Origin: Alphaproteobacteria bacterium
Lineage (GTDB): Bacteria > Pseudomonadota > Alphaproteobacteria > JAAEOK01
Length of the DNA: 64,000 nucleotides
Direction: 5' to 3'
NCBI GenBank assembly: GCA_024244705.1
Contig: JAAEOK010000033.1
Coordinates: 146,534-210,533, forward strand
A program made the translations under genes and the position numbers. Each line of letters opens with the position of its first letter. The first letter of the stretch is position 1. Below, in pieces: positions 1 to 64,000 of the stretch. The notes under the pieces were generated by a model. That model was not told the origin of the DNA. It saw only the letters and a program-made list of their open reading frames with translations, and did no database searches.

Positions 1-743
1 ATGACCGACAGGACCGGCAGCAGCAGCAGGAACGGCATGACCAGATTGACCGGGTGCTTGCCCAGCAGGTGGTACCATATACCGTAACCGAGGGCGGTCA
101 TGACGAGGGCCAGATAGAGCACCACGCCCCAGGCCTCGAGGCTGGCGTTGCGGATGACCTCGATCTGGTTCGATTCGAACAGGTAGGAGGCGACATAAAG
201 TTGAGGGGTGGCGAAGACCGCGACCCAGGCGATCAGCGTGAAGCCCCCGACCTGGCCGATCGCCCGCACCATGACCTGGCCGCAGGCCCAGAAGAAGGCG
301 CCGCCCATGACCAGGAAGACCGGCATCAAATTGCCTTGCACCTTTGGCTCGCCGCCGATCATGACGACGCCGGCGAAGGCCAGGACGAGGCCGACGAAGC
401 GGCGCCAGCCGAAATGCTCCTTGAGGAATAGGGTCGCCAGCAGCGCCGCGAACGGCACCTCGAGCTGGACCACCAGGACCGCGGTCGAGGCGTCGAGGCG
501 GGCCAGGCCATTGAACGTGAGGCTGTATTGGAGCGCCCCCGAAATCAGCGCGATCAGAAAGATCCAGCCGGTCAACCGCCATGGCGGCTTGACGAACCAC
601 ACCAACACCAGCGCGGTGATGGTGAACCGCAACGCCATCATCAGGATCGGCGGAAACTGATCGAGCCCCGCCTTGGCGAGGGTGAAGCCAAGACCCCAGA
701 GAGTGGCGACGAGGATGGCGAGGAAAGTATCGCGGAGACCCAT
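1..743 (-). CDS. EamA/DMT family exporter, 3' end outside window
   Basis: Reading leftward from ATG at 743 the frame is open to the window edge, giving 247 codons of a strongly hydrophobic protein that starts MGLRDTFLAILVATLWG. The order of hydrophobic segments and the lines GLARLDASTAVLVVQLEVPF and LKEHFGWRRFVGLVLAFAGV match the first EamA repeat of drug/metabolite transporters (about 290-300 aa, ten TM helices). The second repeat starts and is cut inside MPFLLLLPVLSV. Such inner-membrane proteins export amino acids or other small metabolites. The substrate cannot be read from sequence. About 130 bp without a visible gene separate it from the TetR gene, which lies on the same strand. Confidence 0.85.
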   Translation of the reverse strand, partial: MGLRDTFLAILVATLWGLGFTLAKAGLDQFPPILMMALRFTITALVLVWFVKPPWRLTGWIFLIALISGALQYSLTFNGLARLDASTAVLVVQLEVPFAALLATLFLKEHFGWRRFVGLVLAFAGVVMIGGEPKVQGNLMPVFLVMGGAFFWACGQVMVRAIGQVGGFTLIAWVAVFATPQLYVASYLFESNQIEVIRNASLEAWGVVLYLALVMTALGYGIWYHLLGKHPVNLVMPFLLLLPVLSV

Positions 744-872
744 GCGCGCTCCAAAACCGTCTAGGCGCGGCCGGACCGAGGTGTGAAGGGCCGCACCCTA
801 ACGCCTTCTCGCATTGGATTGAATAGGTTCCGTGCCGGCCGCCAGGGCATGCCCCGGGCCCAATAGTGAGCG

Positions 873-1448
873 CTAGGCGGCCTGCTTCGCCAGCGCCTCG
901 TCGATGACGATACGGGCCACCGCCTTGGCGCGGCGGGCAGCGCTCTTGCGGCCGGCGACATGGGCCAGGCTGATGGCGCCTTCGACCAACAGCATCAGCT
1001 CTTCGGCGAGCCGCGCCGGGTCGGCGGCGCCGGCGGCGGCGGCGAGATCGCGGAGGTAGGCGCCGACGGCATGCTTGTGCTCGGCGGCGGCACGATGGGG
1101 CGGCGAATTCGGATCGCCGTATTCGGCAGCCGCATTGACAAAAGCGCAGCCGCGAAAATCGCCGTGATGAAACCACTCATCGAGGACATCGAAAAAGGCA
1201 AGCAAACGGTCCCGCGGCGCGTCCGCCCGGCGCGCGACTTCGGCGAAGGCCCAGTCGCGAAAGGCCGCGCTGCGGGCGGACAAAACCTCGAGGATCAGGT
1301 CGTCCTTGCTGCGGAAATGATTGTAGAGGGTCATCTTGGCGACCCCGGCCTCCTCGAGGATGCGATCGACCCCGGTGGCGTGGAACCCCTCGCGGCAGAA
1401 CAGCCGGGTGGCGGCCGCGACCAACTGGTCTCGTTTGGACAGCGACAT
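873..1448 (-). CDS. TetR/AcrR family transcriptional regulator
   Basis: This 191-aa protein has a canonical N-terminal TetR helix-turn-helix (residues about 5-50: RDQLVAAATRLFCREGFHAT, then VDRILEEAGVAKMTLYNHFRSKDDLI) and an alpha-helical ligand domain. The start at 1448 is preceded by a strong AAGGAGG. It is divergent from the AhpD-like gene at 1675. The shared intergenic region carries two inverted copies of TAGAC-N6-TTCTGTTTT, one immediately upstream of its own ribosome site. Autoregulation and control of the 1675-2803 pair is therefore the likely job (inference). The ligand is unknown. Confidence 0.9.
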   Translation of the reverse strand: MSLSKRDQLVAAATRLFCREGFHATGVDRILEEAGVAKMTLYNHFRSKDDLILEVLSARSAAFRDWAFAEVARRADAPRDRLLAFFDVLDEWFHHGDFRGCAFVNAAAEYGDPNSPPHRAAAEHKHAVGAYLRDLAAAAGAADPARLAEELMLLVEGAISLAHVAGRKSAARRAKAVARIVIDEALAKQAA

Positions 1449-1458
1449 TGGGCCTCCT

Positions 1459-1478
1459 TAGACGAACTATTCTGTTTT
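1459..1478 (+). promoter_or_regulatory. candidate TetR operator, copy 1
   Basis: The stretch fits TAGAC-N6-TTCTGTTTT and lies 11 nt upstream of the TetR start codon, where bound repressor would block its transcription. The same pattern recurs in opposite orientation at 1576-1595. Assignment to this TetR protein rests on the repeat and position only. Confidence 0.5.
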
Positions 1479-1575
1479 ATAGCATGTTCAGTTTTTCGTG
1501 AAAAGCAGATATTTGCGCTGACCGTGCCCGGATATCTAGGATTCTTATGTTCTGAGTAAGGACACGCCGGTCTTG

Positions 1576-1595
1576 AAAACAGAACGACCTGTCTA
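1576..1595 (-). promoter_or_regulatory. candidate TetR operator, copy 2
   Basis: On the minus strand this reads TAGAC-N6-TTCTGTTTT, identical at all 14 defined positions to the copy at 1459-1478. Within it ACAG-N6-CTGT (1579-1592) is a perfect short dyad. It sits about 80 nt upstream of the AhpD-like gene start, in its promoter region. Confidence 0.5.
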
Positions 1596-1674
1596 TATAT
1601 CCTATAACATTGCGGCTCAGCGGCCGTGGCCGTCGTCTCGCGCCTTGCAACAATTCACCGATCAGGAGGATTCC

Positions 1675-2124
1675 ATGCCCCGTATCGGACCCGTTACCGC
1701 CGAGAATGCCCGACCGAATGTCCAGCGATCGCTCGACGGCGTCGCCGCGACCCTCGGCTTCACGCCCAATCTATTCCGCACATTCGCCCACTCGCCGGCG
1801 GTGCTCGAGGCCTATCTGGGCCTCGGCCGGTCGCTCAAGAACACCACCCTGACGGCGGCCCACCGCGAATCGATCGCGCTTACCGTCGCCGGCATCAACG
1901 GGTGCGATTATTGCGCCTCCGCTCATACCGCGGCGGGGCAGGGCGCCGGCCTCGACAACGCAGAACTCGTCGCCAATCTGGCCGGTGCCTCCAGCGACGG
2001 CGAACTGGTGGAGGTGGTGTTGGTTACCGCGGTCAACATCTTCACCAATTATTTCAACCATGTCGCCGGCACCGAAGTAGATTTCCCCTATGTCGCGAGC
2101 CGGCCTCAGGCGGCTGCGGAGTGA
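1675..2124 (+). CDS. carboxymuconolactone decarboxylase/AhpD-like protein
   Basis: This 149-aa protein belongs to the CMD/AhpD family. Residues 71-84 carry INGCDYCASAHTAA, the redox-active CxxC followed by the conserved histidine of alkylhydroperoxidase-like proteins. The start at 1675 is chosen because AGGAGGA lies at 1664-1670; the frame is open further upstream but without a better site. Family members reduce peroxides or act on muconolactone-type compounds. The CxxC favours a peroxidase-like role. It is probably cotranscribed with the PPOX-fold gene 67 nt downstream and controlled by the divergent TetR regulator. Confidence 0.85.
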   Translation: MPRIGPVTAENARPNVQRSLDGVAATLGFTPNLFRTFAHSPAVLEAYLGLGRSLKNTTLTAAHRESIALTVAGINGCDYCASAHTAAGQGAGLDNAELVANLAGASSDGELVEVVLVTAVNIFTNYFNHVAGTEVDFPYVASRPQAAAE

Positions 2125-2191
2125 ATAAATCGGGCGCTGGCCGGTCGTCTTGGGCCGCCGGCGCCCGTCCCGGAAAAGGGAGCGCGCCGCC

Positions 2192-2803
2192 ATGGCACGA
2201 GAATTCATCAGCGATATCGCGTTCACGGCCGCGGTCAAGGCGGAACAGGAGCGGCATGGCTCTCGCGCGGGCTACCGCAAGGTGGCCGTGCGTCGTGATT
2301 GGCCGCAGACGGTGAGCGCCGATCTCGCGGCCTTCATCGCCGCGCGCGACTCGTTCTATCTCGCGACCTGCAACGCCGAAGGCCAGCCTTACATCCAGCA
2401 CCGCGGCGGGCCCAAGGGTTTCCTCCGCGTGGTCGACGACCGAACCCTGGCGATCGCCGATTTCAGCGGAAATCGCCAATACATCACCATCGGCAACCTG
2501 GCCGAGAACGGCCAGGTGTTCCTGTTCCTGATGGACTACGCCAACCAGCAGCGGGTCAAGATCTGGGCCCGCGGTCGGGTCGACGACGATCCCGCCCTGC
2601 TCGAAAGTCTCGGCGACCCCGATTACGGTGGCCGTCCCGAGCGCGCCCTGGTGTTCGCGATCGAAGCCTGGGATGTCAATTGCCCGCAGCACATCACCCG
2701 GCGCTTTACCGAGCCCGAGATCGCCGGCGCGGTGCAGAAGTTGCAGCAGCGCATCGCCGATCTGGAGACGGAAATCGAGGCGCTGCGGGCGCCGAAAGAC
2801 TGA
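2192..2803 (+). CDS. pyridoxamine 5'-phosphate oxidase-family flavoprotein
   Basis: This 203-aa protein has a PNPOx-like split-barrel: DSFYLATCNAEGQPYIQHRG, then FLRVVDDRTLAIADFSGN and GNLAENGQVFLFLMDY, the FMN-binding strands of the family. The C-terminus (about 175-200) is a predicted coiled coil. The start at 2192 follows an AAAAGGGAG site. Such proteins bind FMN or F420 and reduce small electrophiles. The line WDVNCPQHITRRF is typical of the subgroup often paired with stress regulators. Its place after an AhpD-like gene fits a redox or detoxification pair (inference). Confidence 0.85.
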   Translation: MAREFISDIAFTAAVKAEQERHGSRAGYRKVAVRRDWPQTVSADLAAFIAARDSFYLATCNAEGQPYIQHRGGPKGFLRVVDDRTLAIADFSGNRQYITIGNLAENGQVFLFLMDYANQQRVKIWARGRVDDDPALLESLGDPDYGGRPERALVFAIEAWDVNCPQHITRRFTEPEIAGAVQKLQQRIADLETEIEALRAPKD

Positions 2804-2944
2804 CTGCACAAGGACTTGCATTATTTCCGGCGGGCGGTGGCCGGCATTCGGCAGCCGCGGATCCAAACCGTTCATCCGCCGTTCAGGTGGGCGCTGCTAC
2901 TCCCTGGCCCAAGACATCGTCCCCCAACCACGGGAGCACGTATC

Positions 2945-3526
2945 ATGCGACGAATCGCGACACTCATGATCGCCATGGCGGCGCTCGGCGCGACGGCCTT
3001 GGCCGGCGCCGGGCCGGCCAACGCCGACAGCGAGCGCGACGGTTTTCGCCAGGATTTCCGCTCGAACGCGCCGTTCGGTGGTCAAACGCGCCAATGGCCC
3101 AACAACGGCGTCACCGTCCAGCGTGGCCAGATCCCCGACCACAGGCTGAATTGGACCCATCCCAACGGCGCGCCATTCCAGCATGCGACGCCCAACGGCC
3201 GCTTCCTCAATCCGTGGAACGGCCAGCCCTACGGCTTCGTCCGCCGCGGCCAGGAATTCGGCTTCAACAACCGCAACGGCCAGTTCGGCTACAACAACCG
3301 CCGCGGCCAGTTCGGCTCCAACAACCGCAACGGCCAGTATGGCTTCAACAACCGCCACGGCCAGTTCGGTTTCGAGGGCGGAAAGAACAAGTCGGGCTTC
3401 AAGAACAAGAAAGCCAGGAAGCACGCATTCAAGAAGAAGCAGTGGCGCAAAAACCAGGCATTCGGCTTCAATCCCTGGAGCAATCAGGGATTTCGCTGGT
3501 CGAACCGGAACCGGCGTTTCGACTGA
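2945..3526 (+). CDS. small secreted protein with 9-residue tandem repeats
   Basis: This 193-aa protein has a Sec signal peptide (MRRIATLMIAMAALGATALA, cleavage probably after PANA, about residue 27). The mature part is rich in Asn, Gly, Arg, Phe and Gln. Residues 105-140 are four 9-residue repeats of the form FGxNNRxGQ, followed by a degenerate fifth and by a Lys/Arg-rich basic patch (about 147-170). No Cys is present. The composition suggests a disordered, positively charged envelope or extracellular protein. I do not recognise a family. A strong rho-independent terminator follows at 3602-3636. Confidence 0.75.
   Translation: MRRIATLMIAMAALGATALAGAGPANADSERDGFRQDFRSNAPFGGQTRQWPNNGVTVQRGQIPDHRLNWTHPNGAPFQHATPNGRFLNPWNGQPYGFVRRGQEFGFNNRNGQFGYNNRRGQFGSNNRNGQYGFNNRHGQFGFEGGKNKSGFKNKKARKHAFKKKQWRKNQAFGFNPWSNQGFRWSNRNRRFD
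3257..3364 (+). repeat. four 27-bp in-frame tandem repeats
   Basis: Four consecutive 27-bp units encode FGFNNRNGQ, FGYNNRRGQ, FGSNNRNGQ and YGFNNRHGQ. The units differ mainly at the third and seventh codons. Unit length being a multiple of three means copy number could vary without breaking the reading frame. Confidence 0.9.
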
Positions 3527-3601
3527 TCTCGCACAACGGGCGGTGACCTGAACCGCCTACCCGGCGTCCCCATGCGGTCCCCCCAACGACCGCACAACAA
3601 G

Positions 3602-3636
3602 AGCGCCCCCGGTGTCACGCCCGGGGGCGCTTCTTT
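3602..3636 (+). terminator. rho-independent terminator of the repeat-protein gene
   Basis: A perfect 11-bp stem AGCGCCCCCGG/CCGGGGGCGCT (3602-3612 and 3621-3631) with an 8-nt loop is followed by TCTTT. The T-rich side is on the plus strand, so it ends transcription from 2945-3526. It also separates that gene from the minus-strand small ORF. Confidence 0.85.
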
Positions 3637-3672
3637 GATCGGCCGACGGCACCGGCCGGAAATCGCGTCGGT

Positions 3673-3828
3673 TTAGCGGCGGACGAGGGCACCCGTCTTG
3701 CGGACGCACCAAGCGGCCACAGCCACCGCCGCATCGACGAGCGGCATAAAGTATTCGCCGGGGACGGTTACCACGCCCGCGAAGGGGGGTACGCCCGAGG
3801 CCTGGATTGGTGTCGATTTGTAGGTCAT
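3673..3828 (-). CDS. possible 51-aa small protein
   Basis: The 51-codon frame begins MTYKSTPIQASGVPPFAGVV and contains a hydrophobic middle (PLVDAAVAVAAWCV) and a basic tail. GGAGGG lies 4 nt before the ATG, closer than usual. It is divergent from the nitrilase gene at 4082, and the 253-bp gap between them is less GC-rich than its surroundings and looks like a two-way promoter. I recognise no family. It may be a real small membrane-associated protein or a chance frame. Confidence 0.4.
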   Translation of the reverse strand: MTYKSTPIQASGVPPFAGVVTVPGEYFMPLVDAAVAVAAWCVRKTGALVRR

Positions 3829-3916
3829 TTCGCCCTCCGTCAAATTCGGGTAACGTCTTTGTTGCGATGCACATAAACACTCCGGACGTCTTTGTCCCAC
3901 GTAATTTCATCAATAG

Positions 3917-3934
3917 TGCAATGCACAAATTGCA
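3917..3934. promoter_or_regulatory. 18-bp dyad upstream of the amidase/decarboxylase operon
   Basis: TGCAAT-N6-ATTGCA is a perfect 6-bp-arm inverted repeat in the less GC-rich gap between the small minus-strand ORF (start 3828) and the operon that starts at 4082. Dyads of this size and spacing are typical of dimeric repressor sites. No regulator gene is adjacent, so the binder is unknown. Confidence 0.4.
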
Positions 3935-4081
3935 TGGAACGATGAGCGCCTTCCCGGCGCCGCCGACGCAGGGGCCCGGCCGGTGCCGTCGCCGTCCCCG
4001 CGCGCACGGCGTGGGCAATAGACTTTCGCCTTAACTCGCCTATGATGGGCCGCAGTTTGACTGGTATTCGAGGGGACCTGA

Positions 4082-5041
4082 ATGACGCCTTTTGCCATCG
4101 GCGGAATCCAAATGCATGTCGCAGCGGCGCACGAGAATGTCAGTCACATGAAACGGCAGCTCGACCTTCTCATGGCCCGGTTTCCCTGGGTGCAGATGGC
4201 GGTCTTCAGCGAACTTGCGGCATTTGGCCCGATACCGGCCCACGCCGGGTCGTTCGAGCGAACCGAAGAGGCGATGGCGTCGTGGGCGCGCCACCACGGC
4301 ATCTGGCTGGTTTCCGGATCGATGTTCGAGCACGCCGGCGATGAGCTCTACAATACCTCGACCGTGTTCTCGCCCGACGGCGGCATCGCCGGCCGCCACC
4401 GCAAGCTGTTTCCGTTCGCACCCTACGAACAGGGTGTCACGCCGGGCACCAAATTCCTCGCCTTCGACGTCCCCAAGGTCGGCCGTTTCGGAGTCTCGAT
4501 CTGCTACGATATCTGGTTCCCGGAGACCACGCGGACGCTGGCTGCCATGGGCGTCGAGGTACTGCTGCACCCGGTTCTCACCGGCACTATCGAGCGCGAT
4601 GTCGAGGTTTGCATCGCCCGCGCGACCGCGGCCATGTTCCAATGTTATGTCTTCGACATCAACGGCCTCGGCGCCGGCGGCTATGGCCGGTCCGCGGTCT
4701 TCGACCCGGCCGGCACCTTGCTCTATCAGGCGGCCGGCCAGGAGGAATTGATCCCGATCGAGATCGACCTCGCTCAGGTCCGCCGCCAGCGTGAGACCGG
4801 CTTGCGCAGCCTCGGACAACCGCTGAAGAGTTTCCGCGATCGGCGGGTTGAATTTCCCGTCTACCGGCGCGATGCGCCGGGTTTCGAATACCTCGACACA
4901 CTGGGGCCCCTCGCCATGCCGGCGCGGGGCACGCGCGCCGGACTCGGCGAACATGCCGACGAGGCCGCCGCCGATGCCGACGAACCGAGCGCGGCGGGAC
5001 CCTTCGAAGTGATCGACGGCACGTCCAAGAAAGTGGGCTAG
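4082..5041 (+). CDS. carbon-nitrogen hydrolase (nitrilase superfamily amidase)
   Basis: This 319-aa protein carries the full nitrilase catalytic triad: Glu44 (VFSELAAFG), Lys108 (GRHRKLFPF) and Cys141 (SICYDIWFPE). These enzymes hydrolyse a linear amide, carbamoyl or nitrile C-N bond through a cysteine acyl-enzyme in the cytoplasm. The last ~40 residues (Ala/Asp/Glu-rich) are an extension beyond the fold. It begins a same-strand run with a decarboxylase 37 nt downstream. N-carbamoylputrescine amidases belong to this family, so a role around decarboxylated amino acids is plausible, but substrate is not shown by sequence. Confidence 0.85.
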   Translation: MTPFAIGGIQMHVAAAHENVSHMKRQLDLLMARFPWVQMAVFSELAAFGPIPAHAGSFERTEEAMASWARHHGIWLVSGSMFEHAGDELYNTSTVFSPDGGIAGRHRKLFPFAPYEQGVTPGTKFLAFDVPKVGRFGVSICYDIWFPETTRTLAAMGVEVLLHPVLTGTIERDVEVCIARATAAMFQCYVFDINGLGAGGYGRSAVFDPAGTLLYQAAGQEELIPIEIDLAQVRRQRETGLRSLGQPLKSFRDRRVEFPVYRRDAPGFEYLDTLGPLAMPARGTRAGLGEHADEAAADADEPSAAGPFEVIDGTSKKVG

Positions 5042-5078
5042 AGCGCTACGTAACCTTCGGCTACGGCGGAAAACCGAT

Positions 5079-7874
5079 ATGCCAAATGACGACCAATCGG
5101 TTGTGCAGACCGGCCCGGCTCTCAGCGAATACTACAACGCGTCCCAGCTCCGCGCCGATTCGTGGAGCCGGCTCAAATCGGCGACGGCGCTGCTCGTCGA
5201 ACGCGGTGACAGCGCGCCGAGCGCCGATCAACTCAAGCTGCAGATCATCGACCTGTTGAAACTGCTCGGCCCGATCGAGGGCTACTGGGCCTTTCCCGGC
5301 CGCCTGGCGTTCAGCGAGTTGCGCCGGCTTCTCGACAGCGGCGAGCACGAGATTCTGGCCCGGGTGGTCGCGCGTATCGTGCGCGCCTTGATGAGCAACG
5401 CCTATCGCCAAAAGACGATCCCGCTTGGGCTGCACGGCGAAATCGAGGAGGACGACGACACCAACCTGAGTACCGAATCGACCGAGGAATCGGTCCATGC
5501 GCGGCCCTATTTCGAGGTCCTCATCGTCGACAAGCTGAACCTGGCACAGGAGCAGGCGGTCCGGCACAGCCTGCGCAAAATGCGGCGCGACGAGGACCGC
5601 TTCATCTATGAAGCGGTAGTCGTGCCGAGCTTCGAGGATGCGATCATCGCGGTGCTCCACAACCACAACCTCCAGGCGGTCGTCGCGCGCTACGGCTTCC
5701 CGCTGAAATCGCAGCACAACATGGCGCTGCTCCACCGCTATCTGACACGGGTCGATGCCGACAAGCTATCGGACCTGCCGCCCGACGAATACGGACCGCA
5801 GCTGGCCAAATGCATCGGCAAGGTGCGGCCCGAACTCGACGTCTACCTGGTCACCGACCGTTCGGTCGAGGACGTGGCCGGAAGGGTGACCGAGAACTGC
5901 CGCCGGGTGTTCTACAATCAAGAGGATTACTTCGAGCTCCACCTCAACATCCTGCGCGGCATCAACGAGCGCTGGGAGACCCCGTTCTTCAACGCGCTCC
6001 GCGAATACAGCCGGCAGCCGACCGGCGTCTTCCACGCCATGCCGATCTCGCGCGGCAAGTCGATCACCAAGTCGCATTGGATCCGCGACATGGTCGAGTT
6101 CTATGGCCTCAACATCTTCCTCGCCGAAACGTCGGCCACCTCGGGCGGGCTCGATTCGCTGCTCGACCCGCACGGCCCGATCAAGAAGGCGCAGGAATCG
6201 GCGGCACGTGCGTTCGGCGCCCGGCGTACCTATTTCGCCACCAACGGCACCTCGACCTGCAACAAGATCGTCGTCCAGGGCTTGGTGCAGCCCGGCGACA
6301 TCGTCCTGGTCGATCGCGACTGCCACAAATCCCACCATTACGGCATGGTCCTGTCGGGCGCCCATGTCGTCTATCTCGATTCCTACCCGCTCGACCAATA
6401 TTCGATGTACGGCGCGGTGCCGCTGCGTGAAATCAAGCACGCTTTGCTGCGCCTCAAGCACGCGGGAAAGCTCGACCGCGTCAAGATGCTGCTGCTGACC
6501 AATTGCACCTTCGACGGCATCGTCTACAACGTCGAACGGGTGATGATGGAATGCCTGGCCATCAAGCGCGACTTGGTCTTCCTGTGGGACGAGGCGTGGT
6601 TCGGCTTCGCCCGCTTCGGCCCGACCTATCGCCAGCGCACGGCGATGTGGACCGCCGAGCGGCTCTGCGAACGCTTGAAGAGCGACGAATACCGCGCCGC
6701 CTATGACGACTTCCGCCGCGAACACGATGCCCTCGACCCCGACGACGACGCGACTTGGCTCGATCGCGCGTTGATGCCCGACCCCGACCGGGCCGTGGTC
6801 CGCGTCTATGCCTGCCAATCGACCCACAAGACGCTGACCTCGCTACGCCAGGGATCGATGATCCATGTCTACGATCAGCACTTCAGCACCAAGGTCGAGG
6901 ATTCGTTCCACGAAGCCTACATGACCCACACCTCGACATCGCCCAACTACCAGATCATCGCCTCGCTCGATCTCGGCCGCCGCCAGGTCGAGCTCGAGGG
7001 TTTCGAGCTGGTCCAGAAACAGGTCGAGATGGCGATGGTGCTGCGGCAGAAGGTGATGAGCCATCCGCTGCTGCGCAAGTATTTCCGGGTCCTCACCGTC
7101 GAAAACATGATCCCGGAACAGTATCGCGGGTCGGGGATCACCAAATACTACGATCCCGAAGACGGCTGGTCGCGCATTTGGGAAGCCTGGGCCAACGACG
7201 AGTTCGCCCTCGACGCGACCCGCCTGACCCTGTTCGTCGGCGATGTCGGGGTCGACGGCGATACCTTCAAGAACCGCTACCTGATGGACAAGCACGGCAT
7301 CCAGATCAACAAGACGTCGCGCAATACCGTGCTGTTCATGACCAACATCGGCACCACGCGAAGCTCGGTCGCCTACCTCATCGAGGTCCTGGTCAATATC
7401 GCCAACGATCTCGACGAGCAGCTCGGCGACGCCAGCGCGGCCGAGCAGCGGGTCCACCGGCGGCGGGTGCGATCGTTGACCGAAGACCTGCCGCCGCTGC
7501 CCGATTTCAGCCGCTTCCACGACGCCTTCCGGCCCGACCCCGGCGGCGCGACGCCGGAGGGCGATATTCGGCGGGCATTCTTCCTCGCCTATGACGATGA
7601 ACATTGCGACTACATGCCGATCGAGGACGACGCCATCGACCGCATCATCGGCGACGGCGGCGAGGTGGTATCGGCGATGTTCGTCATCCCCTATCCGCCC
7701 GGATTCCCGATCCTGGTCCCGGGCCAAGTGGTCAGCGCCGAGATCCTGGCCTTCATGCGGGCGCTCGACGTCAAGGAGATCCACGGCTACCGACCGGAGC
7801 TCGGTCTCCGTGTCTTCCGTCCGGAAGCGCTCGACGAAATATTGCAACCGGCACCGCCGAAAGCGGCGGAATAG
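5079..7874 (+). CDS. PLP-dependent Orn/Lys/Arg-type decarboxylase
   Basis: This 931-aa protein matches the fold-type I decarboxylases of the ornithine/lysine/arginine group: an N-terminal response-regulator-like wing domain (about 145-290), then the PLP domain with substrate-side SATSGG and TNGTSTCNKI, Asp504 (LWDEAW) pairing the PLP nitrogen, and the Schiff-base lysine Lys584 preceded by His583 (CQSTHKTLTS). Typical members are 700-760 aa, so about 170 extra residues are spread over N-terminus, an acidic insert near 515-575 and the C-terminus. It would decarboxylate a basic amino acid to a diamine or agmatine. The exact substrate is open. The ATP-grasp gene follows 36 nt downstream. Confidence 0.85.
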   Translation: MPNDDQSVVQTGPALSEYYNASQLRADSWSRLKSATALLVERGDSAPSADQLKLQIIDLLKLLGPIEGYWAFPGRLAFSELRRLLDSGEHEILARVVARIVRALMSNAYRQKTIPLGLHGEIEEDDDTNLSTESTEESVHARPYFEVLIVDKLNLAQEQAVRHSLRKMRRDEDRFIYEAVVVPSFEDAIIAVLHNHNLQAVVARYGFPLKSQHNMALLHRYLTRVDADKLSDLPPDEYGPQLAKCIGKVRPELDVYLVTDRSVEDVAGRVTENCRRVFYNQEDYFELHLNILRGINERWETPFFNALREYSRQPTGVFHAMPISRGKSITKSHWIRDMVEFYGLNIFLAETSATSGGLDSLLDPHGPIKKAQESAARAFGARRTYFATNGTSTCNKIVVQGLVQPGDIVLVDRDCHKSHHYGMVLSGAHVVYLDSYPLDQYSMYGAVPLREIKHALLRLKHAGKLDRVKMLLLTNCTFDGIVYNVERVMMECLAIKRDLVFLWDEAWFGFARFGPTYRQRTAMWTAERLCERLKSDEYRAAYDDFRREHDALDPDDDATWLDRALMPDPDRAVVRVYACQSTHKTLTSLRQGSMIHVYDQHFSTKVEDSFHEAYMTHTSTSPNYQIIASLDLGRRQVELEGFELVQKQVEMAMVLRQKVMSHPLLRKYFRVLTVENMIPEQYRGSGITKYYDPEDGWSRIWEAWANDEFALDATRLTLFVGDVGVDGDTFKNRYLMDKHGIQINKTSRNTVLFMTNIGTTRSSVAYLIEVLVNIANDLDEQLGDASAAEQRVHRRRVRSLTEDLPPLPDFSRFHDAFRPDPGGATPEGDIRRAFFLAYDDEHCDYMPIEDDAIDRIIGDGGEVVSAMFVIPYPPGFPILVPGQVVSAEILAFMRALDVKEIHGYRPELGLRVFRPEALDEILQPAPPKAAE

Positions 7875-7910
7875 GGCGCGCACGCCCAGCGGGGCCGAAT
7901 AACAAGGGAG

Positions 7911-9413
7911 ATGAACGTGGCGGCCAAGAAATCGACGTCGAAGAAGCCTGCAAAATCCGCTGCCCGGCCGCGGTCACGGCGCAAGAAACTCAACGGCATT
8001 TCCGATATCCGGCGCTATTTCCACCGCAACGAAACGCCGATCTATTTCATCAGCGCGACCAACTTCAACCTGCTCGGCATGGATGAATGGTGCCGCAATT
8101 TCAAATACGTCAACTACCTGGATTGTTACGACGGCCGCCACCCCAACACGTTCGTTCCCAGCGAGGCGCCGCACCAGGAGTTCGAGAGCATCGAGGACAT
8201 CAACAACTACATGCTCCAGCACAAGGAAGTGTTGGATTACATCAAGGCCGGGGGGCGCAACCCGAAGGCGGCGTTCCTGATGTTCGACCAGAAGACCGAG
8301 CAGTTGGCGCGCCGCGCCGGCATGCAGGTGTGGTTCCCCAAGGCCAAGCTGCGCAACCGGGTCGACGACAAGATCGAGACCGTGCGCATCGGCGACCGGG
8401 CCGGCGTGCCGAGCGTCCCCAACATCCTGGCCAAAGTCGAGGACTACGCGGACCTGCGCGCCAAGGCCAAGAAGCTCGGCGAAGATCTCGTCATCCAGTC
8501 CGCTTACGGCGATTCGGGCCACACCACCTTCTTCATTTCCAACGAAGGCGATTGGAAGCGCCACGCCGACGAAATCGTCACCGCCGGCGAGGTCAAGATC
8601 ATGAAGCGCATCCGCTGCCGTGGGTCGGCGATCGAGGCCTGCACGACGAAAAAGGGCACCATCGTCGGGCCGCTGATGACCGAGCTGGTTGGGTTCCGCG
8701 AGTTGACGCCCTACAAGGGCGGCTGGTGCGGCAACGAAATCTTCGCCGAGGCGTTCACCCCGCAAATCCGTCAGACGGCGCGCGACCTGACCTTCAAGTT
8801 CGGCGAAGAACTGCGCAAGACCGGCTATCGCGGCTATTTCGAGCTCGACTTCCTGATCGACCAGGACACCGGCGACATCTGGCTTGGCGAGCTCAACCCG
8901 CGGGTCACCGGCGCCAGCTCGATGACCAATCACGCCGCCTTCGCCCACGCCGACGCGCCGCTGTTCCTGTTCCACCTGTTGGAATTCTCGGGCATCGATT
9001 TCGAGCTCGACATCGATGCGGTCAACGGGCGCTGGGCCGACGCCGAAAACATCGACAGCTGGAGCCAGGCGGTGATCAAGCACACCGATGATTCGGTCGA
9101 CATCCTGACCGCCGCGCCGCAATCGGGCATCTACCACATGAACCCGGACGGCTCGGTCGAGTTTGCACGCTTCGACTATCACCGGCGCGCGGTGGCGAGC
9201 GAGAACGAGGCCTTCTTCCTGCGCATTTCCGACGTCGGCGACTACCGCTACGAAGGCGCCGATCTCGGTATCCTGATCACGCGTGGCCGGCTGATGACCA
9301 AGAATTTCCGCCTCAACGACCGGGCGCGCAAGTGGATCAAGGGATTCCGCGATAAGTTCGCCGGCAAGTCGCTGACCCCGCGGCTCGAACCCGGCGCATT
9401 CAAGATTCTCTAG
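7911..9413 (+). CDS. ATP-grasp ligase (biotin-carboxylase-like, no biotin domain)
   Basis: This 500-aa protein has a Lys/Arg/Ala-rich first 30 residues and then an ATP-grasp fold: glycine-rich loop VIQSAYGDSGHTTFFI (about 190-205) and the metal/ATP residues Glu311 (FELDFLID) and Glu327/Asn329 (GELNPRVTGA). Databases often label such proteins biotin carboxylase, but there is no BCCP or carboxyltransferase partner here. The fold more generally joins a carboxylate, via acyl phosphate, to an amine. AAGGGAG abuts the ATG at 7911, so a GTG at 7917 with normal spacing may be the true start. It lies between the decarboxylase and a C45 amidase/acyltransferase, which suggests it ligates or activates a product of the pathway. 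Confidence 0.8.
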   Translation: MNVAAKKSTSKKPAKSAARPRSRRKKLNGISDIRRYFHRNETPIYFISATNFNLLGMDEWCRNFKYVNYLDCYDGRHPNTFVPSEAPHQEFESIEDINNYMLQHKEVLDYIKAGGRNPKAAFLMFDQKTEQLARRAGMQVWFPKAKLRNRVDDKIETVRIGDRAGVPSVPNILAKVEDYADLRAKAKKLGEDLVIQSAYGDSGHTTFFISNEGDWKRHADEIVTAGEVKIMKRIRCRGSAIEACTTKKGTIVGPLMTELVGFRELTPYKGGWCGNEIFAEAFTPQIRQTARDLTFKFGEELRKTGYRGYFELDFLIDQDTGDIWLGELNPRVTGASSMTNHAAFAHADAPLFLFHLLEFSGIDFELDIDAVNGRWADAENIDSWSQAVIKHTDDSVDILTAAPQSGIYHMNPDGSVEFARFDYHRRAVASENEAFFLRISDVGDYRYEGADLGILITRGRLMTKNFRLNDRARKWIKGFRDKFAGKSLTPRLEPGAFKIL

Positions 9414-9426
9414 AACCGGTGCGTGC

Positions 9427-10425
9427 ATGGACTTCACCTTTCAGTCGATCGACGAGGATCTGCCCGGGCCGAAATGGCGCGCCCTGTTCGACCGGCTGTG
9501 GCCGGCCTATCGGGAATGGTTCCTGGCCGAGGGCATCGAGCAGCGGGCGACCTATGTCGAAAGCCGCGACCAGATCGAACGGCACATGCCGCGGCTGACG
9601 CCGACCTACGACCGGCTGGTCGAACTCGCCGGCGGCCAGGACCTGGTCGCGCGGTTCCTCTCGCTTTACAACCCGCCCGGCTACATCGCCGGCTGTTCCC
9701 AGGTCGTGTGGCCGGGAGACGAGCCGGTGCTGATCCGCAACTACGATTATGCGCCGGGCGCGACCGACGGTGTGATCCTGCATTCGTCGTGGAACGGCAT
9801 GCGCGCGATCGCCATGGTCGATTCGCTGATCGGCGCCCTCGACGGGGTCAACGAGGCCGGTCTGGCGGTGAGCCTGACTTTCGGCGGGCGCCGCGTGCGG
9901 GGCGACGGTTTCGGCGTGCCGATCATCGTCCGCTACCTGCTCGAGTTCTGCGAGACAACCGCCGAGGCGGCCGAGGTGTTGGCGCGGGTGCCATCGTTCA
10001 TGGCCCACAACGTGACCGTTGTCGACCGCGGCGGCAAATTCGTCACCGCCTTTCTGTCGCCCGACCGGCCGGCCGTGGTGCGCCAGATCCCGATCGCCAC
10101 CAACCACCAGGGCGAGGTCGAGTGGCACAACCATGCCCGCGCCACGGCGACGCTGGAACGGGAGAATTTCCTCTCCTTCCGCCTCTCCGACCCGGCGATG
10201 ACCGCGCCCCGGCTGGCCGACGCCTTTCTCCGGCCGCCGCTCTATACCCGCGCCTATGCCCAGGGCTATGGCACCATCTATACGGCGGTCTATTACCCGC
10301 GCCGGGGACTGGCCGAATACCGCTGGCCGGGTGTCACGTGGCGGCTGTCGTTCGACGATTTCAAGGATGCCAGCCACGACATCACCTTTGCCCCGGCCGA
10401 GAGCGTGATCCCGCTGCGGCGGTGA
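9427..10425 (+). CDS. C45-family autoproteolytic acyltransferase/hydrolase
   Basis: This 332-aa protein resembles the Ntn-hydrolase family of acyl-CoA:6-aminopenicillanate acyltransferase. GYIAGCSQVV places Cys90 as the nucleophile that is normally freed by self-cleavage of the preceding Gly-Cys bond. The conserved RNYDY follows at about 103-107 and NEAGLAVSLTFGG and VPIIVRYLLE further on. The mature enzyme would thus have an 89-residue small chain and a 243-residue large chain. These enzymes make or break amides at peptide or amino groups. It begins 13 nt after the ATP-grasp stop, so translational coupling is likely. Confidence 0.85.
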   Translation: MDFTFQSIDEDLPGPKWRALFDRLWPAYREWFLAEGIEQRATYVESRDQIERHMPRLTPTYDRLVELAGGQDLVARFLSLYNPPGYIAGCSQVVWPGDEPVLIRNYDYAPGATDGVILHSSWNGMRAIAMVDSLIGALDGVNEAGLAVSLTFGGRRVRGDGFGVPIIVRYLLEFCETTAEAAEVLARVPSFMAHNVTVVDRGGKFVTAFLSPDRPAVVRQIPIATNHQGEVEWHNHARATATLERENFLSFRLSDPAMTAPRLADAFLRPPLYTRAYAQGYGTIYTAVYYPRRGLAEYRWPGVTWRLSFDDFKDASHDITFAPAESVIPLRR

Positions 10426-10481
10426 CGGAGTCGGACGCCGCGGTGCCGGTAGCGAGCGCCCGTCGAACCAAAGGGAAAACA

Positions 10482-10802
10482 ATGACCGAGAACCGATTTC
10501 AGAGGAGCCGCTTCGATGCGCAACTGGTCGCGCGGGCCCGTAAGGACCCGGACTTTCGCCGTCGCCTCGTCGCCGATCCACGCGGCGTCTATGGCGAGGC
10601 ACTGAAGTCTGCAATGCCGGGCCATGACATCCCCGAAGGGGTCGAAATCAGGATCGCGGAAGAGGCCGAGAACGTCTTCTATGTTGTCCTGCCGTGTATT
10701 CCGCCCTCGATGCATCTGAGCGACGACGCGCTCGACCGGGTCGCCCGGCATGAACAGACCCATCGCGATCCCTGCTGGCGTTTGGGCGACGCACCCGAAT
10801 AG
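10482..10802 (+). CDS. NHLP-like small protein (nitrile-hydratase-like leader)
   Basis: This 106-aa protein begins after AAAGGGAAAACA. Residues 13-72 follow the nitrile-hydratase-like leader pattern: LVARARKDPDFRRRLVADPR, then PEGVEIRIAEEAENVFYVVL and Pro71. In known NHLP systems this part guides modification enzymes and is later removed. Here it is followed by 34 residues (CIPPSMHL to WRLGDAPE) with two Cys and several His, and no clear GG or AG cleavage site. It is the last gene of the operon. It could be a precursor peptide, a carrier protein or a degenerate hydratase fragment. The first two fit the enzymes upstream better. Confidence 0.7.
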   Translation: MTENRFQRSRFDAQLVARARKDPDFRRRLVADPRGVYGEALKSAMPGHDIPEGVEIRIAEEAENVFYVVLPCIPPSMHLSDDALDRVARHEQTHRDPCWRLGDAPE

Positions 10803-10814
10803 ACGCCGTCGCGC

Positions 10815-10845
10815 GGTGGCGGTGACGGCGAATCGCCGCGCCACC
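10815..10845. terminator. hairpin between convergent genes
   Basis: GGTGGCG (10815-10821) pairs with CGCCACC (10839-10845) in the 63-bp gap between the NHLP-like gene and the convergent methyltransferase gene. There is no T run on either side, so it may be a weak or factor-dependent terminator. Confidence 0.35.
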
Positions 10846-10865
10846 TAAATGACGCGAGGCGAATA

Positions 10866-11600
10866 TCAGCCGGATCGCTTCCGCGCGGTGAACGCCAGCC
10901 GGCGCGGCGGCAGGATGGCGGCGCCGTAGGACGGTGCGCTCGAGACCGCGAACCCGAGTTCGCCGAGACCGGCTTCGACCGCCGCCGCTTTGTAGATGAC
11001 TTGCACGTGGCGCTCCTCGGAACGGCGGTAGCCGCCGTCGACCTCGCGAAAGGCAACGATGTCGCGGGTCAATCGCCGCCGCGCGGCGTCTTCCGCGACC
11101 GCGACCAGAACCGCCCAATCGTCCCCGGCGCGCCAGTGTCGCCCGCCGAGCGGCTCACCGTGCTCGGCCACGATGACATCGAACAGGAGCAGCCCGCCCG
11201 GTTTCAATGCCCCATGGATGGTGCCGAAGAGGAGGTCGAGCGGCGGCGCCACGGCGCCGTCGCCGGCGGCGTAGCAGAACACCTCGCCGAGCGCGGTAAC
11301 GGCATCGCAGGGCGGTAAGTCGAAGTCATCGATCGACGCGACATGGAGCTCGGCCTCGGGAACCCGCGCCCGCGCGCGTTCGATAAAGGCCGGCGAACGA
11401 TCGACCCCGATGGCCTCGTACCCGGAATCGACGAGCGCCCGCAGCCAGCGTCCCGGGCCGCAGCCGAGATCCACCACCCGGCCGGCGGCGATACCGGCAT
11501 CGCGCAACGCGCGCAACAACCCGGGCGCGGCGCGGTCGGCGAAATCGCCATAGCCGACATCGTGGATATAGGCGAGGTCTTCGGCATAAAACGCGGTCAC
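10866..11600 (-). CDS. class I SAM-dependent methyltransferase
   Basis: This 244-aa protein has the Rossmann motif I VVDLGCGPGRWLRAL, motif II acid GVDRSP, and the post-I CDAVTALGEVFCY, all typical of Methyltransf_25/31 proteins. It starts with GTG at 11600, and GTGA overlaps the stop of the upstream gene, so the two are translationally coupled. The substrate is unknown. The partner is an exported protein, which gives no direct hint. Confidence 0.8.
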   Translation of the reverse strand: MTAFYAEDLAYIHDVGYGDFADRAAPGLLRALRDAGIAAGRVVDLGCGPGRWLRALVDSGYEAIGVDRSPAFIERARARVPEAELHVASIDDFDLPPCDAVTALGEVFCYAAGDGAVAPPLDLLFGTIHGALKPGGLLLFDVIVAEHGEPLGGRHWRAGDDWAVLVAVAEDAARRRLTRDIVAFREVDGGYRRSEERHVQVIYKAAAVEAGLGELGFAVSSAPSYGAAILPPRRLAFTARKRSG

Positions 11601-12355
11601 TGGGCGCCGTTGAGGAGCGCCGCGAGCCGCGCCAATTCCGCCTCGCTGGTGCGGCGAAGGGCTTCGATCGCGATGCCGAGACCGGTTCCCTCCCGGGCAT
11701 AGAAAACGGCCGCCGTGTAGCGCGGAGCGAAGTCGCGAATCGGCGCCGGCACCAGCCCTTCGATCTCGCGAATGGCATCGCCGGCGATGCGGTCGGCGAC
11801 CGGCTGCAACAGGCCCGGGTTGCTGAGGATCTGGCGCAACGGCGATTTGGCGGTGACCGAGACCACCTTGACCGTAACCACGATCCGGCCGTCGCGGGTA
11901 CCGGGCACGATGTCGACGACGATGGTGCCGGTCTCGTCGAATAAACGGGTGCGGATTTTCTTCTTGTTCTGACCGATGCAAAGCGCGCGCGCATAGGTCA
12001 GCGTCGTGCTCAGCCGCGCCGCCGGCGGCGCCGGCGTCAGCGAGGCGGCCTCGACCCGGACGCGGTCGCCGCAGGGGTTGTCGCGGTCGAGCCGGGCACG
12101 AAGCAAGTCCTGCACCCGTTGTTGCACGGGCCGCAAATCGGCATCGAGGAAAACACGGGCCTCGACCGCGGCGCCGGTCCCGGTGGCATCGATGCGGCCG
12201 GCGACGGCAACCGGGATGCGGGCGGTGTCGACTTGCGTCTCGACCATCCGCGGCGGAATGGGGATCTCGGCGGCACCGGCGCTTGCGGTCGCCACGGCGA
12301 GTGTGAGGATCCCTGCCGCGACCGGCCATTTTCGCCAAAGACGGGCGATCTTCAT
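11597..12355 (-). CDS. periplasmic protein of unknown function
   Basis: This 252-aa protein starts at 12355 after GGGGGAG. It has a signal peptide (MKIARLWRKWPVAAGILTLA, cleavage near ASAGAAE). The mature part contains two Cys (NPCGDRV and ALCIGQN), alternating beta-like segments (GTIVVDIVPGTRDGRIVVTV) and a helical C-terminus. I do not recognise a family. The stop overlaps the methyltransferase start by 4 bp. Confidence 0.75.
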   Translation of the reverse strand: MKIARLWRKWPVAAGILTLAVATASAGAAEIPIPPRMVETQVDTARIPVAVAGRIDATGTGAAVEARVFLDADLRPVQQRVQDLLRARLDRDNPCGDRVRVEAASLTPAPPAARLSTTLTYARALCIGQNKKKIRTRLFDETGTIVVDIVPGTRDGRIVVTVKVVSVTAKSPLRQILSNPGLLQPVADRIAGDAIREIEGLVPAPIRDFAPRYTAAVFYAREGTGLGIAIEALRRTSEAELARLAALLNGAQ

Positions 12356-12447
12356 TCGCGCTCCCCCGCGGCCTGAAATCGGTCGAATGGACAGGGTGCA
12401 CCGCGATTGGGACAGCAATGGGGCGGCCGCAGGTGCCGGCATCCGGC

Positions 12448-13140
12448 TCAGCGGTCGAGCCACGACGCCAAGGCCGCGCTCACCCGATCGGGCTTTTCGA
12501 GCGGGGTGAAATGGCCGGCGCCGGCGACGATCGTCAGCGTCGCGCCGGGGATGGCGGCGGCGAACGCGCGGTGGAGGGCAACCGGCGTGCGCTGGTCGAG
12601 GGCGCCGCAGATCACCGCGGCCGGGCAGGCGATCATCGGCGGCAGGTCCGAATGATCGGGAGCGCTCATAAGCGCCGTGATCTCACCGATCGCGGCGTCG
12701 GCGCCCTGGTCGCGGGCCATCGCCACGAAGGTCGCCCGCAGCGCGGTATCGTCGATGCGCGCGGGCGCGACGTAGAGCGGATAGGCGTGCTCGATATAGG
12801 CCTCGAACTCGCCGGCGCGGATCCCCGCTATGGCGTCTCCGAGATGCTTCGCGACCGGCGCGGGCAAGGCATGGGTGGTCGTGCTGAGGAGGGCGAGCCG
12901 CGAAACCCGGCCGGGCCCCTGTTTCATGATTTCGAGCGCGACGTAACCGCCCATGGAGAAACCGGCCACGGCGAAGCGGGGCGGGGCCGCGGCGAGCACC
13001 GCATCGGCCATCGCGGTAATCGAGTGGTAGGGTGAGAGGTCGGGCACGGCGCAGCGCGCCTTGCCGCTGAGCGCCTCGATCTGCGCGGCGAAGAGACGGG
13101 CGTCGCAGAGCAGACCGGGGAGGAGAACGAGGTCTTGCAT
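12448..13140 (-). CDS. alpha/beta hydrolase, 5' end at an insertion boundary
   Basis: This 230-aa alpha/beta-hydrolase has the nucleophile elbow GFSMGGY (Ser62), the acid in GALDQRTP and the histidine in GAGHFTPLEKP, and resembles small carboxylesterases. Its first 14 codons are the 42-bp sequence repeated at 15288-15329. The DNA now upstream belongs to the AT-rich element and shows no ribosome site; an extra in-frame ATG lies at 13143. Upstream of the distant repeat copy is what appears to be the original leader, with TAGGG about 10 nt before the ATG. Expression may therefore be altered. Confidence 0.85.
   Translation of the reverse strand: MQDLVLLPGLLCDARLFAAQIEALSGKARCAVPDLSPYHSITAMADAVLAAAPPRFAVAGFSMGGYVALEIMKQGPGRVSRLALLSTTTHALPAPVAKHLGDAIAGIRAGEFEAYIEHAYPLYVAPARIDDTALRATFVAMARDQGADAAIGEITALMSAPDHSDLPPMIACPAAVICGALDQRTPVALHRAFAAAIPGATLTIVAGAGHFTPLEKPDRVSAALASWLDR
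13099..13140 (+). repeat. 42-bp direct repeat, left copy (attachment-like)
   Basis: A 42-bp sequence, identical to 15288-15329, forms the start of the alpha/beta hydrolase gene. It begins GGCGTCGCAGAGCAGACC and ends GAGGTCTTGCAT. The flanks diverge at once on both sides, as expected for a recombination core rather than an old duplication. Confidence 0.95.
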
Positions 13141-13422
13141 CATTAAAGAATTCAGAATCTCTCACTCAAAATCGAAATTGGGCCGGCGCGCATCGCCACG
13201 AAATTGTGTTGCCTTAATATTATCTTTTAAAAGGCAATGGGGGTTGCCTTGTTCCAAATGCCAAAAGTTACGATCTGAAGCAATATCATCGGTAGTCTTA
13301 AATCTACTAGAATTTATCTCTTTCAAATCGCTTCAAAATTTGATTCAATACCTTGGGTTCGGCGGTCCAGGACGTTTTCGATTTCTAGCTGAGTCAAAAG
13401 AGTTGTTGATTTGTAAATTGGT
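13141..13422 (+). ncRNA. leader of the deaminase gene, possible regulatory RNA
   Basis: These 282 bp have no credible ORF. They contain TTGCCTT (13209-13215), AAAAGGCAA (13229-13237) and TTGCCTT (13244-13250). The middle segment can pair with either neighbour, giving two mutually exclusive hairpins. In the known AvcID defence systems a small RNA (AvcI) encoded just upstream of avcD inhibits the deaminase. Position and structure here fit that role, but transcription is not shown. Confidence 0.4.
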
Positions 13423-14991
13423 ATGGCCGCACCGAATCTCCTACCAGATAGACCGGAAGTTTTCTTGGCACTCGTTGGAGCGGTCGGTACAGACCTCAAC
13501 CTAATAGTTCAGGTCCTGACCGAAGAGTTACGTAACACGGGTTACAACCCTAGCGAGATTCGTCTAAGCAAATTGATTTCGGAATGCTATGCATTTAGGT
13601 CGCTAAAAGCTAAACAGACCGGCGCAGAAAACAAGCGAATTGACGCTCATATGAATGCGGGCAACAGTCTGCGAAAAAGGATGGATGATGGTAGCGCGGT
13701 CTCCTTACTAACCGTCCGCGAAATCAGGCAAATACGCGAGAATCTCACAGGAAAACCTAACGAAGCGATAGCGCAGAAGGCGTATATACTTAATTCGCTT
13801 AAACATCCTGATGAAATTAAGATTCTACGTAAGATCTATGGACCGTTCATTTTTGTAATCTCGGCATATGCTCCACGAGAAGAGCGGATCGATCGACTTT
13901 CCAAACTCATCGCAAAATCTGTTCATTCAAGTGATAAGCATAAATTTCGGAACGACTCCGAATCTTTAGTCGAAAAGGATGCAAAAGAAATTGCGAATCC
14001 TCTCGGCCAAAACGTCCGAGATACATTTCCAGCGGCTGATTTTTTTGTAAGAATGGGCCTAAAGGAAGAGATAAGAAAACAAATAAAACGATTTATTTCT
14101 CTATTATTTAGGCAACCGTATATTACACCAAACATCGATGAATACGGAATGTTCTTGGCACATACGGCATCCTTGCGGTCGGCTGACCTTTCGCGACAAG
14201 TAGGTTCAGTGATTCTAACTGAACGCGGTGAAGTTCTGGCAACTGGCTGTAACGAAGTGCCTAAGGCAGGCGGGGGCGCGATTTGGGAAGGCACATCAAA
14301 TTTCGAAAAAAGGGACTACCGAGACTTTAGATTGGGATACGACTCGAGCTCTCGTGTCAAAGAAGAGCTAATTGCGGAAATATTTAATGAAATAAAACCG
14401 TGGCTCTCGGATAGATACCGGACAAAAACGCCCAAAGCGCTTGTAAATCTCGCTTTATATGATGGAATTGATGATCAAAGCCCCCCTCTAAAAAATGCAC
14501 GCGTGGCCAACATCCTAGAATTTGGCAGGATGGTTCACGCGGAGATGTATGCATTAACGGAGGCAGCTCGGTTAGGCAATTCCGTCAAATCTGCGCACCT
14601 ATATAGCACTACTTTTCCGTGTCATATGTGTGCCCGCCACATCATTTCGTCGGGATTAGCTAGGGTTGTCTATATTGAGCCCTATCCAAAGAGTTTGGCA
14701 AAAGAGCTTTATAATAAGAGCATTAATGTGGATGGGGATATGGCTGATGACGATGCTGTGATTTTTGAACCATTTATGGGGATTTCGCCGCGACGGTACG
14801 GCGAATTTTTTGCTATGAGAGATAGAAAAGACGAAAAGGGAAATGCCCTAGACTGGAACCCTGCAAAATCAAAACCAATAATATCAGAAAATTTCGTAAC
14901 ATACCTTGATGCTGAAACAGCAATTTCGGCGTATTTGGATGACAAAAGGATTGAATTTGGGTTGGTTCGACCTACTAGACGAAAAAGCTGA
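13423..14991 (+). CDS. anti-phage dCTP/dCMP deaminase (AvcD/DCD type)
   Basis: This 522-aa protein combines an N-terminal nucleotide-kinase-like region (LALVGAVGTDL, residues 16-25) with a C-terminal cytidine/deoxycytidylate deaminase domain: zinc and proton-shuttle motif His372-Ala-Glu374 and Cys400/Cys403 (TTFPCHMCARH). This two-part design and length match AvcD/DCD defence proteins, which deplete dCTP or dCMP during phage infection. The frame opens only after a TAA at 13414, so ATG 13423 is the start; no clear ribosome site precedes it. Codon use is AT-rich, unlike all neighbours, consistent with recent transfer. Confidence 0.9.
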   Translation: MAAPNLLPDRPEVFLALVGAVGTDLNLIVQVLTEELRNTGYNPSEIRLSKLISECYAFRSLKAKQTGAENKRIDAHMNAGNSLRKRMDDGSAVSLLTVREIRQIRENLTGKPNEAIAQKAYILNSLKHPDEIKILRKIYGPFIFVISAYAPREERIDRLSKLIAKSVHSSDKHKFRNDSESLVEKDAKEIANPLGQNVRDTFPAADFFVRMGLKEEIRKQIKRFISLLFRQPYITPNIDEYGMFLAHTASLRSADLSRQVGSVILTERGEVLATGCNEVPKAGGGAIWEGTSNFEKRDYRDFRLGYDSSSRVKEELIAEIFNEIKPWLSDRYRTKTPKALVNLALYDGIDDQSPPLKNARVANILEFGRMVHAEMYALTEAARLGNSVKSAHLYSTTFPCHMCARHIISSGLARVVYIEPYPKSLAKELYNKSINVDGDMADDDAVIFEPFMGISPRRYGEFFAMRDRKDEKGNALDWNPAKSKPIISENFVTYLDAETAISAYLDDKRIEFGLVRPTRRKS

Positions 14992-15007
14992 AAGGGAGAT
15001 CACAACG

Positions 15008-15181
15008 ATGGGTGAAAAAGTAAGCTTGGCTCGTCAATTGGCAGCTGCGACCAAAGAAACACAGTCTTGGAGTCAATGGAAACGAGATGCATTTCGAAAT
15101 GAAATTGCACATTCCATTGGATCGAAGAGTGAAAACTCTGGAAACAGTCGTCCGGCGCAAAGTTCCAAAAAGAAATCGTAG
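15008..15181 (+). CDS. 57-aa ORF after the deaminase
   Basis: The start at 15008 is 16 nt after the deaminase stop and has GGGAG at 14994-14998, a better ribosome site than the deaminase itself. The product begins MGEKVSLARQLAAATKETQS, is hydrophilic and helical, and ends in a Ser/Lys-rich tail (SSKKKS). No family recognised. It shares the AT-rich composition of the element and may be a partner or regulator of the deaminase. Confidence 0.6.
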   Translation: MGEKVSLARQLAAATKETQSWSQWKRDAFRNEIAHSIGSKSENSGNSRPAQSSKKKS

Positions 15182-15287
15182 AGACGCTCGCTCACCGTCA
15201 CGTCGTTTTGACGCCGTCGGTCCCGTGTGAAAATCGCGGAAGCTTTTCTGGCGACAAAATTCCCAACCTCGATTGTGCCGAATGATC
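15182..15287. other. non-coding right end of the defence element
   Basis: No gene, clear hairpin or integrase site pattern is visible in these 106 bp between the 57-aa ORF and the right 42-bp repeat. The sequence is intermediate in composition. Confidence 0.5.
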
Positions 15288-15329
15288 GGCGTCGCAGAGC
15301 AGACCGGGGAGGAGAACGAGGTCTTGCAT
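15288..15329 (+). repeat. 42-bp direct repeat, right copy
   Basis: This is identical to 13099-13140. Read on the minus strand it encodes MQDLVLLPGLLCDA, the first 14 residues of the hydrolase, then runs out of homology. Its minus-strand upstream side (15330 on) is GC-rich host DNA and probably the former promoter and leader of the hydrolase gene. Confidence 0.95.
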
Positions 15330-15416
15330 GCGGCCGGACCCTAGAGATGTCGTTTGATCAGAGGACCCGTCGACCGCGCAGCTCGCCGCCGCGCTACATC
15401 GGACCCGAACACCGCC

Positions 15417-15989
15417 TCAGAGATATTCCTTGGCCGCGTCCTCGAGCCAGTCGAGCAGATATTCAGCCATCGACCAGCGCACCTGCAGGTCATAGGTCGG
15501 CGCGTCGTCGACCTGGACGATCATGATTGTGGCGTGGGCGAGCCGGGTCTGGGCGCATTGGCCCGGCGCGAATACTCTGGGATGAATATCGAGCGGCGTG
15601 CCCTTGACCAACAGGTCGCGGGCCCGCGGGCCGGTCACCCGGATCGTGGTGTAATAGTCGGAGACGTCGGTGACCGCCGCATGCTGGCCGGCCAGCCCCT
15701 CGGCCAACACGCCGGCAATCGCACTTTCGCCGCCTTCATCGGTGGTCACCTGCCATTCGTCGGGGCCGAGCCAGCAGATTGTCGCGCCATCGCCGCCGGC
15801 GATGGTGTTGGGCGCGGTTGGCAGATCGACGCCGGTGGCCGTCGCGACCGCCTTGACGAAGGCCTTGTCGCCGCCATCGCCGCGGATATTGACCTTGCCG
15901 AGGAGCGGGCGTTCGAGGATGGCGACACCGCCGCCGGCAGTGCCGGCGCGCCCGGTCAGCGGGGTGGTCGCGCGGATCGCGTCAGCCAC
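15417..15989 (-). CDS. soxG: sarcosine oxidase gamma subunit
   Basis: This 190-aa protein begins with GTG at 15989, overlapping the soxA stop by 8 bp. Content such as ICWLGPDEWQVTTDEG, DVSDYYTTIRVTGPRARDLLVKG and WSMAEYLLDWLEDAAKEY is characteristic of SoxG, a GCV_T-like small subunit. It is the last gene of the soxBDAG operon. The complex oxidises sarcosine to glycine and transfers the methyl group to tetrahydrofolate. Confidence 0.93.
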   Translation of the reverse strand: MADAIRATTPLTGRAGTAGGGVAILERPLLGKVNIRGDGGDKAFVKAVATATGVDLPTAPNTIAGGDGATICWLGPDEWQVTTDEGGESAIAGVLAEGLAGQHAAVTDVSDYYTTIRVTGPRARDLLVKGTPLDIHPRVFAPGQCAQTRLAHATIMIVQVDDAPTYDLQVRWSMAEYLLDWLEDAAKEYL

Positions 15990-18900
15990 GGGCGCGTTCT
16001 CCTTCCTTGTCGAAAAACACCGGGTCGGCCACGGTCACCGCCTCGACCCGCCCGCCGAGCAGGGGTGCGTGCAAGGTTTCGCCCATGCGCGCGCGCCCAT
16101 TCTCGACCAGAGCGAGGGCGATCGACCGCCCGACGTTGGGGGTGTCGTAGCTCGAGGTCACGTGGCCGATGGTCTTCATCGGCGGCTGCGGCAACACCTC
16201 GTCGACCAGATGGGCGCCCTCGGGCAGCACGAAATCCGGGTTCTCGGTCAGCAGGCCGACCAATTGCTTGCGACCCTCGCGCGCCGTGTCGGGCCGGCTC
16301 AGCGAACGCTTGCCGAAGAAATCGGGCTTGGTCTTGGACACGATCCAGTCCATGCCGAGATCGTAGGGCGTGACCGTGCCGTCGGAGTCCTGACCGACGA
16401 TGATGAACCCCTTCTCGGCGCGCAGCACGTGCATGGTCTCGGTGCCGTAGGGGCAGATGCCGTATTTCTGGCCGCCCGCCATCAGCGCCTGCCACAGGCC
16501 GAGCCCGTAACGCGCCGGCACATTGATCTCATAGGACAGGTCGCCGGTGAAGCTGATGCGGTAGATTCGGGCGGGAACGCCGGCCACGGTGCCGTCCTGC
16601 ACCGCCATGAAGGGAAAGGCCTCGGCGACGAGATCGAGATCGGTGAGTTCGGCGAGGAGAGCGCGGCTGTTGGGTCCGCTGATCGTCGCCACCGCCCATT
16701 GCTCGGTCACCGAGGTGCAATAGACCCGCATCTCCGGCCACTCGGTCTGCAGCCATTCCTCGAGCCAGCTCAGCACGCGGGCGGCACCGCCGGTCGTCGT
16801 CGTCATGTGGAAATGATTGTCGCCGAGCCGCGTCGTCACGCCGTCGTCGAAGACCATGCCGTGCTCGTTCAGCATCAGCCCGTAGCGGCACCTGTTGACG
16901 CCCAGCTTGGTCCAGGCGTTGGTATAGACCATGTTGAGGAAGTCGGCGGCGTCGGGGCCTTGGATGTCGATCTTGCCGAGCGTCCCGGCGTCGAGAATGC
17001 CGACGCTCTCGCGCGCCTCGGCGCATTCGCGGCGCACCGCCTCGCCCATGGTCTCGTTGCCGCGAGGAAAATAGCGCGGCCGCTTCCATTGCCCGACATC
17101 CTCGAACACGGCACCGTTGGCGACATGCCACGGATGCATCGGCGTCTTGCGCACCGGGTCGAAGAGATGGCCGCTGTTGCGTCCGGCGACGGCGCCGAAG
17201 GTGAGCGGCGTATAGGGCGGCCGGTAGGTGGTGTGGCCGACTTCGGGGATCGCCGCCTCGCGAATGTCGGCCATGATCGCCAGCGCGTTGAGGTTCGACG
17301 TCTTGCCCTGGTCGGTGCCCATGCCGGTCGTGGTGTAGCGCTTGAGGTGCTCGACCGAGACGTAGCCCTCGCGCGCCGCCAAGTGGACGTCCGCCGCGGT
17401 GACGTCGTTCTGGAAATCGACGAACCGCTTGCGGCTGCGCCCGGTACGCCGCCCGCCGGGCAGGATCGACAACACCCGCTTGGGGCTTTCCTCGATCTCC
17501 TCGACCGGCGGGGTCTTGGGCGTCTTGCCCTTGCCGAACCCGGCATCGGCCGCCGCCGCGCGGCCGGCCGCGAAGCCTTCCGTCAAGGCCTCGGCGAGCC
17601 GCCCGGCGCCGTTGCAGGCACCGGCCGAGCGCACCGCCTGGGGCGAGTGGTCGGGCACGAAAGTGCCGAGGCCCTCGTCGTAGCGCAATTTGCCGCGCGA
17701 CTGGCTGAACAGATGCACGGTCGGGTTCCAGCCGCCGGACATGGCGACGAGATCGACGCCGAGCGAGATCGGCGAGCCGACCACCCCGGTGGCCGCCGCA
17801 TCGAGCTCCTGGATCGCGGCGCGGTCGACGCGCAGCCGACCCGAGGTGCTGGTCACCGTGTTGCCGGGCAGCACGTCGATGCCGGCCTCGCGCACCAAAT
17901 CGCGCAGCGGGCCGTATTCGTCGGGCCTGAGATCGGCGATGGTGACCTTGGCGCCGGCGCGCCGCAAATCGAGCGCGGTGCGATAGGCGCTGTCGTTGTT
18001 GGTCACCACCAGCGCCTCGCGGCCGGGGCGCACCGCATAGCGGTTGACGTAGCTGCGGACGGCGCCGGCCAGCATGACGCCTGGCCGGTCGTTCTGGGGA
18101 AACACCAGGGGCCGCTCGAGCGCGCCGCAGGCCAGCACCACCTGCTTGGCGCGGATACGCCAGAATCGCTGGCGTGGAATATGGCCGTCCGGTTCTGTGC
18201 CGAGATGGTCGGTGACCCGTTCGACGCCGACCAGGAAATTGTGGTCGTAATAACCGGTGATCGTGGTCCGCGGCAGAACCCGGACCTCGGCCATGGCGGC
18301 CAGTTTTTCTCGGGCCGCGGCAACCCAGTCGAGGGCCGGCGCGCCGTCGATCTTGGCCGCCAGGTCGGTCAGTAGCCAGCCGCCGATCTCGGCCTGTTCG
18401 TCGGCGACGATGACGCGGGCCCCGTTCGCACCCGCTGCCGCCGCGGCCGCCAGCCCGGCCGGTCCGCCGCCGACGACCAGCACGTCGCAGTGGGCGTGGA
18501 CCGCTTCGTAGCGGTCCGGATCGGGCCCCGTCGGCGCCTTGCCGAGCCCGGCTGCTCTGCGGATCCCGTGCTCGTAGGTCTCCCACTGGGAGGGCGGCCA
18601 CATGAAGGTCTTGTAGTAGAAGCCGGCCGGCAACAGGCGCGACAGGACGTTGTTGACTTCGCCGATGTCGAACTTGAGATTCGGCCACCGGTTCTGGCTG
18701 TCGGCGACCAGCCCGTCATAGAGCGCCTGCACGGTGGCTCGCGTGTTGGGGTCGGATCGCGCGCCGCGGCCGAGCTGGAGCAGCGCGTTGGGCTCCTCGG
18801 CGCCGGCCGAGAGGATGCCGCGCGGGCGATGGTACTTGTAGCTGCGGCCGACCAGGTGAACGTCGTTGGCGAGCAGCGCCGAGGCCACGGTGTCGCCGTC

Positions 18901-18993
18901 GAAACCGGCATAGCGCTTGCCGTCGAAGGTGAAGGTGACGGGCCGGTCGCGGTCGATCCGGCCGCCGCTCTCGAGGCGGTTGACCTGGCTCAC
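15982..18993 (-). CDS. soxA: sarcosine oxidase alpha subunit
   Basis: This 1003-aa protein is the usual SoxA length. It has an N-terminal 2Fe-2S-ferredoxin-like fold (residues about 15-105), a dinucleotide-binding motif VLVVGGGPAGLAAAA (171-185), a disulfide-reductase-like NAD domain, and a C-terminal GcvT aminomethyltransferase domain from about 620. It starts with GTG at 18993; GTGA overlaps the soxD stop. It binds NAD+ and passes the methylene group to tetrahydrofolate. Confidence 0.95.
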   Translation of the reverse strand: MSQVNRLESGGRIDRDRPVTFTFDGKRYAGFDGDTVASALLANDVHLVGRSYKYHRPRGILSAGAEEPNALLQLGRGARSDPNTRATVQALYDGLVADSQNRWPNLKFDIGEVNNVLSRLLPAGFYYKTFMWPPSQWETYEHGIRRAAGLGKAPTGPDPDRYEAVHAHCDVLVVGGGPAGLAAAAAAGANGARVIVADEQAEIGGWLLTDLAAKIDGAPALDWVAAAREKLAAMAEVRVLPRTTITGYYDHNFLVGVERVTDHLGTEPDGHIPRQRFWRIRAKQVVLACGALERPLVFPQNDRPGVMLAGAVRSYVNRYAVRPGREALVVTNNDSAYRTALDLRRAGAKVTIADLRPDEYGPLRDLVREAGIDVLPGNTVTSTSGRLRVDRAAIQELDAAATGVVGSPISLGVDLVAMSGGWNPTVHLFSQSRGKLRYDEGLGTFVPDHSPQAVRSAGACNGAGRLAEALTEGFAAGRAAAADAGFGKGKTPKTPPVEEIEESPKRVLSILPGGRRTGRSRKRFVDFQNDVTAADVHLAAREGYVSVEHLKRYTTTGMGTDQGKTSNLNALAIMADIREAAIPEVGHTTYRPPYTPLTFGAVAGRNSGHLFDPVRKTPMHPWHVANGAVFEDVGQWKRPRYFPRGNETMGEAVRRECAEARESVGILDAGTLGKIDIQGPDAADFLNMVYTNAWTKLGVNRCRYGLMLNEHGMVFDDGVTTRLGDNHFHMTTTTGGAARVLSWLEEWLQTEWPEMRVYCTSVTEQWAVATISGPNSRALLAELTDLDLVAEAFPFMAVQDGTVAGVPARIYRISFTGDLSYEINVPARYGLGLWQALMAGGQKYGICPYGTETMHVLRAEKGFIIVGQDSDGTVTPYDLGMDWIVSKTKPDFFGKRSLSRPDTAREGRKQLVGLLTENPDFVLPEGAHLVDEVLPQPPMKTIGHVTSSYDTPNVGRSIALALVENGRARMGETLHAPLLGGRVEAVTVADPVFFDKEGERARG

Positions 18994-19271
18994 GGCGCCA
19001 CCTTCGGCGGCTTGTCGCCGACCTTGTAGCTACCGCGGATCTTATCGCTGACCGTATCGCGGGCGACGTTGAACCAGCGCCGGCAACCGTGGTCGTGGAC
19101 CCAGCGCTCGTGATGCAGGCCCTTCGGGTTGCTACGGTAGAAGACGTAGTCGGCCCACTCGGCATCGCTCAGCTTGTCGGGTTCCTTGGGCCGCGCGATA
19201 TGGGCCTCGCCGTGGCAGGAGAACTCGGTCTGGTCGCGCGGGCCGCACCACGGGCACTCGATCAGGAACAT
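18990..19271 (-). CDS. soxD: sarcosine oxidase delta subunit
   Basis: This 93-aa protein begins MFLIECPWCGPRDQTEFSC and ends with GCRRWFNVARDT. The CPWC, SCHGEAH and GC motifs supply the zinc site of SoxD. WADYVFYRSNPKGLHHERW is diagnostic of the family. The start at 19271 has CAGGGG upstream. It overlaps soxA by 4 bp. Confidence 0.95.
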   Translation of the reverse strand: MFLIECPWCGPRDQTEFSCHGEAHIARPKEPDKLSDAEWADYVFYRSNPKGLHHERWVHDHGCRRWFNVARDTVSDKIRGSYKVGDKPPKVAP

Positions 19272-19346
19272 GTCATGGCCCCCTGCGGTAGTGGCGACGA
19301 CGGTAACGAATTGACTCCACGCTATCACGGCGCGTGATGGCGACGA

Positions 19347-19418
19347 CCCCCTCACCCCAACCCTCTCCCCCACTTTCTGGGGAGAGGGAGGGACCCGCGC
19401 AGCGGGAGGGTGAGGGGG
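19347..19418. repeat. REP-like palindromic element inside the sox operon
   Basis: CCCCCTCACC (19347-19356) is the exact complement of GGTGAGGGGG (19409-19418), with further internal pairs (CTCTCCCC and GGGGAGAG). This layout resembles the interspersed palindromes common between genes in proteobacteria. It lies in the 175-bp gap between soxB and soxD, where it could stabilise or attenuate the transcript. Confidence 0.75.
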
Positions 19419-19446
19419 TTGCCGTCAGCACAGGCATCGCCGCCTC

Positions 19447-20697
19447 TTAGTGCGCGACGGCGGCGGCGGCCGCCTCGTCGATCAGATAGCCGGTCTCGAA
19501 GCGGTGCAGGCCGAACGGCGCGGCGACCTCGTCCGGCTCGCCGCGGGCCAGCGTCGCCGCGAAGCAATGGCCCGACCCCGGCGTCGCCTTGAAACCGCCG
19601 GTGCCCCAGCCGCAATTGATGAACAGATTTTCGACCGGGGTCTTGCCGATGATCGGGCTGCGGTCCCGCGTGACGTCGACGATGCCGCCCCACTGGCGCA
19701 GCATGCGCAGGCGTGAGACGACCGGGATCAGCTCGCTGAGCGGGCCCATGATGTGGTCGATGACATCGAAGCTGCCGCGCTGCGAATAGGAATTGTAGAG
19801 GTCGGAACCGGCGCCGATGACGAGCTCACCCTTGTCCGACTGGCTGCAATAGACATGCACCGTGTTCGACATAACGACGCACGGGTGAATCGGCTTGATC
19901 GGCTCCGAGACCAGGGCCTGCAGCGGGTTCGAATCGATCGGCAGGCGGAAGCCGGCCATCTCCGCCAGTACCGAGCAGTGGCCGGCGACGACCATGCCGA
20001 CCTTGCCCGCCTTGATCGTGCCGCGCGTGGTTTCGACCGCGGTGACCGCGCCGCCGTCGATCTGAAAGCCGGTGACCTCGCAGTTCTGGATGATGTCGAC
20101 GCCGCGTTCGTCGGCGGCCCGGGCATAGCCCCAGGCGACGGCGTCGTGGCGGGCGGTCCCGCCGCGGCGCTGCAGCAGCGCGCCGAGGATCGGATAGCGC
20201 GCGTCGGGCGAGGTGTTGAGGATCGGACAAAAGGCGGCGACCTGGGCCGGAGTGAGGAATTCCGCATCGATGCCGTTCAGGTAATTGGCGTGGCCGCGGC
20301 GGCCGATCTCCTGCAGGTCGTGGACGGTGTGAGACAGGTGCAGCAGCCCGCGCTGGCTGAACATGATATTGAAGTTGAGATCCTGGCTCAGACCTTCCCA
20401 CAGCTTGACCGAATGGTCGTAGAGCGCGGCGCTCTCGTCCCACAGATAGTTGGAGCGCACGATGGTGGTGTTGCGGCCGGTGTTGCCGCCGCCGATCCAG
20501 CCCTTTTCCAATACCGCGACGTTGCGGATGCCGTGGTTCTTGGCCAGGTAATAGGCGGTCGCCAGGCCGTGGCCGCCGCCGCCGATGATGACGACGTCGT
20601 ATTCCGGCTTCGGCTTCGGGCTGCGCCACGCCGCCTGCCAGTCCTCGTGGTAGGACAGCGCATTGCGCATCAAGCTGAAGATCGAATATTTCGCCAT
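19447..20697 (-). CDS. soxB: sarcosine oxidase beta subunit
   Basis: This 416-aa FAD-dependent subunit begins [20 protein letters not shown]. It has the Rossmann motif [18 protein letters not shown] near residue 35, the [18 protein letters not shown] segment, [13 protein letters not shown] (the His is the likely covalent FMN site, from family knowledge) and a C-terminal [16 protein letters not shown]. It is the first gene of soxBDAG and oxidises sarcosine. The start at 20697 is set by homology; upstream DNA to 20857 is non-coding and probably contains the promoter. Confidence 0.95.
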
Positions 20698-20857
20698 TGA
20701 CCGGCGCGCCCCTTGGTACCCGTTCCAGCTTACCCCGTGACGGCCCAAGGGCAAGCGGTTGCACCATTATGACGCCAAGCTGCCCAATCCTGTCACCAAA
20801 ACGACACCAATGCGCAAACCCGCGACCCCTTGTCGCGTTCCGGCGTCGTGGCGCTGC

Positions 20858-21289
20858 CTACAGGAACACCGCCGGATCGAAATCGGCGGGCACGGCGACG
20901 AGATGGGCCGGGCAGCGGCGGCAATCGGTCGCACCCAAACGGAGGACCGGCACGGTGACGCCGGGCCGGGCGAGGAGGTCGCGCAGCAGCGCGCATTCGT
21001 CACCGCCCGGTCGCGCCACGACGGCGACGATCTCGCCGGCGGTGGTCAGGCGGTCGACGTGCCAATGGATGCGCGTGTCGCGCCGCAGGTGGCGCCGGAT
21101 GCGGGCGCCGAGCCCACCCGGCCCGCGGGCGCTGCCGCAATAGGCATAGCGCCCCGGCGGCAAGCGGACCGGCCCGGTGACGGCGGTCGCGAAGGACAGC
21201 GTGCGCCGCAGCTCGATGGCCAGGACATAGGCGCCGGGGCTCGCCGGCAGGCGAGCGGCATCGGCGAGCGCTGCGGCCGATGCCATCAT
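20858..21289 (-). CDS. DUF123 GIY-YIG-like protein
   Basis: This 143-aa protein has SPGAYVLAIEL, GRYAYCGSARGPGGLGARIRRHLR and HWHVDRL, the hallmarks of the DUF123 group of GIY-YIG-related proteins. Two Cys-containing patches (GGDECALLRDLL and TDCRRCPAH) are also typical. The family is sometimes fused to endonuclease III, which suggests a DNA-related but unproven role. ATGATG at its start overlaps the stop of the ATPase gene. Confidence 0.85.
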   Translation of the reverse strand: MMASAAALADAARLPASPGAYVLAIELRRTLSFATAVTGPVRLPPGRYAYCGSARGPGGLGARIRRHLRRDTRIHWHVDRLTTAGEIVAVVARPGGDECALLRDLLARPGVTVPVLRLGATDCRRCPAHLVAVPADFDPAVFL

Positions 21290-22086
21290 AGCCGTCTCAG
21301 GAACCGCTTGGGGTCGTTGAGGAAGGCACGGGTGACGGCGACATGTTCGATGTCGTCATAGGGTACCGGCGCGATCCCGGCCTCGTCGAAATGGAGGATA
21401 CGGGCGTCGGGCAGCGCCATCAGGATCGGCGAGTGGGTGGCGATGATGAACTGGCAATCGGCGGTGACGCAATCCATCAGCAGCGACAGCAGCGCGAGAA
21501 TGCGGGTCGGCGACAACGGTGTCTCGGGCTCGTCGAGGAGATAGAGCCCCTTCGGCGTCAGCCGCGACTTGAGCACGCCGAGGAAGGTTTCGCCGTGGGA
21601 GAAACCGTCCGGATCTTCGCCGTAGCGCGCCTGGTAGGCGCCGCGCTGGTCGCGGGCCACACCCATCGCCAGCTGCTGGCCCCACGAGCCGTCGGGCAGG
21701 GCGCCGCGAAAATCCTCCTCCATCGCTTCCAGATCGGCGATCTCGCCGATCACCCGCTTGGTGAAACCGAACGCGTCCTCGGCGCGAAAGAAGGTCTTGG
21801 TGCGTGGGTAGCGGCGGCGCACGAAGACGAGCTCGGCGGCCAGCGCGCGGGCCGCTTCCAGCGTCGGGTCGCGGGCGATGTCGGCGCTGCCGATGGCGAC
21901 GCAGCCCATGCCGGCGGCGATCGCCTCGAGCAGGGTCGACTTGCCCGACCCGTTCTCGCCGACCAGGAAGGTCACCGGGGCATCGAAATCCAAGGCCTCG
22001 AGCGCGCGGACCATCGGCAGGTCGAAGGGAAAGCCCTGGCCCGCGCAGAGTCCCTCGCCGGCCCGAATGGCATCGAGATAGATCAT
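21286..22086 (-). CDS. AAA/ABC-type ATPase
   Basis: This 266-aa protein has Walker A VGENGSGKS (42-50), a Q-loop region, SHGETFLGVLKSRL (signature-like), Walker B LYLLDEPETPLS and the switch region IIATHSPILMALP. It belongs to the small SMC-like AAA_23/AAA_21 ATPases with no transmembrane partner. The start at 22086 is chosen by homology. It is coupled to the DUF123 gene. Function unknown. Confidence 0.85.
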   Translation of the reverse strand: MIYLDAIRAGEGLCAGQGFPFDLPMVRALEALDFDAPVTFLVGENGSGKSTLLEAIAAGMGCVAIGSADIARDPTLEAARALAAELVFVRRRYPRTKTFFRAEDAFGFTKRVIGEIADLEAMEEDFRGALPDGSWGQQLAMGVARDQRGAYQARYGEDPDGFSHGETFLGVLKSRLTPKGLYLLDEPETPLSPTRILALLSLLMDCVTADCQFIIATHSPILMALPDARILHFDEAGIAPVPYDDIEHVAVTRAFLNDPKRFLRRL

Positions 22087-22267
22087 CGTATTCGGGTACC
22101 GTTCGGTCGGCCTGCCAAAGCAACCTCCTTCGTCGCTCGTCGCGTTTATACCCGATTCGCTCTGGACCGGGCACCGCCGCGACCGTAAACCTGTCCGCCA
22201 TGTCCATGACCGCGGCACCAAGCATCGCAACCCCCCGGGTGCCGGCGGCGCACCGCGTCGGCGGCCG

Positions 22268-24070
22268 ATGATCATCCTCGCATCGTGCGCCACGCTCGTG
22301 CTGCTGGCGGCCTACGGGATCGGCCGCGCGGTGTGCGGCGACGCGGTCCCGGCGCGCCTCGGCGACCGCCTCGTCCTGCGCTGCTGGGCCGGCCTGCTGG
22401 TGCTCGCCGGATCGCTGCTGGCGATCTCCCTGGTGGCGCCGCTCGGCGGTTTCTGGGTCGCCGTCATCGCGCTCATCGCCGGCCTGACGCTGTGGCGGGA
22501 GCGCGCGCCGATCCGCCGCGCCCTCGCCACCTTCCCCGGCCGCGCGGTCGCCATCGGCGCCCCCGTCCTGTTGCTGGCGATCACCATATTCACCAGCCGC
22601 GACGTCGCCCACTACGACACCGGCTTCTACCACCTGCCCTACATGACCGCGCTGGCCGAGCACGGCACCGTCCGCGGCATGGCATTGATCCACCACCGCT
22701 TCGGCTACAGTTCGAGCTGGTTCGCCCTCGCCACGCCCTTCGTCGACCTGTTCGACGGCGCGCGCCTGACGACGATCGGCGGCACCCTCGCCTTCTTCCT
22801 GCTGCTCGCCCCGACCTGCCTCGCCGGCGCGCGGATCGTCAATCGCCGCGGTGGGCCCGCCGACTGGTTCCTGGTCGTCGCGGTCCCGGTCGGCCTCTGT
22901 CACCGCGCGATCCTCGTCCTGATGCCGTCTTCGACGCCGGATACGGCGGTTATCGTGGCCATCGTCGTCTTCCTCTGGGCCCTGCTCATCGATCGCGGCG
23001 GACGGTTGGCGCCGGTCATCCTGATCCTGGCGATCGCCGCGGCGGCGCTCAAGGCGAGCGTCTTTCCGCTCATCGCCGGTGCCGCAATCTATGCGCTGGT
23101 CCACTGGCGCGCCGCGCTGGCCCACGGCACCGCCGTCGTTCTGTGCGCGGCCTTGACCCTGGGCGCGGCGATGGCAGCCAATTTCTCGGTTTCCGGTTGT
23201 TTTCTCTACCCGGCGGTCGAGAGCTGTCTCGATGTGCCGTGGGGCGTGCCCGGGGATCTGGTCGCCGCGGTCTCCACTTTCATCACCAACTCGCCGATCC
23301 GGTTCGGACCCAACGTCGAGACCTGGCACACGATCACCGCGTTTCGCGACGGGTCGCGCGCGCCGGCCGATCTCGACCTGCGGCTCGCCGTGGTCGAGGG
23401 CAGATACGGCATGACGGTGATCGCGACTGCGCTGGCGGCGCTGGCGGCGAACGCGCTGATCGCGGCGCGGCGTCGCGACTTCGCCTTCGGGATTGCCGTG
23501 CTCACCGTCGCGCTCGGCCTCGGCTATGGCATTCTGGTCCCTTCCGTGCGCTTCGCCTTGCCCTGGTATGGCGCCCTGATCGGGCTCCTCGCCGCCGGGC
23601 TCGCCCTGCTCTGCGCCGGGTGGTTCGCCGGCCGGCTGCCGCGGCTGGCGGTCCCGGCCCCGATCGGCGGCCTCGCCGCGGTCGCGGTGATGGCGGTTCT
23701 CCTCGCGGTGATTGAAACCTTGCCGACCCGCGGCGACCGCCAGCTGGAGCTCGGCCATTTCCCGGGCAAGCCGACGGCGATAGCGGCGCGGCTGTGGCTG
23801 CCGCCGACGGTGGCCTTGCGGCAATACGCCCGCTTCCACGTCCGCAACCCCCACCTCGTCAACCCGGTGGCGGTCGAGGCCGAGTGGATCACCCACCGCA
23901 TCTACGACGTCGAGTTCCGCCGCCCCGCCGACGGCGAGTTGTGCTGGTGGGCGCCATTTCCCTGTGCGCCCGAAGGCGAGCCCCTCGACCCGCTGCGCCT
24001 GCGCGACCCCGCCGCCGGAATCGGCGCCGGCTTCGTCCGCGCAGAGCCATCGCAGACTGGAGCCGAATGA
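22268..24070 (+). CDS. LIC_10190-like multipass membrane protein
   Basis: This 600-aa protein has about 10-12 hydrophobic segments and the line HYDTGFYHLPYMTALAEHG followed by RFGYSSSWFALATPF, resembling the LIC_10190 family. These resemble GT-C membrane glycosyltransferases, with a catalytic-type Asp in the first periplasmic loop. The last ~100 residues are soluble and contain WITHRIYDVEFRRP and a CWWAPFPC pair. It probably acts in envelope or surface polysaccharide assembly (inference). Confidence 0.75.
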   Translation: MIILASCATLVLLAAYGIGRAVCGDAVPARLGDRLVLRCWAGLLVLAGSLLAISLVAPLGGFWVAVIALIAGLTLWRERAPIRRALATFPGRAVAIGAPVLLLAITIFTSRDVAHYDTGFYHLPYMTALAEHGTVRGMALIHHRFGYSSSWFALATPFVDLFDGARLTTIGGTLAFFLLLAPTCLAGARIVNRRGGPADWFLVVAVPVGLCHRAILVLMPSSTPDTAVIVAIVVFLWALLIDRGGRLAPVILILAIAAAALKASVFPLIAGAAIYALVHWRAALAHGTAVVLCAALTLGAAMAANFSVSGCFLYPAVESCLDVPWGVPGDLVAAVSTFITNSPIRFGPNVETWHTITAFRDGSRAPADLDLRLAVVEGRYGMTVIATALAALAANALIAARRRDFAFGIAVLTVALGLGYGILVPSVRFALPWYGALIGLLAAGLALLCAGWFAGRLPRLAVPAPIGGLAAVAVMAVLLAVIETLPTRGDRQLELGHFPGKPTAIAARLWLPPTVALRQYARFHVRNPHLVNPVAVEAEWITHRIYDVEFRRPADGELCWWAPFPCAPEGEPLDPLRLRDPAAGIGAGFVRAEPSQTGAE

Positions 24071-24138
24071 TCCGGTTTCGAAACCTCGCACCGCCCTTTA
24101 TCGTAGGAAACCGACCACAGGAACCAAGGGGAAATCAC

Positions 24139-24570
24139 ATGGGCGCATGGCGTGAAACGATGCGGGGCGTCGCCTTTCCGTGGGTCTGCGACCAGTTCGG
24201 CCATATGAACGTGCGCTGGTACGCCCATGCCTTCGACGACGGCGCCTTTCACCTATGGTCGATCCTCGGCATCGGCCACAAATGGATGATGGAGCGCGAT
24301 ATCCACACCGTCACCGCCCACACCGCGACCGACTTTATTTTCGAGGTGCCGGCGGGCGCGCTCTATGTGGTCGAAAGCGCGTTCACCCGTGCCGGCGGCA
24401 AGAGCGTGACATTCCGCCACCGGATGACCAACGCCGACACCGGGGAGCTGCATGCGCGCCAGGAATGCGTCGAAGTGTTCTTCGATCCGGCGACCCGCAA
24501 ATCGGTGGCGATGCCCGACGACATCCGCGCCGTCGTCGAAGCCAACCTGGTCGACGACGGCGAGGATTAG
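24139..24570 (+). CDS. hot-dog fold acyl-CoA thioesterase
   Basis: This 143-aa protein has VCDQFGHMNVRWYAHAFDDG at 17-36, the 4HBT active-site stretch with Asp and the HMNV turn, and later FEVPAGALYVVESAFTRAGG. The start at 24139 has AAGGGGAAATCAC upstream. It would hydrolyse a cytosolic acyl- or 4-hydroxybenzoyl-type CoA. Its stop overlaps the convergent peroxidase stop by 4 bp. Confidence 0.85.
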   Translation: MGAWRETMRGVAFPWVCDQFGHMNVRWYAHAFDDGAFHLWSILGIGHKWMMERDIHTVTAHTATDFIFEVPAGALYVVESAFTRAGGKSVTFRHRMTNADTGELHARQECVEVFFDPATRKSVAMPDDIRAVVEANLVDDGED

Positions 24571-25502
24571 GCCGCCGGCTCTTTGACCCCGGTCAGGAAC
24601 TCCACCGGGGGAACGAAAAACCGGGCTCCGGTGACGGCGCGGCTGAAATTCATCAGGTGGTCGTAGGTGCCGTCGTCGTCGGCCACCACCATGCGCCGCA
24701 GCAGGCGATCGAAATTGGACGGCGCCGCCGCATAGGCGACGAAATACAGTCCCGCCGTGTCGGCGGTGCCGTAAGGCATCGAATGGCGCAGGATCTCGAC
24801 CGGCTCGCCGTTGTCCTTGAGGCTGGCACGAACGATGTGGGCCGTCGGCGGCTTGCGCTCGCTGTCGAACTCGATGTCGTCCGCCTTGGTGCGGGCGAAG
24901 ACCTGTTCCTGCTCGGCCACCGATAGCTCTTCCCAGGCGGCGAGATCGTGGATGTAGCGCTGAATCGTGACATGGCTGCCGTTGGCGAACGGCGTGCCGT
25001 CATCCGGGACCAGGGCGACGCGGGCCCGGTGGTCGGGCTCTTGCGGGTTCTCGGTGCCGTCGACGAAGCCGGTCAGATCGCGGCTGTCGAGGTAACGGAA
25101 GCCGTGGATTTCCTCCACCGTCTGCACCGCATTGCCGAGTTTCTTGCGCATTTCGCGCGCCAGTTCGAAACCCAAATCGAGGCGGTCGCCACGCACATGA
25201 AGGAACAGATCGGCGGGCGTCGACGGGGCCACCCGGGTGCCGTCGGACAGCGCCTTGAATGGCGCCAGCTCGGGCGGCCGGTTGCCCGGATAGAGGCGGT
25301 CCCAGATGTCGGCGCCGAACCCGATCGTGCTGTAGAGCGTGCCGCCCGAATCCTTGGCGGCGACCGCAGCCGTGAGGTCGTGGAGCACGGCCGCGGCCCG
25401 ACGGACGGCGCTGACCGCCTCGCTCTCCTCGCCCACCAATAGGGTGAGGAAGATCGCATGGGGATTGGCCGGCGGCAGCACGCCAGATTGCGGTTGAGTC
25501 AT
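24567..25502 (-). CDS. dye-decolourising (DyP-type) peroxidase
   Basis: This 311-aa haem peroxidase has the GxxDG motif GFVDGTENP (catalytic Asp148), a likely proximal haem histidine His222 (AHIVRAS) and a distal-side Arg239 (ILRH). Length and lack of a Tat signal point to the cytosolic B/YfeX-like group. The C-terminus (GVKEPAA) shows no encapsulin cargo signal. The start at 25502 follows GAGGGGAG. It oxidises phenolic or porphyrin-type substrates with H2O2. Confidence 0.9.
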   Translation of the reverse strand: MTQPQSGVLPPANPHAIFLTLLVGEESEAVSAVRRAAAVLHDLTAAVAAKDSGGTLYSTIGFGADIWDRLYPGNRPPELAPFKALSDGTRVAPSTPADLFLHVRGDRLDLGFELAREMRKKLGNAVQTVEEIHGFRYLDSRDLTGFVDGTENPQEPDHRARVALVPDDGTPFANGSHVTIQRYIHDLAAWEELSVAEQEQVFARTKADDIEFDSERKPPTAHIVRASLKDNGEPVEILRHSMPYGTADTAGLYFVAYAAAPSNFDRLLRRMVVADDDGTYDHLMNFSRAVTGARFFVPPVEFLTGVKEPAA

Positions 25503-25625
25503 CGCATGGCTCCCCTCGTTGTTGCGCCGAACGGCCCCGCGCCGACACGCGCATGTCGCCATACCGGTGCGACCATACACCAAAAACGCGCGGCCGGCCC
25601 AGGTGTGATCATGCGCCGCGGCGGG

Positions 25626-26864
25626 TCAGGTCGCGTGCCGCGGCCGATCCTTCAGGGTGAACAATTCGCGTGGCGCACCGACGCCGCGCAGGCCGTGACG
25701 GCCGAGCGAGACGAAGCCGGCGGCAGCACCCGGCCCGGCCGCGGCGACAAAGGTTTCGGACAGGACGAGGTCGACGCCGAGTTCGTCGCAGCGATCCTCC
25801 ATGCGGCTGGCCTCGTTGACCGCCGGTCCGATGACCGTGAAGTCGAGACGGTCGCGCGATCCGACATTGCCGTAGGAGACTTCGCCGCGGTGGAGCGCGA
25901 TATCGAGCGTCAGCGTGGGCATGCCTTCGGCGGCGCGGGCAGCGTTGATCGAATCGATCTCGGCAAATGCCTTTGTCGCTGCGGTCAGCGCCCGGTCGCA
26001 AACATCCGCGGTGTCGGCCTCGGTGATGGCGAAGGTTGCCAGCAATCCGTCGCCCATGAACTTGAGCACCTGGCCACCGTTGTCGCCGATCGGCGTGACG
26101 ATGGCGTCGAAATAAGAATCGAGCAGGGCGATCAGGTCCTTCAGGTCCATGCGGTCGGCGAGGGCGGTGAAGCCGCGCAGGTCGCAGAAGAACAGAATTG
26201 CGGCGAGAACATCGACCGCGCCGCGGTCGATCGCGCCGCCGAGGACGCGGTGGCCGGCATCGGCGCCGAGATAGGCGCCGACGACGTCCTCGGCGATCTG
26301 CGGCAGAACCGCGCATTTGACGGCGACGGCGAACCGCGGCTGCAGCCGTTCGATGGTTGATATCTCGCCATCGTCGAAGCCGCCCGGCCGGTCGGTCGAC
26401 CAAGTCACGACCGTGCCCGTCACCGAGCCCGGCCGACCAAAGGCGTCGAAATAGGTGGCCAAGGCCACATAGTCGGTATCGCCCTCGGCCTTGAGTTCGT
26501 CGAGGATAGGGAAATCGCGGTCGGCGGCGGCGGCGTCCAATCGCCGGCGGACGATCTGCCCCGGAGCCTCCAAGACGACACGGATTGGGCTGTCCAGCCA
26601 TTGCGGCGTTGCTTCCCCGCCGGTCTCGAAGTTCAAGCGCTCGAGGCCGACTCCACGGATCCAGCGGACGGTCCGGGAATCGTGGGTCGGATGAAGAACA
26701 CGCGCGCCGACCGACACCCGGCGCAGGGCCATGCCGGCGGCATTCAGCCGCTCGCAGAAGCCTTCGACGAGATCGGAGAGCGGCACGGTCGCAAGCGCGG
26801 CCTCGATCAGCCAATCGCTGATCGCCTGAACCTGCTCCGGCCCTATCCGCGGCGTTCCGGTCAT
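25626..26864 (-). CDS. class III adenylate/guanylate cyclase
   Basis: This 412-aa protein has an N-terminal ~200-residue sensory region of unknown type and a C-terminal class III cyclase domain: FFCDLRGFTALAD (metal Asp228), VLKFMGDGLLATF (Lys268, Asp272) and TVIGPAVNEASRMED. Lys and the downstream residues suggest ATP as substrate, giving cAMP. No membrane segment is seen, so it is cytosolic. ATG 26864 is used; an in-frame GTG at 26885 is an alternative. It is divergent from the RND adaptor gene. Confidence 0.88.
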   Translation of the reverse strand: MTGTPRIGPEQVQAISDWLIEAALATVPLSDLVEGFCERLNAAGMALRRVSVGARVLHPTHDSRTVRWIRGVGLERLNFETGGEATPQWLDSPIRVVLEAPGQIVRRRLDAAAADRDFPILDELKAEGDTDYVALATYFDAFGRPGSVTGTVVTWSTDRPGGFDDGEISTIERLQPRFAVAVKCAVLPQIAEDVVGAYLGADAGHRVLGGAIDRGAVDVLAAILFFCDLRGFTALADRMDLKDLIALLDSYFDAIVTPIGDNGGQVLKFMGDGLLATFAITEADTADVCDRALTAATKAFAEIDSINAARAAEGMPTLTLDIALHRGEVSYGNVGSRDRLDFTVIGPAVNEASRMEDRCDELGVDLVLSETFVAAAGPGAAAGFVSLGRHGLRGVGAPRELFTLKDRPRHAT

Positions 26865-27021
26865 GCGCCATCTTGTGCCCGGCACAGGCCGCTGTCACCC
26901 CGCATTCGCGTACCGCTCCGGCTTCATCGCCGCGACCGGTTGTGATAAGACAATCGGCCGATGGGCGTTAGCGCGCATCGACCGAACGCGCGCCGCCCGC
27001 CTCGCCAATCCCCGAAGGGAC

Positions 27022-28209
27022 ATGCCGATCATCAGACCATTGCATCCGCGCATCCGCGACCGCCATCTCTTCGGGCCCCTGGGCGCGGCGTTCCTTGTCG
27101 CGGCGGTTGCCGCCTGCGGCGAAGACCAACAACAGGCGGCGGCGCCCGGCGCCGGCCCGGCCCCGGCGGTGACGGTGGCCCCGGTGGTGCGCAAGGACGT
27201 GACGCCGAAATTCACCTATGTCGGCCGTGTCGAGGCGGTCGATGAAGTCGAATTGCGCGCCCGCGTCGAAGGATTTCTCGAACAGCGCAGCTTCGAAGAA
27301 GGCGGCGACGTGAAGAAAGGCGATGCCCTCTACGTCATCGAGCAGGCGCCCTACCAGGCCGACGTCGAACGCGCCGAGGCCGATGTTCTAAGCGCCCAGG
27401 CAACGCTCAAGAACGCCACCCTGACCGCCGACCGCTACCGCACGCTGATCAATAAGGGCAATGTCAGCCAAGCCAAACTCGACGAGGCGGTGGCCGATGA
27501 GACGCGCGCACAGGCCGGCGTATTGCAGGCCAAGGCGGCGTTGCAACAGGCCGAGCTCGACCTCGGCTATACCACCATCACGGCGCCGATCGACGGCCGC
27601 ATCGGGCTGTCCAACTACAGCGTCGGCAACCTTGTCGGGCCGTCGAGCGATCCCTTGGCCGATCTGATCAGCCTCGATCCGATCTATGTCCGGATCGCGG
27701 TCAGCGACCGCGATTTGTTGGACGCGCGCCGCCGCGACATCGGCGAGCGGGCACAGGAATTGGTGCCACGGCTGGTGCTGCAGGACGGCGAGATTTACGC
27801 CCACGACGGCCATTTCGCGTTCATCGACAACAAGGTCGACGCCCAGACCGACACGGTCACCGTGCGCGCGGAATTCCCCAACCCGCACAAGGTCCTGCTG
27901 CCCGACCAGTTCGTCACCGTCGAGATCCAGCGCTCGGAACCGACCTCGGTCCTGGTTATCCCGCAAGCGGCGATTCAGGAGGACCAGAGCGGCCGCTTCG
28001 TGTTGGTCGTCGACAAGGACAGCAAGGTCAAGGTTCAACGCGTCACGATGGGCGATCAGGAAGGCACCGATTGGATCGTGACCGAGGGCCTCGAAGAAGG
28101 CGAGCAGGTGATCGTCGAAGGATTGCAGAAGGTGCGCCCCGGCATCACGGTGAAGGCGGTGGTTGAGGGCACCGCGCCCAAGCCGCGACTGGAACCGGCG
28201 GAAGGCTAG
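27022..28209 (+). CDS. RND efflux periplasmic adaptor (AcrA/MexA-like)
   Basis: This 395-aa lipoprotein has the lipobox AAVAAC (Cys32), a barrel-sandwich domain ([20 protein letters not shown]), an alpha-hairpin (about 105-180) and the returning [19 protein letters not shown], all typical of HlyD-family adaptors. The start at 27022 has GAAGGGA close upstream. It is followed 5 nt later by its inner-membrane pump. No outer-membrane TolC-type gene is adjacent. Confidence 0.92.
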
Positions 28210-28214
28210 AACGC

Positions 28215-31200
28215 ATGTTGTCCGCGTTCTTCATCGACCGGCCCAAATTCGCCTTCGTCATCTCGATCGTCATCACCCTGGCCGGGCTGATCGCCCTGCA
28301 GGCGATACCGGTCGCGCAATATCCCGAAATCACGCCGCCGGTGGTCCAGGTCACCGCCAGCTATCCCGGGGCCAGCGCCCGGGTCGTCGAGCAGACCGTC
28401 GCCGCGCCCATCGAGGCCCAGGTCAACGGCGTCGACGACATGATCTACATGTCGTCCGCGAGCGCCAACGACGGCAGCTACACCCTGTCGGTCACGTTCG
28501 AGGTCGGCACCGATCCCGACATCGCGGCGGTCAACGTCCAGAACCGGGTCGCGTTGGCGACGCCGCAGCTGCCCGACGAAGTCACCCGCAGCGGGGTGTC
28601 GGTGCGCAAGCAATCGACCAACATGCTGATGATCATCAATTTGATATCGCCCAACGACACCCATGACGGGCTGTTCCTCAGCAACTATACGAGCATCAAT
28701 ATCCGCGACGCCCTGGTGCGCATCCAAGGCGTCGGCAACGCGACCATTTTCGGCGCCCTCGATTACGGCATGCGGATCTGGATGGACCCCAACCGCCTGA
28801 CCAGCCTCCACCTGTCGACGACCGATATCGCCAACGCGATTTCGAATCAGAACATCCAGGCCTCGGCCGGCCAGATCGGCGCGCCGCCGGTGGTCACCGA
28901 CCAGCAATTCCAATACACGCTCCAGGCCAAGGGTCGGCTGTCGACGGTCGAGGAGTTCGGCGACATCATCCTGCGCGCCGAGCCCAACGGCTCCTATCTG
29001 CGCCTCAAGGACGTGGCCCGCATCGAGCTCGGCTCGCAGACCTACGCCGCGAGCAGCCGCCTCAACGGCAAGCCGGCGGTGGCGATGGCGGTCTACCAGG
29101 CGCCGGGAGCCAACGCGCTCGACGTCGCCGACGCGGTCTATGCGGAGATGGACCGCCTGGCCGAGCGCTTCCCCGCCGATGTCGAGTACCACATCCTCTA
29201 TGATACGACGAATTTCGTTCGCGCCTCGATCGATGAGGTCATAGTCACCCTGTTCCAGGCGCTCGGGCTGGTGCTGCTGGTCACCTACCTGTTCCTCGCC
29301 GATTGGCGCGCCACCATCATCCCGGCGCTGGCCATTCCGGTGTCGTTGATCGGCACCTTCGCGGTGCTGCTGGCGATGGGCTTTTCGGCCAATACGATCT
29401 CCCTGTTCGGCATCATCCTGGCCATCGGCATCGTTGTCGACGACGCCATCGTCGTGGTCGAAAACGTGCAGCGGCTGATGGACGACGAGAAGCTGCCGGC
29501 GCGGGAGGCGACGCGGAAGGCGATGTTCCAGGTCCAGGGACCGGTGATCGCGACCACCTTGGTGCTGCTCGCGGTGTTCGTGCCGGTGGCCTTCATCCCC
29601 GGCATCACCGGCCAGCTCTACCAGCAATTCGCGGTCACCATCTCGGTTGCGGTCGTCATCTCGTCGATCAACGCGTTGACCCTCAGCCCGGCCCTGTGCG
29701 CGACCTTCCTCAAGCCGCCCAAGGGCGCGCCGCGCGGCCCCCTGGGCTGGTTCCACAAGGTGGTGGACACCTCCCGCAACGGCTACGCGTCGGTGGTCGC
29801 CATACTGGTGCGGCGGCTGGTGCTCACCGTCGGCATCCTCGGCGCCGTGATGTTCGGCGCCTATTGGCTGTTCAACACCCTGCCGACCGGGTTCATCCCC
29901 AACGAAGACCAGGGTGCGTTCTTCGCCAACGTCCAGCTGCCCGACGGCGCCTCGCTCAACCGCACCGAAGAGGTCGTCGCGGACGTCCATGAGATCATCG
30001 CCGCGACGCCAGGCGTCTCCGACATCATCACCGTCGCCGGTTACAGCCTGCTCAGCGGCGCGTCGTCGAACAGCGCCCTGATCGTCGCCGTCCTCGAAGA
30101 CTGGTCGGAGCGCGATTCGAAGGACGAGAACCTGCGGGCGATCCTGAACGGGCTGCTGCCCAAACTGTTCACCATCAGCTCCGCCAACGTCATCGCCTTT
30201 CCGATCCCGCCGATCCCCGGGCTCGGCACCACCGGCGGCTTCGAGCTCGAACTGCAAAGCTTGGGCGGGCAGTCGCCCGAGGAACTGGCGGCGACCATGC
30301 GCGGACTGATCTTCGCCGCCAACCAGGACCCGACCCTGGCCCGCGTGTTCAGCACCTATTCCGCCGACGTGCCGCAACTGTTCGTCGATGTCGACCGCGA
30401 TAAGGCGCAGGCGTTGGGGATTCCGGTCTCCGACATCTTCAAAACGTTGCAGGCCAATCTGGGCTCGCTCTACGTCAACGATTTCAACCTGTTCGGCCGC
30501 GTCTACCGGGTCATCATCCAGGCCGAGGCGCCCGACCGTAGCTCCGTCGAGGACATCAACCGCATCAACATCCGCAACGCCGAGGGCGAGATGGTGCCGA
30601 TCCGCACCCTGGTCGATATCAAGCCGATCCTCGGGCCGGCCAGCATCAGCCGCTACAATTTGTTCGCCGCCGCGGCGATCAACGGCGAGGCGGCGCCGGG
30701 CCGGTCGTCGGGCGAAGCGATCGCGGCGATGGAGGCGTTGGCGCGGGATACGCTGCCCGACGGCTACGCCACCGAGTGGACCGGCACCACCTATCAGGAG
30801 ATCAAGGCCGGCGGCACGGCGGCGATGATCTTCGCCCTCGCCTTGGTCTTCGTCTATCTGTTCCTGGTCGCCCAGTACGAAAGCTGGTCGATCCCGATGC
30901 CGGTCGTGTTGTCGGTCTCGGTGGCCGTCCTCGGCGCCTTGTTCACGGTGTTCCTGATCCCGCGGCTGGTCAACAATATCTACACCCAGATCGGGCTGGT
31001 CATGCTGATCGGGCTGGCCAGCAAGAACGCAATCCTGATCGTCGAGTTCTCCAAGACGCAGCGCGAAGCCGGGATGTCGATCGTCGAGGCCGGCATCACC
31101 GGGGCCCGGCTGCGTTTCCGCGCCGTGATGATGACCAGCTTCTCGTTCATCCTCGGCGTGCTGCCGCTGGTGCTGGCGACGGGCGCCGGCGCCGCCGCCC

Positions 31201-31352
31201 GGCGCTCGCTCGGCACCGCCGTCTTCGGCGGCATGCTGGCCGCCTCGATCTTCGGCATCTTCATGATCCCGGCGCTCTACGTGCTGTTCCAGACCCTGCG
31301 CGAAAAGGTCAAGGGCGGGCGCGGCGCGGCGGCGGAACAGGAGACGGCTTGA
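28215..31352 (+). CDS. RND efflux pump, HAE-1 type (AcrB/MexB-like)
   Basis: This 1045-aa pump has twelve TM segments in the usual 1+5+1+5 pattern, the proton-relay pair in [17 protein letters not shown], and the TM10 lysine in [31 protein letters not shown] is the typical HAE-1 N-terminus. It forms a trimer that exports hydrophobic drugs or toxic compounds with the adaptor at 27022. Confidence 0.95.
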
Positions 31353-31418
31353 AGCCGGTTGCCTGGCCGGCGCGGGCCGGGATCGGCCTGGCCCGGGCAC
31401 CCACGACAAATCCGGCGA

Positions 31419-34400
31419 CTACGCCGCCGCCGGCTTGACCCGGTAGAAAATGCTGTAGACGACCGGGAACAGGACCATGGTCACGACGGTGCCGAAGGTC
31501 AGCCCGCCCATGATGGTCACCGCCAGCCCGACCCAGAACACGTCCTGCAACAGCGGGACGACGCCAAGCACCGTGGTCGCCGCCGCCAGCGAGACCGGAC
31601 GCACGCGCGACAGGGTCGCTTCGACCAACGCCGGATAGGGTGACTTGCCGAGGCTCAGATTTAGATTGATCTCGTCGAGAAGGACGATGATGTTCTTGAT
31701 CATCATGCCGGCCGGGCTCATCGCGCCGAGCAGGGCGACGAAGCCGAACGGCGTGCCGGTGAACAGCAGCCCCGCCGTCATACCGACGACGACGAACGGG
31801 ATCAGCAGGAAGATCATCACCGGCGGCCGGAAGGCGTTGAACAGCAGGATGATGATCAAGACCATGATGACAACCGCCGGCACCAGGCCGGGCAGGAGCG
31901 AGGCCTGCGCCTTGGCCGAATTCTCGTACTCGCCGCCCCAGGCCATGCTGAAGCCGGGCGGAAGGTTCGTCGCCAGGGCGTTGAACTCGGACAACACGGC
32001 CGTGCGCAAGGTCGGCAGCGTGACGCCGCTGATCGGATTGGACTGCACGGTGATGGTGCGCTTGCGGTCGTAGTGGGCGATCTTCGATTCTTCCCACTGC
32101 TGGGCGATGCCCTTGGTGACCTGCGACAGCGGCACCCGGTCCGTCGACATCGCCGGCCGTACCTGCAGGGTATCGATGCCGCCAATGCCGATGCCGCGCT
32201 CCTGCGTGTAGCGCATGACGACCGGGATCAGCTTGTCGTCCTCGCGATAGAGTCCGACGGTGCGGCCGTCGAAGGCGCGCTTGGTCGCGCGCGCGACGTC
32301 GTTACGGGTGACCCCGGCCCAGCGCCCGCGCTCCTGGCTGTATTCGGGCACCACGGTCAGCACGCTCTGCCGCCAGTCGGTCTGCACCATGCCGGCGAGG
32401 GGTTCCTCCTCGAGGATGGTGACGGCGTCGACCGCGATCTCGCGCAGGGTGTCGGCGTCGGCGATGCCCTGGCCGGTGAAGCGAACCTCGAACTTCCATG
32501 TCTCGGCCGGTCCGACGCCGAAGCGGCGGATCGGTACCAGCGCCTGCGGCGCGGCCTCTTCGAGCCACACCGTCAGTTCCTCGACCAGCGCGGCGATTTC
32601 GCTCCGCTCGTGGACCTCGACAATCAGTTGGGCATAGCTGGAATTGGGCGATTCGGGCTCGACCGGCAGGTAGAACCGCGGCGGCCCCGCGCCGATGAAG
32701 CTGGCCACGCTTTCGACCCGGTCGTCGGCGAGCAGCTTGGCCTCGATCGGCTCGATGCCCTCGGCCACCATTTCGATGCGCGTACCCTCCGGTGCCCAGT
32801 AGTCGATCATGAACTTGGTCATGGCCGAATCCGGGAAGAACAATTGCTCCACGCGGCCGAAGCCGGCAAACGAAATGATCAGGAGGGCGACCGAGGCGCC
32901 GATGGTCAGCCAGCGCGCGCGCAGGCACCCGACGAGAATGTCGCGGAAGGCGCCGAGGATTCGACTAGGCTTCTCTTCCGTGTCCTCCGCTCCCGCCGGC
33001 GGCGGCTTCAGCATCCAGACGCATTGCAGCGGCGTCACGGTCATCGAGATGAACCAGCTGAACATCAGCGCGATGGCGACGACCGAGAACAGGGTGGCGC
33101 AATACTCGCCAGCGCCTTCGTCGGACGCGAAGATGGGATAGAATGCCATGACCGCGATAACCGTCGCCCCGAGAAGCGGCCAAGCCGGTTGCGACGCGGC
33201 CTCGATCGCGGCCTTGGTCGGCTCCATCCGCTGCTTGATGCGGACCGCGATGCCGTCAGCGACGACGATCGAGTTATCGACCATCATGCCGAGCGCGACC
33301 ACCAGCGCGCCGAGCGACATGCGTTGGAGATCGATGCTGAACAGCTTCATGAAAATGAAGGTGCCAAGGATGGTCAGGACCAGGCCGGTGCCGATGATGA
33401 CCCCCATCCTGAGCCCCATCGATACCGCCAGGACGGCGAGCACGATGACCACCGCCTGGCCCAGGCTGACGAAGAAGCCGTCGATCGATTCCTTGACGAT
33501 GTCCGACTGCCAGTGAACGCGGTTAATCTCGATGCCGACCGGCAGGTTGTGCAGGAGTTCGGAAAGCCGCGCATCGACGTTTTCGCCCATGGTAACGACA
33601 TTGCCGCCGGGCACGACCGCTAGGCCGATCGCCACCGCCGGGATGCCGTCGACCCGCATCAATCTTTGCGGCGGATCGACATAGCCCTCGCGGACCGTCG
33701 AGATGTCGCCGATCCGGATCAACTCGGATGCGCCGCCGCGGCGCGCGCCGCCGGCGACCGCCTGTAGGCTATCGATGGCGGACGGGGTGAGGACGAGATC
33801 GGCGATGTCAAAGGGCGAGGCAAAGGTGCCGCCAGGCTGGATTTTCAGGCGCTGGGTCTGGATATCGACGCTGCCCGCATCGACCACCATGTTCTGCTGC
33901 TGCAGGCTGACCTCGATGCTGTCGTCGGAGAGTCCCAGTTCGGTCAGTTGTGCCTCGGACACGTCGAGATAAATGACCCGGTCCTGGACGCCCCAGGCCT
34001 CGATCTTACCGACGCCAGCGACCAGGCTGAGTTCCTTCTTGACGTCGTCGACATATTGCTCGAGCTCGGCAAAGCTGTAGCCGTCGCCGGTCACCGCGAG
34101 GACGAGGCCGAAGACATCGCCGAAATCCGAATTGACGAAGGGACGCCCGGCGCCCGGCGGCAATTGGGGCTCGACGTCCTTAATCTTGCTTTTCAGCTCA
34201 TCCCAGATCTGCGGCAGTGTGTCCGACTGGAAGCTTGGCTTGATGAAGACCTTGACGATCGAAAGTCCCGGGATCGAAACCGATTCCAAATGGTCGAGCT
34301 GCTTCAGCTGCTGTGCTGCGAGTTCGATGCGGTCGGTCACCTCGAGTTCCACTTCGGCCGCGCTGGCGCCGGTATAGGTCGTCGCCACGACCGCAGTCTT

Positions 34401-34526
34401 GATCGTGAACTCGGGGTCCTCGAGCTGGCCGAGCTGGGTGAACGACCCCATACCGCCGAAGACGAGAAGGATGACGAAGAAAATCGTGACGGCGCGGTAA
34501 TTGAGCGCGTAACTGGCGAGGTTCAC
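31419..34526 (-). CDS. RND efflux pump, divergent HAE-like group
   Basis: This 1035-aa pump starts with GTG at 34526, 3 nt after the stop of its adaptor gene. The N-terminus (MNLASYALNYRAVTIFFVIL) and GRPFVNSDFGDVFGLVLAVTG mark a different RND subgroup from the one at 28215. The TM4 motif reads GMMVDNSIVVADG, with Asp-Asn in place of the Asp-Asp pair of AcrB. It converges with the first RND operon across a 66-bp gap. Confidence 0.93.
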   Translation of the reverse strand: MNLASYALNYRAVTIFFVILLVFGGMGSFTQLGQLEDPEFTIKTAVVATTYTGASAAEVELEVTDRIELAAQQLKQLDHLESVSIPGLSIVKVFIKPSFQSDTLPQIWDELKSKIKDVEPQLPPGAGRPFVNSDFGDVFGLVLAVTGDGYSFAELEQYVDDVKKELSLVAGVGKIEAWGVQDRVIYLDVSEAQLTELGLSDDSIEVSLQQQNMVVDAGSVDIQTQRLKIQPGGTFASPFDIADLVLTPSAIDSLQAVAGGARRGGASELIRIGDISTVREGYVDPPQRLMRVDGIPAVAIGLAVVPGGNVVTMGENVDARLSELLHNLPVGIEINRVHWQSDIVKESIDGFFVSLGQAVVIVLAVLAVSMGLRMGVIIGTGLVLTILGTFIFMKLFSIDLQRMSLGALVVALGMMVDNSIVVADGIAVRIKQRMEPTKAAIEAASQPAWPLLGATVIAVMAFYPIFASDEGAGEYCATLFSVVAIALMFSWFISMTVTPLQCVWMLKPPPAGAEDTEEKPSRILGAFRDILVGCLRARWLTIGASVALLIISFAGFGRVEQLFFPDSAMTKFMIDYWAPEGTRIEMVAEGIEPIEAKLLADDRVESVASFIGAGPPRFYLPVEPESPNSSYAQLIVEVHERSEIAALVEELTVWLEEAAPQALVPIRRFGVGPAETWKFEVRFTGQGIADADTLREIAVDAVTILEEEPLAGMVQTDWRQSVLTVVPEYSQERGRWAGVTRNDVARATKRAFDGRTVGLYREDDKLIPVVMRYTQERGIGIGGIDTLQVRPAMSTDRVPLSQVTKGIAQQWEESKIAHYDRKRTITVQSNPISGVTLPTLRTAVLSEFNALATNLPPGFSMAWGGEYENSAKAQASLLPGLVPAVVIMVLIIILLFNAFRPPVMIFLLIPFVVVGMTAGLLFTGTPFGFVALLGAMSPAGMMIKNIIVLLDEINLNLSLGKSPYPALVEATLSRVRPVSLAAATTVLGVVPLLQDVFWVGLAVTIMGGLTFGTVVTMVLFPVVYSIFYRVKPAAA

Positions 34527-34529
34527 GGG

Positions 34530-35642
34530 CTAGTTCCCCATGATCCGGACGACTTGTTTTTCCTTGAGGAAATTGGTCCCCGCCGTGACCACCCATTCAC
34601 CGCGCTCGAGGCCGTCGACGATACGGATGCCGACGTCGGTCAGGGCGCCTGTCGTGACCGGGCGGCTTGACACTGATTTGGTCGCTTCGTCGATCACCCA
34701 GACACGGCTGCCCTGATCGTCGGGCGGGGTGAAGACAGCCGAAACCGGGACGATATGCCCGGTCTCGGGTCCCGCTGCCGACTCGTTGAGTCGGCCCGAC
34801 ACCTTGCCGGCCATTCCGGGAAGTATCTTGGCCCCCTCCGGCTGATTCATCGACAGTGTGACCGGATAGGTTCGCGTCGTTTGCGACGCTTCGGTGCCGA
34901 TCTCCGTGACCTTTGCGGGGATCTCCATCTCGGGGAAAGCATCGAAGATGACCACGCCGTCGACGACATAGGGGATCAATGAAATCAGGTTCTCGGGTAC
35001 GTCGACGACCATGTCGATATCCGAATCGTCGAGCAGCCTGAGAATTACCTGCTGGGCGCGGACATCCTCGAACTCTTCGACGTAGCGGGCGACGATATCG
35101 CCGTCGAAGGGTGCGTGAAGGTTCGTGTAGCTCAGGTCGAGTTTGGCTTTATCGAGGGCCGCCTTGGCGGCCGCGACATCGGCCCGGGCTTCGCCGGCGA
35201 CCGCCTACACCTGGTCGACGCGGGCCTGCGCAACATGCCCTTTGTCGAACAGCTTCTTGTTGCGGTCGAGCTCGAGCGAGGCGTTGCTGAGGGTCGCGTT
35301 GGTGCGCGACAGGTTGGCCTGGGTCCGATCGACCTCCGCCTGATAGGTCGCGGGATCGATCTGGGCGACCAGATCGCCCTGGTTCACATGGCCGCCCACC
35401 TTGACCGGCAATGAAGTGACGGTACCAGAAACGCGGAAAGAGAGCTCCGCTTCCTTGACTGCCTTTGCCCGGCCCGGCAGCCACCGCTGGCGGAAGGCGT
35501 CGATGTCGCCGACCAGGATCGCTTTGACCGGGCGGACGATCTCGGCCTCCGGCGCCTCCTCTTCGCCGCAGCCGGCCAGCGCCAGTATGGCCACGGCGAG
35601 ACCAGCCACGAAAACGGTGCGCGGCGTTCTCGAAATTTTCAT
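34530..35642 (-). pseudogene. RND adaptor gene interrupted by an in-frame amber codon
   Basis: The gene starts at 35642 after GGGGGAAGC with a lipoprotein signal (LALAGC, Cys25) and normal HlyD content to KGHVAQARVDQV. There a TAG at 35205-35207 stops it. The same frame continues without shift as AVAGEARADVAAAKAALDKA and LSYTNLHAPFDGDIVARYVE to the natural stop at 34530, so one base change splits an otherwise intact adaptor of about 370 codons. It may be a true nonsense mutation, a sequencing error or a suppressed stop. The pump downstream is intact. Confidence 0.85.
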
Positions 35643-35786
35643 GCTTCCCCCAGACATCGGTCGTGTGACTTCGACAGGTCGTTTGTTGACCGCGTTCCTT
35701 GTTTTACAGCATCCGGTGCTGGGTAAATAGCCGATTGTAAACGGTTCGGCGGGTGCGATCGCCGGCCCGCGCGGGATGCTGGCGGC

Positions 35787-36176
35787 CTATTCCTCTTCCT
35801 CATCGCGGCCGTCCCGGGCGACCAGATGGACCATGTTGGCCGGGTTCATGATCCAGAACCCGTCGAGCCCGGCGGGCAGCGGCTCGATGGCGTCGCAGCG
35901 GGTCACCCCGGCGCCCTTGAGGTAGGCCGCCGCGCCAGCGGTGTCGCCGGTGTTGATCTCGAGCCACAGTTCGGCCTGGGACACGCCCTCGACACGGTCG
36001 ATCCACAGGATCATCGGGCCGAAGGCGAAGGCGGTGAGGACGCCGGTGCGCTCCTCGACCACCGTGAGCCCGAGGGTATCGCGGTAGAAGCCGACCACCG
36101 CCTCGTATTCATGGCCCGGCACCTTCATCGCCACATTGGGACCGCCGCTGAAGTCCGGCCGCGATGCGTGTTTCAT
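35787..36176 (-). CDS. VOC/glyoxalase-family protein
   Basis: This 129-aa protein starts at 36176 after AGGAGACGGCA. It has one vicinal-oxygen-chelate repeat pair: VGFYRDTLGLTVVEERTG, AFGPMILWIDRV, ELWLEINTGDTAGAAAYLKG and GFWIMNPANMVHLV. The acidic tail ends in DEEEE. Substrate unknown. The region upstream carries a decayed glycosyltransferase 3' end that reads into it. Confidence 0.82.
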   Translation of the reverse strand: MKHASRPDFSGGPNVAMKVPGHEYEAVVGFYRDTLGLTVVEERTGVLTAFAFGPMILWIDRVEGVSQAELWLEINTGDTAGAAAYLKGAGVTRCDAIEPLPAGLDGFWIMNPANMVHLVARDGRDEEEE

Positions 36177-36181
36177 TGCCG

Positions 36182-36321
36182 TCTCCTGTATTGCCTGCAC
36201 CAAGTCTCGCCCCAACCGCTCGTCGAGCGCCTTCGCCACGCGCGACGCTGTCCTCGTCCGGGCCTTGGCGATACAACCGGAGCGACGGGTACCAGGGGCC
36301 GTCGTCGCGGTACCAACACGA
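36182..36321 (-). pseudogene. decayed copy of a TPR-glycosyltransferase 3' end
   Basis: The minus strand reads CWYRDDGPWYPSLRLYRQGP in one frame and then VAKALDERLG in another. These match NRDDSPWYPSLRLFRQGTDE and VAAALDERLR at the end of the gene at 37053-38957. The stop codon is also lost. A DNA-level match extends a few bases past the coding end. It is a frameshifted fragment left by duplication or recombination. Confidence 0.75.
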
Positions 36322-36378
36322 CCCGATGAGTGTCCGTATTTCGTCCGAGGCGCCAAGCGACGCCGAACTTGGCCAGAC

Positions 36379-36434
36379 TCTAATTGGTATCTCGACATTC
36401 TTCCAAATTGGATGTTTTGAAATAGCCAATTAGA
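36379..36434. promoter_or_regulatory. 9-bp inverted repeat upstream of the second AhpD-like gene
   Basis: TCTAATTGG (36379-36387) and CCAATTAGA (36426-36434) are exact complements separated by 38 bp in an AT-richer gap, ending 68 nt before the gene at 36503. It could be a paired operator or the trace of an insertion end. Apart from this and the decayed fragment, I see nothing else in 36177-36502. Confidence 0.4.
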
Positions 36435-36502
36435 CGTTATCCCAAGGTCAAATCGACGGTCCCAATTGCGATTGTGGGTAGCGGCCCTAAAGGAGCACCG
36501 AG

Positions 36503-36943
36503 ATGATCGAGCGACTCAACTATCTTGAGATCAATTCGAAGGCAACCAATGGGCTCGCTGCCGCCAGCAAGCATCTAGCCTCGATTGACAGCAAGTTGCG
36601 CGCGATCGTGGAGTTGCGGGTCTCCCAGATCAACGGGTGTGTCTACTGTGTCGACCTTCATGCAACTCAGGCGAGGGCCGCGGGCGAAACCCGACAGCGC
36701 CTCGATTGCATTGCTGTTTGGCGCGAGTGCCAATTCTTTGACGATCGCGAGCGCGCCGCTCTCGCCTGGGCGGAAGCCGTTACGCTCCTGCCCGACACGA
36801 ACGCACCCGACAAACTATACAACCGCCTGAAGGAGCACTTCTCCGAACAACAGATCGTCGACTTGACACTGATTGTCTCGCTAATGAACGCGTGGAATCG
36901 CCTTGCCGTGGGTTTTCGGCACGGACCCGATGCTCGAAATTGA
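36503..36943 (+). CDS. AhpD-like CMD-family protein (second copy)
   Basis: This 146-aa protein carries INGCVYCVDLHATQARAAGE (43-62), the CxxCxxxH motif of alkylhydroperoxidase-like CMD proteins, and the family C-terminus LTLIVSLMNAWNRLAVGF. AAAGGAG lies 9-15 nt upstream. Its composition is less GC-rich than neighbours, and it sits between the decayed and the intact copy of a glycosyltransferase 3' end, so it may have arrived with that rearrangement. Confidence 0.88.
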   Translation: MIERLNYLEINSKATNGLAAASKHLASIDSKLRAIVELRVSQINGCVYCVDLHATQARAAGETRQRLDCIAVWRECQFFDDRERAALAWAEAVTLLPDTNAPDKLYNRLKEHFSEQQIVDLTLIVSLMNAWNRLAVGFRHGPDARN

Positions 36944-37052
36944 TCGAAGTCTCAAGTTAATGCGCAAGCATTGAGATACGACCCTGCAACGCCCGCCCAC
37001 CGCTTCGTAGTCACGCCCCGGCGATCGCCACTTCGAATTCCCCCGCCAAGCC

Positions 37053-38957
37053 TCACCTCAACCGCTCGTCAAGCGCGGCGGCCACCCGCCCGACGACGGC
37101 GGCGCTGTCCTCGTCGGTACCTTGGCGGAACAGCCGCAGCGACGGGTACCAGGGGCTGTCGTCACGGTTGAGGAACCAGCGCCAGTAGGGCGCCTGGGGC
37201 AGCAGCGTCCAACACGGCACGCCGAGGGCGCCGGCCATATGGACGGTGCTGTTCGAGATCGAGACGACGAGGTCCATCGCCGCCACCTGGGCGGCGAAGG
37301 CGTCGAGGTCGCGCAGCGCATCGATTGTGTCGTCGTGATGGATGGCGATGCCCAAGGCGCGGGCGGCGGCCTCGCGCTCGGCGCGGCGGTCGCCGTATTG
37401 CAGGTCGAAGACGGCGATCCCGGGCCGGTCGAGGATCGGCCGCCAGTCGGCGAGCGCGGCATGGCGTTGCCCCCATTTTGGGTTGCGGCTGTACCACGAG
37501 ATGCCGATACGAAGCCCCGAGGCCAGATTCGCATAGCGCCCGCGGAGGTCGGCGACGCGCGCCGGATCGGCGACCAGGAACGGCGACCCGAGGCGGAGCT
37601 CGTCGGGCCCACCGGCGAGGTGGCCGAACAGGCTGCCGGACGGAATCTGATAATCGATCGGGCGGGCGGCCAGGCCGGGATCGACGGCGCCGTCGACGCC
37701 GCGCGGATAGATATCGGCACCGGCAAAGGAGCGCGCGAACAGCGGCGCCAGGCGGGCCTCGGCCTCGACGGCGATCGCGGCCCCGCGCGCCATGAGTCCG
37801 GGGATCAGGCCGGCCATCATGATCTCGTCGCCGACGCCCTGTTCGCCCCACACCAGGATGGTCTTGCCGGCGAGATCCTGGCCGGTCCAGGGCGGCTGGG
37901 CGAAGGGCCGCCGCGACGATTGGAACCCCGCCGTCTTCCAACGCCACGCGTATTCGCGGCAGCCGTTTTCGAAGTCGCCGGTGAGCAGCAGGGTGGTGCC
38001 CAGGTTCAGGTGCGCCACGGCATCGTCGGGCACGATACTGACGCCGTCGCGATAGGCGTCGAGCGCGGCCGCGACGCGCCCCTGGTTGAGCAGCGCCGTG
38101 CCCAGGTTGATCCGGCTCGCCGCCGAGTCCGGATCGAGCGCGACGGCGCGGCGCGCGACCGCCTCGGCCATGTCCGGCGCGCCCTCTTCGAGGCGCAGAT
38201 TGGCGATCGAGTTCAGGGTCTGGACGTCCCCCGGATCGGCGGCCAGGACGCGCTCGAACAGGCGGCCGGCGGTGTCATAGCGCCGCTCGCCCTGCATCAA
38301 CGTCGCCAGGTTGGCCAGCGCTTCCTTGTATCCGGGACGGAGGCGGATCGCCCGGCGGTAGGCCCGCGCCGCCGCCGGCTTGGCGCCGAGCCGTTCCTCC
38401 ATGTGGGCCAGATTGAAGTGGTGGCCGGCATCCTCCGGCGCATTGGCGGCGGCCTCGGCGAACGCGTCCCGTGCCGCGGCGAGGCTGTCGAGGCGAGCGA
38501 GAGCGATGCCGTGCCGCGCGGCAAACCCGGCGTCGGCGGGCACGATGCGCCGCGCCTCGGCGATGGCGGCGAGCGCCTCTTCGTGCCGCCCCATGGCGCC
38601 GAGGCAGGCCGCCAGTTGAGCCAGCACCGGCGCCTGCCCCGGTTGCAGCCGGAGCGCCGCCCGGTAGGCGACGACTGCCGCATCGAGATCGCCGAGAAGC
38701 CGCTGCGCCTCGGCCAGGTGGTGGTGGATGTCGGCGCGGCCGGGGGCCTGCCGCGCGGCCGCTTCGAGATGGGGCAGGGCGGCCGCCGCGTCGCCGTCTT
38801 GGAGAGCGATGGCACCGATCAAATTGTGCGCCTCGGCATCGTCCGGTGCTTCGGCGAGGGCGCGGCGATAGTGGTCGAGCGCGTCCGCGTGCCGCCCCGC
38901 GGCATGATGGCGACGGCCGTCGGTGATCAGCTTGGCGACATCGCGCGCGGCCGCCAT
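37053..38957 (-). CDS. TPR protein with C-terminal glycosyltransferase-like domain
   Basis: This 634-aa protein has about nine TPR units in residues 1-330 and a C-terminal GT-B-like domain: ILVWGEQGVGDEIMMAGLIP, LRIGISWYSRNPKWG and LVVSISNSTVHMAGALGVPC, ending WYPSLRLFRQGTDE. This resembles heptosyltransferase-like enzymes fused to TPRs that are frequent in alphaproteobacteria and linked to polysaccharide or flagellin modification. It follows the FAD oxidoreductase by 5 nt. A paralogue lies at 52780-54465. Confidence 0.85.
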   Translation of the reverse strand: MAAARDVAKLITDGRRHHAAGRHADALDHYRRALAEAPDDAEAHNLIGAIALQDGDAAAALPHLEAAARQAPGRADIHHHLAEAQRLLGDLDAAVVAYRAALRLQPGQAPVLAQLAACLGAMGRHEEALAAIAEARRIVPADAGFAARHGIALARLDSLAAARDAFAEAAANAPEDAGHHFNLAHMEERLGAKPAAARAYRRAIRLRPGYKEALANLATLMQGERRYDTAGRLFERVLAADPGDVQTLNSIANLRLEEGAPDMAEAVARRAVALDPDSAASRINLGTALLNQGRVAAALDAYRDGVSIVPDDAVAHLNLGTTLLLTGDFENGCREYAWRWKTAGFQSSRRPFAQPPWTGQDLAGKTILVWGEQGVGDEIMMAGLIPGLMARGAAIAVEAEARLAPLFARSFAGADIYPRGVDGAVDPGLAARPIDYQIPSGSLFGHLAGGPDELRLGSPFLVADPARVADLRGRYANLASGLRIGISWYSRNPKWGQRHAALADWRPILDRPGIAVFDLQYGDRRAEREAAARALGIAIHHDDTIDALRDLDAFAAQVAAMDLVVSISNSTVHMAGALGVPCWTLLPQAPYWRWFLNRDDSPWYPSLRLFRQGTDEDSAAVVGRVAAALDERLR

Positions 38958-38962
38958 TTTGG

Positions 38963-40141
38963 TTACACGACCGCCTGCTCGACCACCGGCGCGCCGGCGG
39001 CGATGCGGGTGTAGTCAAGCCGCGACAGATCAAGGCTCTGATAGGCGCCGTGGACGATACGTTCCATGGTCGCGCGGCCGACGGCGGGCGATTGCTGCAG
39101 GCCATGGCCGGAGAAACCGTTGGCGAAATAGAAGTTGGTCAGGTCGGGATGGGGGCCGAGCACCGCGTTCTGATCGAAGGTGTTGTAGGCGTAGTGCCCG
39201 GCCCAGGCGCGTCCCGGCTTGATCGCCTCGTAGGCCGGCACGCGGTGGGCGATCGACGGCCAGATGATGTCCTCGAACAACCAGTATTCGACCTCATGGT
39301 CGAGGCAGTCGGGGTCGCGGTCCGGCGGCGGCGAAACGCCGCAGATGAAGCTCGGTCCCTCGGGCCGGACATAGACGCCGTCGACATTGATCAGCAGCGG
39401 ATGGTGCGGCAGCTCGGCGCGGCATTCGAAAACGAAGACCGAGCGCTTGCGCGGATGCACCGGGAGCTCGAGCCCGGCCATGGCGGCGACCTGGCCGGCA
39501 CGGGGTCCGGCGGCGTTGACCACGACGCCGCAGCCGACCGGTCCTTCGGCGGCGAGCGCAACCGATTGCACGCGGCCGGATGCCATGGCCAGCGCGACCG
39601 CCTCGTCGGTGGCGTAGTCGGCGCCGAGCGCCCGCGCCTTGCGCCGGAACCCCCGGAGCAAGGCGTAGGGATCGAACCAGCCCTCGTTGGCCAGCCCGAG
39701 CGAACCGGCGGCGATGCCGTCGACGTTGAGCCAGGGAAAGCGCGCCGTGAGTTCGTCCGGATCGAGCAGGGCGACGGCGCAATCATGAGCGCGCTGAACC
39801 TCGTGGTTGCCGCGCAGGATCGGCAGCCCTTCGGGATCGGCCAAGAACAGAAAGCCACGCTCCTGGAAAGCGACTTCGGGGGCCTCGCCGTCGACGGTCA
39901 GGTGCGCGCCGATGTCCCTGAGGAAGGCAATGCCGAACTTGGAGATCTCGATGTTCTCGGAGGTCGAGAATTGCTGGCGGATCGAGCCCGCCGACAGGGT
40001 CGTCGAACAGCCGGCATAGGTCGGGTCGCGCTCGACCACCAGGACCGTTCCCGAAAAGGCGTCGGAGGCGGCGAGAAAGTAGGCAATCGCGCTGCCGATG
40101 ACGCCGCCGCCGACGATGACCACGTCGTAGCTCTTCCGCAC
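38963..40141 (-). CDS. FAD-dependent oxidoreductase (DAO/FOXRED1-like)
   Basis: This 392-aa protein starts with GTG at 40141 after GGGAGGCG. It has the Rossmann motif YDVVIVGGGVIGSAIAYFLA, the segment AGCSTTLSAGSIRQQFSTSE, and a C-terminal GHYAYNTFDQNAVLGPHPD and ANGFSGHGLQQSPAVG, typical of DAO-family amine or amino-acid oxidases near sarcosine dehydrogenase. Substrate unknown. Confidence 0.88.
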   Translation of the reverse strand: MRKSYDVVIVGGGVIGSAIAYFLAASDAFSGTVLVVERDPTYAGCSTTLSAGSIRQQFSTSENIEISKFGIAFLRDIGAHLTVDGEAPEVAFQERGFLFLADPEGLPILRGNHEVQRAHDCAVALLDPDELTARFPWLNVDGIAAGSLGLANEGWFDPYALLRGFRRKARALGADYATDEAVALAMASGRVQSVALAAEGPVGCGVVVNAAGPRAGQVAAMAGLELPVHPRKRSVFVFECRAELPHHPLLINVDGVYVRPEGPSFICGVSPPPDRDPDCLDHEVEYWLFEDIIWPSIAHRVPAYEAIKPGRAWAGHYAYNTFDQNAVLGPHPDLTNFYFANGFSGHGLQQSPAVGRATMERIVHGAYQSLDLSRLDYTRIAAGAPVVEQAVV

Positions 40142-40292
40142 TGGCGCCTCCCGTTTGGACGGGAGCGAGTATAGTGATCTTGCGCGCGCCCTCCACCGTC
40201 TCGCTCGCCATGCCCCTATTGGCGCCTGGATGGCTTTCGGCTAGTGTCGCCCGGTTCCGCCAATAGAAGTTGCAGCAGGGGAAGAACAGGTC

Positions 40293-41504
40293 TTGCGCGG
40301 GTTGGTGCCGGTAACGCTGAGCTTGATCGCCGCGGCTTTTCTAGTCGCCGGTTGCGGATCCAATTCGGCGCCGCAACGTGGCGATGAGCTTGGCCCGCCC
40401 CAGGCGACGCTGCCGGACGTGACGCCGACGCTGTACGTATTGCCGGTCTACGGCACGGAGACGCAGTGGCACCTCAACGGCGAGGTCGCGCTCGAGTTGC
40501 AGCGTTACGACATCGCCGCCAGTACCCAAGGCGGCCACGGCGCGAGCTACGTTCTCTACAGCCTGGCCGAAGCGCAGCCGGTGGCGGCGGACCAGGTCGA
40601 TGTCACCTTCTATTGGGATCTCGTCGAACCGCGGGGCGAATTGATCGGAACCGTCAGCCACACAGAAAACATGTCGATCGAGGAATGGCGGGGCCTGCCG
40701 CCGGACGTGCCGAAGATCGCCGTCGAGGCGGCGTCGCGAATCATCAATATCGTGCCCGGCGCGCGCTGGGACCCGACGGATCCGGCGGCGCGCGTGGCGG
40801 CGCGGGAGGAACGGCGCAAGCTCGAGGAGCGGCGGCGTCTCTACCGCAAGATGGCGTCGCGCGGCGGATTGGGCCCGCTGTCGAAGCGAATATTCGTCCG
40901 TGCCGAGCAGGAAGAACGCCGTAGCCGCGTCGCGGTCGCGCAGAAGCTGGCAGCAACCTCCGAGGATAGCGCCACCGAAACCGCGGACGATGCCGCCGAC
41001 GCCGTTGTCGAAACCGATTCCGCCGCCGGCCCGTCCGGGGGCACGGTACAAGTCGCGGCGGCGGCCGCGGAAACCGGTGATCCCAACAGCGACGGCGGGG
41101 CCGATTCCGCGGCCACCGGCGATGACGGCCTGTGGGCCGAGCTCGGCACTTTTCCCGATGAAGCCGAGGCGCGGTCCTATTGGCTTCGGCTTCGTTTCCG
41201 GCACCCTCGGCTGTTCACCGATCGCCGGGTCCACCTGGCGCCGGTCCAAATGGCGGATCGCGGCACGTTCTATCGGGTCGATGCGGGGCCGTTCGCGGTG
41301 CCGGTCGAAGCGATGCAGTTCTGTCTCGAGCTCCAGGCCGCCGAGGTCGATTGCATGACCCGGACCCTCGCCGAGCCGCCGGCCGCGGTGGCTTCGGAGA
41401 GCGAAGATCATACCGAGGATCATGGCGACGATCGGAGTTCCGCGATCCGGACCGAAAATCTCGACTCTCCGGAAACCCCGACCCCATCGCCGACCAACGA
41501 CTGA
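40293..41504 (+). CDS. lipoprotein with C-terminal SPOR domain
   Basis: This 403-aa protein starts with TTG at 40293 (AGGGGAAG about 10 nt upstream). The lipobox is FLVAGC (Cys21). Residues about 285-355 (LWAELGTFPDEAEARSYWLR to FYRVDAGPF and FCLELQAAEVDC) fit a SPOR domain, which binds denuded septal peptidoglycan. The middle is a coiled coil (EERRKLEERRRLYRKM) and a long Ala/Asp/Glu-rich linker. A role at the septum or outer envelope is likely. Confidence 0.75.
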   Translation: MRGLVPVTLSLIAAAFLVAGCGSNSAPQRGDELGPPQATLPDVTPTLYVLPVYGTETQWHLNGEVALELQRYDIAASTQGGHGASYVLYSLAEAQPVAADQVDVTFYWDLVEPRGELIGTVSHTENMSIEEWRGLPPDVPKIAVEAASRIINIVPGARWDPTDPAARVAAREERRKLEERRRLYRKMASRGGLGPLSKRIFVRAEQEERRSRVAVAQKLAATSEDSATETADDAADAVVETDSAAGPSGGTVQVAAAAAETGDPNSDGGADSAATGDDGLWAELGTFPDEAEARSYWLRLRFRHPRLFTDRRVHLAPVQMADRGTFYRVDAGPFAVPVEAMQFCLELQAAEVDCMTRTLAEPPAAVASESEDHTEDHGDDRSSAIRTENLDSPETPTPSPTND

Positions 41505-41513
41505 CCGCGTATC

Positions 41514-42791
41514 ATGGAAGAACCGCGGGACGAATCCGGGTGGTCCATCGATTCGGTGCGCGTGGTGGCGAGCTTCACCGTCATCACCATCATCAGCCAA
41601 TTCTATCGTTCGGCGGTCGCCGTCATCGCGCCCGACCTTGCCGTCGAACTGTCGTTGTCACCGGAAGCGCTGGGCGCCGTCGGCGGTGGATTCTTCATCG
41701 GCATCGCGGCGATGCAGCTGCCGGTCGGCATTCTGCTCGATCGCTTCGGCGCGCGGCGGACGACCCCATTGCTCCTCGCATTGGCGGTCATCGGCGCGGT
41801 CGAGTTTTCGCAAGCGCACGGATTCTGGGGCCTGTTGTTCGGCCAGGTGTTGATCGGCATGGGCTGCGCCGGCGTTTTCATGGGCGCGCTGGTTACCATC
41901 TCCCGCTGGTTCCCGGTGCAGCGGTTCGCGATGGTCGGATCGTTCGTCGTCGCGATCAGCGGTATCGGGCTGCTGCTGTCGGCCACGCCTCTGGCCTGGG
42001 TGTCGGAACTGATCGGATGGCGCCATGCGTTTCTCCTGGTGGCCGCCGCCACGGCGTTGTTCGGCGCATTCGTCTTCATCCTTGCGCGCGACGCACCGCC
42101 GGACCACGACTACCACCGCCGGCCGCCGGAAAGCCTGGCCAGCACGATGCGGGGATTGCGGGAGATATTCCGCCACCACGACCTGCCCGCCCTGTTGGCG
42201 ATCACCTTCGTCGCCTATGCCGCCGTCTTCGCGGTCCGCGGGCTGTGGGGCGGGCCCTACCTTTCCGACGTCCATGGACTCGGCCCGGTCGCCCGCGGCA
42301 ACGTGCTGTTCTTTCTCTCGCTCGGAACCATCGGTGGGATACTCATCTTTGGCCCGCTTGACAGTTTCCTCGGCCGCCGCCGCATGCTGATACTCGGTGG
42401 CGCGACCCTGTCGGTCCTGATCCTAACCGCGCTCGCCCTGGCGCCGAGCCTGCCGATCGTTGTCGTCACCTTGCTGTTCGCCCTGCTTGGGGCGAGCGGC
42501 GCTTATTCGATGTCGCTGATCGCCCACGGCCGTGCGCTGTTCTCCGACCACCTCGTCGGCCGCGCGGTGACGGTGGTGAACTTCGCCAATTTTGTCGGCG
42601 TCGGCGTGATCCAGATCGTTTCCGGGGTGATCATCGGGCTCTTTCCCGAATCCGACGGACAACCGCCAGAGGCCGCGTATCGCGCGGTATTCGGCTTTAT
42701 CGCCGTCGCCCTCGCGGTCGCCGCCATTCTCTACAGCAGGGCGCCGGAACCCGGGCACATCCGGCGAACGGAGGGCGACGCCCGGCTTTAG
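41514..42791 (+). CDS. MFS transporter
   Basis: This 425-aa protein has twelve hydrophobic helices. The loop 2-3 motif reads DRFGARRTTPLLLAL and the central loop is RDAPPDHDYHRRPPES. It belongs to the general nitrate/nitrite or sugar-phosphate-like MFS antiporters. It starts 9 nt after the SPOR lipoprotein stop and is probably cotranscribed with it. The substrate is not evident. Confidence 0.88.
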   Translation: MEEPRDESGWSIDSVRVVASFTVITIISQFYRSAVAVIAPDLAVELSLSPEALGAVGGGFFIGIAAMQLPVGILLDRFGARRTTPLLLALAVIGAVEFSQAHGFWGLLFGQVLIGMGCAGVFMGALVTISRWFPVQRFAMVGSFVVAISGIGLLLSATPLAWVSELIGWRHAFLLVAAATALFGAFVFILARDAPPDHDYHRRPPESLASTMRGLREIFRHHDLPALLAITFVAYAAVFAVRGLWGGPYLSDVHGLGPVARGNVLFFLSLGTIGGILIFGPLDSFLGRRRMLILGGATLSVLILTALALAPSLPIVVVTLLFALLGASGAYSMSLIAHGRALFSDHLVGRAVTVVNFANFVGVGVIQIVSGVIIGLFPESDGQPPEAAYRAVFGFIAVALAVAAILYSRAPEPGHIRRTEGDARL

Positions 42792-42863
42792 GGCGTTCCC
42801 CCGCCTTGCCTTCGGCGACGGCGGTTGCCAACATGGCCCGCGACGTAAGCGGGGCGGAACACG

Positions 42864-43712
42864 ATGGAATTGGTCAGCGAGCAAAAATGCTTCGGCGGCG
42901 TGCAAGGCGTCTACCGCCACGCCTCGGCGGCGACCGGCACCGACATGCAGTTCGCCGTTTATCGGCCGCCCCAGGCGGAGCGGGGTCCGGTCCCCGTGCT
43001 GTGGTGGTTGTCGGGCCTGACCTGCACCGAAGACAATTTCACCGTCAAGGCGGGCGCGCAGCGGTCGGCGGCCGAACGCGGGGTGATGCTGGTGATGCCG
43101 GATACCAGTCCGCGCGGCGACGGCGTGCCCGATGACGACGCCTACGATTTCGGCCAGGGTGCGGGTTTCTATGTCGACGCCACGGAAGCCCCGTGGTCGG
43201 GGCACTTCAAGATGTACAGCTATGTCACCGAAGACCTGCCGGCGCTGATCTTCGATCGATTTCCGGGGGATCGCGCGCGGCAGGGTATTTTCGGCCATTC
43301 GATGGGCGGACACGGCGCGTTGACGATCGCCTTGCGCCACCCCGGGACCTACCGCTCGGTTTCCGCCTTTGCGCCGATCTCGGCGCCGACCCAGTGCCCC
43401 TGGGGCCGCAAGGCTTTCACCGGATACTTCGGCGGCCACGACGGCGACCGTCGCGAGCGCGCACGCGGACACGACGCGGTCGCGCTGATCGAGGACGGCG
43501 CGCGGTTCGATGCCACGATCCTGGTCGATCAGGGCGACGCCGATCCATTCCTCGACGAACAGCTGCGCCCCGAGCTTCTGCGGGCGGCCTGCGCGGCGGC
43601 GGCCCAGCCGCTGACCTATCGCCTGCAGCCCGGCTACGACCACTCCTACTTCTTTATCGCGACCTTCATCGCCGACCACATCGTCCACCACGCCGAAATG
43701 CTTTGCGATTAG
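42864..43712 (+). CDS. fghA: S-formylglutathione hydrolase
   Basis: This 282-aa esterase-D-family protein has WWLSGLTCTEDNF, GHSMGGHGALT (Ser146) and GYDHSYFFIATF (His), with the acid in VDQGDADPFL. It hydrolyses S-formylglutathione to formate and glutathione in formaldehyde detoxification. Formaldehyde also arises from sarcosine oxidation, so it may serve soxBDAG. The usual partner, class III alcohol dehydrogenase, is not adjacent; the ADH at 48365 is a different subgroup candidate. Confidence 0.93.
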   Translation: MELVSEQKCFGGVQGVYRHASAATGTDMQFAVYRPPQAERGPVPVLWWLSGLTCTEDNFTVKAGAQRSAAERGVMLVMPDTSPRGDGVPDDDAYDFGQGAGFYVDATEAPWSGHFKMYSYVTEDLPALIFDRFPGDRARQGIFGHSMGGHGALTIALRHPGTYRSVSAFAPISAPTQCPWGRKAFTGYFGGHDGDRRERARGHDAVALIEDGARFDATILVDQGDADPFLDEQLRPELLRAACAAAAQPLTYRLQPGYDHSYFFIATFIADHIVHHAEMLCD

Positions 43713-44827
43713 CCCTGCCAGCCCGCGTCGTCGTCGGGGTTTCGCTCATCCTGACACTGACCGGCTGCCTGTCGTCCGAAAGCCGCGAAGCGGTTCGGGT
43801 ATTGCGCGACATCGAAGCCGGGCCGGGGCCCAGCGACCTCAAGGCGGCGACGCCGTCGCCGACCCGCCGCACGATCTTCTTCGACATCGACGGCCGGCGG
43901 ACCCCGGCGGACGTCTACGACCCCGGGCAGGCCGTCGGCGCCGAGCTGGTGCTTATTCCCGGCTTCACCCGTGCCGGCAAGGACGATCCCCGGGTCATCG
44001 ATCTCGCCATGTCGCTGGCGCGGGCGCGCTTCGCGGTCCTCGTGCCCGACGTTCCGGGGTCACGCGATCTCCGCGTCAGCCGCCGCGACAGCCGGGTTGT
44101 CGCCGATGCCGTGCTTTATCTCGCGCGCGGCGAACAAACCGCAGTGCCGCTGGGCGTGGCGGCGATTTCCTACGCGGTCGGTCCGGCGGTCCTGGCCGCG
44201 CTGATGCCGGAGGCGGGTGACGCGATCGACTTCGTCGTCGGCGTCGGCGCCTATTACGACACCGCCGATATCATTACTTTCATGACCACGGGCGGCTATC
44301 GGGAGAGCGCGAGCGCTGATTGGCGCTTCGGCGACCCCTACCCGGCGAGCAAATGGATATTCCTTGCCGGCAACGCCGAGGCCCTCGAAAACCCATCGGA
44401 CCGTGCCCTGCTGCGCCGCATCGCCGACCGCCGCACCGCCGATCCGGCGGCGCCGATCGGCGACCTCGAGAGCGGCCTGGGGCCCGACGGCCGTGCCCTC
44501 CTCGACCTGTTGCTCAACACCGACCCCGACCGCGCCGCCGCCCTGATCGCCGAGCTCCCGGCAAACGTCAGCCGTGAGATTTCATCGCTTTCCCTGGCGC
44601 CGCTCGATCTCACGCCGCTGGCGGGAAAATTGATCCTCATCCACGGCCTCGAGGATCGCATGATCCCCTATACCGAGAGCCGCGCGCTCGCCGCCGCAGT
44701 GGGTGAGGTCGAGCTTTTCCTGGTCGAGGATTTTTCCCACATCGATCCGCGGCCGGTGGGCTGGTTCGGGCAGCTCACCCTGATCGATGCCATGCAGGCC
44801 GTCCTCGCACGGCGCACGAATTCGTAG
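43703..44827 (+). CDS. lipoprotein alpha/beta hydrolase
   Basis: The only start that yields a signal peptide is TTG at 43703, overlapping the end of fghA by 10 bp: MRLALPARVVVGVSLILTL then TGC (Cys22 lipobox). The 374-aa product has a hydrolase core with VLIPGFTRAGKDDPR, AISYAVGPAVLAALMP and LILIHGLEDRMIPY plus a late DFSHIDP, but the nucleophile elbow lacks the classic GxSxG. It may be catalytically altered. No ribosome site is clear. Confidence 0.65.
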   Translation: MRLALPARVVVGVSLILTLTGCLSSESREAVRVLRDIEAGPGPSDLKAATPSPTRRTIFFDIDGRRTPADVYDPGQAVGAELVLIPGFTRAGKDDPRVIDLAMSLARARFAVLVPDVPGSRDLRVSRRDSRVVADAVLYLARGEQTAVPLGVAAISYAVGPAVLAALMPEAGDAIDFVVGVGAYYDTADIITFMTTGGYRESASADWRFGDPYPASKWIFLAGNAEALENPSDRALLRRIADRRTADPAAPIGDLESGLGPDGRALLDLLLNTDPDRAAALIAELPANVSREISSLSLAPLDLTPLAGKLILIHGLEDRMIPYTESRALAAAVGEVELFLVEDFSHIDPRPVGWFGQLTLIDAMQAVLARRTNS

Positions 44828-44844
44828 CCGGGCCCGTTTCCCGG

Positions 44845-46284
44845 TCAGGCCGACCGCCGGCGGTCGGCGGTGACCACCCGCTCGACCGGCAGGACGACGG
44901 TCGCGATCGTGCCCTCTCCCGGCTCGCTTTCGATTTGCAATGTACCTTGGTGGAGGTCGACCAGCAGCTTGACCAACGGCAATCCCAGACCGGTACCCTC
45001 GAGATTGTTCTCATGCGATTCGGCCCCCTGGACGAAGGGCGACATGACCAGCGGCAGGTCATCGGCCGCGATACCGATGCCGGTGTCGCTGACCTTGAGC
45101 ATGAAGTCTCCGCCGTCCCGCTGCGACACCGCGACGATGACGCTGCCGCCACGCGGCGTGAACTTGACCGCATTGGCGACCAGATTGAGCACGATCTGAC
45201 GAAGTCGGCCCTCATCGGCGTGGAGCATGGGCAGGTCGGGCGGAATGCGGACATAAAGATTCACCCCGCCGCTGCGCGCCCGCTCGGTCAGCAGACCGGC
45301 GCTGACGGCAATCGCCGCTCCGGCATCGAAGGTCTGCTCCCGCAGCTCGACGCTCCCGGATTCGATCTTCGAGAGGTCGAGAATATCCTCGATGAGCTGC
45401 AACAGGTGCTGGCCGCTCTCGTGGATCAATGCCGCGTACTGGACATACCGTTCGTCGCCGAGCCGGCCGAACATCTGGTCCGACATGATCTGCGAAAATC
45501 CGGCGATGGCGTTGAGCGGCGTCCGCAGCTCGTGGCTGATGTTGGCGAGGAATGCGGATTTGGCCCGGCTCGCCGATTCCGCCGCGTCGCGCGCGCGCCG
45601 CAACTCGTCGAGCAGCCCGCCGCGCTCGACCCGGAGCGACAACGTCTCCCGTATCGAGACATGGAGATTTATGGCGATCCAGGAGATCAGTAAGGCGAAC
45701 AGCAGCATCAAGCCACCGGTGGCGATCTGCAGCCCGCTCCCGGTCGTGACTTGGAGCAGGCCGCCCGGCAACAACGCGGGAGCGATAAAAGCGAAGAAGG
45801 CCGGGAGATGCGCCGAACTCGCGGCGAGGGCGCCCGCCGACATGCCGACCACCACGGCGGCGATAACGATTTGATCGATCATCAAGCCCGGCACATAGAG
45901 AACGATACCGGTCAGTCCCCAAATGGCACCGTTCACGGCGGCACCGGTGACGAACAGGCGGCCCCACGCCTTCATCGCCGAATCCGGCGGCCGGGCGCGC
46001 TGGAATTGGACATAGATCGCGAATCGGCCGAGCGTCGCGGCGATGATCGCCGATGCCCAGTAGGTCAAGGCCTGCCGGTCGACGCTATCCCACAGAACGG
46101 CGACGAGAACGACGGCGACGGTCAAGTTGCCGGCGAGGATCGGCATAATCTGACGATAAAGCGTGCGGACCAACGCGGCCTCGACGCCGCGACCGGCTTT
46201 TTCGCCGGCGACGATTCTAATCGCAGGCGCCGGATCGAAGAAAGCCAACGGGCCGCCTTCGACTGGCCTGTGCGAAGCCGCCAT
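44845..46284 (-). CDS. membrane sensor histidine kinase (orphan)
   Basis: This 479-aa protein has six or seven TM helices (about 45-215), then a coiled linker and a HisKA/HATPase core: ISHELRTPLNAIAGF (phospho-His), NLVANAVKFTPRGG (N box), DTGIGI (G1) and GTGLGLPLVKLLVD (G2). No response regulator gene is adjacent. The TM region resembles 7TM or MHYT-like sensors without extracellular domain. The signal is unknown. Confidence 0.9.
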   Translation of the reverse strand: MAASHRPVEGGPLAFFDPAPAIRIVAGEKAGRGVEAALVRTLYRQIMPILAGNLTVAVVLVAVLWDSVDRQALTYWASAIIAATLGRFAIYVQFQRARPPDSAMKAWGRLFVTGAAVNGAIWGLTGIVLYVPGLMIDQIVIAAVVVGMSAGALAASSAHLPAFFAFIAPALLPGGLLQVTTGSGLQIATGGLMLLFALLISWIAINLHVSIRETLSLRVERGGLLDELRRARDAAESASRAKSAFLANISHELRTPLNAIAGFSQIMSDQMFGRLGDERYVQYAALIHESGQHLLQLIEDILDLSKIESGSVELREQTFDAGAAIAVSAGLLTERARSGGVNLYVRIPPDLPMLHADEGRLRQIVLNLVANAVKFTPRGGSVIVAVSQRDGGDFMLKVSDTGIGIAADDLPLVMSPFVQGAESHENNLEGTGLGLPLVKLLVDLHQGTLQIESEPGEGTIATVVLPVERVVTADRRRSA

Positions 46285-46330
46285 GTCCTGTCACCCAACC
46301 CTTGCCTAGCCCCACCTAGAGGTAACGGAA

Positions 46331-46344
46331 ATTTGTTAACAAAT
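46331..46344. promoter_or_regulatory. 14-bp perfect palindrome in a divergent promoter
   Basis: ATTTGTTAACAAAT reads the same on both strands and lies in the 209-bp gap between the histidine kinase (start 46284) and the EgtD-like gene (start 46494 or 46440). In such GC-rich DNA an AT-only-rich palindrome is notable and suggests a repressor or activator site for one or both genes. Confidence 0.5.
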
Positions 46345-46493
46345 GCCCAAACGGCGGCGTTTCGGCCCGTGGCCCCGCCCACCCGTCTTGCGTTCCTCCT
46401 TTCGAAACTGGTATATGCCTATGATCAGGGAAACACTCGTTGGGTTCCGCAGCGTTGGGGAGGCAGGGCGTCGGAATCGAGGTTAGACTGCCC

Positions 46494-47480
46494 ATGGCCG
46501 TGCTGGAAAAGCGGCTCGAAGTGACTGTGTTGGATTCGACCGGTGGCGACCTTTCCGAAGGTTCTGATCTGGTCACCCGCCTGTGTCGCCCCGACAAGGT
46601 ACTGCCACCGAAATTCCTCTATGACGATCGTGGGCGCGAGCTTTACCAGCGGCTCGCGGCGGTCCCCGAATGTTACATGCCGCGCGCCGCCAAGGCCGTT
46701 CTGCGGGCCTTTTCGGGGGAGGTCGCGCGACTTACCGGGCCGATCGACATCATCGAGATCGGCGCCGACGATCTTGTCACCACCCGTCACATTCTCGACG
46801 CCTACCGTAAGCCGGGCCGGCCCCAGCTCTATATCCCGGTGACCTCGGACCAGGTGCGAACGCTCGATATCGCCCCCGGTCTGTTGCGCCAGTATCCCGA
46901 CCTGACCATTCACGGCCTGTCCGGCGCCGGCGGCGCGGCATCCGCCGCCCTGCCGCCGCGCCAGGCCGAAGCACGCCTTGCCGTTTGCCTCGACAACACA
47001 CTCGGCCTGCTGACCGCGGCCCAGAGCCAGGCCTTCCTCAAGAGCATGCGGCGCACGCTGCGAGCCGGCGACTGGTTTCTCGCCGGGGTCGATCTGGAAA
47101 CCGACCCCGACATCATCGAGGCCGCCTACAACGACAGCGAAGGTTTGACCGCGGAGCTCAATCTCAACGCCCTCCATTTGATCAACCGCCGCTATGACGG
47201 CAGGATCGATATCGGCTGCTTCGCCCATCGCGCCCGGTTCAACGAAGAGGCGCAGCAGGTCGAGATGAGCCTGCGCAGTTTGGCGCGGCAGATGGTGTCG
47301 ATTCCCGGCCTGGGATTCCAATTCGAACTGTTGGAAACCGAAGTCATACAGACCGAGGTCTCGCGCAAATTTACTTTGTCCCGGATCGATGCCGACTTCG
47401 TCGAGGCCGGGTTCTCTTTCGTCGACGCCTGGGCGGACGCGAAAGAGCTGTACGCGTTGTTCCTGTTCCGGGCCGAGTAG
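46494..47480 (+). CDS. EgtD-like (Methyltransf_33) protein with altered SAM motif
   Basis: This 328-aa protein resembles histidine-specific methyltransferases such as EgtD: VLPPKFLYDDRGRELYQRLA (36-55) and NLNALHLINRRYDG. In EgtD the SAM motif I is of the form GSGSSxKT, but here residues 86-97 read IIEIGADDLVTT. Also PECYMPR replaces the usual PEYYPTR. Activity on histidine is therefore doubtful. A TTG at 46440 with AGGG upstream is an alternative start. No egtB or other ergothioneine gene is adjacent. Confidence 0.72.
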   Translation: MAVLEKRLEVTVLDSTGGDLSEGSDLVTRLCRPDKVLPPKFLYDDRGRELYQRLAAVPECYMPRAAKAVLRAFSGEVARLTGPIDIIEIGADDLVTTRHILDAYRKPGRPQLYIPVTSDQVRTLDIAPGLLRQYPDLTIHGLSGAGGAASAALPPRQAEARLAVCLDNTLGLLTAAQSQAFLKSMRRTLRAGDWFLAGVDLETDPDIIEAAYNDSEGLTAELNLNALHLINRRYDGRIDIGCFAHRARFNEEAQQVEMSLRSLARQMVSIPGLGFQFELLETEVIQTEVSRKFTLSRIDADFVEAGFSFVDAWADAKELYALFLFRAE

Positions 47481-47511
47481 CCTTCCCGCAACCGACAAGG
47501 AATCGCCGCCC

Positions 47512-48267
47512 ATGAGACTGTCCGGCAAGGCCGCGATCGTGACCGGCGCGGCGTCGGGGTTCGGCGCCGGAATCGCGCGCCGGTTCGCCGCCGAAGGCGC
47601 GGCGGTCGTCGTCGCCGACCTCAATGAAAGCGGCGCCCGGGCGGTCGCCGACGACATCGCGAACGGCGGCGGACGGGCCGTCGCCTGCGCCGCCGACGTC
47701 GCAAAGGACGGCGATGTCAGAGCCATGGTCGACACCGCGGTCGATGCCTTCGGCGGCCTCGATATCCTGGTCAACAACGCCGGCATTCCGCAGAAAAACG
47801 GGCCCATGCTCGACGTCGACGAAGCGACCTTCGACCGCATCTTCGCGGTCAACGTCAAGAGCATCTATCTGTCGGCGCTCCATGCCGTACCACTACTCCG
47901 CGCGCGCGGCGGCGGCGTCATTGTCAACACCGCGTCGACCGCCGGTATCCGCCCGCGGCCGGGGCTGGTCTGGTACAACGGCAGCAAGGGCGCGGTGGTC
48001 TCGCTGACCAAGGCAATGGCGATCGAGCTCGCCGGCGACAAGATCCGCGTCAACGCGCTCTGTCCGGTCGCCGGCGATACGCCGATGCTGGCCGATTTCA
48101 TGGGCGGCGACACCCCGGAGAAACGGGCCCAGTTCATCGCCACCATTCCGCTCGGCCGCTTCTCGACGCCGGATGACCTAGCCAACGCCGCGCTGTTTCT
48201 CGCCTCCGACGAAGCGGTGTTCCTGACCGGCGTCGCCATGGAGGTCGACGGCGGCCGCACGATATAG
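47512..48267 (+). CDS. short-chain dehydrogenase/reductase
   Basis: This 251-aa classical SDR has TGAASGFGAG (11-20), NNAG (88-91), Ser142, Tyr155 and Lys159 (YNGSK) and the C-terminal FLTGVAMEVDGG. DLN after beta-2 (Asp36) favours NAD(H). It begins 31 nt after the EgtD-like gene with AAGGA upstream and is likely in the same transcript. The substrate is unknown. Confidence 0.92.
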   Translation: MRLSGKAAIVTGAASGFGAGIARRFAAEGAAVVVADLNESGARAVADDIANGGGRAVACAADVAKDGDVRAMVDTAVDAFGGLDILVNNAGIPQKNGPMLDVDEATFDRIFAVNVKSIYLSALHAVPLLRARGGGVIVNTASTAGIRPRPGLVWYNGSKGAVVSLTKAMAIELAGDKIRVNALCPVAGDTPMLADFMGGDTPEKRAQFIATIPLGRFSTPDDLANAALFLASDEAVFLTGVAMEVDGGRTI

Positions 48268-48364
48268 ACCGTCCCCAAAATTTCCGCTCCAGTTCCGGTT
48301 GGCGTCCGATTGCGCTGTCGGGCATGATGCGGGCTGGCGTTAGCGACCACGGGAGGGGCCCGCG

Positions 48365-49489
48365 ATGAAGGTGAAATCCGCCGTGCTTTACGAAATGGGG
48401 CTGCCGGCGCCCTATGCCGACAGCCGGCCTCTCCATATCGAGGAGGTCGAGCTCGAAGGCCCGGGCGACGGCGAGGTGCTGGTCCGTGTCGGCGCCGCCG
48501 GGCTGTGTCATTCCGACCTTTCGGTCATCAACGGCACGCGTCCGCGGCCGATGCCGATGGCGATCGGCCATGAGGCGGCGGGCGTCGTCGAGGAGACCGG
48601 TCCGGGGGTCACCGATCTCAGTCCCGGCGACCATGTCGTGATGGTCTTCGTGCCGAGTTGCGGCCACTGCCTGCCGTGCATGGACGGGCGGCCGGCGCTG
48701 TGCGAGCCGGGCGCGGCGTCGAACGGCGCCGGGACATTGCTCGGCGGCGCGCGCCGGATCCGTTTGGCGGACAAGGAAATCAACCATCACGTGGGGGTGG
48801 CCGCGTTTTCGGAATACGTCACCGTCTCGCGGCGCTCGCTGATCAAGGTCGATTCCAGCCTGTCGCTCGACGAGGCCGCGCTGTTCGGCTGCGCGGTGCT
48901 GACCGGGGTCGGCGCGGTCGTCAACACGGCAACGGTGCCGGCCGGTGCCTCGGTCGCCGTGGCCGGCCTCGGCGGCGTCGGCCTCAACGCGCTGCTCGGC
49001 GCCCAGTTGGTCGCCGCCCGGCGCGTCGTCGCGATCGACATCCATGACGACAAGCTGGCGGTGGCACGCCAGCTCGGTGCCACCGACACCTTCAATGCGA
49101 CCGCTGCCGATTGCGTCGAGCAGGTCCGCGAGGCGACCGGCGGCGGGGTCGATTACGCCTTCGAGATGGCGGGTTCGGTCAAGGCGATGGAGCTGTGCTA
49201 TCGCATCACCCGGCGCGGCGGCACCACCGTCACCGCCGGGCTGCCCCACCCGGACAACAATTTCGAGATCCAGCACGTCAATCTGGTCGCCGAGGAGCGG
49301 ACGGTGAAGGGCAGCTATATCGGCAGCTGCGTTCCGGGCCGCGACGTGCCGCGTTTCGTCGCGCTCTATCAGCAGGGCCGGCTGCCGGTCGACCGGCTGA
49401 TGAGCGACAAGGTGGCATTCGACGGCCTCAACGCCGCCTTCGACCACCTCGCCAGCGGCCATACCGTGCGCCAGATCCTGGTTCCATAA
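48365..49489 (+). CDS. zinc-dependent alcohol dehydrogenase
   Basis: This 374-aa MDR-family enzyme has catalytic zinc ligands Cys48 (AGLCHSD), His69-Glu70 (IGHEAAG) and Cys in LFGCAVLTG. The structural zinc set is Cys99, Cys102, Cys105 and Cys113. The coenzyme motif is VAGLGGVGLNALLGA with Asp in AIDIHD for NAD+. It matches the class III-like/aryl-alcohol group. GGGAGGGG precedes the start. Its stop codon lies in the target duplication of the transposon downstream. Confidence 0.92.
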   Translation: MKVKSAVLYEMGLPAPYADSRPLHIEEVELEGPGDGEVLVRVGAAGLCHSDLSVINGTRPRPMPMAIGHEAAGVVEETGPGVTDLSPGDHVVMVFVPSCGHCLPCMDGRPALCEPGAASNGAGTLLGGARRIRLADKEINHHVGVAAFSEYVTVSRRSLIKVDSSLSLDEAALFGCAVLTGVGAVVNTATVPAGASVAVAGLGGVGLNALLGAQLVAARRVVAIDIHDDKLAVARQLGATDTFNATAADCVEQVREATGGGVDYAFEMAGSVKAMELCYRITRRGGTTVTAGLPHPDNNFEIQHVNLVAEERTVKGSYIGSCVPGRDVPRFVALYQQGRLPVDRLMSDKVAFDGLNAAFDHLASGHTVRQILVP

Positions 49490-49492
49490 AAA
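49485..49492 (+). repeat. left 8-bp target site duplication CATAAAAA
   Basis: CATAAAAA here and at 51820-51827 flank the IS1595-type element. Removing one copy and the element joins the ADH stop to the Bax inhibitor terminator, a natural junction. Eight-bp duplications are usual for the IS1595 family. Confidence 0.85.
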
Positions 49493-49560
49493 TGGGATTA
49501 TATACTTGATTACCTAAATTTCGTGAGGTAGTTATCTACCATTGCGTCTGGGGATTTGCT

Positions 49561-50244
49561 ATGAGCCGCTCCACAATTAGCACCATACAGTTTTTCAAGT
49601 TATTCCCGGATGCCGAGGCGGCACGCATCTATATCGAAGGAAGACGGTGGCCGGAAGGGGCGGTTTGCCCGCGTTGCGGCGAGAAGGAGCGGGTGGCGAC
49701 ACGGAAAAGGGGTTACTATCGTTGTAACCCTTGCAGGCTGGACTTCACGATTCGTACCGGAACAATTTTCGAGCGGTCGCACGTCCCATTGCATAAATGG
49801 GTATTGACCATGTACCTGCTGATGACGGCGCGCCGGGGCATTTCCAGCCTGCAACTCAGCAAGGAGATTGGCGTCACGCAAAAGACAGCTTGGTTCATGC
49901 TCCAACGCATTCGCAGGGCGTGTGGCAACGATCTCTCGGTGCTGGGGCCCATCGTCGAAATCGACAAAGCATGCAATGACGGAAAGGAGAAAAACGAGAA
50001 CACCAAAAAAAAGTTCCGCGCCGGTCGCGACGCGGTCGGCAAGACCTCGGTGGCTAGGATGGGTAACCGCGGGCGACATGGTGTCTATTGCCATGTCAGC
50101 GAAAAGCGCTTTCGTCTAAATCTTGGTGAATTCACAGTATTCCTGAAAGATCGCGATTTGATGTGGTGCACACTGGACAGTCTGGCGGGCTTGGTGACGG
50201 CGTCATTCGGCCAGCGTATCGCCCACCAGGAGTTGACGGCATGA
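49561..50244 (+). pseudogene. IS1595-family transposase with internal deletion
   Basis: The 227-aa frame keeps the N-terminal zinc ribbon (Cys36, Cys39, Cys55, Cys58), the helix-turn-helix (LQLSKEIGVTQKTAWFMLQR) and the first catalytic-type Asp135 (VEIDKA). It then jumps from GKTSVARMG to GRHGVYCHVSEKRFRLN, which corresponds to the C-terminal end of the family. The middle with the second Asp and the Glu/Asn-rich catalytic part (about 90 residues) is missing. The frame is uninterrupted. GGGGAT precedes the ATG. Confidence 0.82.
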
Positions 50245-51281
50245 GTGCGGACATCGCTGTCCTTGACACGATCACGGATGCGGTTCTCAGATACGACCCG
50301 AAGAAAAATCGACGCAAGCGGGCGGGGTTACAGGAACCACGCCCTGGATTTGAGATTTGCCTCGCGGACGCATTCACTTGGCTCAAGGAGCGCGCGCCGC
50401 AATCTGTGCACGCGATAGTAACGGACCCACCATACGGGCTCAAAGAGTATAGCGATGCCGAAAAGACCAAGTTGCGGCGCGGCCGAGGCGGCGTTTGGCG
50501 TATCCCCCCTGCGTTCGACGGTTGCAAGCGTTCGCCCGTCCCCCGATTCACCGTTTTGGACGAGACGGAGCACAATGCGCTGCGAGATTTCTTCGCAGAT
50601 TTCGGTAAGCTCGCTTACGGAGCCCTTGTCCCTGGGGGTCATTTGATAGTCGCGACCAACCCCCTTCTGTCTCACTTGGTCTACCTACCCTTGATAGAAA
50701 TGGGTTTTGAAAAGCGCGGCGAGGTGATCCGCCTAGTGCAGACACTTCGCGGCGGAGACCGGCCGAAGAACGCACACGAAGAATTCCGCGATGTGACTGT
50801 GATGCCTCGCTCGGCGTGGGAGCCTTGGGGACTGTTTAGGAAACCATGCGAGGGACGCGTGCAAGATAACCTCAGAAAATGGGGGACCGGCGGCTTGAGG
50901 CGAAAATCAAAGGATGATCCGTTCCTTGACGTGATCCGCTCGGCGCCCACACGGCCCGAAGAACGGAAGATCGCGGCGCATCCGTCACTCAAACCGCAAG
51001 CGTTCATGCGTGAGATCGTTCGCGCCGCTCTGCCGTTAGGCAAAGGCATCGTCCTTGACCCATTCATGGGCGCCGGCTCTACAATTGCGGCGGCACAGTC
51101 AATCGGCTACAAGAGCATCGGAATTGAGCATGATCCCGCATATTTCCGTATCGCAATGAAGGCAATCCCCGCTCTTGCCCAATTGAAGGTTAAGGGCGCA
51201 TCATCGTCCCACGACTCGACGCGGGGGAAGGATGCCGCTGCCAAAAAATCTGTTGCCGGTTCACATCGAAAAGGCCGTTGA
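50241..51281 (+). CDS. DNA methyltransferase, beta-class motif order
   Basis: This 346-aa protein has catalytic motif IV TDPPYGL (Asp62-Tyr65) before motif I LDPFMGAGSTIAAAQ (Asp273), the order of beta-class N6-adenine or N4-cytosine methyltransferases. DPPY favours N6-adenine. The target recognition part is probably residues 100-250. AGGAG at 50228-50232 and a 4-bp overlap with the transposase end suggest coupling. It is the modification half of the pair with the following nuclease. Confidence 0.88.
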   Translation: MSADIAVLDTITDAVLRYDPKKNRRKRAGLQEPRPGFEICLADAFTWLKERAPQSVHAIVTDPPYGLKEYSDAEKTKLRRGRGGVWRIPPAFDGCKRSPVPRFTVLDETEHNALRDFFADFGKLAYGALVPGGHLIVATNPLLSHLVYLPLIEMGFEKRGEVIRLVQTLRGGDRPKNAHEEFRDVTVMPRSAWEPWGLFRKPCEGRVQDNLRKWGTGGLRRKSKDDPFLDVIRSAPTRPEERKIAAHPSLKPQAFMREIVRAALPLGKGIVLDPFMGAGSTIAAAQSIGYKSIGIEHDPAYFRIAMKAIPALAQLKVKGASSSHDSTRGKDAAAKKSVAGSHRKGR

Positions 51282-51798
51282 CTACGTCGAGAAAGAGACG
51301 GCCGATCTTGTTGATATCTACCTTGAGCAGGCAAACGTCTTTAGCGCCATTGTTGGCATTTTTGGTGCGAAGGGACTGCACTCATTCAGCCCATACAAAA
51401 AGCACAAGCATCCCGACATCGCAGCGCAGAGGTTCCCGGACCTATCGTTGAACGGGGCGCTCAGCCCACCCCCAGATCAAGCGCTGGAGGTGAAGGGCAG
51501 TACGCGGCCCTGGGCTATCCAGTCTCACTACGACCATCCGGGCTGGTACGTTGTGTGGCGGTATCTCGTCGATCCTACCGAGACATACAAGGCGGGACGG
51601 CCTGTGATCGTCTGGCGCGTCGATGTCGTGTTCCTCACTAAACAAGATTGGAAGTATGAGAGAAGCAGCGCCGGGTCCGCGGGCGGCGGGCGAACACACA
51701 CCTTCGGTGTGATCCAGCCCGCAAAGAAACTCAAGGGAGCCGCCGCGTACAGCCTTCCTGGCATAGCCATTAAGGGCGGCAAGCCAGTCATGGTATAG
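51232..51798 (+). CDS. PD-(D/E)XK restriction endonuclease-like protein
   Basis: This 188-aa protein overlaps the methyltransferase by 50 bp in another frame. It shows Pro69-Asp70, then 15 residues, then Glu86-Val-Lys88 (ALEVKGS), exactly the PD-Xn-EXK nuclease signature. The following WAIQSHYDHPGWYVVWRY strand and adjacency to a DNA methyltransferase make it the likely cognate restriction enzyme of a type II system. Target sequence unknown. I do not recognise a named subfamily. Confidence 0.72.
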   Translation: MPLPKNLLPVHIEKAVDYVEKETADLVDIYLEQANVFSAIVGIFGAKGLHSFSPYKKHKHPDIAAQRFPDLSLNGALSPPPDQALEVKGSTRPWAIQSHYDHPGWYVVWRYLVDPTETYKAGRPVIVWRVDVVFLTKQDWKYERSSAGSAGGGRTHTFGVIQPAKKLKGAAAYSLPGIAIKGGKPVMV

Positions 51799-51819
51799 GT
51801 GGTCCAGTACCCTGGCCCC

Positions 51820-51827
51820 CATAAAAA
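51820..51827 (+). repeat. right 8-bp target site duplication CATAAAAA
   Basis: This is the second copy of the duplication flanking the transposon. Its A run doubles as the T tract of the minus-strand terminator of the Bax inhibitor gene, so the insertion kept that terminator intact. Confidence 0.85.
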
Positions 51828-51850
51828 CCGGGGCCCATCAAGGGCCCCGG
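51823..51850 (-). terminator. rho-independent terminator of the Bax inhibitor gene
   Basis: On the minus strand a perfect 9-bp stem CCGGGGCCC/GGGCCCCGG with a 5-nt loop is followed by TTTTT (51823-51827). It lies 30 bp past the stop of the gene at 51880-52596. Confidence 0.9.
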
Positions 51851-51879
51851 CGGTGCTACGCGATAGGTTCCCGAGAGCG

Positions 51880-52596
51880 CTAGTCGCGGCCGCCGAACAG
51901 CCGCAGCAGCATCAGGAACAGGTTGATGAAGTCGAGATAGAGGCGCAGCGCGCCCATCACGGCCTTTTTGGTCGCCGTTCCGGCCTCATCGCCCTCGTAA
52001 TACATATTCTTGATCTGCTGGGTGTCGTAGGCGGTCAAGCCGGTAAAGACGAGGACGCCGATCACCGAGATCGCGAACTGCAAGGCGCTGCTCGCCAGGA
52101 ACATGTTGACGACGGCCGCGATGATGATGCCGATCAGGCCCATGAACAGGAACGAGCCCCACCCGGAGAGGTCTTTCTTCGTCGTGTAGCCGTAGATGCT
52201 GAGCGCGGCGAAGGTGCCGGCGGTGATAAAGAAGACGCGGGCGATGCTGGTCTGCGTATAGGCAATGAAGATCGTCGATAACGCGATGCCCATGAGCGCC
52301 GCGTAAATCCAGTAGACCGCCTGGGCGGTCGACGGTTTCATCGAATTGATTCGGAAGCTGAGGAAAAACACCAGCGCCAGCGGCGCCAGGATCGCGACCC
52401 ACATCAGCCCCGAGCCGAAAACCGCCTGCATGAGGGTCGGCGACGAGGAGAAGGCGAAGGCAACGATTCCGGTCAGCGCGAGGCCGGACGCCATGTAGTT
52501 GTAGACCCGAAGCATGTACGAACGCAGGCCTTCGTCGATGACGGCCTCGTCGCGTGTCCGGGTCAGGACGCTGGTCTGCGAACGGGGGTCGACCAT
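51880..52596 (-). CDS. Bax inhibitor-1/YccA family membrane protein
   Basis: This 238-aa protein has seven TM helices and the family signatures YNYMASGLALTG, INSMKPSTAQAVYWIYAALMG and GLTAYDTQQIKNMYYEGDE. The start at 52596 has AGGAG upstream. The family forms a pH-sensitive calcium leak in bacteria (BsYetJ) or modulates FtsH (YccA). The 183-bp upstream gap is AT-richer and probably contains its promoter. Confidence 0.93.
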   Translation of the reverse strand: MVDPRSQTSVLTRTRDEAVIDEGLRSYMLRVYNYMASGLALTGIVAFAFSSSPTLMQAVFGSGLMWVAILAPLALVFFLSFRINSMKPSTAQAVYWIYAALMGIALSTIFIAYTQTSIARVFFITAGTFAALSIYGYTTKKDLSGWGSFLFMGLIGIIIAAVVNMFLASSALQFAISVIGVLVFTGLTAYDTQQIKNMYYEGDEAGTATKKAVMGALRLYLDFINLFLMLLRLFGGRD

Positions 52597-52779
52597 TGCT
52601 GCAACTCCTGAAGGTTTTGAACTCCGGCCTAATATTGGCATTAATCGGCTATGATTCAACCGTGAATCGGGCCTTGGCGCGGTCACGATCGATAGCGATA
52701 GCGAACCATTTGACCGTTCTCACCTTATTGAAATTTAAGAATATTTCCTGATACGCCCGGCTCCGCCGCGAGGCCATGG

Positions 52780-54465
52780 TTAACCGACGGATGCCGACGC
52801 GAACTCGTCCAGGGCGGCGGCGACCTCGACAATCACCGCGTCCCAGTCGCCACCGCGCGGCTGGCGGAAGAGCCGCATTGTCGGATACCACGGCGTGTCG
52901 TCGCGCCCGGTCATCCACCGCCACTCCGCGACACGGGGCAGCAGCGTCCACACCGGGCGGCCGAGCGCGCCGGCCATGTGGACGGTGGTGTTGTCGATCG
53001 AGATCACCAGATCGCAGGCGGCCACGGCACTGGTGAAGGCGATCAGGTCGGGCTTGAAATCGACCCCGCTTTCCGCCTCGACGACAAAGCCTGCTTCCCG
53101 CGCCGCCGCCCGCTCTTCACTCGTATCGCCATATTGCAGATTAACGAAGCGCACGCCCGTTACCGCGCCGAGCGGCGCCAGGTCGGTGAGCGGGATGCTG
53201 CGCGGGCGGCCGGTCTTCGCGTTCTTGCTGTACCACGACAGACCGACGACGAAGCGATCGTCGGCGCGCGCCGGGACCGCGGCGGTGGGTTTCAAATAGG
53301 GCACCTCGGCCGGGATCGTCGCCACCGTCGTGCCCAGCAGATGGGGCAGGCTCATCAGCGGGGCGGCGCAGTCGAAGGTGGGTAAATTGTCGCCCTGCGG
53401 ATTTCGAAAGGGATAGATCTCGGCGATGCCGCCGAAGGACGCGCTAGCGATCTCGCACAGCCGCGGATCGAGCTCGAACAGGATCCGCGCCTCGGGATGG
53501 GCCGCCGCCACCAGCGGCAGGTAGCGGCAAAACTGGACGACATCGCCGACCCCCTGTTCGCCATGGAGCAGGATCGTCCGGCTATCGAGCGCACCGCCGT
53601 CCCACAGCGGCGCCGAGAATTTCCGGCGGATGCCCGGGAAATCGTCGGCCTGCCAGCGCCATTCGTACTCGCGCCAGCCGTTCGCGAAATCGCCCCGGGA
53701 GAGCAGACAGAGACCGTAATTCCAGTGGGCCTCGGCGGTCTCGGGAGCCTGCGCCAGGGCCTCGCGGAGATGGGCCTCGGCGGTGTCGGTCCGGCCCTCG
53801 GCCATCGCCAAGCTGCCGAGATTGACCAGCGGCGCGACATTGCCGGGATCGGCGCGGCGCGACCGCTCGAAGGCCGACCGGGCATCGTCGAGGCGGTCGG
53901 CGACCAGCAGCACCGCCCCCAGATTGAGCAGGATAAGAGGGCCGTCCGGGGCCATCGCGGCCGCCCTTTCGAGGGCCCGGCAGGCGCCGTCGTGGTCGCC
54001 GAGCCGGCTCAGGATGAGCCCGAGATTGCTCAGCAGACGGGGCCGATCAGGATAGATCTCGTGCGCCTTGCGGTAGCAGTCCGCCGCCGCCGTGAGGTTG
54101 CCGCGGCCATGTTCCAGAACGCCGAGGTTGATGTACGGGTCGCCGTAGGTGGCGTCAGCCGCGATGGCCCGCCGAAAACAGGCGACGGCGGCGGCATTGT
54201 CGCCCCGTTTCTGTCGGATCAAGCCGAGATTGTTGAGCGCGTGCGCGAAGGCGGGGTCGATTTCGAGCGCCTGGCGATAGGCCGCCTCGGCGGCGTCGAG
54301 GGCGCCCCGTCCGGCTTCCAGAACACCGAGATTGTAGGCCGCTTCCTTGAATTGCGGATCCAGGCGCAACGCCTCATGCAGACTGTCGGCGGCGCCATCG
54401 GTATCGCCGCCGGCCCGCTGATCGGCCGCCCTCCGCACCAACGCAACGGCATCGGACTTCGCCAC
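52780..54465 (-). CDS. TPR protein with glycosyltransferase-like domain (paralogue)
   Basis: This 561-aa protein starts with GTG at 54465. It has about seven TPR units and the same C-terminal domain as 37053-38957: ILLHGEQGVGDVVQFCRYLP, VVGLSWYSKNAKTGRP and LVISIDNTTVHMAGALGRPV, ending DTPWYPTMRLFRQP. It is probably a cytosolic glycosyltransferase for surface polymers or protein modification. It lies 52 bp downstream of the ybbP-like gene on the opposite side of a GC hairpin (54474-54502). Confidence 0.85.
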   Translation of the reverse strand: MAKSDAVALVRRAADQRAGGDTDGAADSLHEALRLDPQFKEAAYNLGVLEAGRGALDAAEAAYRQALEIDPAFAHALNNLGLIRQKRGDNAAAVACFRRAIAADATYGDPYINLGVLEHGRGNLTAAADCYRKAHEIYPDRPRLLSNLGLILSRLGDHDGACRALERAAAMAPDGPLILLNLGAVLLVADRLDDARSAFERSRRADPGNVAPLVNLGSLAMAEGRTDTAEAHLREALAQAPETAEAHWNYGLCLLSRGDFANGWREYEWRWQADDFPGIRRKFSAPLWDGGALDSRTILLHGEQGVGDVVQFCRYLPLVAAAHPEARILFELDPRLCEIASASFGGIAEIYPFRNPQGDNLPTFDCAAPLMSLPHLLGTTVATIPAEVPYLKPTAAVPARADDRFVVGLSWYSKNAKTGRPRSIPLTDLAPLGAVTGVRFVNLQYGDTSEERAAAREAGFVVEAESGVDFKPDLIAFTSAVAACDLVISIDNTTVHMAGALGRPVWTLLPRVAEWRWMTGRDDTPWYPTMRLFRQPRGGDWDAVIVEVAAALDEFASASVG

Positions 54466-54517
54466 CCGTCTTACCCCCGCTCGAGACGATCACATACGGG
54501 GGCAGGATCGCGGCTTA

Positions 54518-57073
54518 TCACTCGTTGCGCAACAGGGGCGCGGCCTTGCGGTTGAGCGCGCGCCAAGTGCCGGCGAACCCGAACACCAGCGTGACCACGA
54601 CACAGACCAGGCCGGTGACGACGAGCGTGCCGGGCAGGAACACCCATTCGGTGCGCATGACCTGGGTCAGCACCGCCCACGCGGCAATGGTCCCGAGCGC
54701 GCCGGCGATGATCGCCGAGGCGATCCCGAGTAGCCCGTATTCGATCAAGAACGCACGCAGCACCTCCCTCCGCCGGGCGCCGAGCACCTTGAGAACGACG
54801 GCGTCATAAACCCGGCGATGATGGCCGGCGGTGACCGCGCCGGCAAGAACCAGCGCGCCGGCGAGCAACGCCACGCCGGCGTTGACCCGCATCGCATCGG
54901 CGATGTTCTGGAGAATCCGGTTGATCTGCTCGAGGGCATCCTTGACGCGAATCGCCGACACATTGGCGAAGGTGTCGGTGACCGCGCGCAGCAGCGGGGT
55001 TTCCAGCTCGGGCGGGGCCGACGCCGTCGCGATATGGGTCTGCGGCGCGCCCTCGAGCGCGCCCGGCGCGAAGACGATGGTGAAGTTGATACCGAGCGAG
55101 GTCCAGTCGATGCGGCGCAGATTGCCGATGGTCGCCGTGACCTCGCGACCGAGAACATTGACGGTCAACGTATCGCCGACCTCCAGGCCCATGCCGGCGG
55201 CGAGCTTCTCGTCGAACGACAACAGCGGCGGGCCGGCATAATCGGCGGGCCACCATTCGCCGGCGACGACCGTCGATCCATTGGGGATCTCGGTGGCGTA
55301 GGTCAAGCCGCGCTCGTTGCGGACCGCCCATTTCGCGTCGGGGGCGATCTCCGCCTCTTCGACCGGGACGCCGTCGATGGCGGCGATGCGCCCGCGCAGG
55401 CTGGGCACGCGGGACAGGCCGGTGACGCCGGGGATGCCGGTGACCGCTGCGTCGAACGCCGCGACCTGGTCGGGCTGGATGTCGATAAAGAAGAATGTCG
55501 GCGCGCGCTCGGGGATCTGTTCGTTGACCTGGCGGGCGAGGTTGCCCTCGACCAGGGCGACCGCGGCCAGCACCGTCAGGCCGATGCCGAGGGACAGCAC
55601 GACGCTGGTGGTTGGCGCGCCGGGCCGGTGCAGATTGGCGATCGCCATGCGCAACCCCGGGCGGCCGCCGGTGAACAGGCGGCGCCGGGTGGCGAGCTCG
55701 GCGAGCCGGCCGATGAGTGCCGCCGCGCCGCGGAAGATCAGCAGCGTCGCGATCGCGCCGATGACGAACCACATCGCCAGCCAATGGTCCTCGGCGCTGG
55801 CGATGGCGAGCGCACCCAGGAGCGTCGCCAAGGCGGCGAGGGCGACGAGGTAGGGCGTCGGCGGACGCCGCCGCGGCGGCGCCACCAGGCTGCGAAACAG
55901 CGCCGCCGCCGGCACGTCGCGGGCCTGCGCCAAGGGCCAGATCGAGAACACGGCGGCGATCAACAGGCCGTAGGAGGCGGCCAGAACCAGCGGCTGCGCA
56001 TAGAATCCGAAGCGGGTGGCGATCGGCAGCTGATCGGCGATCAAGGGCGCCAACAGCAACGGCGCGACCGCGCCGACGAACAGGCCGACGAGGATGCCGC
56101 CCAGGGCGAGGATCAGGACCTGGGTCATATAGACGCGGAAGACGAGCCGATTCGGCGCACCGAGGCATTTCATCGTGGCGATGGTGCCGACCTTGCCGTC
56201 GAGATAGTTGCGCACCGCGCCGGCGATGCCGACGCCGCCGACGAGCAGCGCGGTCAGCCCGACCAGCGACAGATAGACGGTGAGCCGGTCGATGAACGAT
56301 TTGAGGCCGGGCGAGGCGTTGCGCCGGTCGCGGATGCGCCAACCGGCCTCGGGATAGAGCTCCTTGAGATCCTTGACCCAGTCGGCGACCGAAATCTCGG
56401 CCGGCAGCCGCAGGCGGTAATGGTAGGAGACCAGGCTGCCGGGCTGGATCAGGCCGGTCGAATCGAGCGCCGCCTGGGCCACCATCAGGCGCGGGCCGAA
56501 GCCGAAGATGCGCGTCGTGCGGTCGGGCTCGCGGACGATCGTCGCGCGTAATTCGAAATCCGCGTCGCCGAGACGGACGATGTCGCCGAGCGCGAGATCG
56601 AGGGCCTCCAACACGGCGCGATCGGCGACCGCGCCGAAACGGCCGTCGCGCTCCGCCAGCGCTTGCCGGATGTCGGCGGCACCGTCGAGCTCGATGGCGC
56701 CGTAGAGCGGGTAGGGGTCGTCGACCGCCTTGAGCTCGACCAGTTGACGGCGTTCGCCATCGACGCCGCGCGCCATGGCCCGCATCTCCACCGCCTGCGA
56801 CACCGCGCCCTGGCTTTCGAGAAACGCGATCCGGTCGGCGGCGGCGGGACGATGGACGAGCCGCAAATCGACGTCGCCGCCAAGCAATTTCCGGGCGTCC
56901 TGGCGTAGACCCTCGTTGACCGCGGTGCCCACCGAGCCGACCCCGGCGACGGCGGCGACGCCCAACGCCAGGCAGGCGAGGAAGACCCGAAAGCCTTTCA
57001 GTCCGCCGCGCAGCTCACGCCGCGCCATCACAACGGCGAGCGAGAAATTCGGCGTCCGCCGGTGTGGCGTCAT
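54518..57073 (-). CDS. ybbP: ABC transporter permease, YbbP-like (FtsX superfamily)
   Basis: This 851-aa protein has an N-terminal TM helix, large periplasmic MacB-like domains and two blocks of FtsX helices (about 260-470 and 740-850). VQDARKLLGGDVDLRLVHR-type text near the start and GAVTAGHHRRVYDAVVLKVLGARR are typical of YbbP. ATGA overlaps the stop of the ATPase gene. The complex with YbbA is thought to work on lipophilic substrates together with TesA. Confidence 0.9.
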   Translation of the reverse strand: MTPHRRTPNFSLAVVMARRELRGGLKGFRVFLACLALGVAAVAGVGSVGTAVNEGLRQDARKLLGGDVDLRLVHRPAAADRIAFLESQGAVSQAVEMRAMARGVDGERRQLVELKAVDDPYPLYGAIELDGAADIRQALAERDGRFGAVADRAVLEALDLALGDIVRLGDADFELRATIVREPDRTTRIFGFGPRLMVAQAALDSTGLIQPGSLVSYHYRLRLPAEISVADWVKDLKELYPEAGWRIRDRRNASPGLKSFIDRLTVYLSLVGLTALLVGGVGIAGAVRNYLDGKVGTIATMKCLGAPNRLVFRVYMTQVLILALGGILVGLFVGAVAPLLLAPLIADQLPIATRFGFYAQPLVLAASYGLLIAAVFSIWPLAQARDVPAAALFRSLVAPPRRRPPTPYLVALAALATLLGALAIASAEDHWLAMWFVIGAIATLLIFRGAAALIGRLAELATRRRLFTGGRPGLRMAIANLHRPGAPTTSVVLSLGIGLTVLAAVALVEGNLARQVNEQIPERAPTFFFIDIQPDQVAAFDAAVTGIPGVTGLSRVPSLRGRIAAIDGVPVEEAEIAPDAKWAVRNERGLTYATEIPNGSTVVAGEWWPADYAGPPLLSFDEKLAAGMGLEVGDTLTVNVLGREVTATIGNLRRIDWTSLGINFTIVFAPGALEGAPQTHIATASAPPELETPLLRAVTDTFANVSAIRVKDALEQINRILQNIADAMRVNAGVALLAGALVLAGAVTAGHHRRVYDAVVLKVLGARRREVLRAFLIEYGLLGIASAIIAGALGTIAAWAVLTQVMRTEWVFLPGTLVVTGLVCVVVTLVFGFAGTWRALNRKAAPLLRNE

Positions 57074-57792
57074 GGCACCGCCGCGAGCGCCTCGCCCGGT
57101 CGGCCGTCGTCGACGATGCGGCCGTCGAACAACCGCGCCACCCGGTCGCAGCGCGAGGCCAGCGCCTCGTCATGGGTGATCAGGATGAGGGTCCGGCCGT
57201 CGGCTTCCTGCAGATCGAACAACAGGTCGATGATCTTTTCGCCGGTGGCGCCGTCGAGGTTTCCGGTCGGCTCGTCGGCCAGCAACAGATCGGCGCCGGG
57301 CGCGAAGGCGCGGGCGATGGCGACGCGCTGCTGCTCGCCGCCGGACAACTGTCCCGGGTAGTGGGTCAGGCGATGGCCGAGGCCGACCCGCTCGAGGCCC
57401 TCTCGGGCACGGTCGAAGGCGTCGCCGCGGCCGGCGAACTCGAGCGGCACGGCGACATTCTCGAGCGCCGTCATGGTCGGGATCAGGTGGAAACTCTGGA
57501 ATACGATGCCGACATGGTCGCGGCGAAAGAGCGCGAGGCCGTCCTCATCGAGCCCGGTCAGATCGGTCCCCGAGACCCGGACCTTCCCGCTGTCGGCGCG
57601 CTCGAGACCGGCGACGATCATCATCATCGTCGACTTGCCGGCACCCGACGGTCCCACGACGGCGACCGATTCGCCGTGACCGACCTGGAAGTCGAGGCCG
57701 CGCAGGATGTCGACATTGCCCGCAATGCTGCGCAACGAGAGCCGCACGTCGGCGAGCTCGATCATGCAGTCGGCGGGGATCGGATCGGTCAT
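57070..57792 (-). CDS. ybbA: ABC transporter ATP-binding protein, YbbA-like
   Basis: This 240-aa LolD/MacB-type ATPase has Walker [11 protein letters not shown]-loop QSFHLIP, signature [15 protein letters not shown], Walker [13 protein letters not shown] and H-switch ITHDEALA. The start at 57792 follows AGGAC. It is divergent from tesA across 252 bp, the same gene order as in E. coli. Confidence 0.93.
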
Positions 57793-58044
57793 GGGCGGTC
57801 CTGGTTGGAGGGGTGATACCCGGATTGCCGAGAACGGGGCCACAGTGGATGTATGCAGCGGAACGGCAAAATCAATTGTCCGGCATCGTTGTCGGCGCCG
57901 GTTCCCGGCCATGCCGGCGGTCGACGCGGGAATATCGTGCGCGGGTCCGTGAGGTGTTGCGGGTTGACCGGTGGCGAGCGCTCCCCAAGTGTGGGAGCAA
58001 CGCGGCGGCGGGCACGGGGCTTCGGTGCAGCACTGGGAAACGCG

Positions 58045-58701
58045 ATGGTGAATTTTGCAACCGGTCCTCTGCGAGCGATCGGCGCGGCCTGTGTCGCGGC
58101 GGTCCTGATCTGCGGCGTCCCCGCATCTGCGGCGGCCGAGCCGGTCCGCATCCTGGTGCTCGGCGACAGCCTGTCGGCGGGCTACGGACTGCCGGCGGAG
58201 GCGACGTTTCCGGCCAAACTCGAAGACGCGCTGCGCGGCCAAGGGGTGGCCGCCGAAGTCCTCAATGCGGGGGTTTCAGGCGACACCACCGCCGGCGGGC
58301 GGGCACGCCTCGGTTGGGCGCTCGGCGACGATCCCGATATCGTCATCGTCGAGCTCGGCGGCAATGACGGCCTGCGCGGAATCGACCCCGAGGAGACCTA
58401 TCGCAACCTCGACGCGATCCTCGCCCGGCTGCGGGCGGCCGAGGTCGGCATCCTGTTCACCGGCATGTACGCGCCGCCCAATATGGGCCGCGAGTACGGC
58501 GACGCCTACCGCGCGGTCTTCGAGCGCCTCGCCGCCGAGCACGCGGTCGATTTCTATCCGTTCTTTCTCGACGGCGTGGCCGCCGAGCCCGAGCTCAACC
58601 AGAACGACGGCATCCATCCCAATGAAAAAGGCGTCGACATCATCGTCGAACGCATTCTGCCCGCGGTGACGGCGGTGATCGAACGCCACCACGAGGGCTA
58701 G
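58045..58701 (+). CDS. tesA: TesA-like periplasmic GDSL esterase/lysophospholipase
   Basis: This 218-aa SGNH hydrolase has a signal peptide (GAACVAAVLICGVPASAAAE) and blocks I LGDSLSAGYGL, II NAGVSGDTT, III GGNDGLRG and V DGIHPNEKG. It cleaves acyl-CoA analogues, esters or lysophospholipids in the periplasm. The start at 58045 has GGGAAA upstream. Its stop overlaps the convergent LysR stop (CTAG). Confidence 0.93.
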   Translation: MVNFATGPLRAIGAACVAAVLICGVPASAAAEPVRILVLGDSLSAGYGLPAEATFPAKLEDALRGQGVAAEVLNAGVSGDTTAGGRARLGWALGDDPDIVIVELGGNDGLRGIDPEETYRNLDAILARLRAAEVGILFTGMYAPPNMGREYGDAYRAVFERLAAEHAVDFYPFFLDGVAAEPELNQNDGIHPNEKGVDIIVERILPAVTAVIERHHEG

Positions 58702-59588
58702 AGCGGGCGGCGGCCCTCGAAGAGGTCGAGGTCCGAACCGATAAGGCCGGTAATGAAATCGGCGAAAAGCCGGACCCGATAAACCCGCCTGACGTCGGGG
58801 TGGTAGAGGATCCACATATCGATATTCACGTCGAGCAGCGCGTCCGGCGCGGCGCGGCGCAGGCTCTCGTCCCGGTCCGCGACATAGCATGGCAGGACCG
58901 CGACACCGAGGCCACTGCGGGTCATCGATTGCATGGCCGCCATGCTGTCGACCCGATGTTTGAAGTGCCCTTCCGGCGACGCCGCCCCGAAGATCGATCG
59001 GTTGTAGGACTCGTCGGGCATCCCGATCCAATCCCAGTCGGCGCGGTTGGCCGGGGTGAAGCGGTCTCCGTCCTTGCCGCGGGCGGCATAAACACCGTAG
59101 GCCACCGAAGCCAGACGGCGACCGGCCAGCGATTCCGGTGGATGCCGCGTAAAGCGGAGTGCCAGGTCGGCGTCGGCCCGGCTCAGATTGAGCTGGGACC
59201 GGGTGCACATGACGCTCAGGTCGATGCCGGGGTTTTGCCTCAGGAACCGCCACACGAACGGGGACAGATACCCGTTGAAAAGAATTTCCGTGCAGGTAAT
59301 GCGAAGGCCGCCGGTCAAGTCCTGATCCTTGCCGTAGATTCTGCGGTCGGCCTCCGCCAGGTCCTCTTCGACCTGCTGGACCGTTTCGAACAGATCCATG
59401 CCGACCGCGGTCAGCTCGTAACCGGTCCGAGTGCGGTCGAACAACCGCACTTTCAACTTGGCCTCCAACGAATCCAGACGCCGGGAGACCGTTGGCTGGC
59501 TGACCCCGAGCGCCTTCCCGGCGGCGGTCAGGGACCGCTCGCGCGCAATGGCGAGAAAATAGCGGTGGTCGTCCCAATTCGTTTTCAT
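58698..59588 (-). CDS. LysR-family transcriptional regulator
   Basis: This 296-aa protein has the winged HTH (RSLTAAGKALGVSQPTVSRR, residues 18-37) and a LysR substrate-binding domain (LTGGLRITCTEILFNGYLSP onward). It is divergent from the FAD oxidase at 59690, and the 101-bp gap has a 22-bp dyad at 59605-59626, so it probably controls that gene. Confidence 0.92.
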   Translation of the reverse strand: MKTNWDDHRYFLAIARERSLTAAGKALGVSQPTVSRRLDSLEAKLKVRLFDRTRTGYELTAVGMDLFETVQQVEEDLAEADRRIYGKDQDLTGGLRITCTEILFNGYLSPFVWRFLRQNPGIDLSVMCTRSQLNLSRADADLALRFTRHPPESLAGRRLASVAYGVYAARGKDGDRFTPANRADWDWIGMPDESYNRSIFGAASPEGHFKHRVDSMAAMQSMTRSGLGVAVLPCYVADRDESLRRAAPDALLDVNIDMWILYHPDVRRVYRVRLFADFITGLIGSDLDLFEGRRPL

Positions 59589-59604
59589 TCATATTTGTAT
59601 AGCA

Positions 59605-59626
59605 ACTATGTGAAATCGATCATAGT
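59605..59626. promoter_or_regulatory. LysR-type binding site
   Basis: ACTATG-N10-CATAGT is a perfect dyad of LysR-box size between the regulator (start 59588) and the FAD oxidase (start 59690). Confidence 0.6.
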
Positions 59627-59689
59627 GCTTCAAAAATTTTGGGTGTCTAATTCAAGCCCAATTGGCAGAACGGTTTCTTGGAGAGCCTC

Positions 59690-61069
59690 ATGAACCACAT
59701 CGCGCCAATCGGCCACCGGGCCGTCTCGCCTCTGGCGGACAATTTTTCGGGCGCCATCCTGTTGCCCGGCGATGACGGCTTCGAAACCACGCGCCGCGTC
59801 CATAACGGCATGATCGATCGGCGGCCGGCCGTCATCGCGCGCTGCCTGGGCACCGCGGATGTCGTCGACGCGGTGGCTTTCGCGGTCGCGCATGACCTTG
59901 AAATCGCCGTCCGTGGCGGCGGCCACAATGTCGCCGGCCGGGCGGTCTGCGACGACGGCATGATGATCGATCTCAGTTTGATGAAAGGTACCTGGGTCGA
60001 CCCGAACCGCCGCCGCATTCTGGTCCAAGGCGGCGCGACATGGGGCGAATTCAACCGGGCCACTCAGCTCCACGGCCTCGCCACCACCGGCGGTGCGGTC
60101 TCCACCACCGGCGTTGCCGGTCTCACGCTCGGCGGCGGCTTCGGTTTCCTGATGGGGAAATACGGCTACACGATCGACAATCTGACAGCGGTGGAGCTGG
60201 TGACCGCGGGCGGCGAAGTGCGGCGGGCCTCGGACGAGGAAAACGCCGACTTGTTCTGGGGCCTGCGCGGCGGCGGCGGCAATTTCGGCGTCGCCACGAG
60301 TTTCGAGTTCGCGTTGCATCCGGTCGGGCCCACGGTGCATGGCGGCATGATCGCCCACCCGATCGCTAGCGCCGCCGACATGCTGCGCTTCTATCGCGAC
60401 CTCACCGCCGATGCCGCCGATGAATTCACCGTTCTGGCCGGCCTCACGCATGCGCGCGACGGCTCGGGCACGAAGCTCGCCGCCATGCTGGCCTGCCATT
60501 GCGGCCCATCCGCCGAGGCTTCGGCGGCGCTGGCGCAGGTCAAGGCCTTCGGCTCCCCGGTCGCCGATAGTCTCGGGCCGCTGCCCTATGAAGCCATCAA
60601 CCAAATGCTGGATGCCGGCGTACCAAAGCTCGATCTCTACTATTGGAAGTCCTGCTTCATCGATGCGTTTAGCGATGATGTGATCGCCGTTCTGACGGAG
60701 CAATTCGCCTGTTGTCCATCGGCCCAGAGCAAGCTCTTCGTCGAGCATCTCCACGGCGCGGCGGTTCGGCCGGACCCGGCCGCGACGGCCTTTCCGCATC
60801 GCGGCGCCGGTTACAGCATTCTCATCATCGCCCAGTGGCGCGATAGCGCAGACAACGCGCGGAACATCGCCTGGGCCCGACAAACCTATGACCGGCTGAT
60901 GCCCCACACCCGGGATGGCGCGTATAGCAACTACATGGATGACGATGAGGGTGCGGCCCGCGTCAAGCAGGCGTTCGGCGACAATTTCCCCCGCCTGCAG
61001 AAGCTCAAGGACCGCTACGACCCGGCCAACATATTCCACCGCAACCAGAACATTCCGCCATCCGGGTAG
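59690..61069 (+). CDS. BBE-type FAD-linked oxidase, mono-covalent
   Basis: This 459-aa protein has the PCMH flavin domain with RGGGHNVAG, His79 being the usual covalent FAD site. The second covalent position (Cys in GxC of berberine bridge enzymes) is Val in GGAVSTTGVAG, so a single 8alpha-histidyl link is expected, as in 6-hydroxynicotine oxidase. The C-terminal BBE segment YSNYMDDDEG and YDPANIFHRNQNI is complete. ATG 59690 is preceded by GGAGAG. The substrate is unknown; LysR control is likely. Confidence 0.9.
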   Translation: MNHIAPIGHRAVSPLADNFSGAILLPGDDGFETTRRVHNGMIDRRPAVIARCLGTADVVDAVAFAVAHDLEIAVRGGGHNVAGRAVCDDGMMIDLSLMKGTWVDPNRRRILVQGGATWGEFNRATQLHGLATTGGAVSTTGVAGLTLGGGFGFLMGKYGYTIDNLTAVELVTAGGEVRRASDEENADLFWGLRGGGGNFGVATSFEFALHPVGPTVHGGMIAHPIASAADMLRFYRDLTADAADEFTVLAGLTHARDGSGTKLAAMLACHCGPSAEASAALAQVKAFGSPVADSLGPLPYEAINQMLDAGVPKLDLYYWKSCFIDAFSDDVIAVLTEQFACCPSAQSKLFVEHLHGAAVRPDPAATAFPHRGAGYSILIIAQWRDSADNARNIAWARQTYDRLMPHTRDGAYSNYMDDDEGAARVKQAFGDNFPRLQKLKDRYDPANIFHRNQNIPPSG

Positions 61070-61107
61070 AATATTCGAACTCGGATCAGCTTAAAGGGGG
61101 CGGACCC

Positions 61108-62559
61108 TCACGGATCTTGCTTGGTTCGGATTTCCGCCGCGCGCGCGCGCAGCGCCACCGCTTCATCCGCCTCGCCGGCGCTCGAAAGCGCCTCCGCCAG
61201 AGCGTCCAGGGTATCGGCGACCAGGAGGTCATCGGCACCAAAGCTGTGTTCGCGAATCGCCAGGGCGCGACGATAGAGCGATGCCGCCTGCGGGAGTTCG
61301 CCTTGCGCAGAATGCACTTGGGCGAGATTGCTCAGCGCCGTCGCCAGGTCGGGGTGTCGGGCGCCCATCGCCTGCTCGAGGATTTCCACGCTCCGCCGTT
61401 GCAGCATCTCGGCCTCGGCGAAACGATCCTGCTCCAGGTACAAACGGGCGAGCTGGCTGAGCGCACGCGCAACCGCGGGATGGCTCGGGTTGAGAACCCG
61501 TTCCCAAATTCCGATCGCCCGTCGAAGCAAGGCTTCGGCCTCGTCCAGGCGCCGCTGCTGAATGTAGAGCTCGGCCAGATTGACCAGAGTGCCGGCGACG
61601 ACTCCGCTATCGGGACCGATGGTCGCCTCCAGCATTGCGATCGCCTCGTCGAGGTGAAGGTTGGCGTTCTCCAGGTCGCCTTCGTCGGCGAACATCAGGC
61701 CCATATTGCGCAACGTCACCGCGACATCGGGATGGCGCGCACCGAGCGCGCTGCGCTTGGTTTCGAGAGCGCGGCGGTAGTAGCGCTCCGCTTGCTCGAA
61801 GTCGCCCCTGTTGTGATGCAGCACCGCCAGGTTGCTCAGGCTGCGCGCCACCAGGATATCGTCGGCGCGGAGCGCGCGCTCACGGATGGCGAGCGCCCGC
61901 GTATAGTAGGGAAGCGCGTCCTGGTAGCGATGCTGGTTATGAAAGATCAAGGCGAGCTCGTTGAGCACTTCCGCGACCTTGGGATCGTCGGCGCCGTGAG
62001 CCTGCTCGACGATGTCCAGGCCGCGGCGCGCCAAGGGCTCGGCCTCGTCGAAACGATCCTGAGACCGATACATGCGGGCGAGCTCGACCAAGGCGTGGGC
62101 GACGTCGGGATGGTCGGCGCCCAAGGCCGCCTCGCGGATCGCCAACCCGCGTTTCAAATAGGGTTCGGCTTGGCCATAGGCGCCGCGATTGCGGTACATG
62201 GCGCCGAGCGCCATAACGCTATCGGCGATGGCCAAATCGTCCGCCGCGAGTGTCGCCTCGCGGATCCGCAATGCTTGGAGGTGTTGCGGCTCGGCCTCCT
62301 CGTAGCGGCCGCGCCGCTGGTTCATCATCCCCAGTTGGTAGAGGCTCCGCGCGACCTCGGGATGGTCCGGCCCGAGCGCGGCTTGGTTCTCGTCCAAGAC
62401 CTTTTGACCGAGGGCGTAGGCGCCGGCCATGTCGCCGGCCGCGTAGAGGGCGCTGACCTCTCGATTGCGGGCCGCGGCATCGGATGCGTCATCGGCCTGC
62501 ACCGCGCCGACGAATGTGAACACGAGGCTCGCGACGATCCATAAGGCTGAGTAACGCAT
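61108..62559 (-). CDS. secreted kinesin-light-chain-like TPR protein
   Basis: This 483-aa protein has a signal peptide (MRYSALWIVASLVFTFVGAV, cleavage at VQA-DD). About ten 42-residue TPR units follow, each with the pattern GADHPDVAxxLxxLAxxYxxQ and FDEAEPLxRRxLxIxE. Such TPR_12 arrays are protein-interaction scaffolds. The partner is not shown. AAAGG precedes the start. Confidence 0.88.
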   Translation of the reverse strand: MRYSALWIVASLVFTFVGAVQADDASDAAARNREVSALYAAGDMAGAYALGQKVLDENQAALGPDHPEVARSLYQLGMMNQRRGRYEEAEPQHLQALRIREATLAADDLAIADSVMALGAMYRNRGAYGQAEPYLKRGLAIREAALGADHPDVAHALVELARMYRSQDRFDEAEPLARRGLDIVEQAHGADDPKVAEVLNELALIFHNQHRYQDALPYYTRALAIRERALRADDILVARSLSNLAVLHHNRGDFEQAERYYRRALETKRSALGARHPDVAVTLRNMGLMFADEGDLENANLHLDEAIAMLEATIGPDSGVVAGTLVNLAELYIQQRRLDEAEALLRRAIGIWERVLNPSHPAVARALSQLARLYLEQDRFAEAEMLQRRSVEILEQAMGARHPDLATALSNLAQVHSAQGELPQAASLYRRALAIREHSFGADDLLVADTLDALAEALSSAGEADEAVALRARAAEIRTKQDP

Positions 62560-62775
62560 GGCCTTTCGATCCGCCCCCCGGATTGATCCCGCTGGCTAGT
62601 TTAGACCCCTTGGGGCCTGAGGGAAGGGACGATCCGACCTTGTCCGAACACAATCGTTGGTCCGAGAAGTACCATGAACCGCCATTCGACGAGCGACGCG
62701 GATAGCGGCCGCCATACACTTGCCGGCCGCGATATTGCAGAGGTGCGGATGAAGGGTCGCTGCGCTCCCGCGTAT

Positions 62776-63282
62776 TCAGCCCTGAACTAGCCAAACCATT
62801 GCAAACAGATACAGACTTGCCGCCAGAACGCTGGCGAAAGTCCGAACGCTGTTCCAAAAGGTCCAGTCGGGCAGATAGCGCGTATTCCAGAAATCCAACG
62901 CCACTTCCGACGTGAAATCCATGCCCTCCAGAAGCTTGTTCAGAGGGACGTTAAAAACCACCGTCACGCCAAACACACCGACGAGATAGAGACCGGCGGC
63001 AAGCATGATCAGCATCGCGGCGGGCCCTGTCAGGTTCACATAGGTGTACCCGATGATCACAATAGAGACGGCGGCCATACCCATGAAAAGCGTCATGAAC
63101 ACCCATTTGAAGACCTCGCGGTTGATCACTTGCATGACCTCGATGCCGCCCGGGGAATTCGCTGTGTCGAGAGAGCGCATGATGAAGTCTGAGAACGCGA
63201 GGAAGACGCCTCCGACCAACGCGAACGCGATGATGGAGAACTGACAGAGAAATAAGAACCAGGTCGACATTTCGCGCAACAT
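62776..63282 (-). CDS. DUF1772-like membrane protein
   Basis: This 168-aa protein has four hydrophobic segments and the features of DUF1772/anthrone-oxygenase-like proteins: GGVFLAFSDFIMRSL, VMQVINREVFKWVFM and VFNVPLNKLLEGMD plus FWNTRYLPDWTFWNSVRTF. ATG 63282 is used, with 63270 as alternative. It lies 82 nt after the NmrA-type gene on the same strand. The 216-bp gap downstream (62560-62775) shows no gene. Confidence 0.82.
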   Translation of the reverse strand: MLREMSTWFLFLCQFSIIAFALVGGVFLAFSDFIMRSLDTANSPGGIEVMQVINREVFKWVFMTLFMGMAAVSIVIIGYTYVNLTGPAAMLIMLAAGLYLVGVFGVTVVFNVPLNKLLEGMDFTSEVALDFWNTRYLPDWTFWNSVRTFASVLAASLYLFAMVWLVQG

Positions 63283-63364
63283 TCTGAATCGGCCACGTGG
63301 GCCGGGTTGAGAGATGGGGCGGCGGCGCAGAGAACCAGCTCTTTCGGTCGCCGCCCCGGCGTTC

Positions 63365-64000
63365 TTATGCAGCTTCGCTCCAGGCGCCCGACGCTGCGGC
63401 GGCACGACAGAAATCCGCGAAGTCGCGCGGCTTTCGGTCGAGGGCTCGCTGCACTCCGTCACTGAGATACTCGTTGCGTCCGTCCAGCGTTTCGCGGCAG
63501 ATGCCGGTGAGGACATCTGCAATGAGCTCCCCGCCGATCTCGGTCATGGACGCGTGAAACTGATCGAAGGTGATCGGGATGTACCGAACCGGTCGGCCCG
63601 TGGCAGCCGAGAGTTCCGCAGCGGCTTCATCGAAGCTCAGCAGCCGCGGCCCGGTGACTTCGTAGAGTTGGCCGGAATGGCACTCCTCGGTCAGCGCGGC
63701 GACAGCCACATCGGCGATGTCGTCGACATCGATTATCGGCTCACGGACGTCTCCGGCAGGTAGTGTGACCATGCCATCGAGAACCGGATCGCGGAGATAG
63801 CCCTCGCTGAAGTTCTGGGCGAACCAGGACGCGCGGACCAGCGTGTAGTCCAGACCGCAGGTCTTCACGATGTTCTCGCAGTTCTGGGCATTCGTTTCGC
63901 CGCGACCCGAGAGCAGAACCAGCCGCTTGACGCCGGCCTCGGCTGCGACTTTCGTCAGCGCCGCGATCTTCTCCGATGCGCCCGGAAAGGCCAGATCGGG
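63365..64000 (-). CDS. NmrA-like NAD(P)-binding oxidoreductase, 5' end outside window
   Basis: The frame runs 211 codons from the window edge to a stop at 63365. Content such as VKRLVLLSGRGETNAQNCEN, YTLVRASWFAQNFSEG, EPIIDVDDIADVAVAAL and GQLYEVTGPRLLSFDEAAAE is typical of NmrA/atypical SDR proteins of the quinone-reductase-2 type. The N-terminal nucleotide-binding motif is outside the window. It forms a likely operon with the DUF1772 gene. Confidence 0.88.
   Translation of the reverse strand, partial: PDLAFPGASEKIAALTKVAAEAGVKRLVLLSGRGETNAQNCENIVKTCGLDYTLVRASWFAQNFSEGYLRDPVLDGMVTLPAGDVREPIIDVDDIADVAVAALTEECHSGQLYEVTGPRLLSFDEAAAELSAATGRPVRYIPITFDQFHASMTEIGGELIADVLTGICRETLDGRNEYLSDGVQRALDRKPRDFADFCRAAAASGAWSEAA

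Follow-up and report, generated by a model that had tools for sequence, protein, structure and literature searches.

Four adjacent genes of an alphaproteobacterial genome, which code for a nitrilase-family amidase, a PLP-dependent decarboxylase, an ATP-grasp ligase and a C45-family enzyme, probably form a conserved catabolic operon that leads arginine-derived amines towards GABA and succinate, with arginine as the presumed substrate. They lie in a stretch of 64,000 nucleotides, referred to here as the window, from a genome of 4.5 Mb in 127 contigs, which is 97% complete and is the sole representative of its order among the genomes examined. A fifth gene on the same strand, coding for a 106-aa protein that resembles NHLP leaders, is probably not part of the operon and rather a lineage-specific neighbour without a demonstrated role.

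Gene layout and enzyme families

The ORF calls in the window give five plus-strand reading frames between positions 4082 and 10802, with gaps of 37, 36, 13 and 56 nt. The gene arrangement described in the initial annotation was thus recovered in full, and its assignment of the four enzymes to the nitrilase, PLP decarboxylase, ATP-grasp and C45 families was confirmed by Pfam and NCBIfam models (Table 1). In a sequence comparison, the catalytic residues of the nitrilase, decarboxylase and C45 proteins were found in place. A promoter and terminator scan returned nothing above chance. Elsewhere in the window, a 51-aa ORF called by the codon model (3676-3829, minus strand, divergent from the operon; MTYKSTPIQASG...) matches no Pfam or NCBIfam family, and a 236-aa protein with Asn/Phe/Gly-rich repeats (2816-3526, plus strand; FGFNNRNGQFGYNNR...) matches no Pfam family. 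A 522-aa protein (13423-14991, plus strand) matches the PADLOC dCTPase anti-phage model with 514 bits and carries a cytidine deaminase domain, and a sarcosine oxidase-like group (15982-20697, minus strand) comprises a 1003-aa alpha subunit (GCV_T, SO_alpha_A3, Fer2_4) and a DAO-type subunit.

Table 1. Genes of the operon and the adjoining reading frame, with window positions and model scores.
Feature	Position	Strand	Model score
Nitrilase-superfamily amidase, first gene of the conserved operon	4082..5041	+	CN_hydrolase 108.8 bits
PLP-dependent Orn/Lys/Arg-type decarboxylase, 931 aa	5079..7874	+	OKR_DC_1 258 bits
ATP-grasp carboxylate-amine ligase (NF005096/PRK06524), annotated 'biotin carboxylase'	7911..9413	+	767 bits vs cut-off 684
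C45-family autoproteolytic N-terminal-nucleophile amidohydrolase/acyltransferase	9427..10425	+	NF040521 177 bits vs 85
NHLP-leader-like 106-aa protein, degenerate; judged to be probably outside the conserved operon	10482..10802	+	TIGR03793 62.7 bits vs 50.9

The catalytic triad of the amidase (E44, K108, C141) is invariant across 66 homologues, and a homologue lies upstream of the decarboxylase gene in most loci. An assignment as N-carbamoylputrescine amidase AguB, and with it to the known AguB route, was rejected, as the protein reached only 68.4 bits with TIGR03381, which has a cut-off of 410.

The decarboxylase contains the PLP lysine K584 within an STHK motif, together with D504 and H416, and K584 aligns with the PLP lysine of Rv2531c, AdiA and LdcI. 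The OKR_DC_1 domain and the lysine in STHK place it in group III (fold I) of the Orn/Lys/Arg decarboxylases, and with all models of the characterised subfamilies it scored far below the cut-off. It matches the PDB entries 9n0n/9n0o over the full length with an E-value of 3e-257. A review assigns these entries to Rv2531c of M. tuberculosis, the structure of which was solved without a known activity (PMC12910592); Rv2531c (PDB 9n0n, 9n0o, 9n0p) is a full-length homologue that has the N-terminal extension in common with the window protein. We infer that the latter is probably an arginine decarboxylase, with lysine and ornithine as the other candidate substrates.

The ligase contains the motif E327-x-N329-x-R331, whose three named residues are invariant among homologues; these were found in all loci and are 53-77% identical where measured. 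In biotin-dependent carboxylases, E-x-N-x-R is followed by QVEH, the bicarbonate/base stretch. When pyruvate carboxylase (EVNPRIQVEH) is aligned with the ligase (ELNPRVTGAS), QVEH is replaced by TGAS, and the annotated name biotin carboxylase is thus unsupported. A Foldseek search with the AlphaFold model (mean pLDDT 70.7) matched ATP-grasp carboxylases with an E-value of 1.9e-13; many ATP-grasp enzymes match equally, so the fold indicates the superfamily only and singles out no reaction. The protein is more likely a carboxylate-amine ligase that forms amides.

The C45 protein belongs to its family by the family score, by the N-terminal nucleophile Cys and, in the predicted structure, by the Ntn fold. 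The predicted nucleophile Cys90 is invariant among homologues. The structural neighbours of the AlphaFold model (pLDDT 80.6) are isopenicillin N acyltransferase (2x1c, the top match, E-value 5e-14) and related amide hydrolases. Acyl-CoA:isopenicillin N acyltransferase, itself a C45 member, has the predicted fold and the predicted autoproteolytic Cys in common with the window protein, whereas identity is 15% and the gene context differs.

Conservation of the operon

Scanning 84,980 species genomes for the ligase yielded 289 relatives, the best 80 of which were kept with their flanks. Together with six stretches from the search of the class and nine plasmid records, they make up 96 loci, including a few near-duplicates, in which the genes were called by codon-scored calling. 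Within the class, the ligase is present in 9 of 385 genomes. In 69 of the 96 loci, the genes for amidase, decarboxylase, ligase and C45 enzyme share a strand and follow each other in this order, in 65 of them with gaps below 300 nt; they therefore are a real functional unit beyond a chance cluster. Loci with the operon come mostly from alpha- and gammaproteobacteria. Taken singly, the ligase is present in all 96 loci (by construction), the C45 enzyme in 94, the decarboxylase in 89 and the amidase in 80, and many of the incomplete loci stop at a contig border. Conservation is strongest in decarboxylase and ligase, with 375 and 232 invariant positions. The initial annotation had treated five genes as one operon, which the survey upholds for the four enzymes and not for the NHLP-like gene.

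In the open-access literature, to which the search was confined, no description of a cluster with this gene combination was found, and the papers on SMa0680/SMa0682 of S. meliloti give no activity. Several loci deviate from the common arrangement. A divergent ligase (L122, 6836-9948) has a class III aminotransferase as its sole partner and lacks decarboxylase, C45 enzyme and amidase. On one Rhizobium leguminosarum plasmid (L126) the decarboxylase is split over two frames and the C45 gene is cut short, and on another (L130) a second, diverged ligase copy follows the first; both operon copies are apparently decaying, and glutamate dehydrogenase-like genes lie nearby. Nitrile hydratase alpha subunits (one of them at G000 C18:54210-54755) occur in 8 of 9 operon-bearing genomes of the class and in 133 of 376 others (Fisher p 0.002); since kinship and genome size confound this comparison, the link was set aside.

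Arginine and GABA genes beside the operon

Among the 96 loci, the neighbours of the operon include a GABA transaminase (GabT) in 23, a fused TAXI-TRAP transporter in 21, a PuuR-like regulator in 19 and an agmatinase-type ureohydrolase in 8 (within 10 kb). That GabT adjoins only 23 of the 96 is a counterpoint to a reading as arginine-to-GABA catabolism. GabT (TIGR00700, 606/594 against a cut-off of 507) and succinate-semialdehyde dehydrogenase (SSADH, 864 against 828) beside the operon score above their cut-offs, and the PuuR-like regulator remains under the PuuR cut-off with 140 bits. In a locus from Arenicellales (L025) the gene order is SSADH-GabT-amidase-decarboxylase-ligase-C45, and in L031 and L074 a class III aminotransferase gene overlaps the C45 gene. 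Uptake systems of the Dpp/Opp or TAXI-TRAP type adjoin the operon, and their kind varies between lineages.

Four loci, from Thiofilum (L041) and from rhizobial plasmids (L127, L132, L133), contain ligase and C45 enzyme and no PLP decarboxylase. There, the ligase-C45 pair runs together with genes for a permease, an agmatinase-type ureohydrolase, a 5-guanidino-2-oxopentanoate (2-ketoarginine) decarboxylase (769/737 against a cut-off of 500), an aldehyde dehydrogenase, a D-amino-acid dehydrogenase, a racemase and RidA; in the rhizobial plasmids the amidase gene is divergent and upstream of this run. This racemase/AruI set is found in 4 of the 7 loci without the PLP decarboxylase and in none of the 89 with it. 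Since the four loci sit in two separate, well-supported places of the ligase tree, the exchange of the decarboxylase for the racemase/AruI set probably happened at least twice. L133, filed as a plasmid of Roseateles XES5, groups with the Rhizobiaceae plasmids. The element common to the two alternative entry routes would be arginine, or possibly ornithine, because the rhizobial AruI homologue IlvB1 prefers 5-amino-2-oxopentanoate, the ornithine-derived keto acid (PMC7268258).

In the genome of the window, a ureohydrolase gene lies approximately 6 kb upstream of the operon with unrelated genes between them, and is thus weak evidence. Neither an agmatinase nor an agmatine deiminase is encoded in the window operon, which differs in this from the known arginine decarboxylase route to putrescine and speaks against the arginine reading; both families are present elsewhere in this genome. 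The idea that the operon stands in for missing agmatine genes was rejected, as 15 of 29 operon genomes contain agmatine deiminase-type genes and 26 of 29 contain ureohydrolases.

Proposed pathway and comparison with known systems

The pathway proposed here, for which we infer the order of the steps and the amide that is made and cut, would begin with the conversion of L-arginine to agmatine by the PLP decarboxylase. With ATP, the ligase would then couple the pathway amine to a carboxylate (that of an amino acid or of an omega-amino/guanidino acid) and so give a protected amide. A class III aminotransferase and an aldehyde dehydrogenase, whose genes are linked to the operon in some loci and unlinked in others, would oxidise the free end of this amide. 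The C45 enzyme and the nitrilase-family amidase would open the amide bonds to release the omega-amino acid, and GabT and SSADH would complete the route. The first step would fall in some lineages to racemase, D-amino-acid dehydrogenase and 2-ketoarginine decarboxylase instead. Ligase and C45 enzyme are best read as a pair that makes and breaks an amide. The full proposal, namely a widespread and apparently undescribed route in which an Rv2531c-type decarboxylase makes agmatine, the ligase turns agmatine or its product into a protected amide, and C45 enzyme and amidase deprotect towards GABA, is a tentative one.

Two known systems are close to this proposal. The genes of the AruH/AruI arginine transaminase/dehydrogenase route, in its variant with racemase and D-Arg dehydrogenase leading to 4-guanidinobutyrate and GABA, are those grouped with ligase, C45 enzyme and amidase in the four loci without the decarboxylase, and for this route, as for the arginine-to-succinate network of S. 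meliloti, the end products GABA and succinate are expected alike (PMC7268258, PMC2242806). However, the window uses a PLP decarboxylase, and the known AruH/AruI route contains neither ATP-grasp ligase nor C45 enzyme. The Puu pathway (PuuA/PuuC/PuuD/PuuR), which proceeds through gamma-glutamylated putrescine, resembles the proposed logic of ligation, oxidation and deprotection, and GabT and a PuuR-like regulator occur near the operon. In Puu ligation chemistry, protection is by gamma-glutamylation through PuuA. The Puu ligase is of the glutamine-synthetase type and its hydrolase is class I glutaminase-like, whereas the operon has an ATP-grasp ligase and a C45 Ntn hydrolase. The operon would be a variation on arginine-to-GABA catabolism, itself known, with a gene set that is apparently undescribed in the open-access literature. 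To the question raised with the initial annotation, whether decarboxylase and ligase belong to a known polyamine route, the answer is divided: the context is that of arginine-to-GABA catabolism, but no described route with the ligase and C45 steps was found.

Alternative readings and the NHLP-like protein

The chief objection to the proposed pathway is that the racemase/AruI set is, by textbook, a complete route to GABA that needs no ligase, C45 enzyme or amidase; these three may therefore act before arginine or on a side product. They could, for instance, serve as an input module: an amide or peptide conjugate of arginine, or of a similar basic amino acid, would be imported and opened by C45 enzyme and amidase, the ligase would trap the freed amino acid or conjugate it again, and breakdown would follow through either the decarboxylase or the racemase/AruI set. 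This would account for the presence of the three enzymes beside either arginine-consuming route and for the adjoining Dpp/Opp-type or TAXI-TRAP uptake systems, and the predicted C45 fold is closest to amide hydrolases of conjugates. We nevertheless regard it as unlikely: hydrolysis needs no ATP-consuming ligase, no known conjugate is indicated, and the transporters vary across lineages. A biosynthetic role, in which decarboxylase and ligase make an amide-conjugated diamine, such as a carnosine-like solute or a polyamine conjugate, that C45 enzyme and amidase recycle, would agree with the strong conservation of decarboxylase and ligase, and many host names point to marine or halophilic organisms. 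GabT, SSADH, the PuuR-like regulator, the ureohydrolase and the racemase/AruI set, however, point to breakdown and make such a role quite improbable.

The initial annotation proposed that a basic amino acid, once decarboxylated, is attached to the 106-aa protein or to a metabolite that this protein carries, in which the ligase would do the joining. The ORF of this protein is probably coding, since a codon model with the operon as its training set calls it as well, and its position on the same strand, 56 nt away, and its TIGR03793 score above the cut-off speak for a connection. It aligns with NHLP-leader RiPP precursors through the leader, but it lacks the Gly-Gly leader end that is a feature of these precursors (PMC2887384): VARH stands in place of VAGG (LSDDALDRVARH), where six other NHLPs carry GG, and the 18-aa tail (RHEQTHRDPCWRLGDAPE), which contains a single Cys, a single Thr and no Ser, is not a Cys/Ser/Thr-rich core. 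The window genome contains no YcaO, its best ABC match to an NHLM-type transporter reaches 328 bits against the TIGR03796 cut-off of 853, and none of its 16 radical SAM matches is inside the window; the earlier remark that the classical NHLP partners are absent thus holds for YcaO and transporter in the genome and for radical SAM in the window. By the published description, the 106-aa protein is an NHLP-leader homologue and not a standard RiPP precursor (PMC2887384).

Beside other operons, the gene is missing altogether, although the four enzymes are conserved across two classes; the initial annotation had itself named the lack of a conserved NHLP-like gene next to the other four as evidence against its proposal. 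With the window protein as query, no NHLP relatives were found in the approximately 95 other operon loci, and a profile of seven NHLPs, at E-values up to 10, matched only L101-L110, loci fetched as weak TIGR03793 matches, and no operon locus other than that of the window. Most of the TIGR03793 matches in L101-L110 consist of a pair of stretches within a single frame of about 200-300 aa, and they therefore look like nitrile hydratase alpha subunits. When whole genomes were searched, an NHLP above the cut-off turned up in 2 of the 76 other genomes with the operon, and in none of the stretches fetched around their operons, and no relative of the 106-aa protein was found at 1e-6 among 398 genomes of the phylum sample. 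Only position ties the gene to the operon. After the neighbourhood, motif and transporter tests, the RiPP reading of the operon was rejected, and conjugation to the 106-aa protein or its cargo is highly improbable. While a role for this protein finds no support, the more general idea that a basic amino acid is decarboxylated and then enters the making and breaking of amides is supported. Separately, the Tistrella mobilis plasmid pTM2 (L135, 6222-7291) carries three tandem NHLP genes beside a convergent gene annotated as cyclic peptide export ABC transporter, with no modifying enzyme annotated within 7 kb of them.

With a false RiPP lead removed, the proposed arginine-to-GABA route gives three enzymes a testable role through the link to arginine and GABA genes. 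Among them is the ligase, whose relatives in proteobacterial genomes number in the hundreds (289 in one scan) and which has been carried under a misleading name. For the Rv2531c family of decarboxylases, the operon context is a first lead on a possible substrate.
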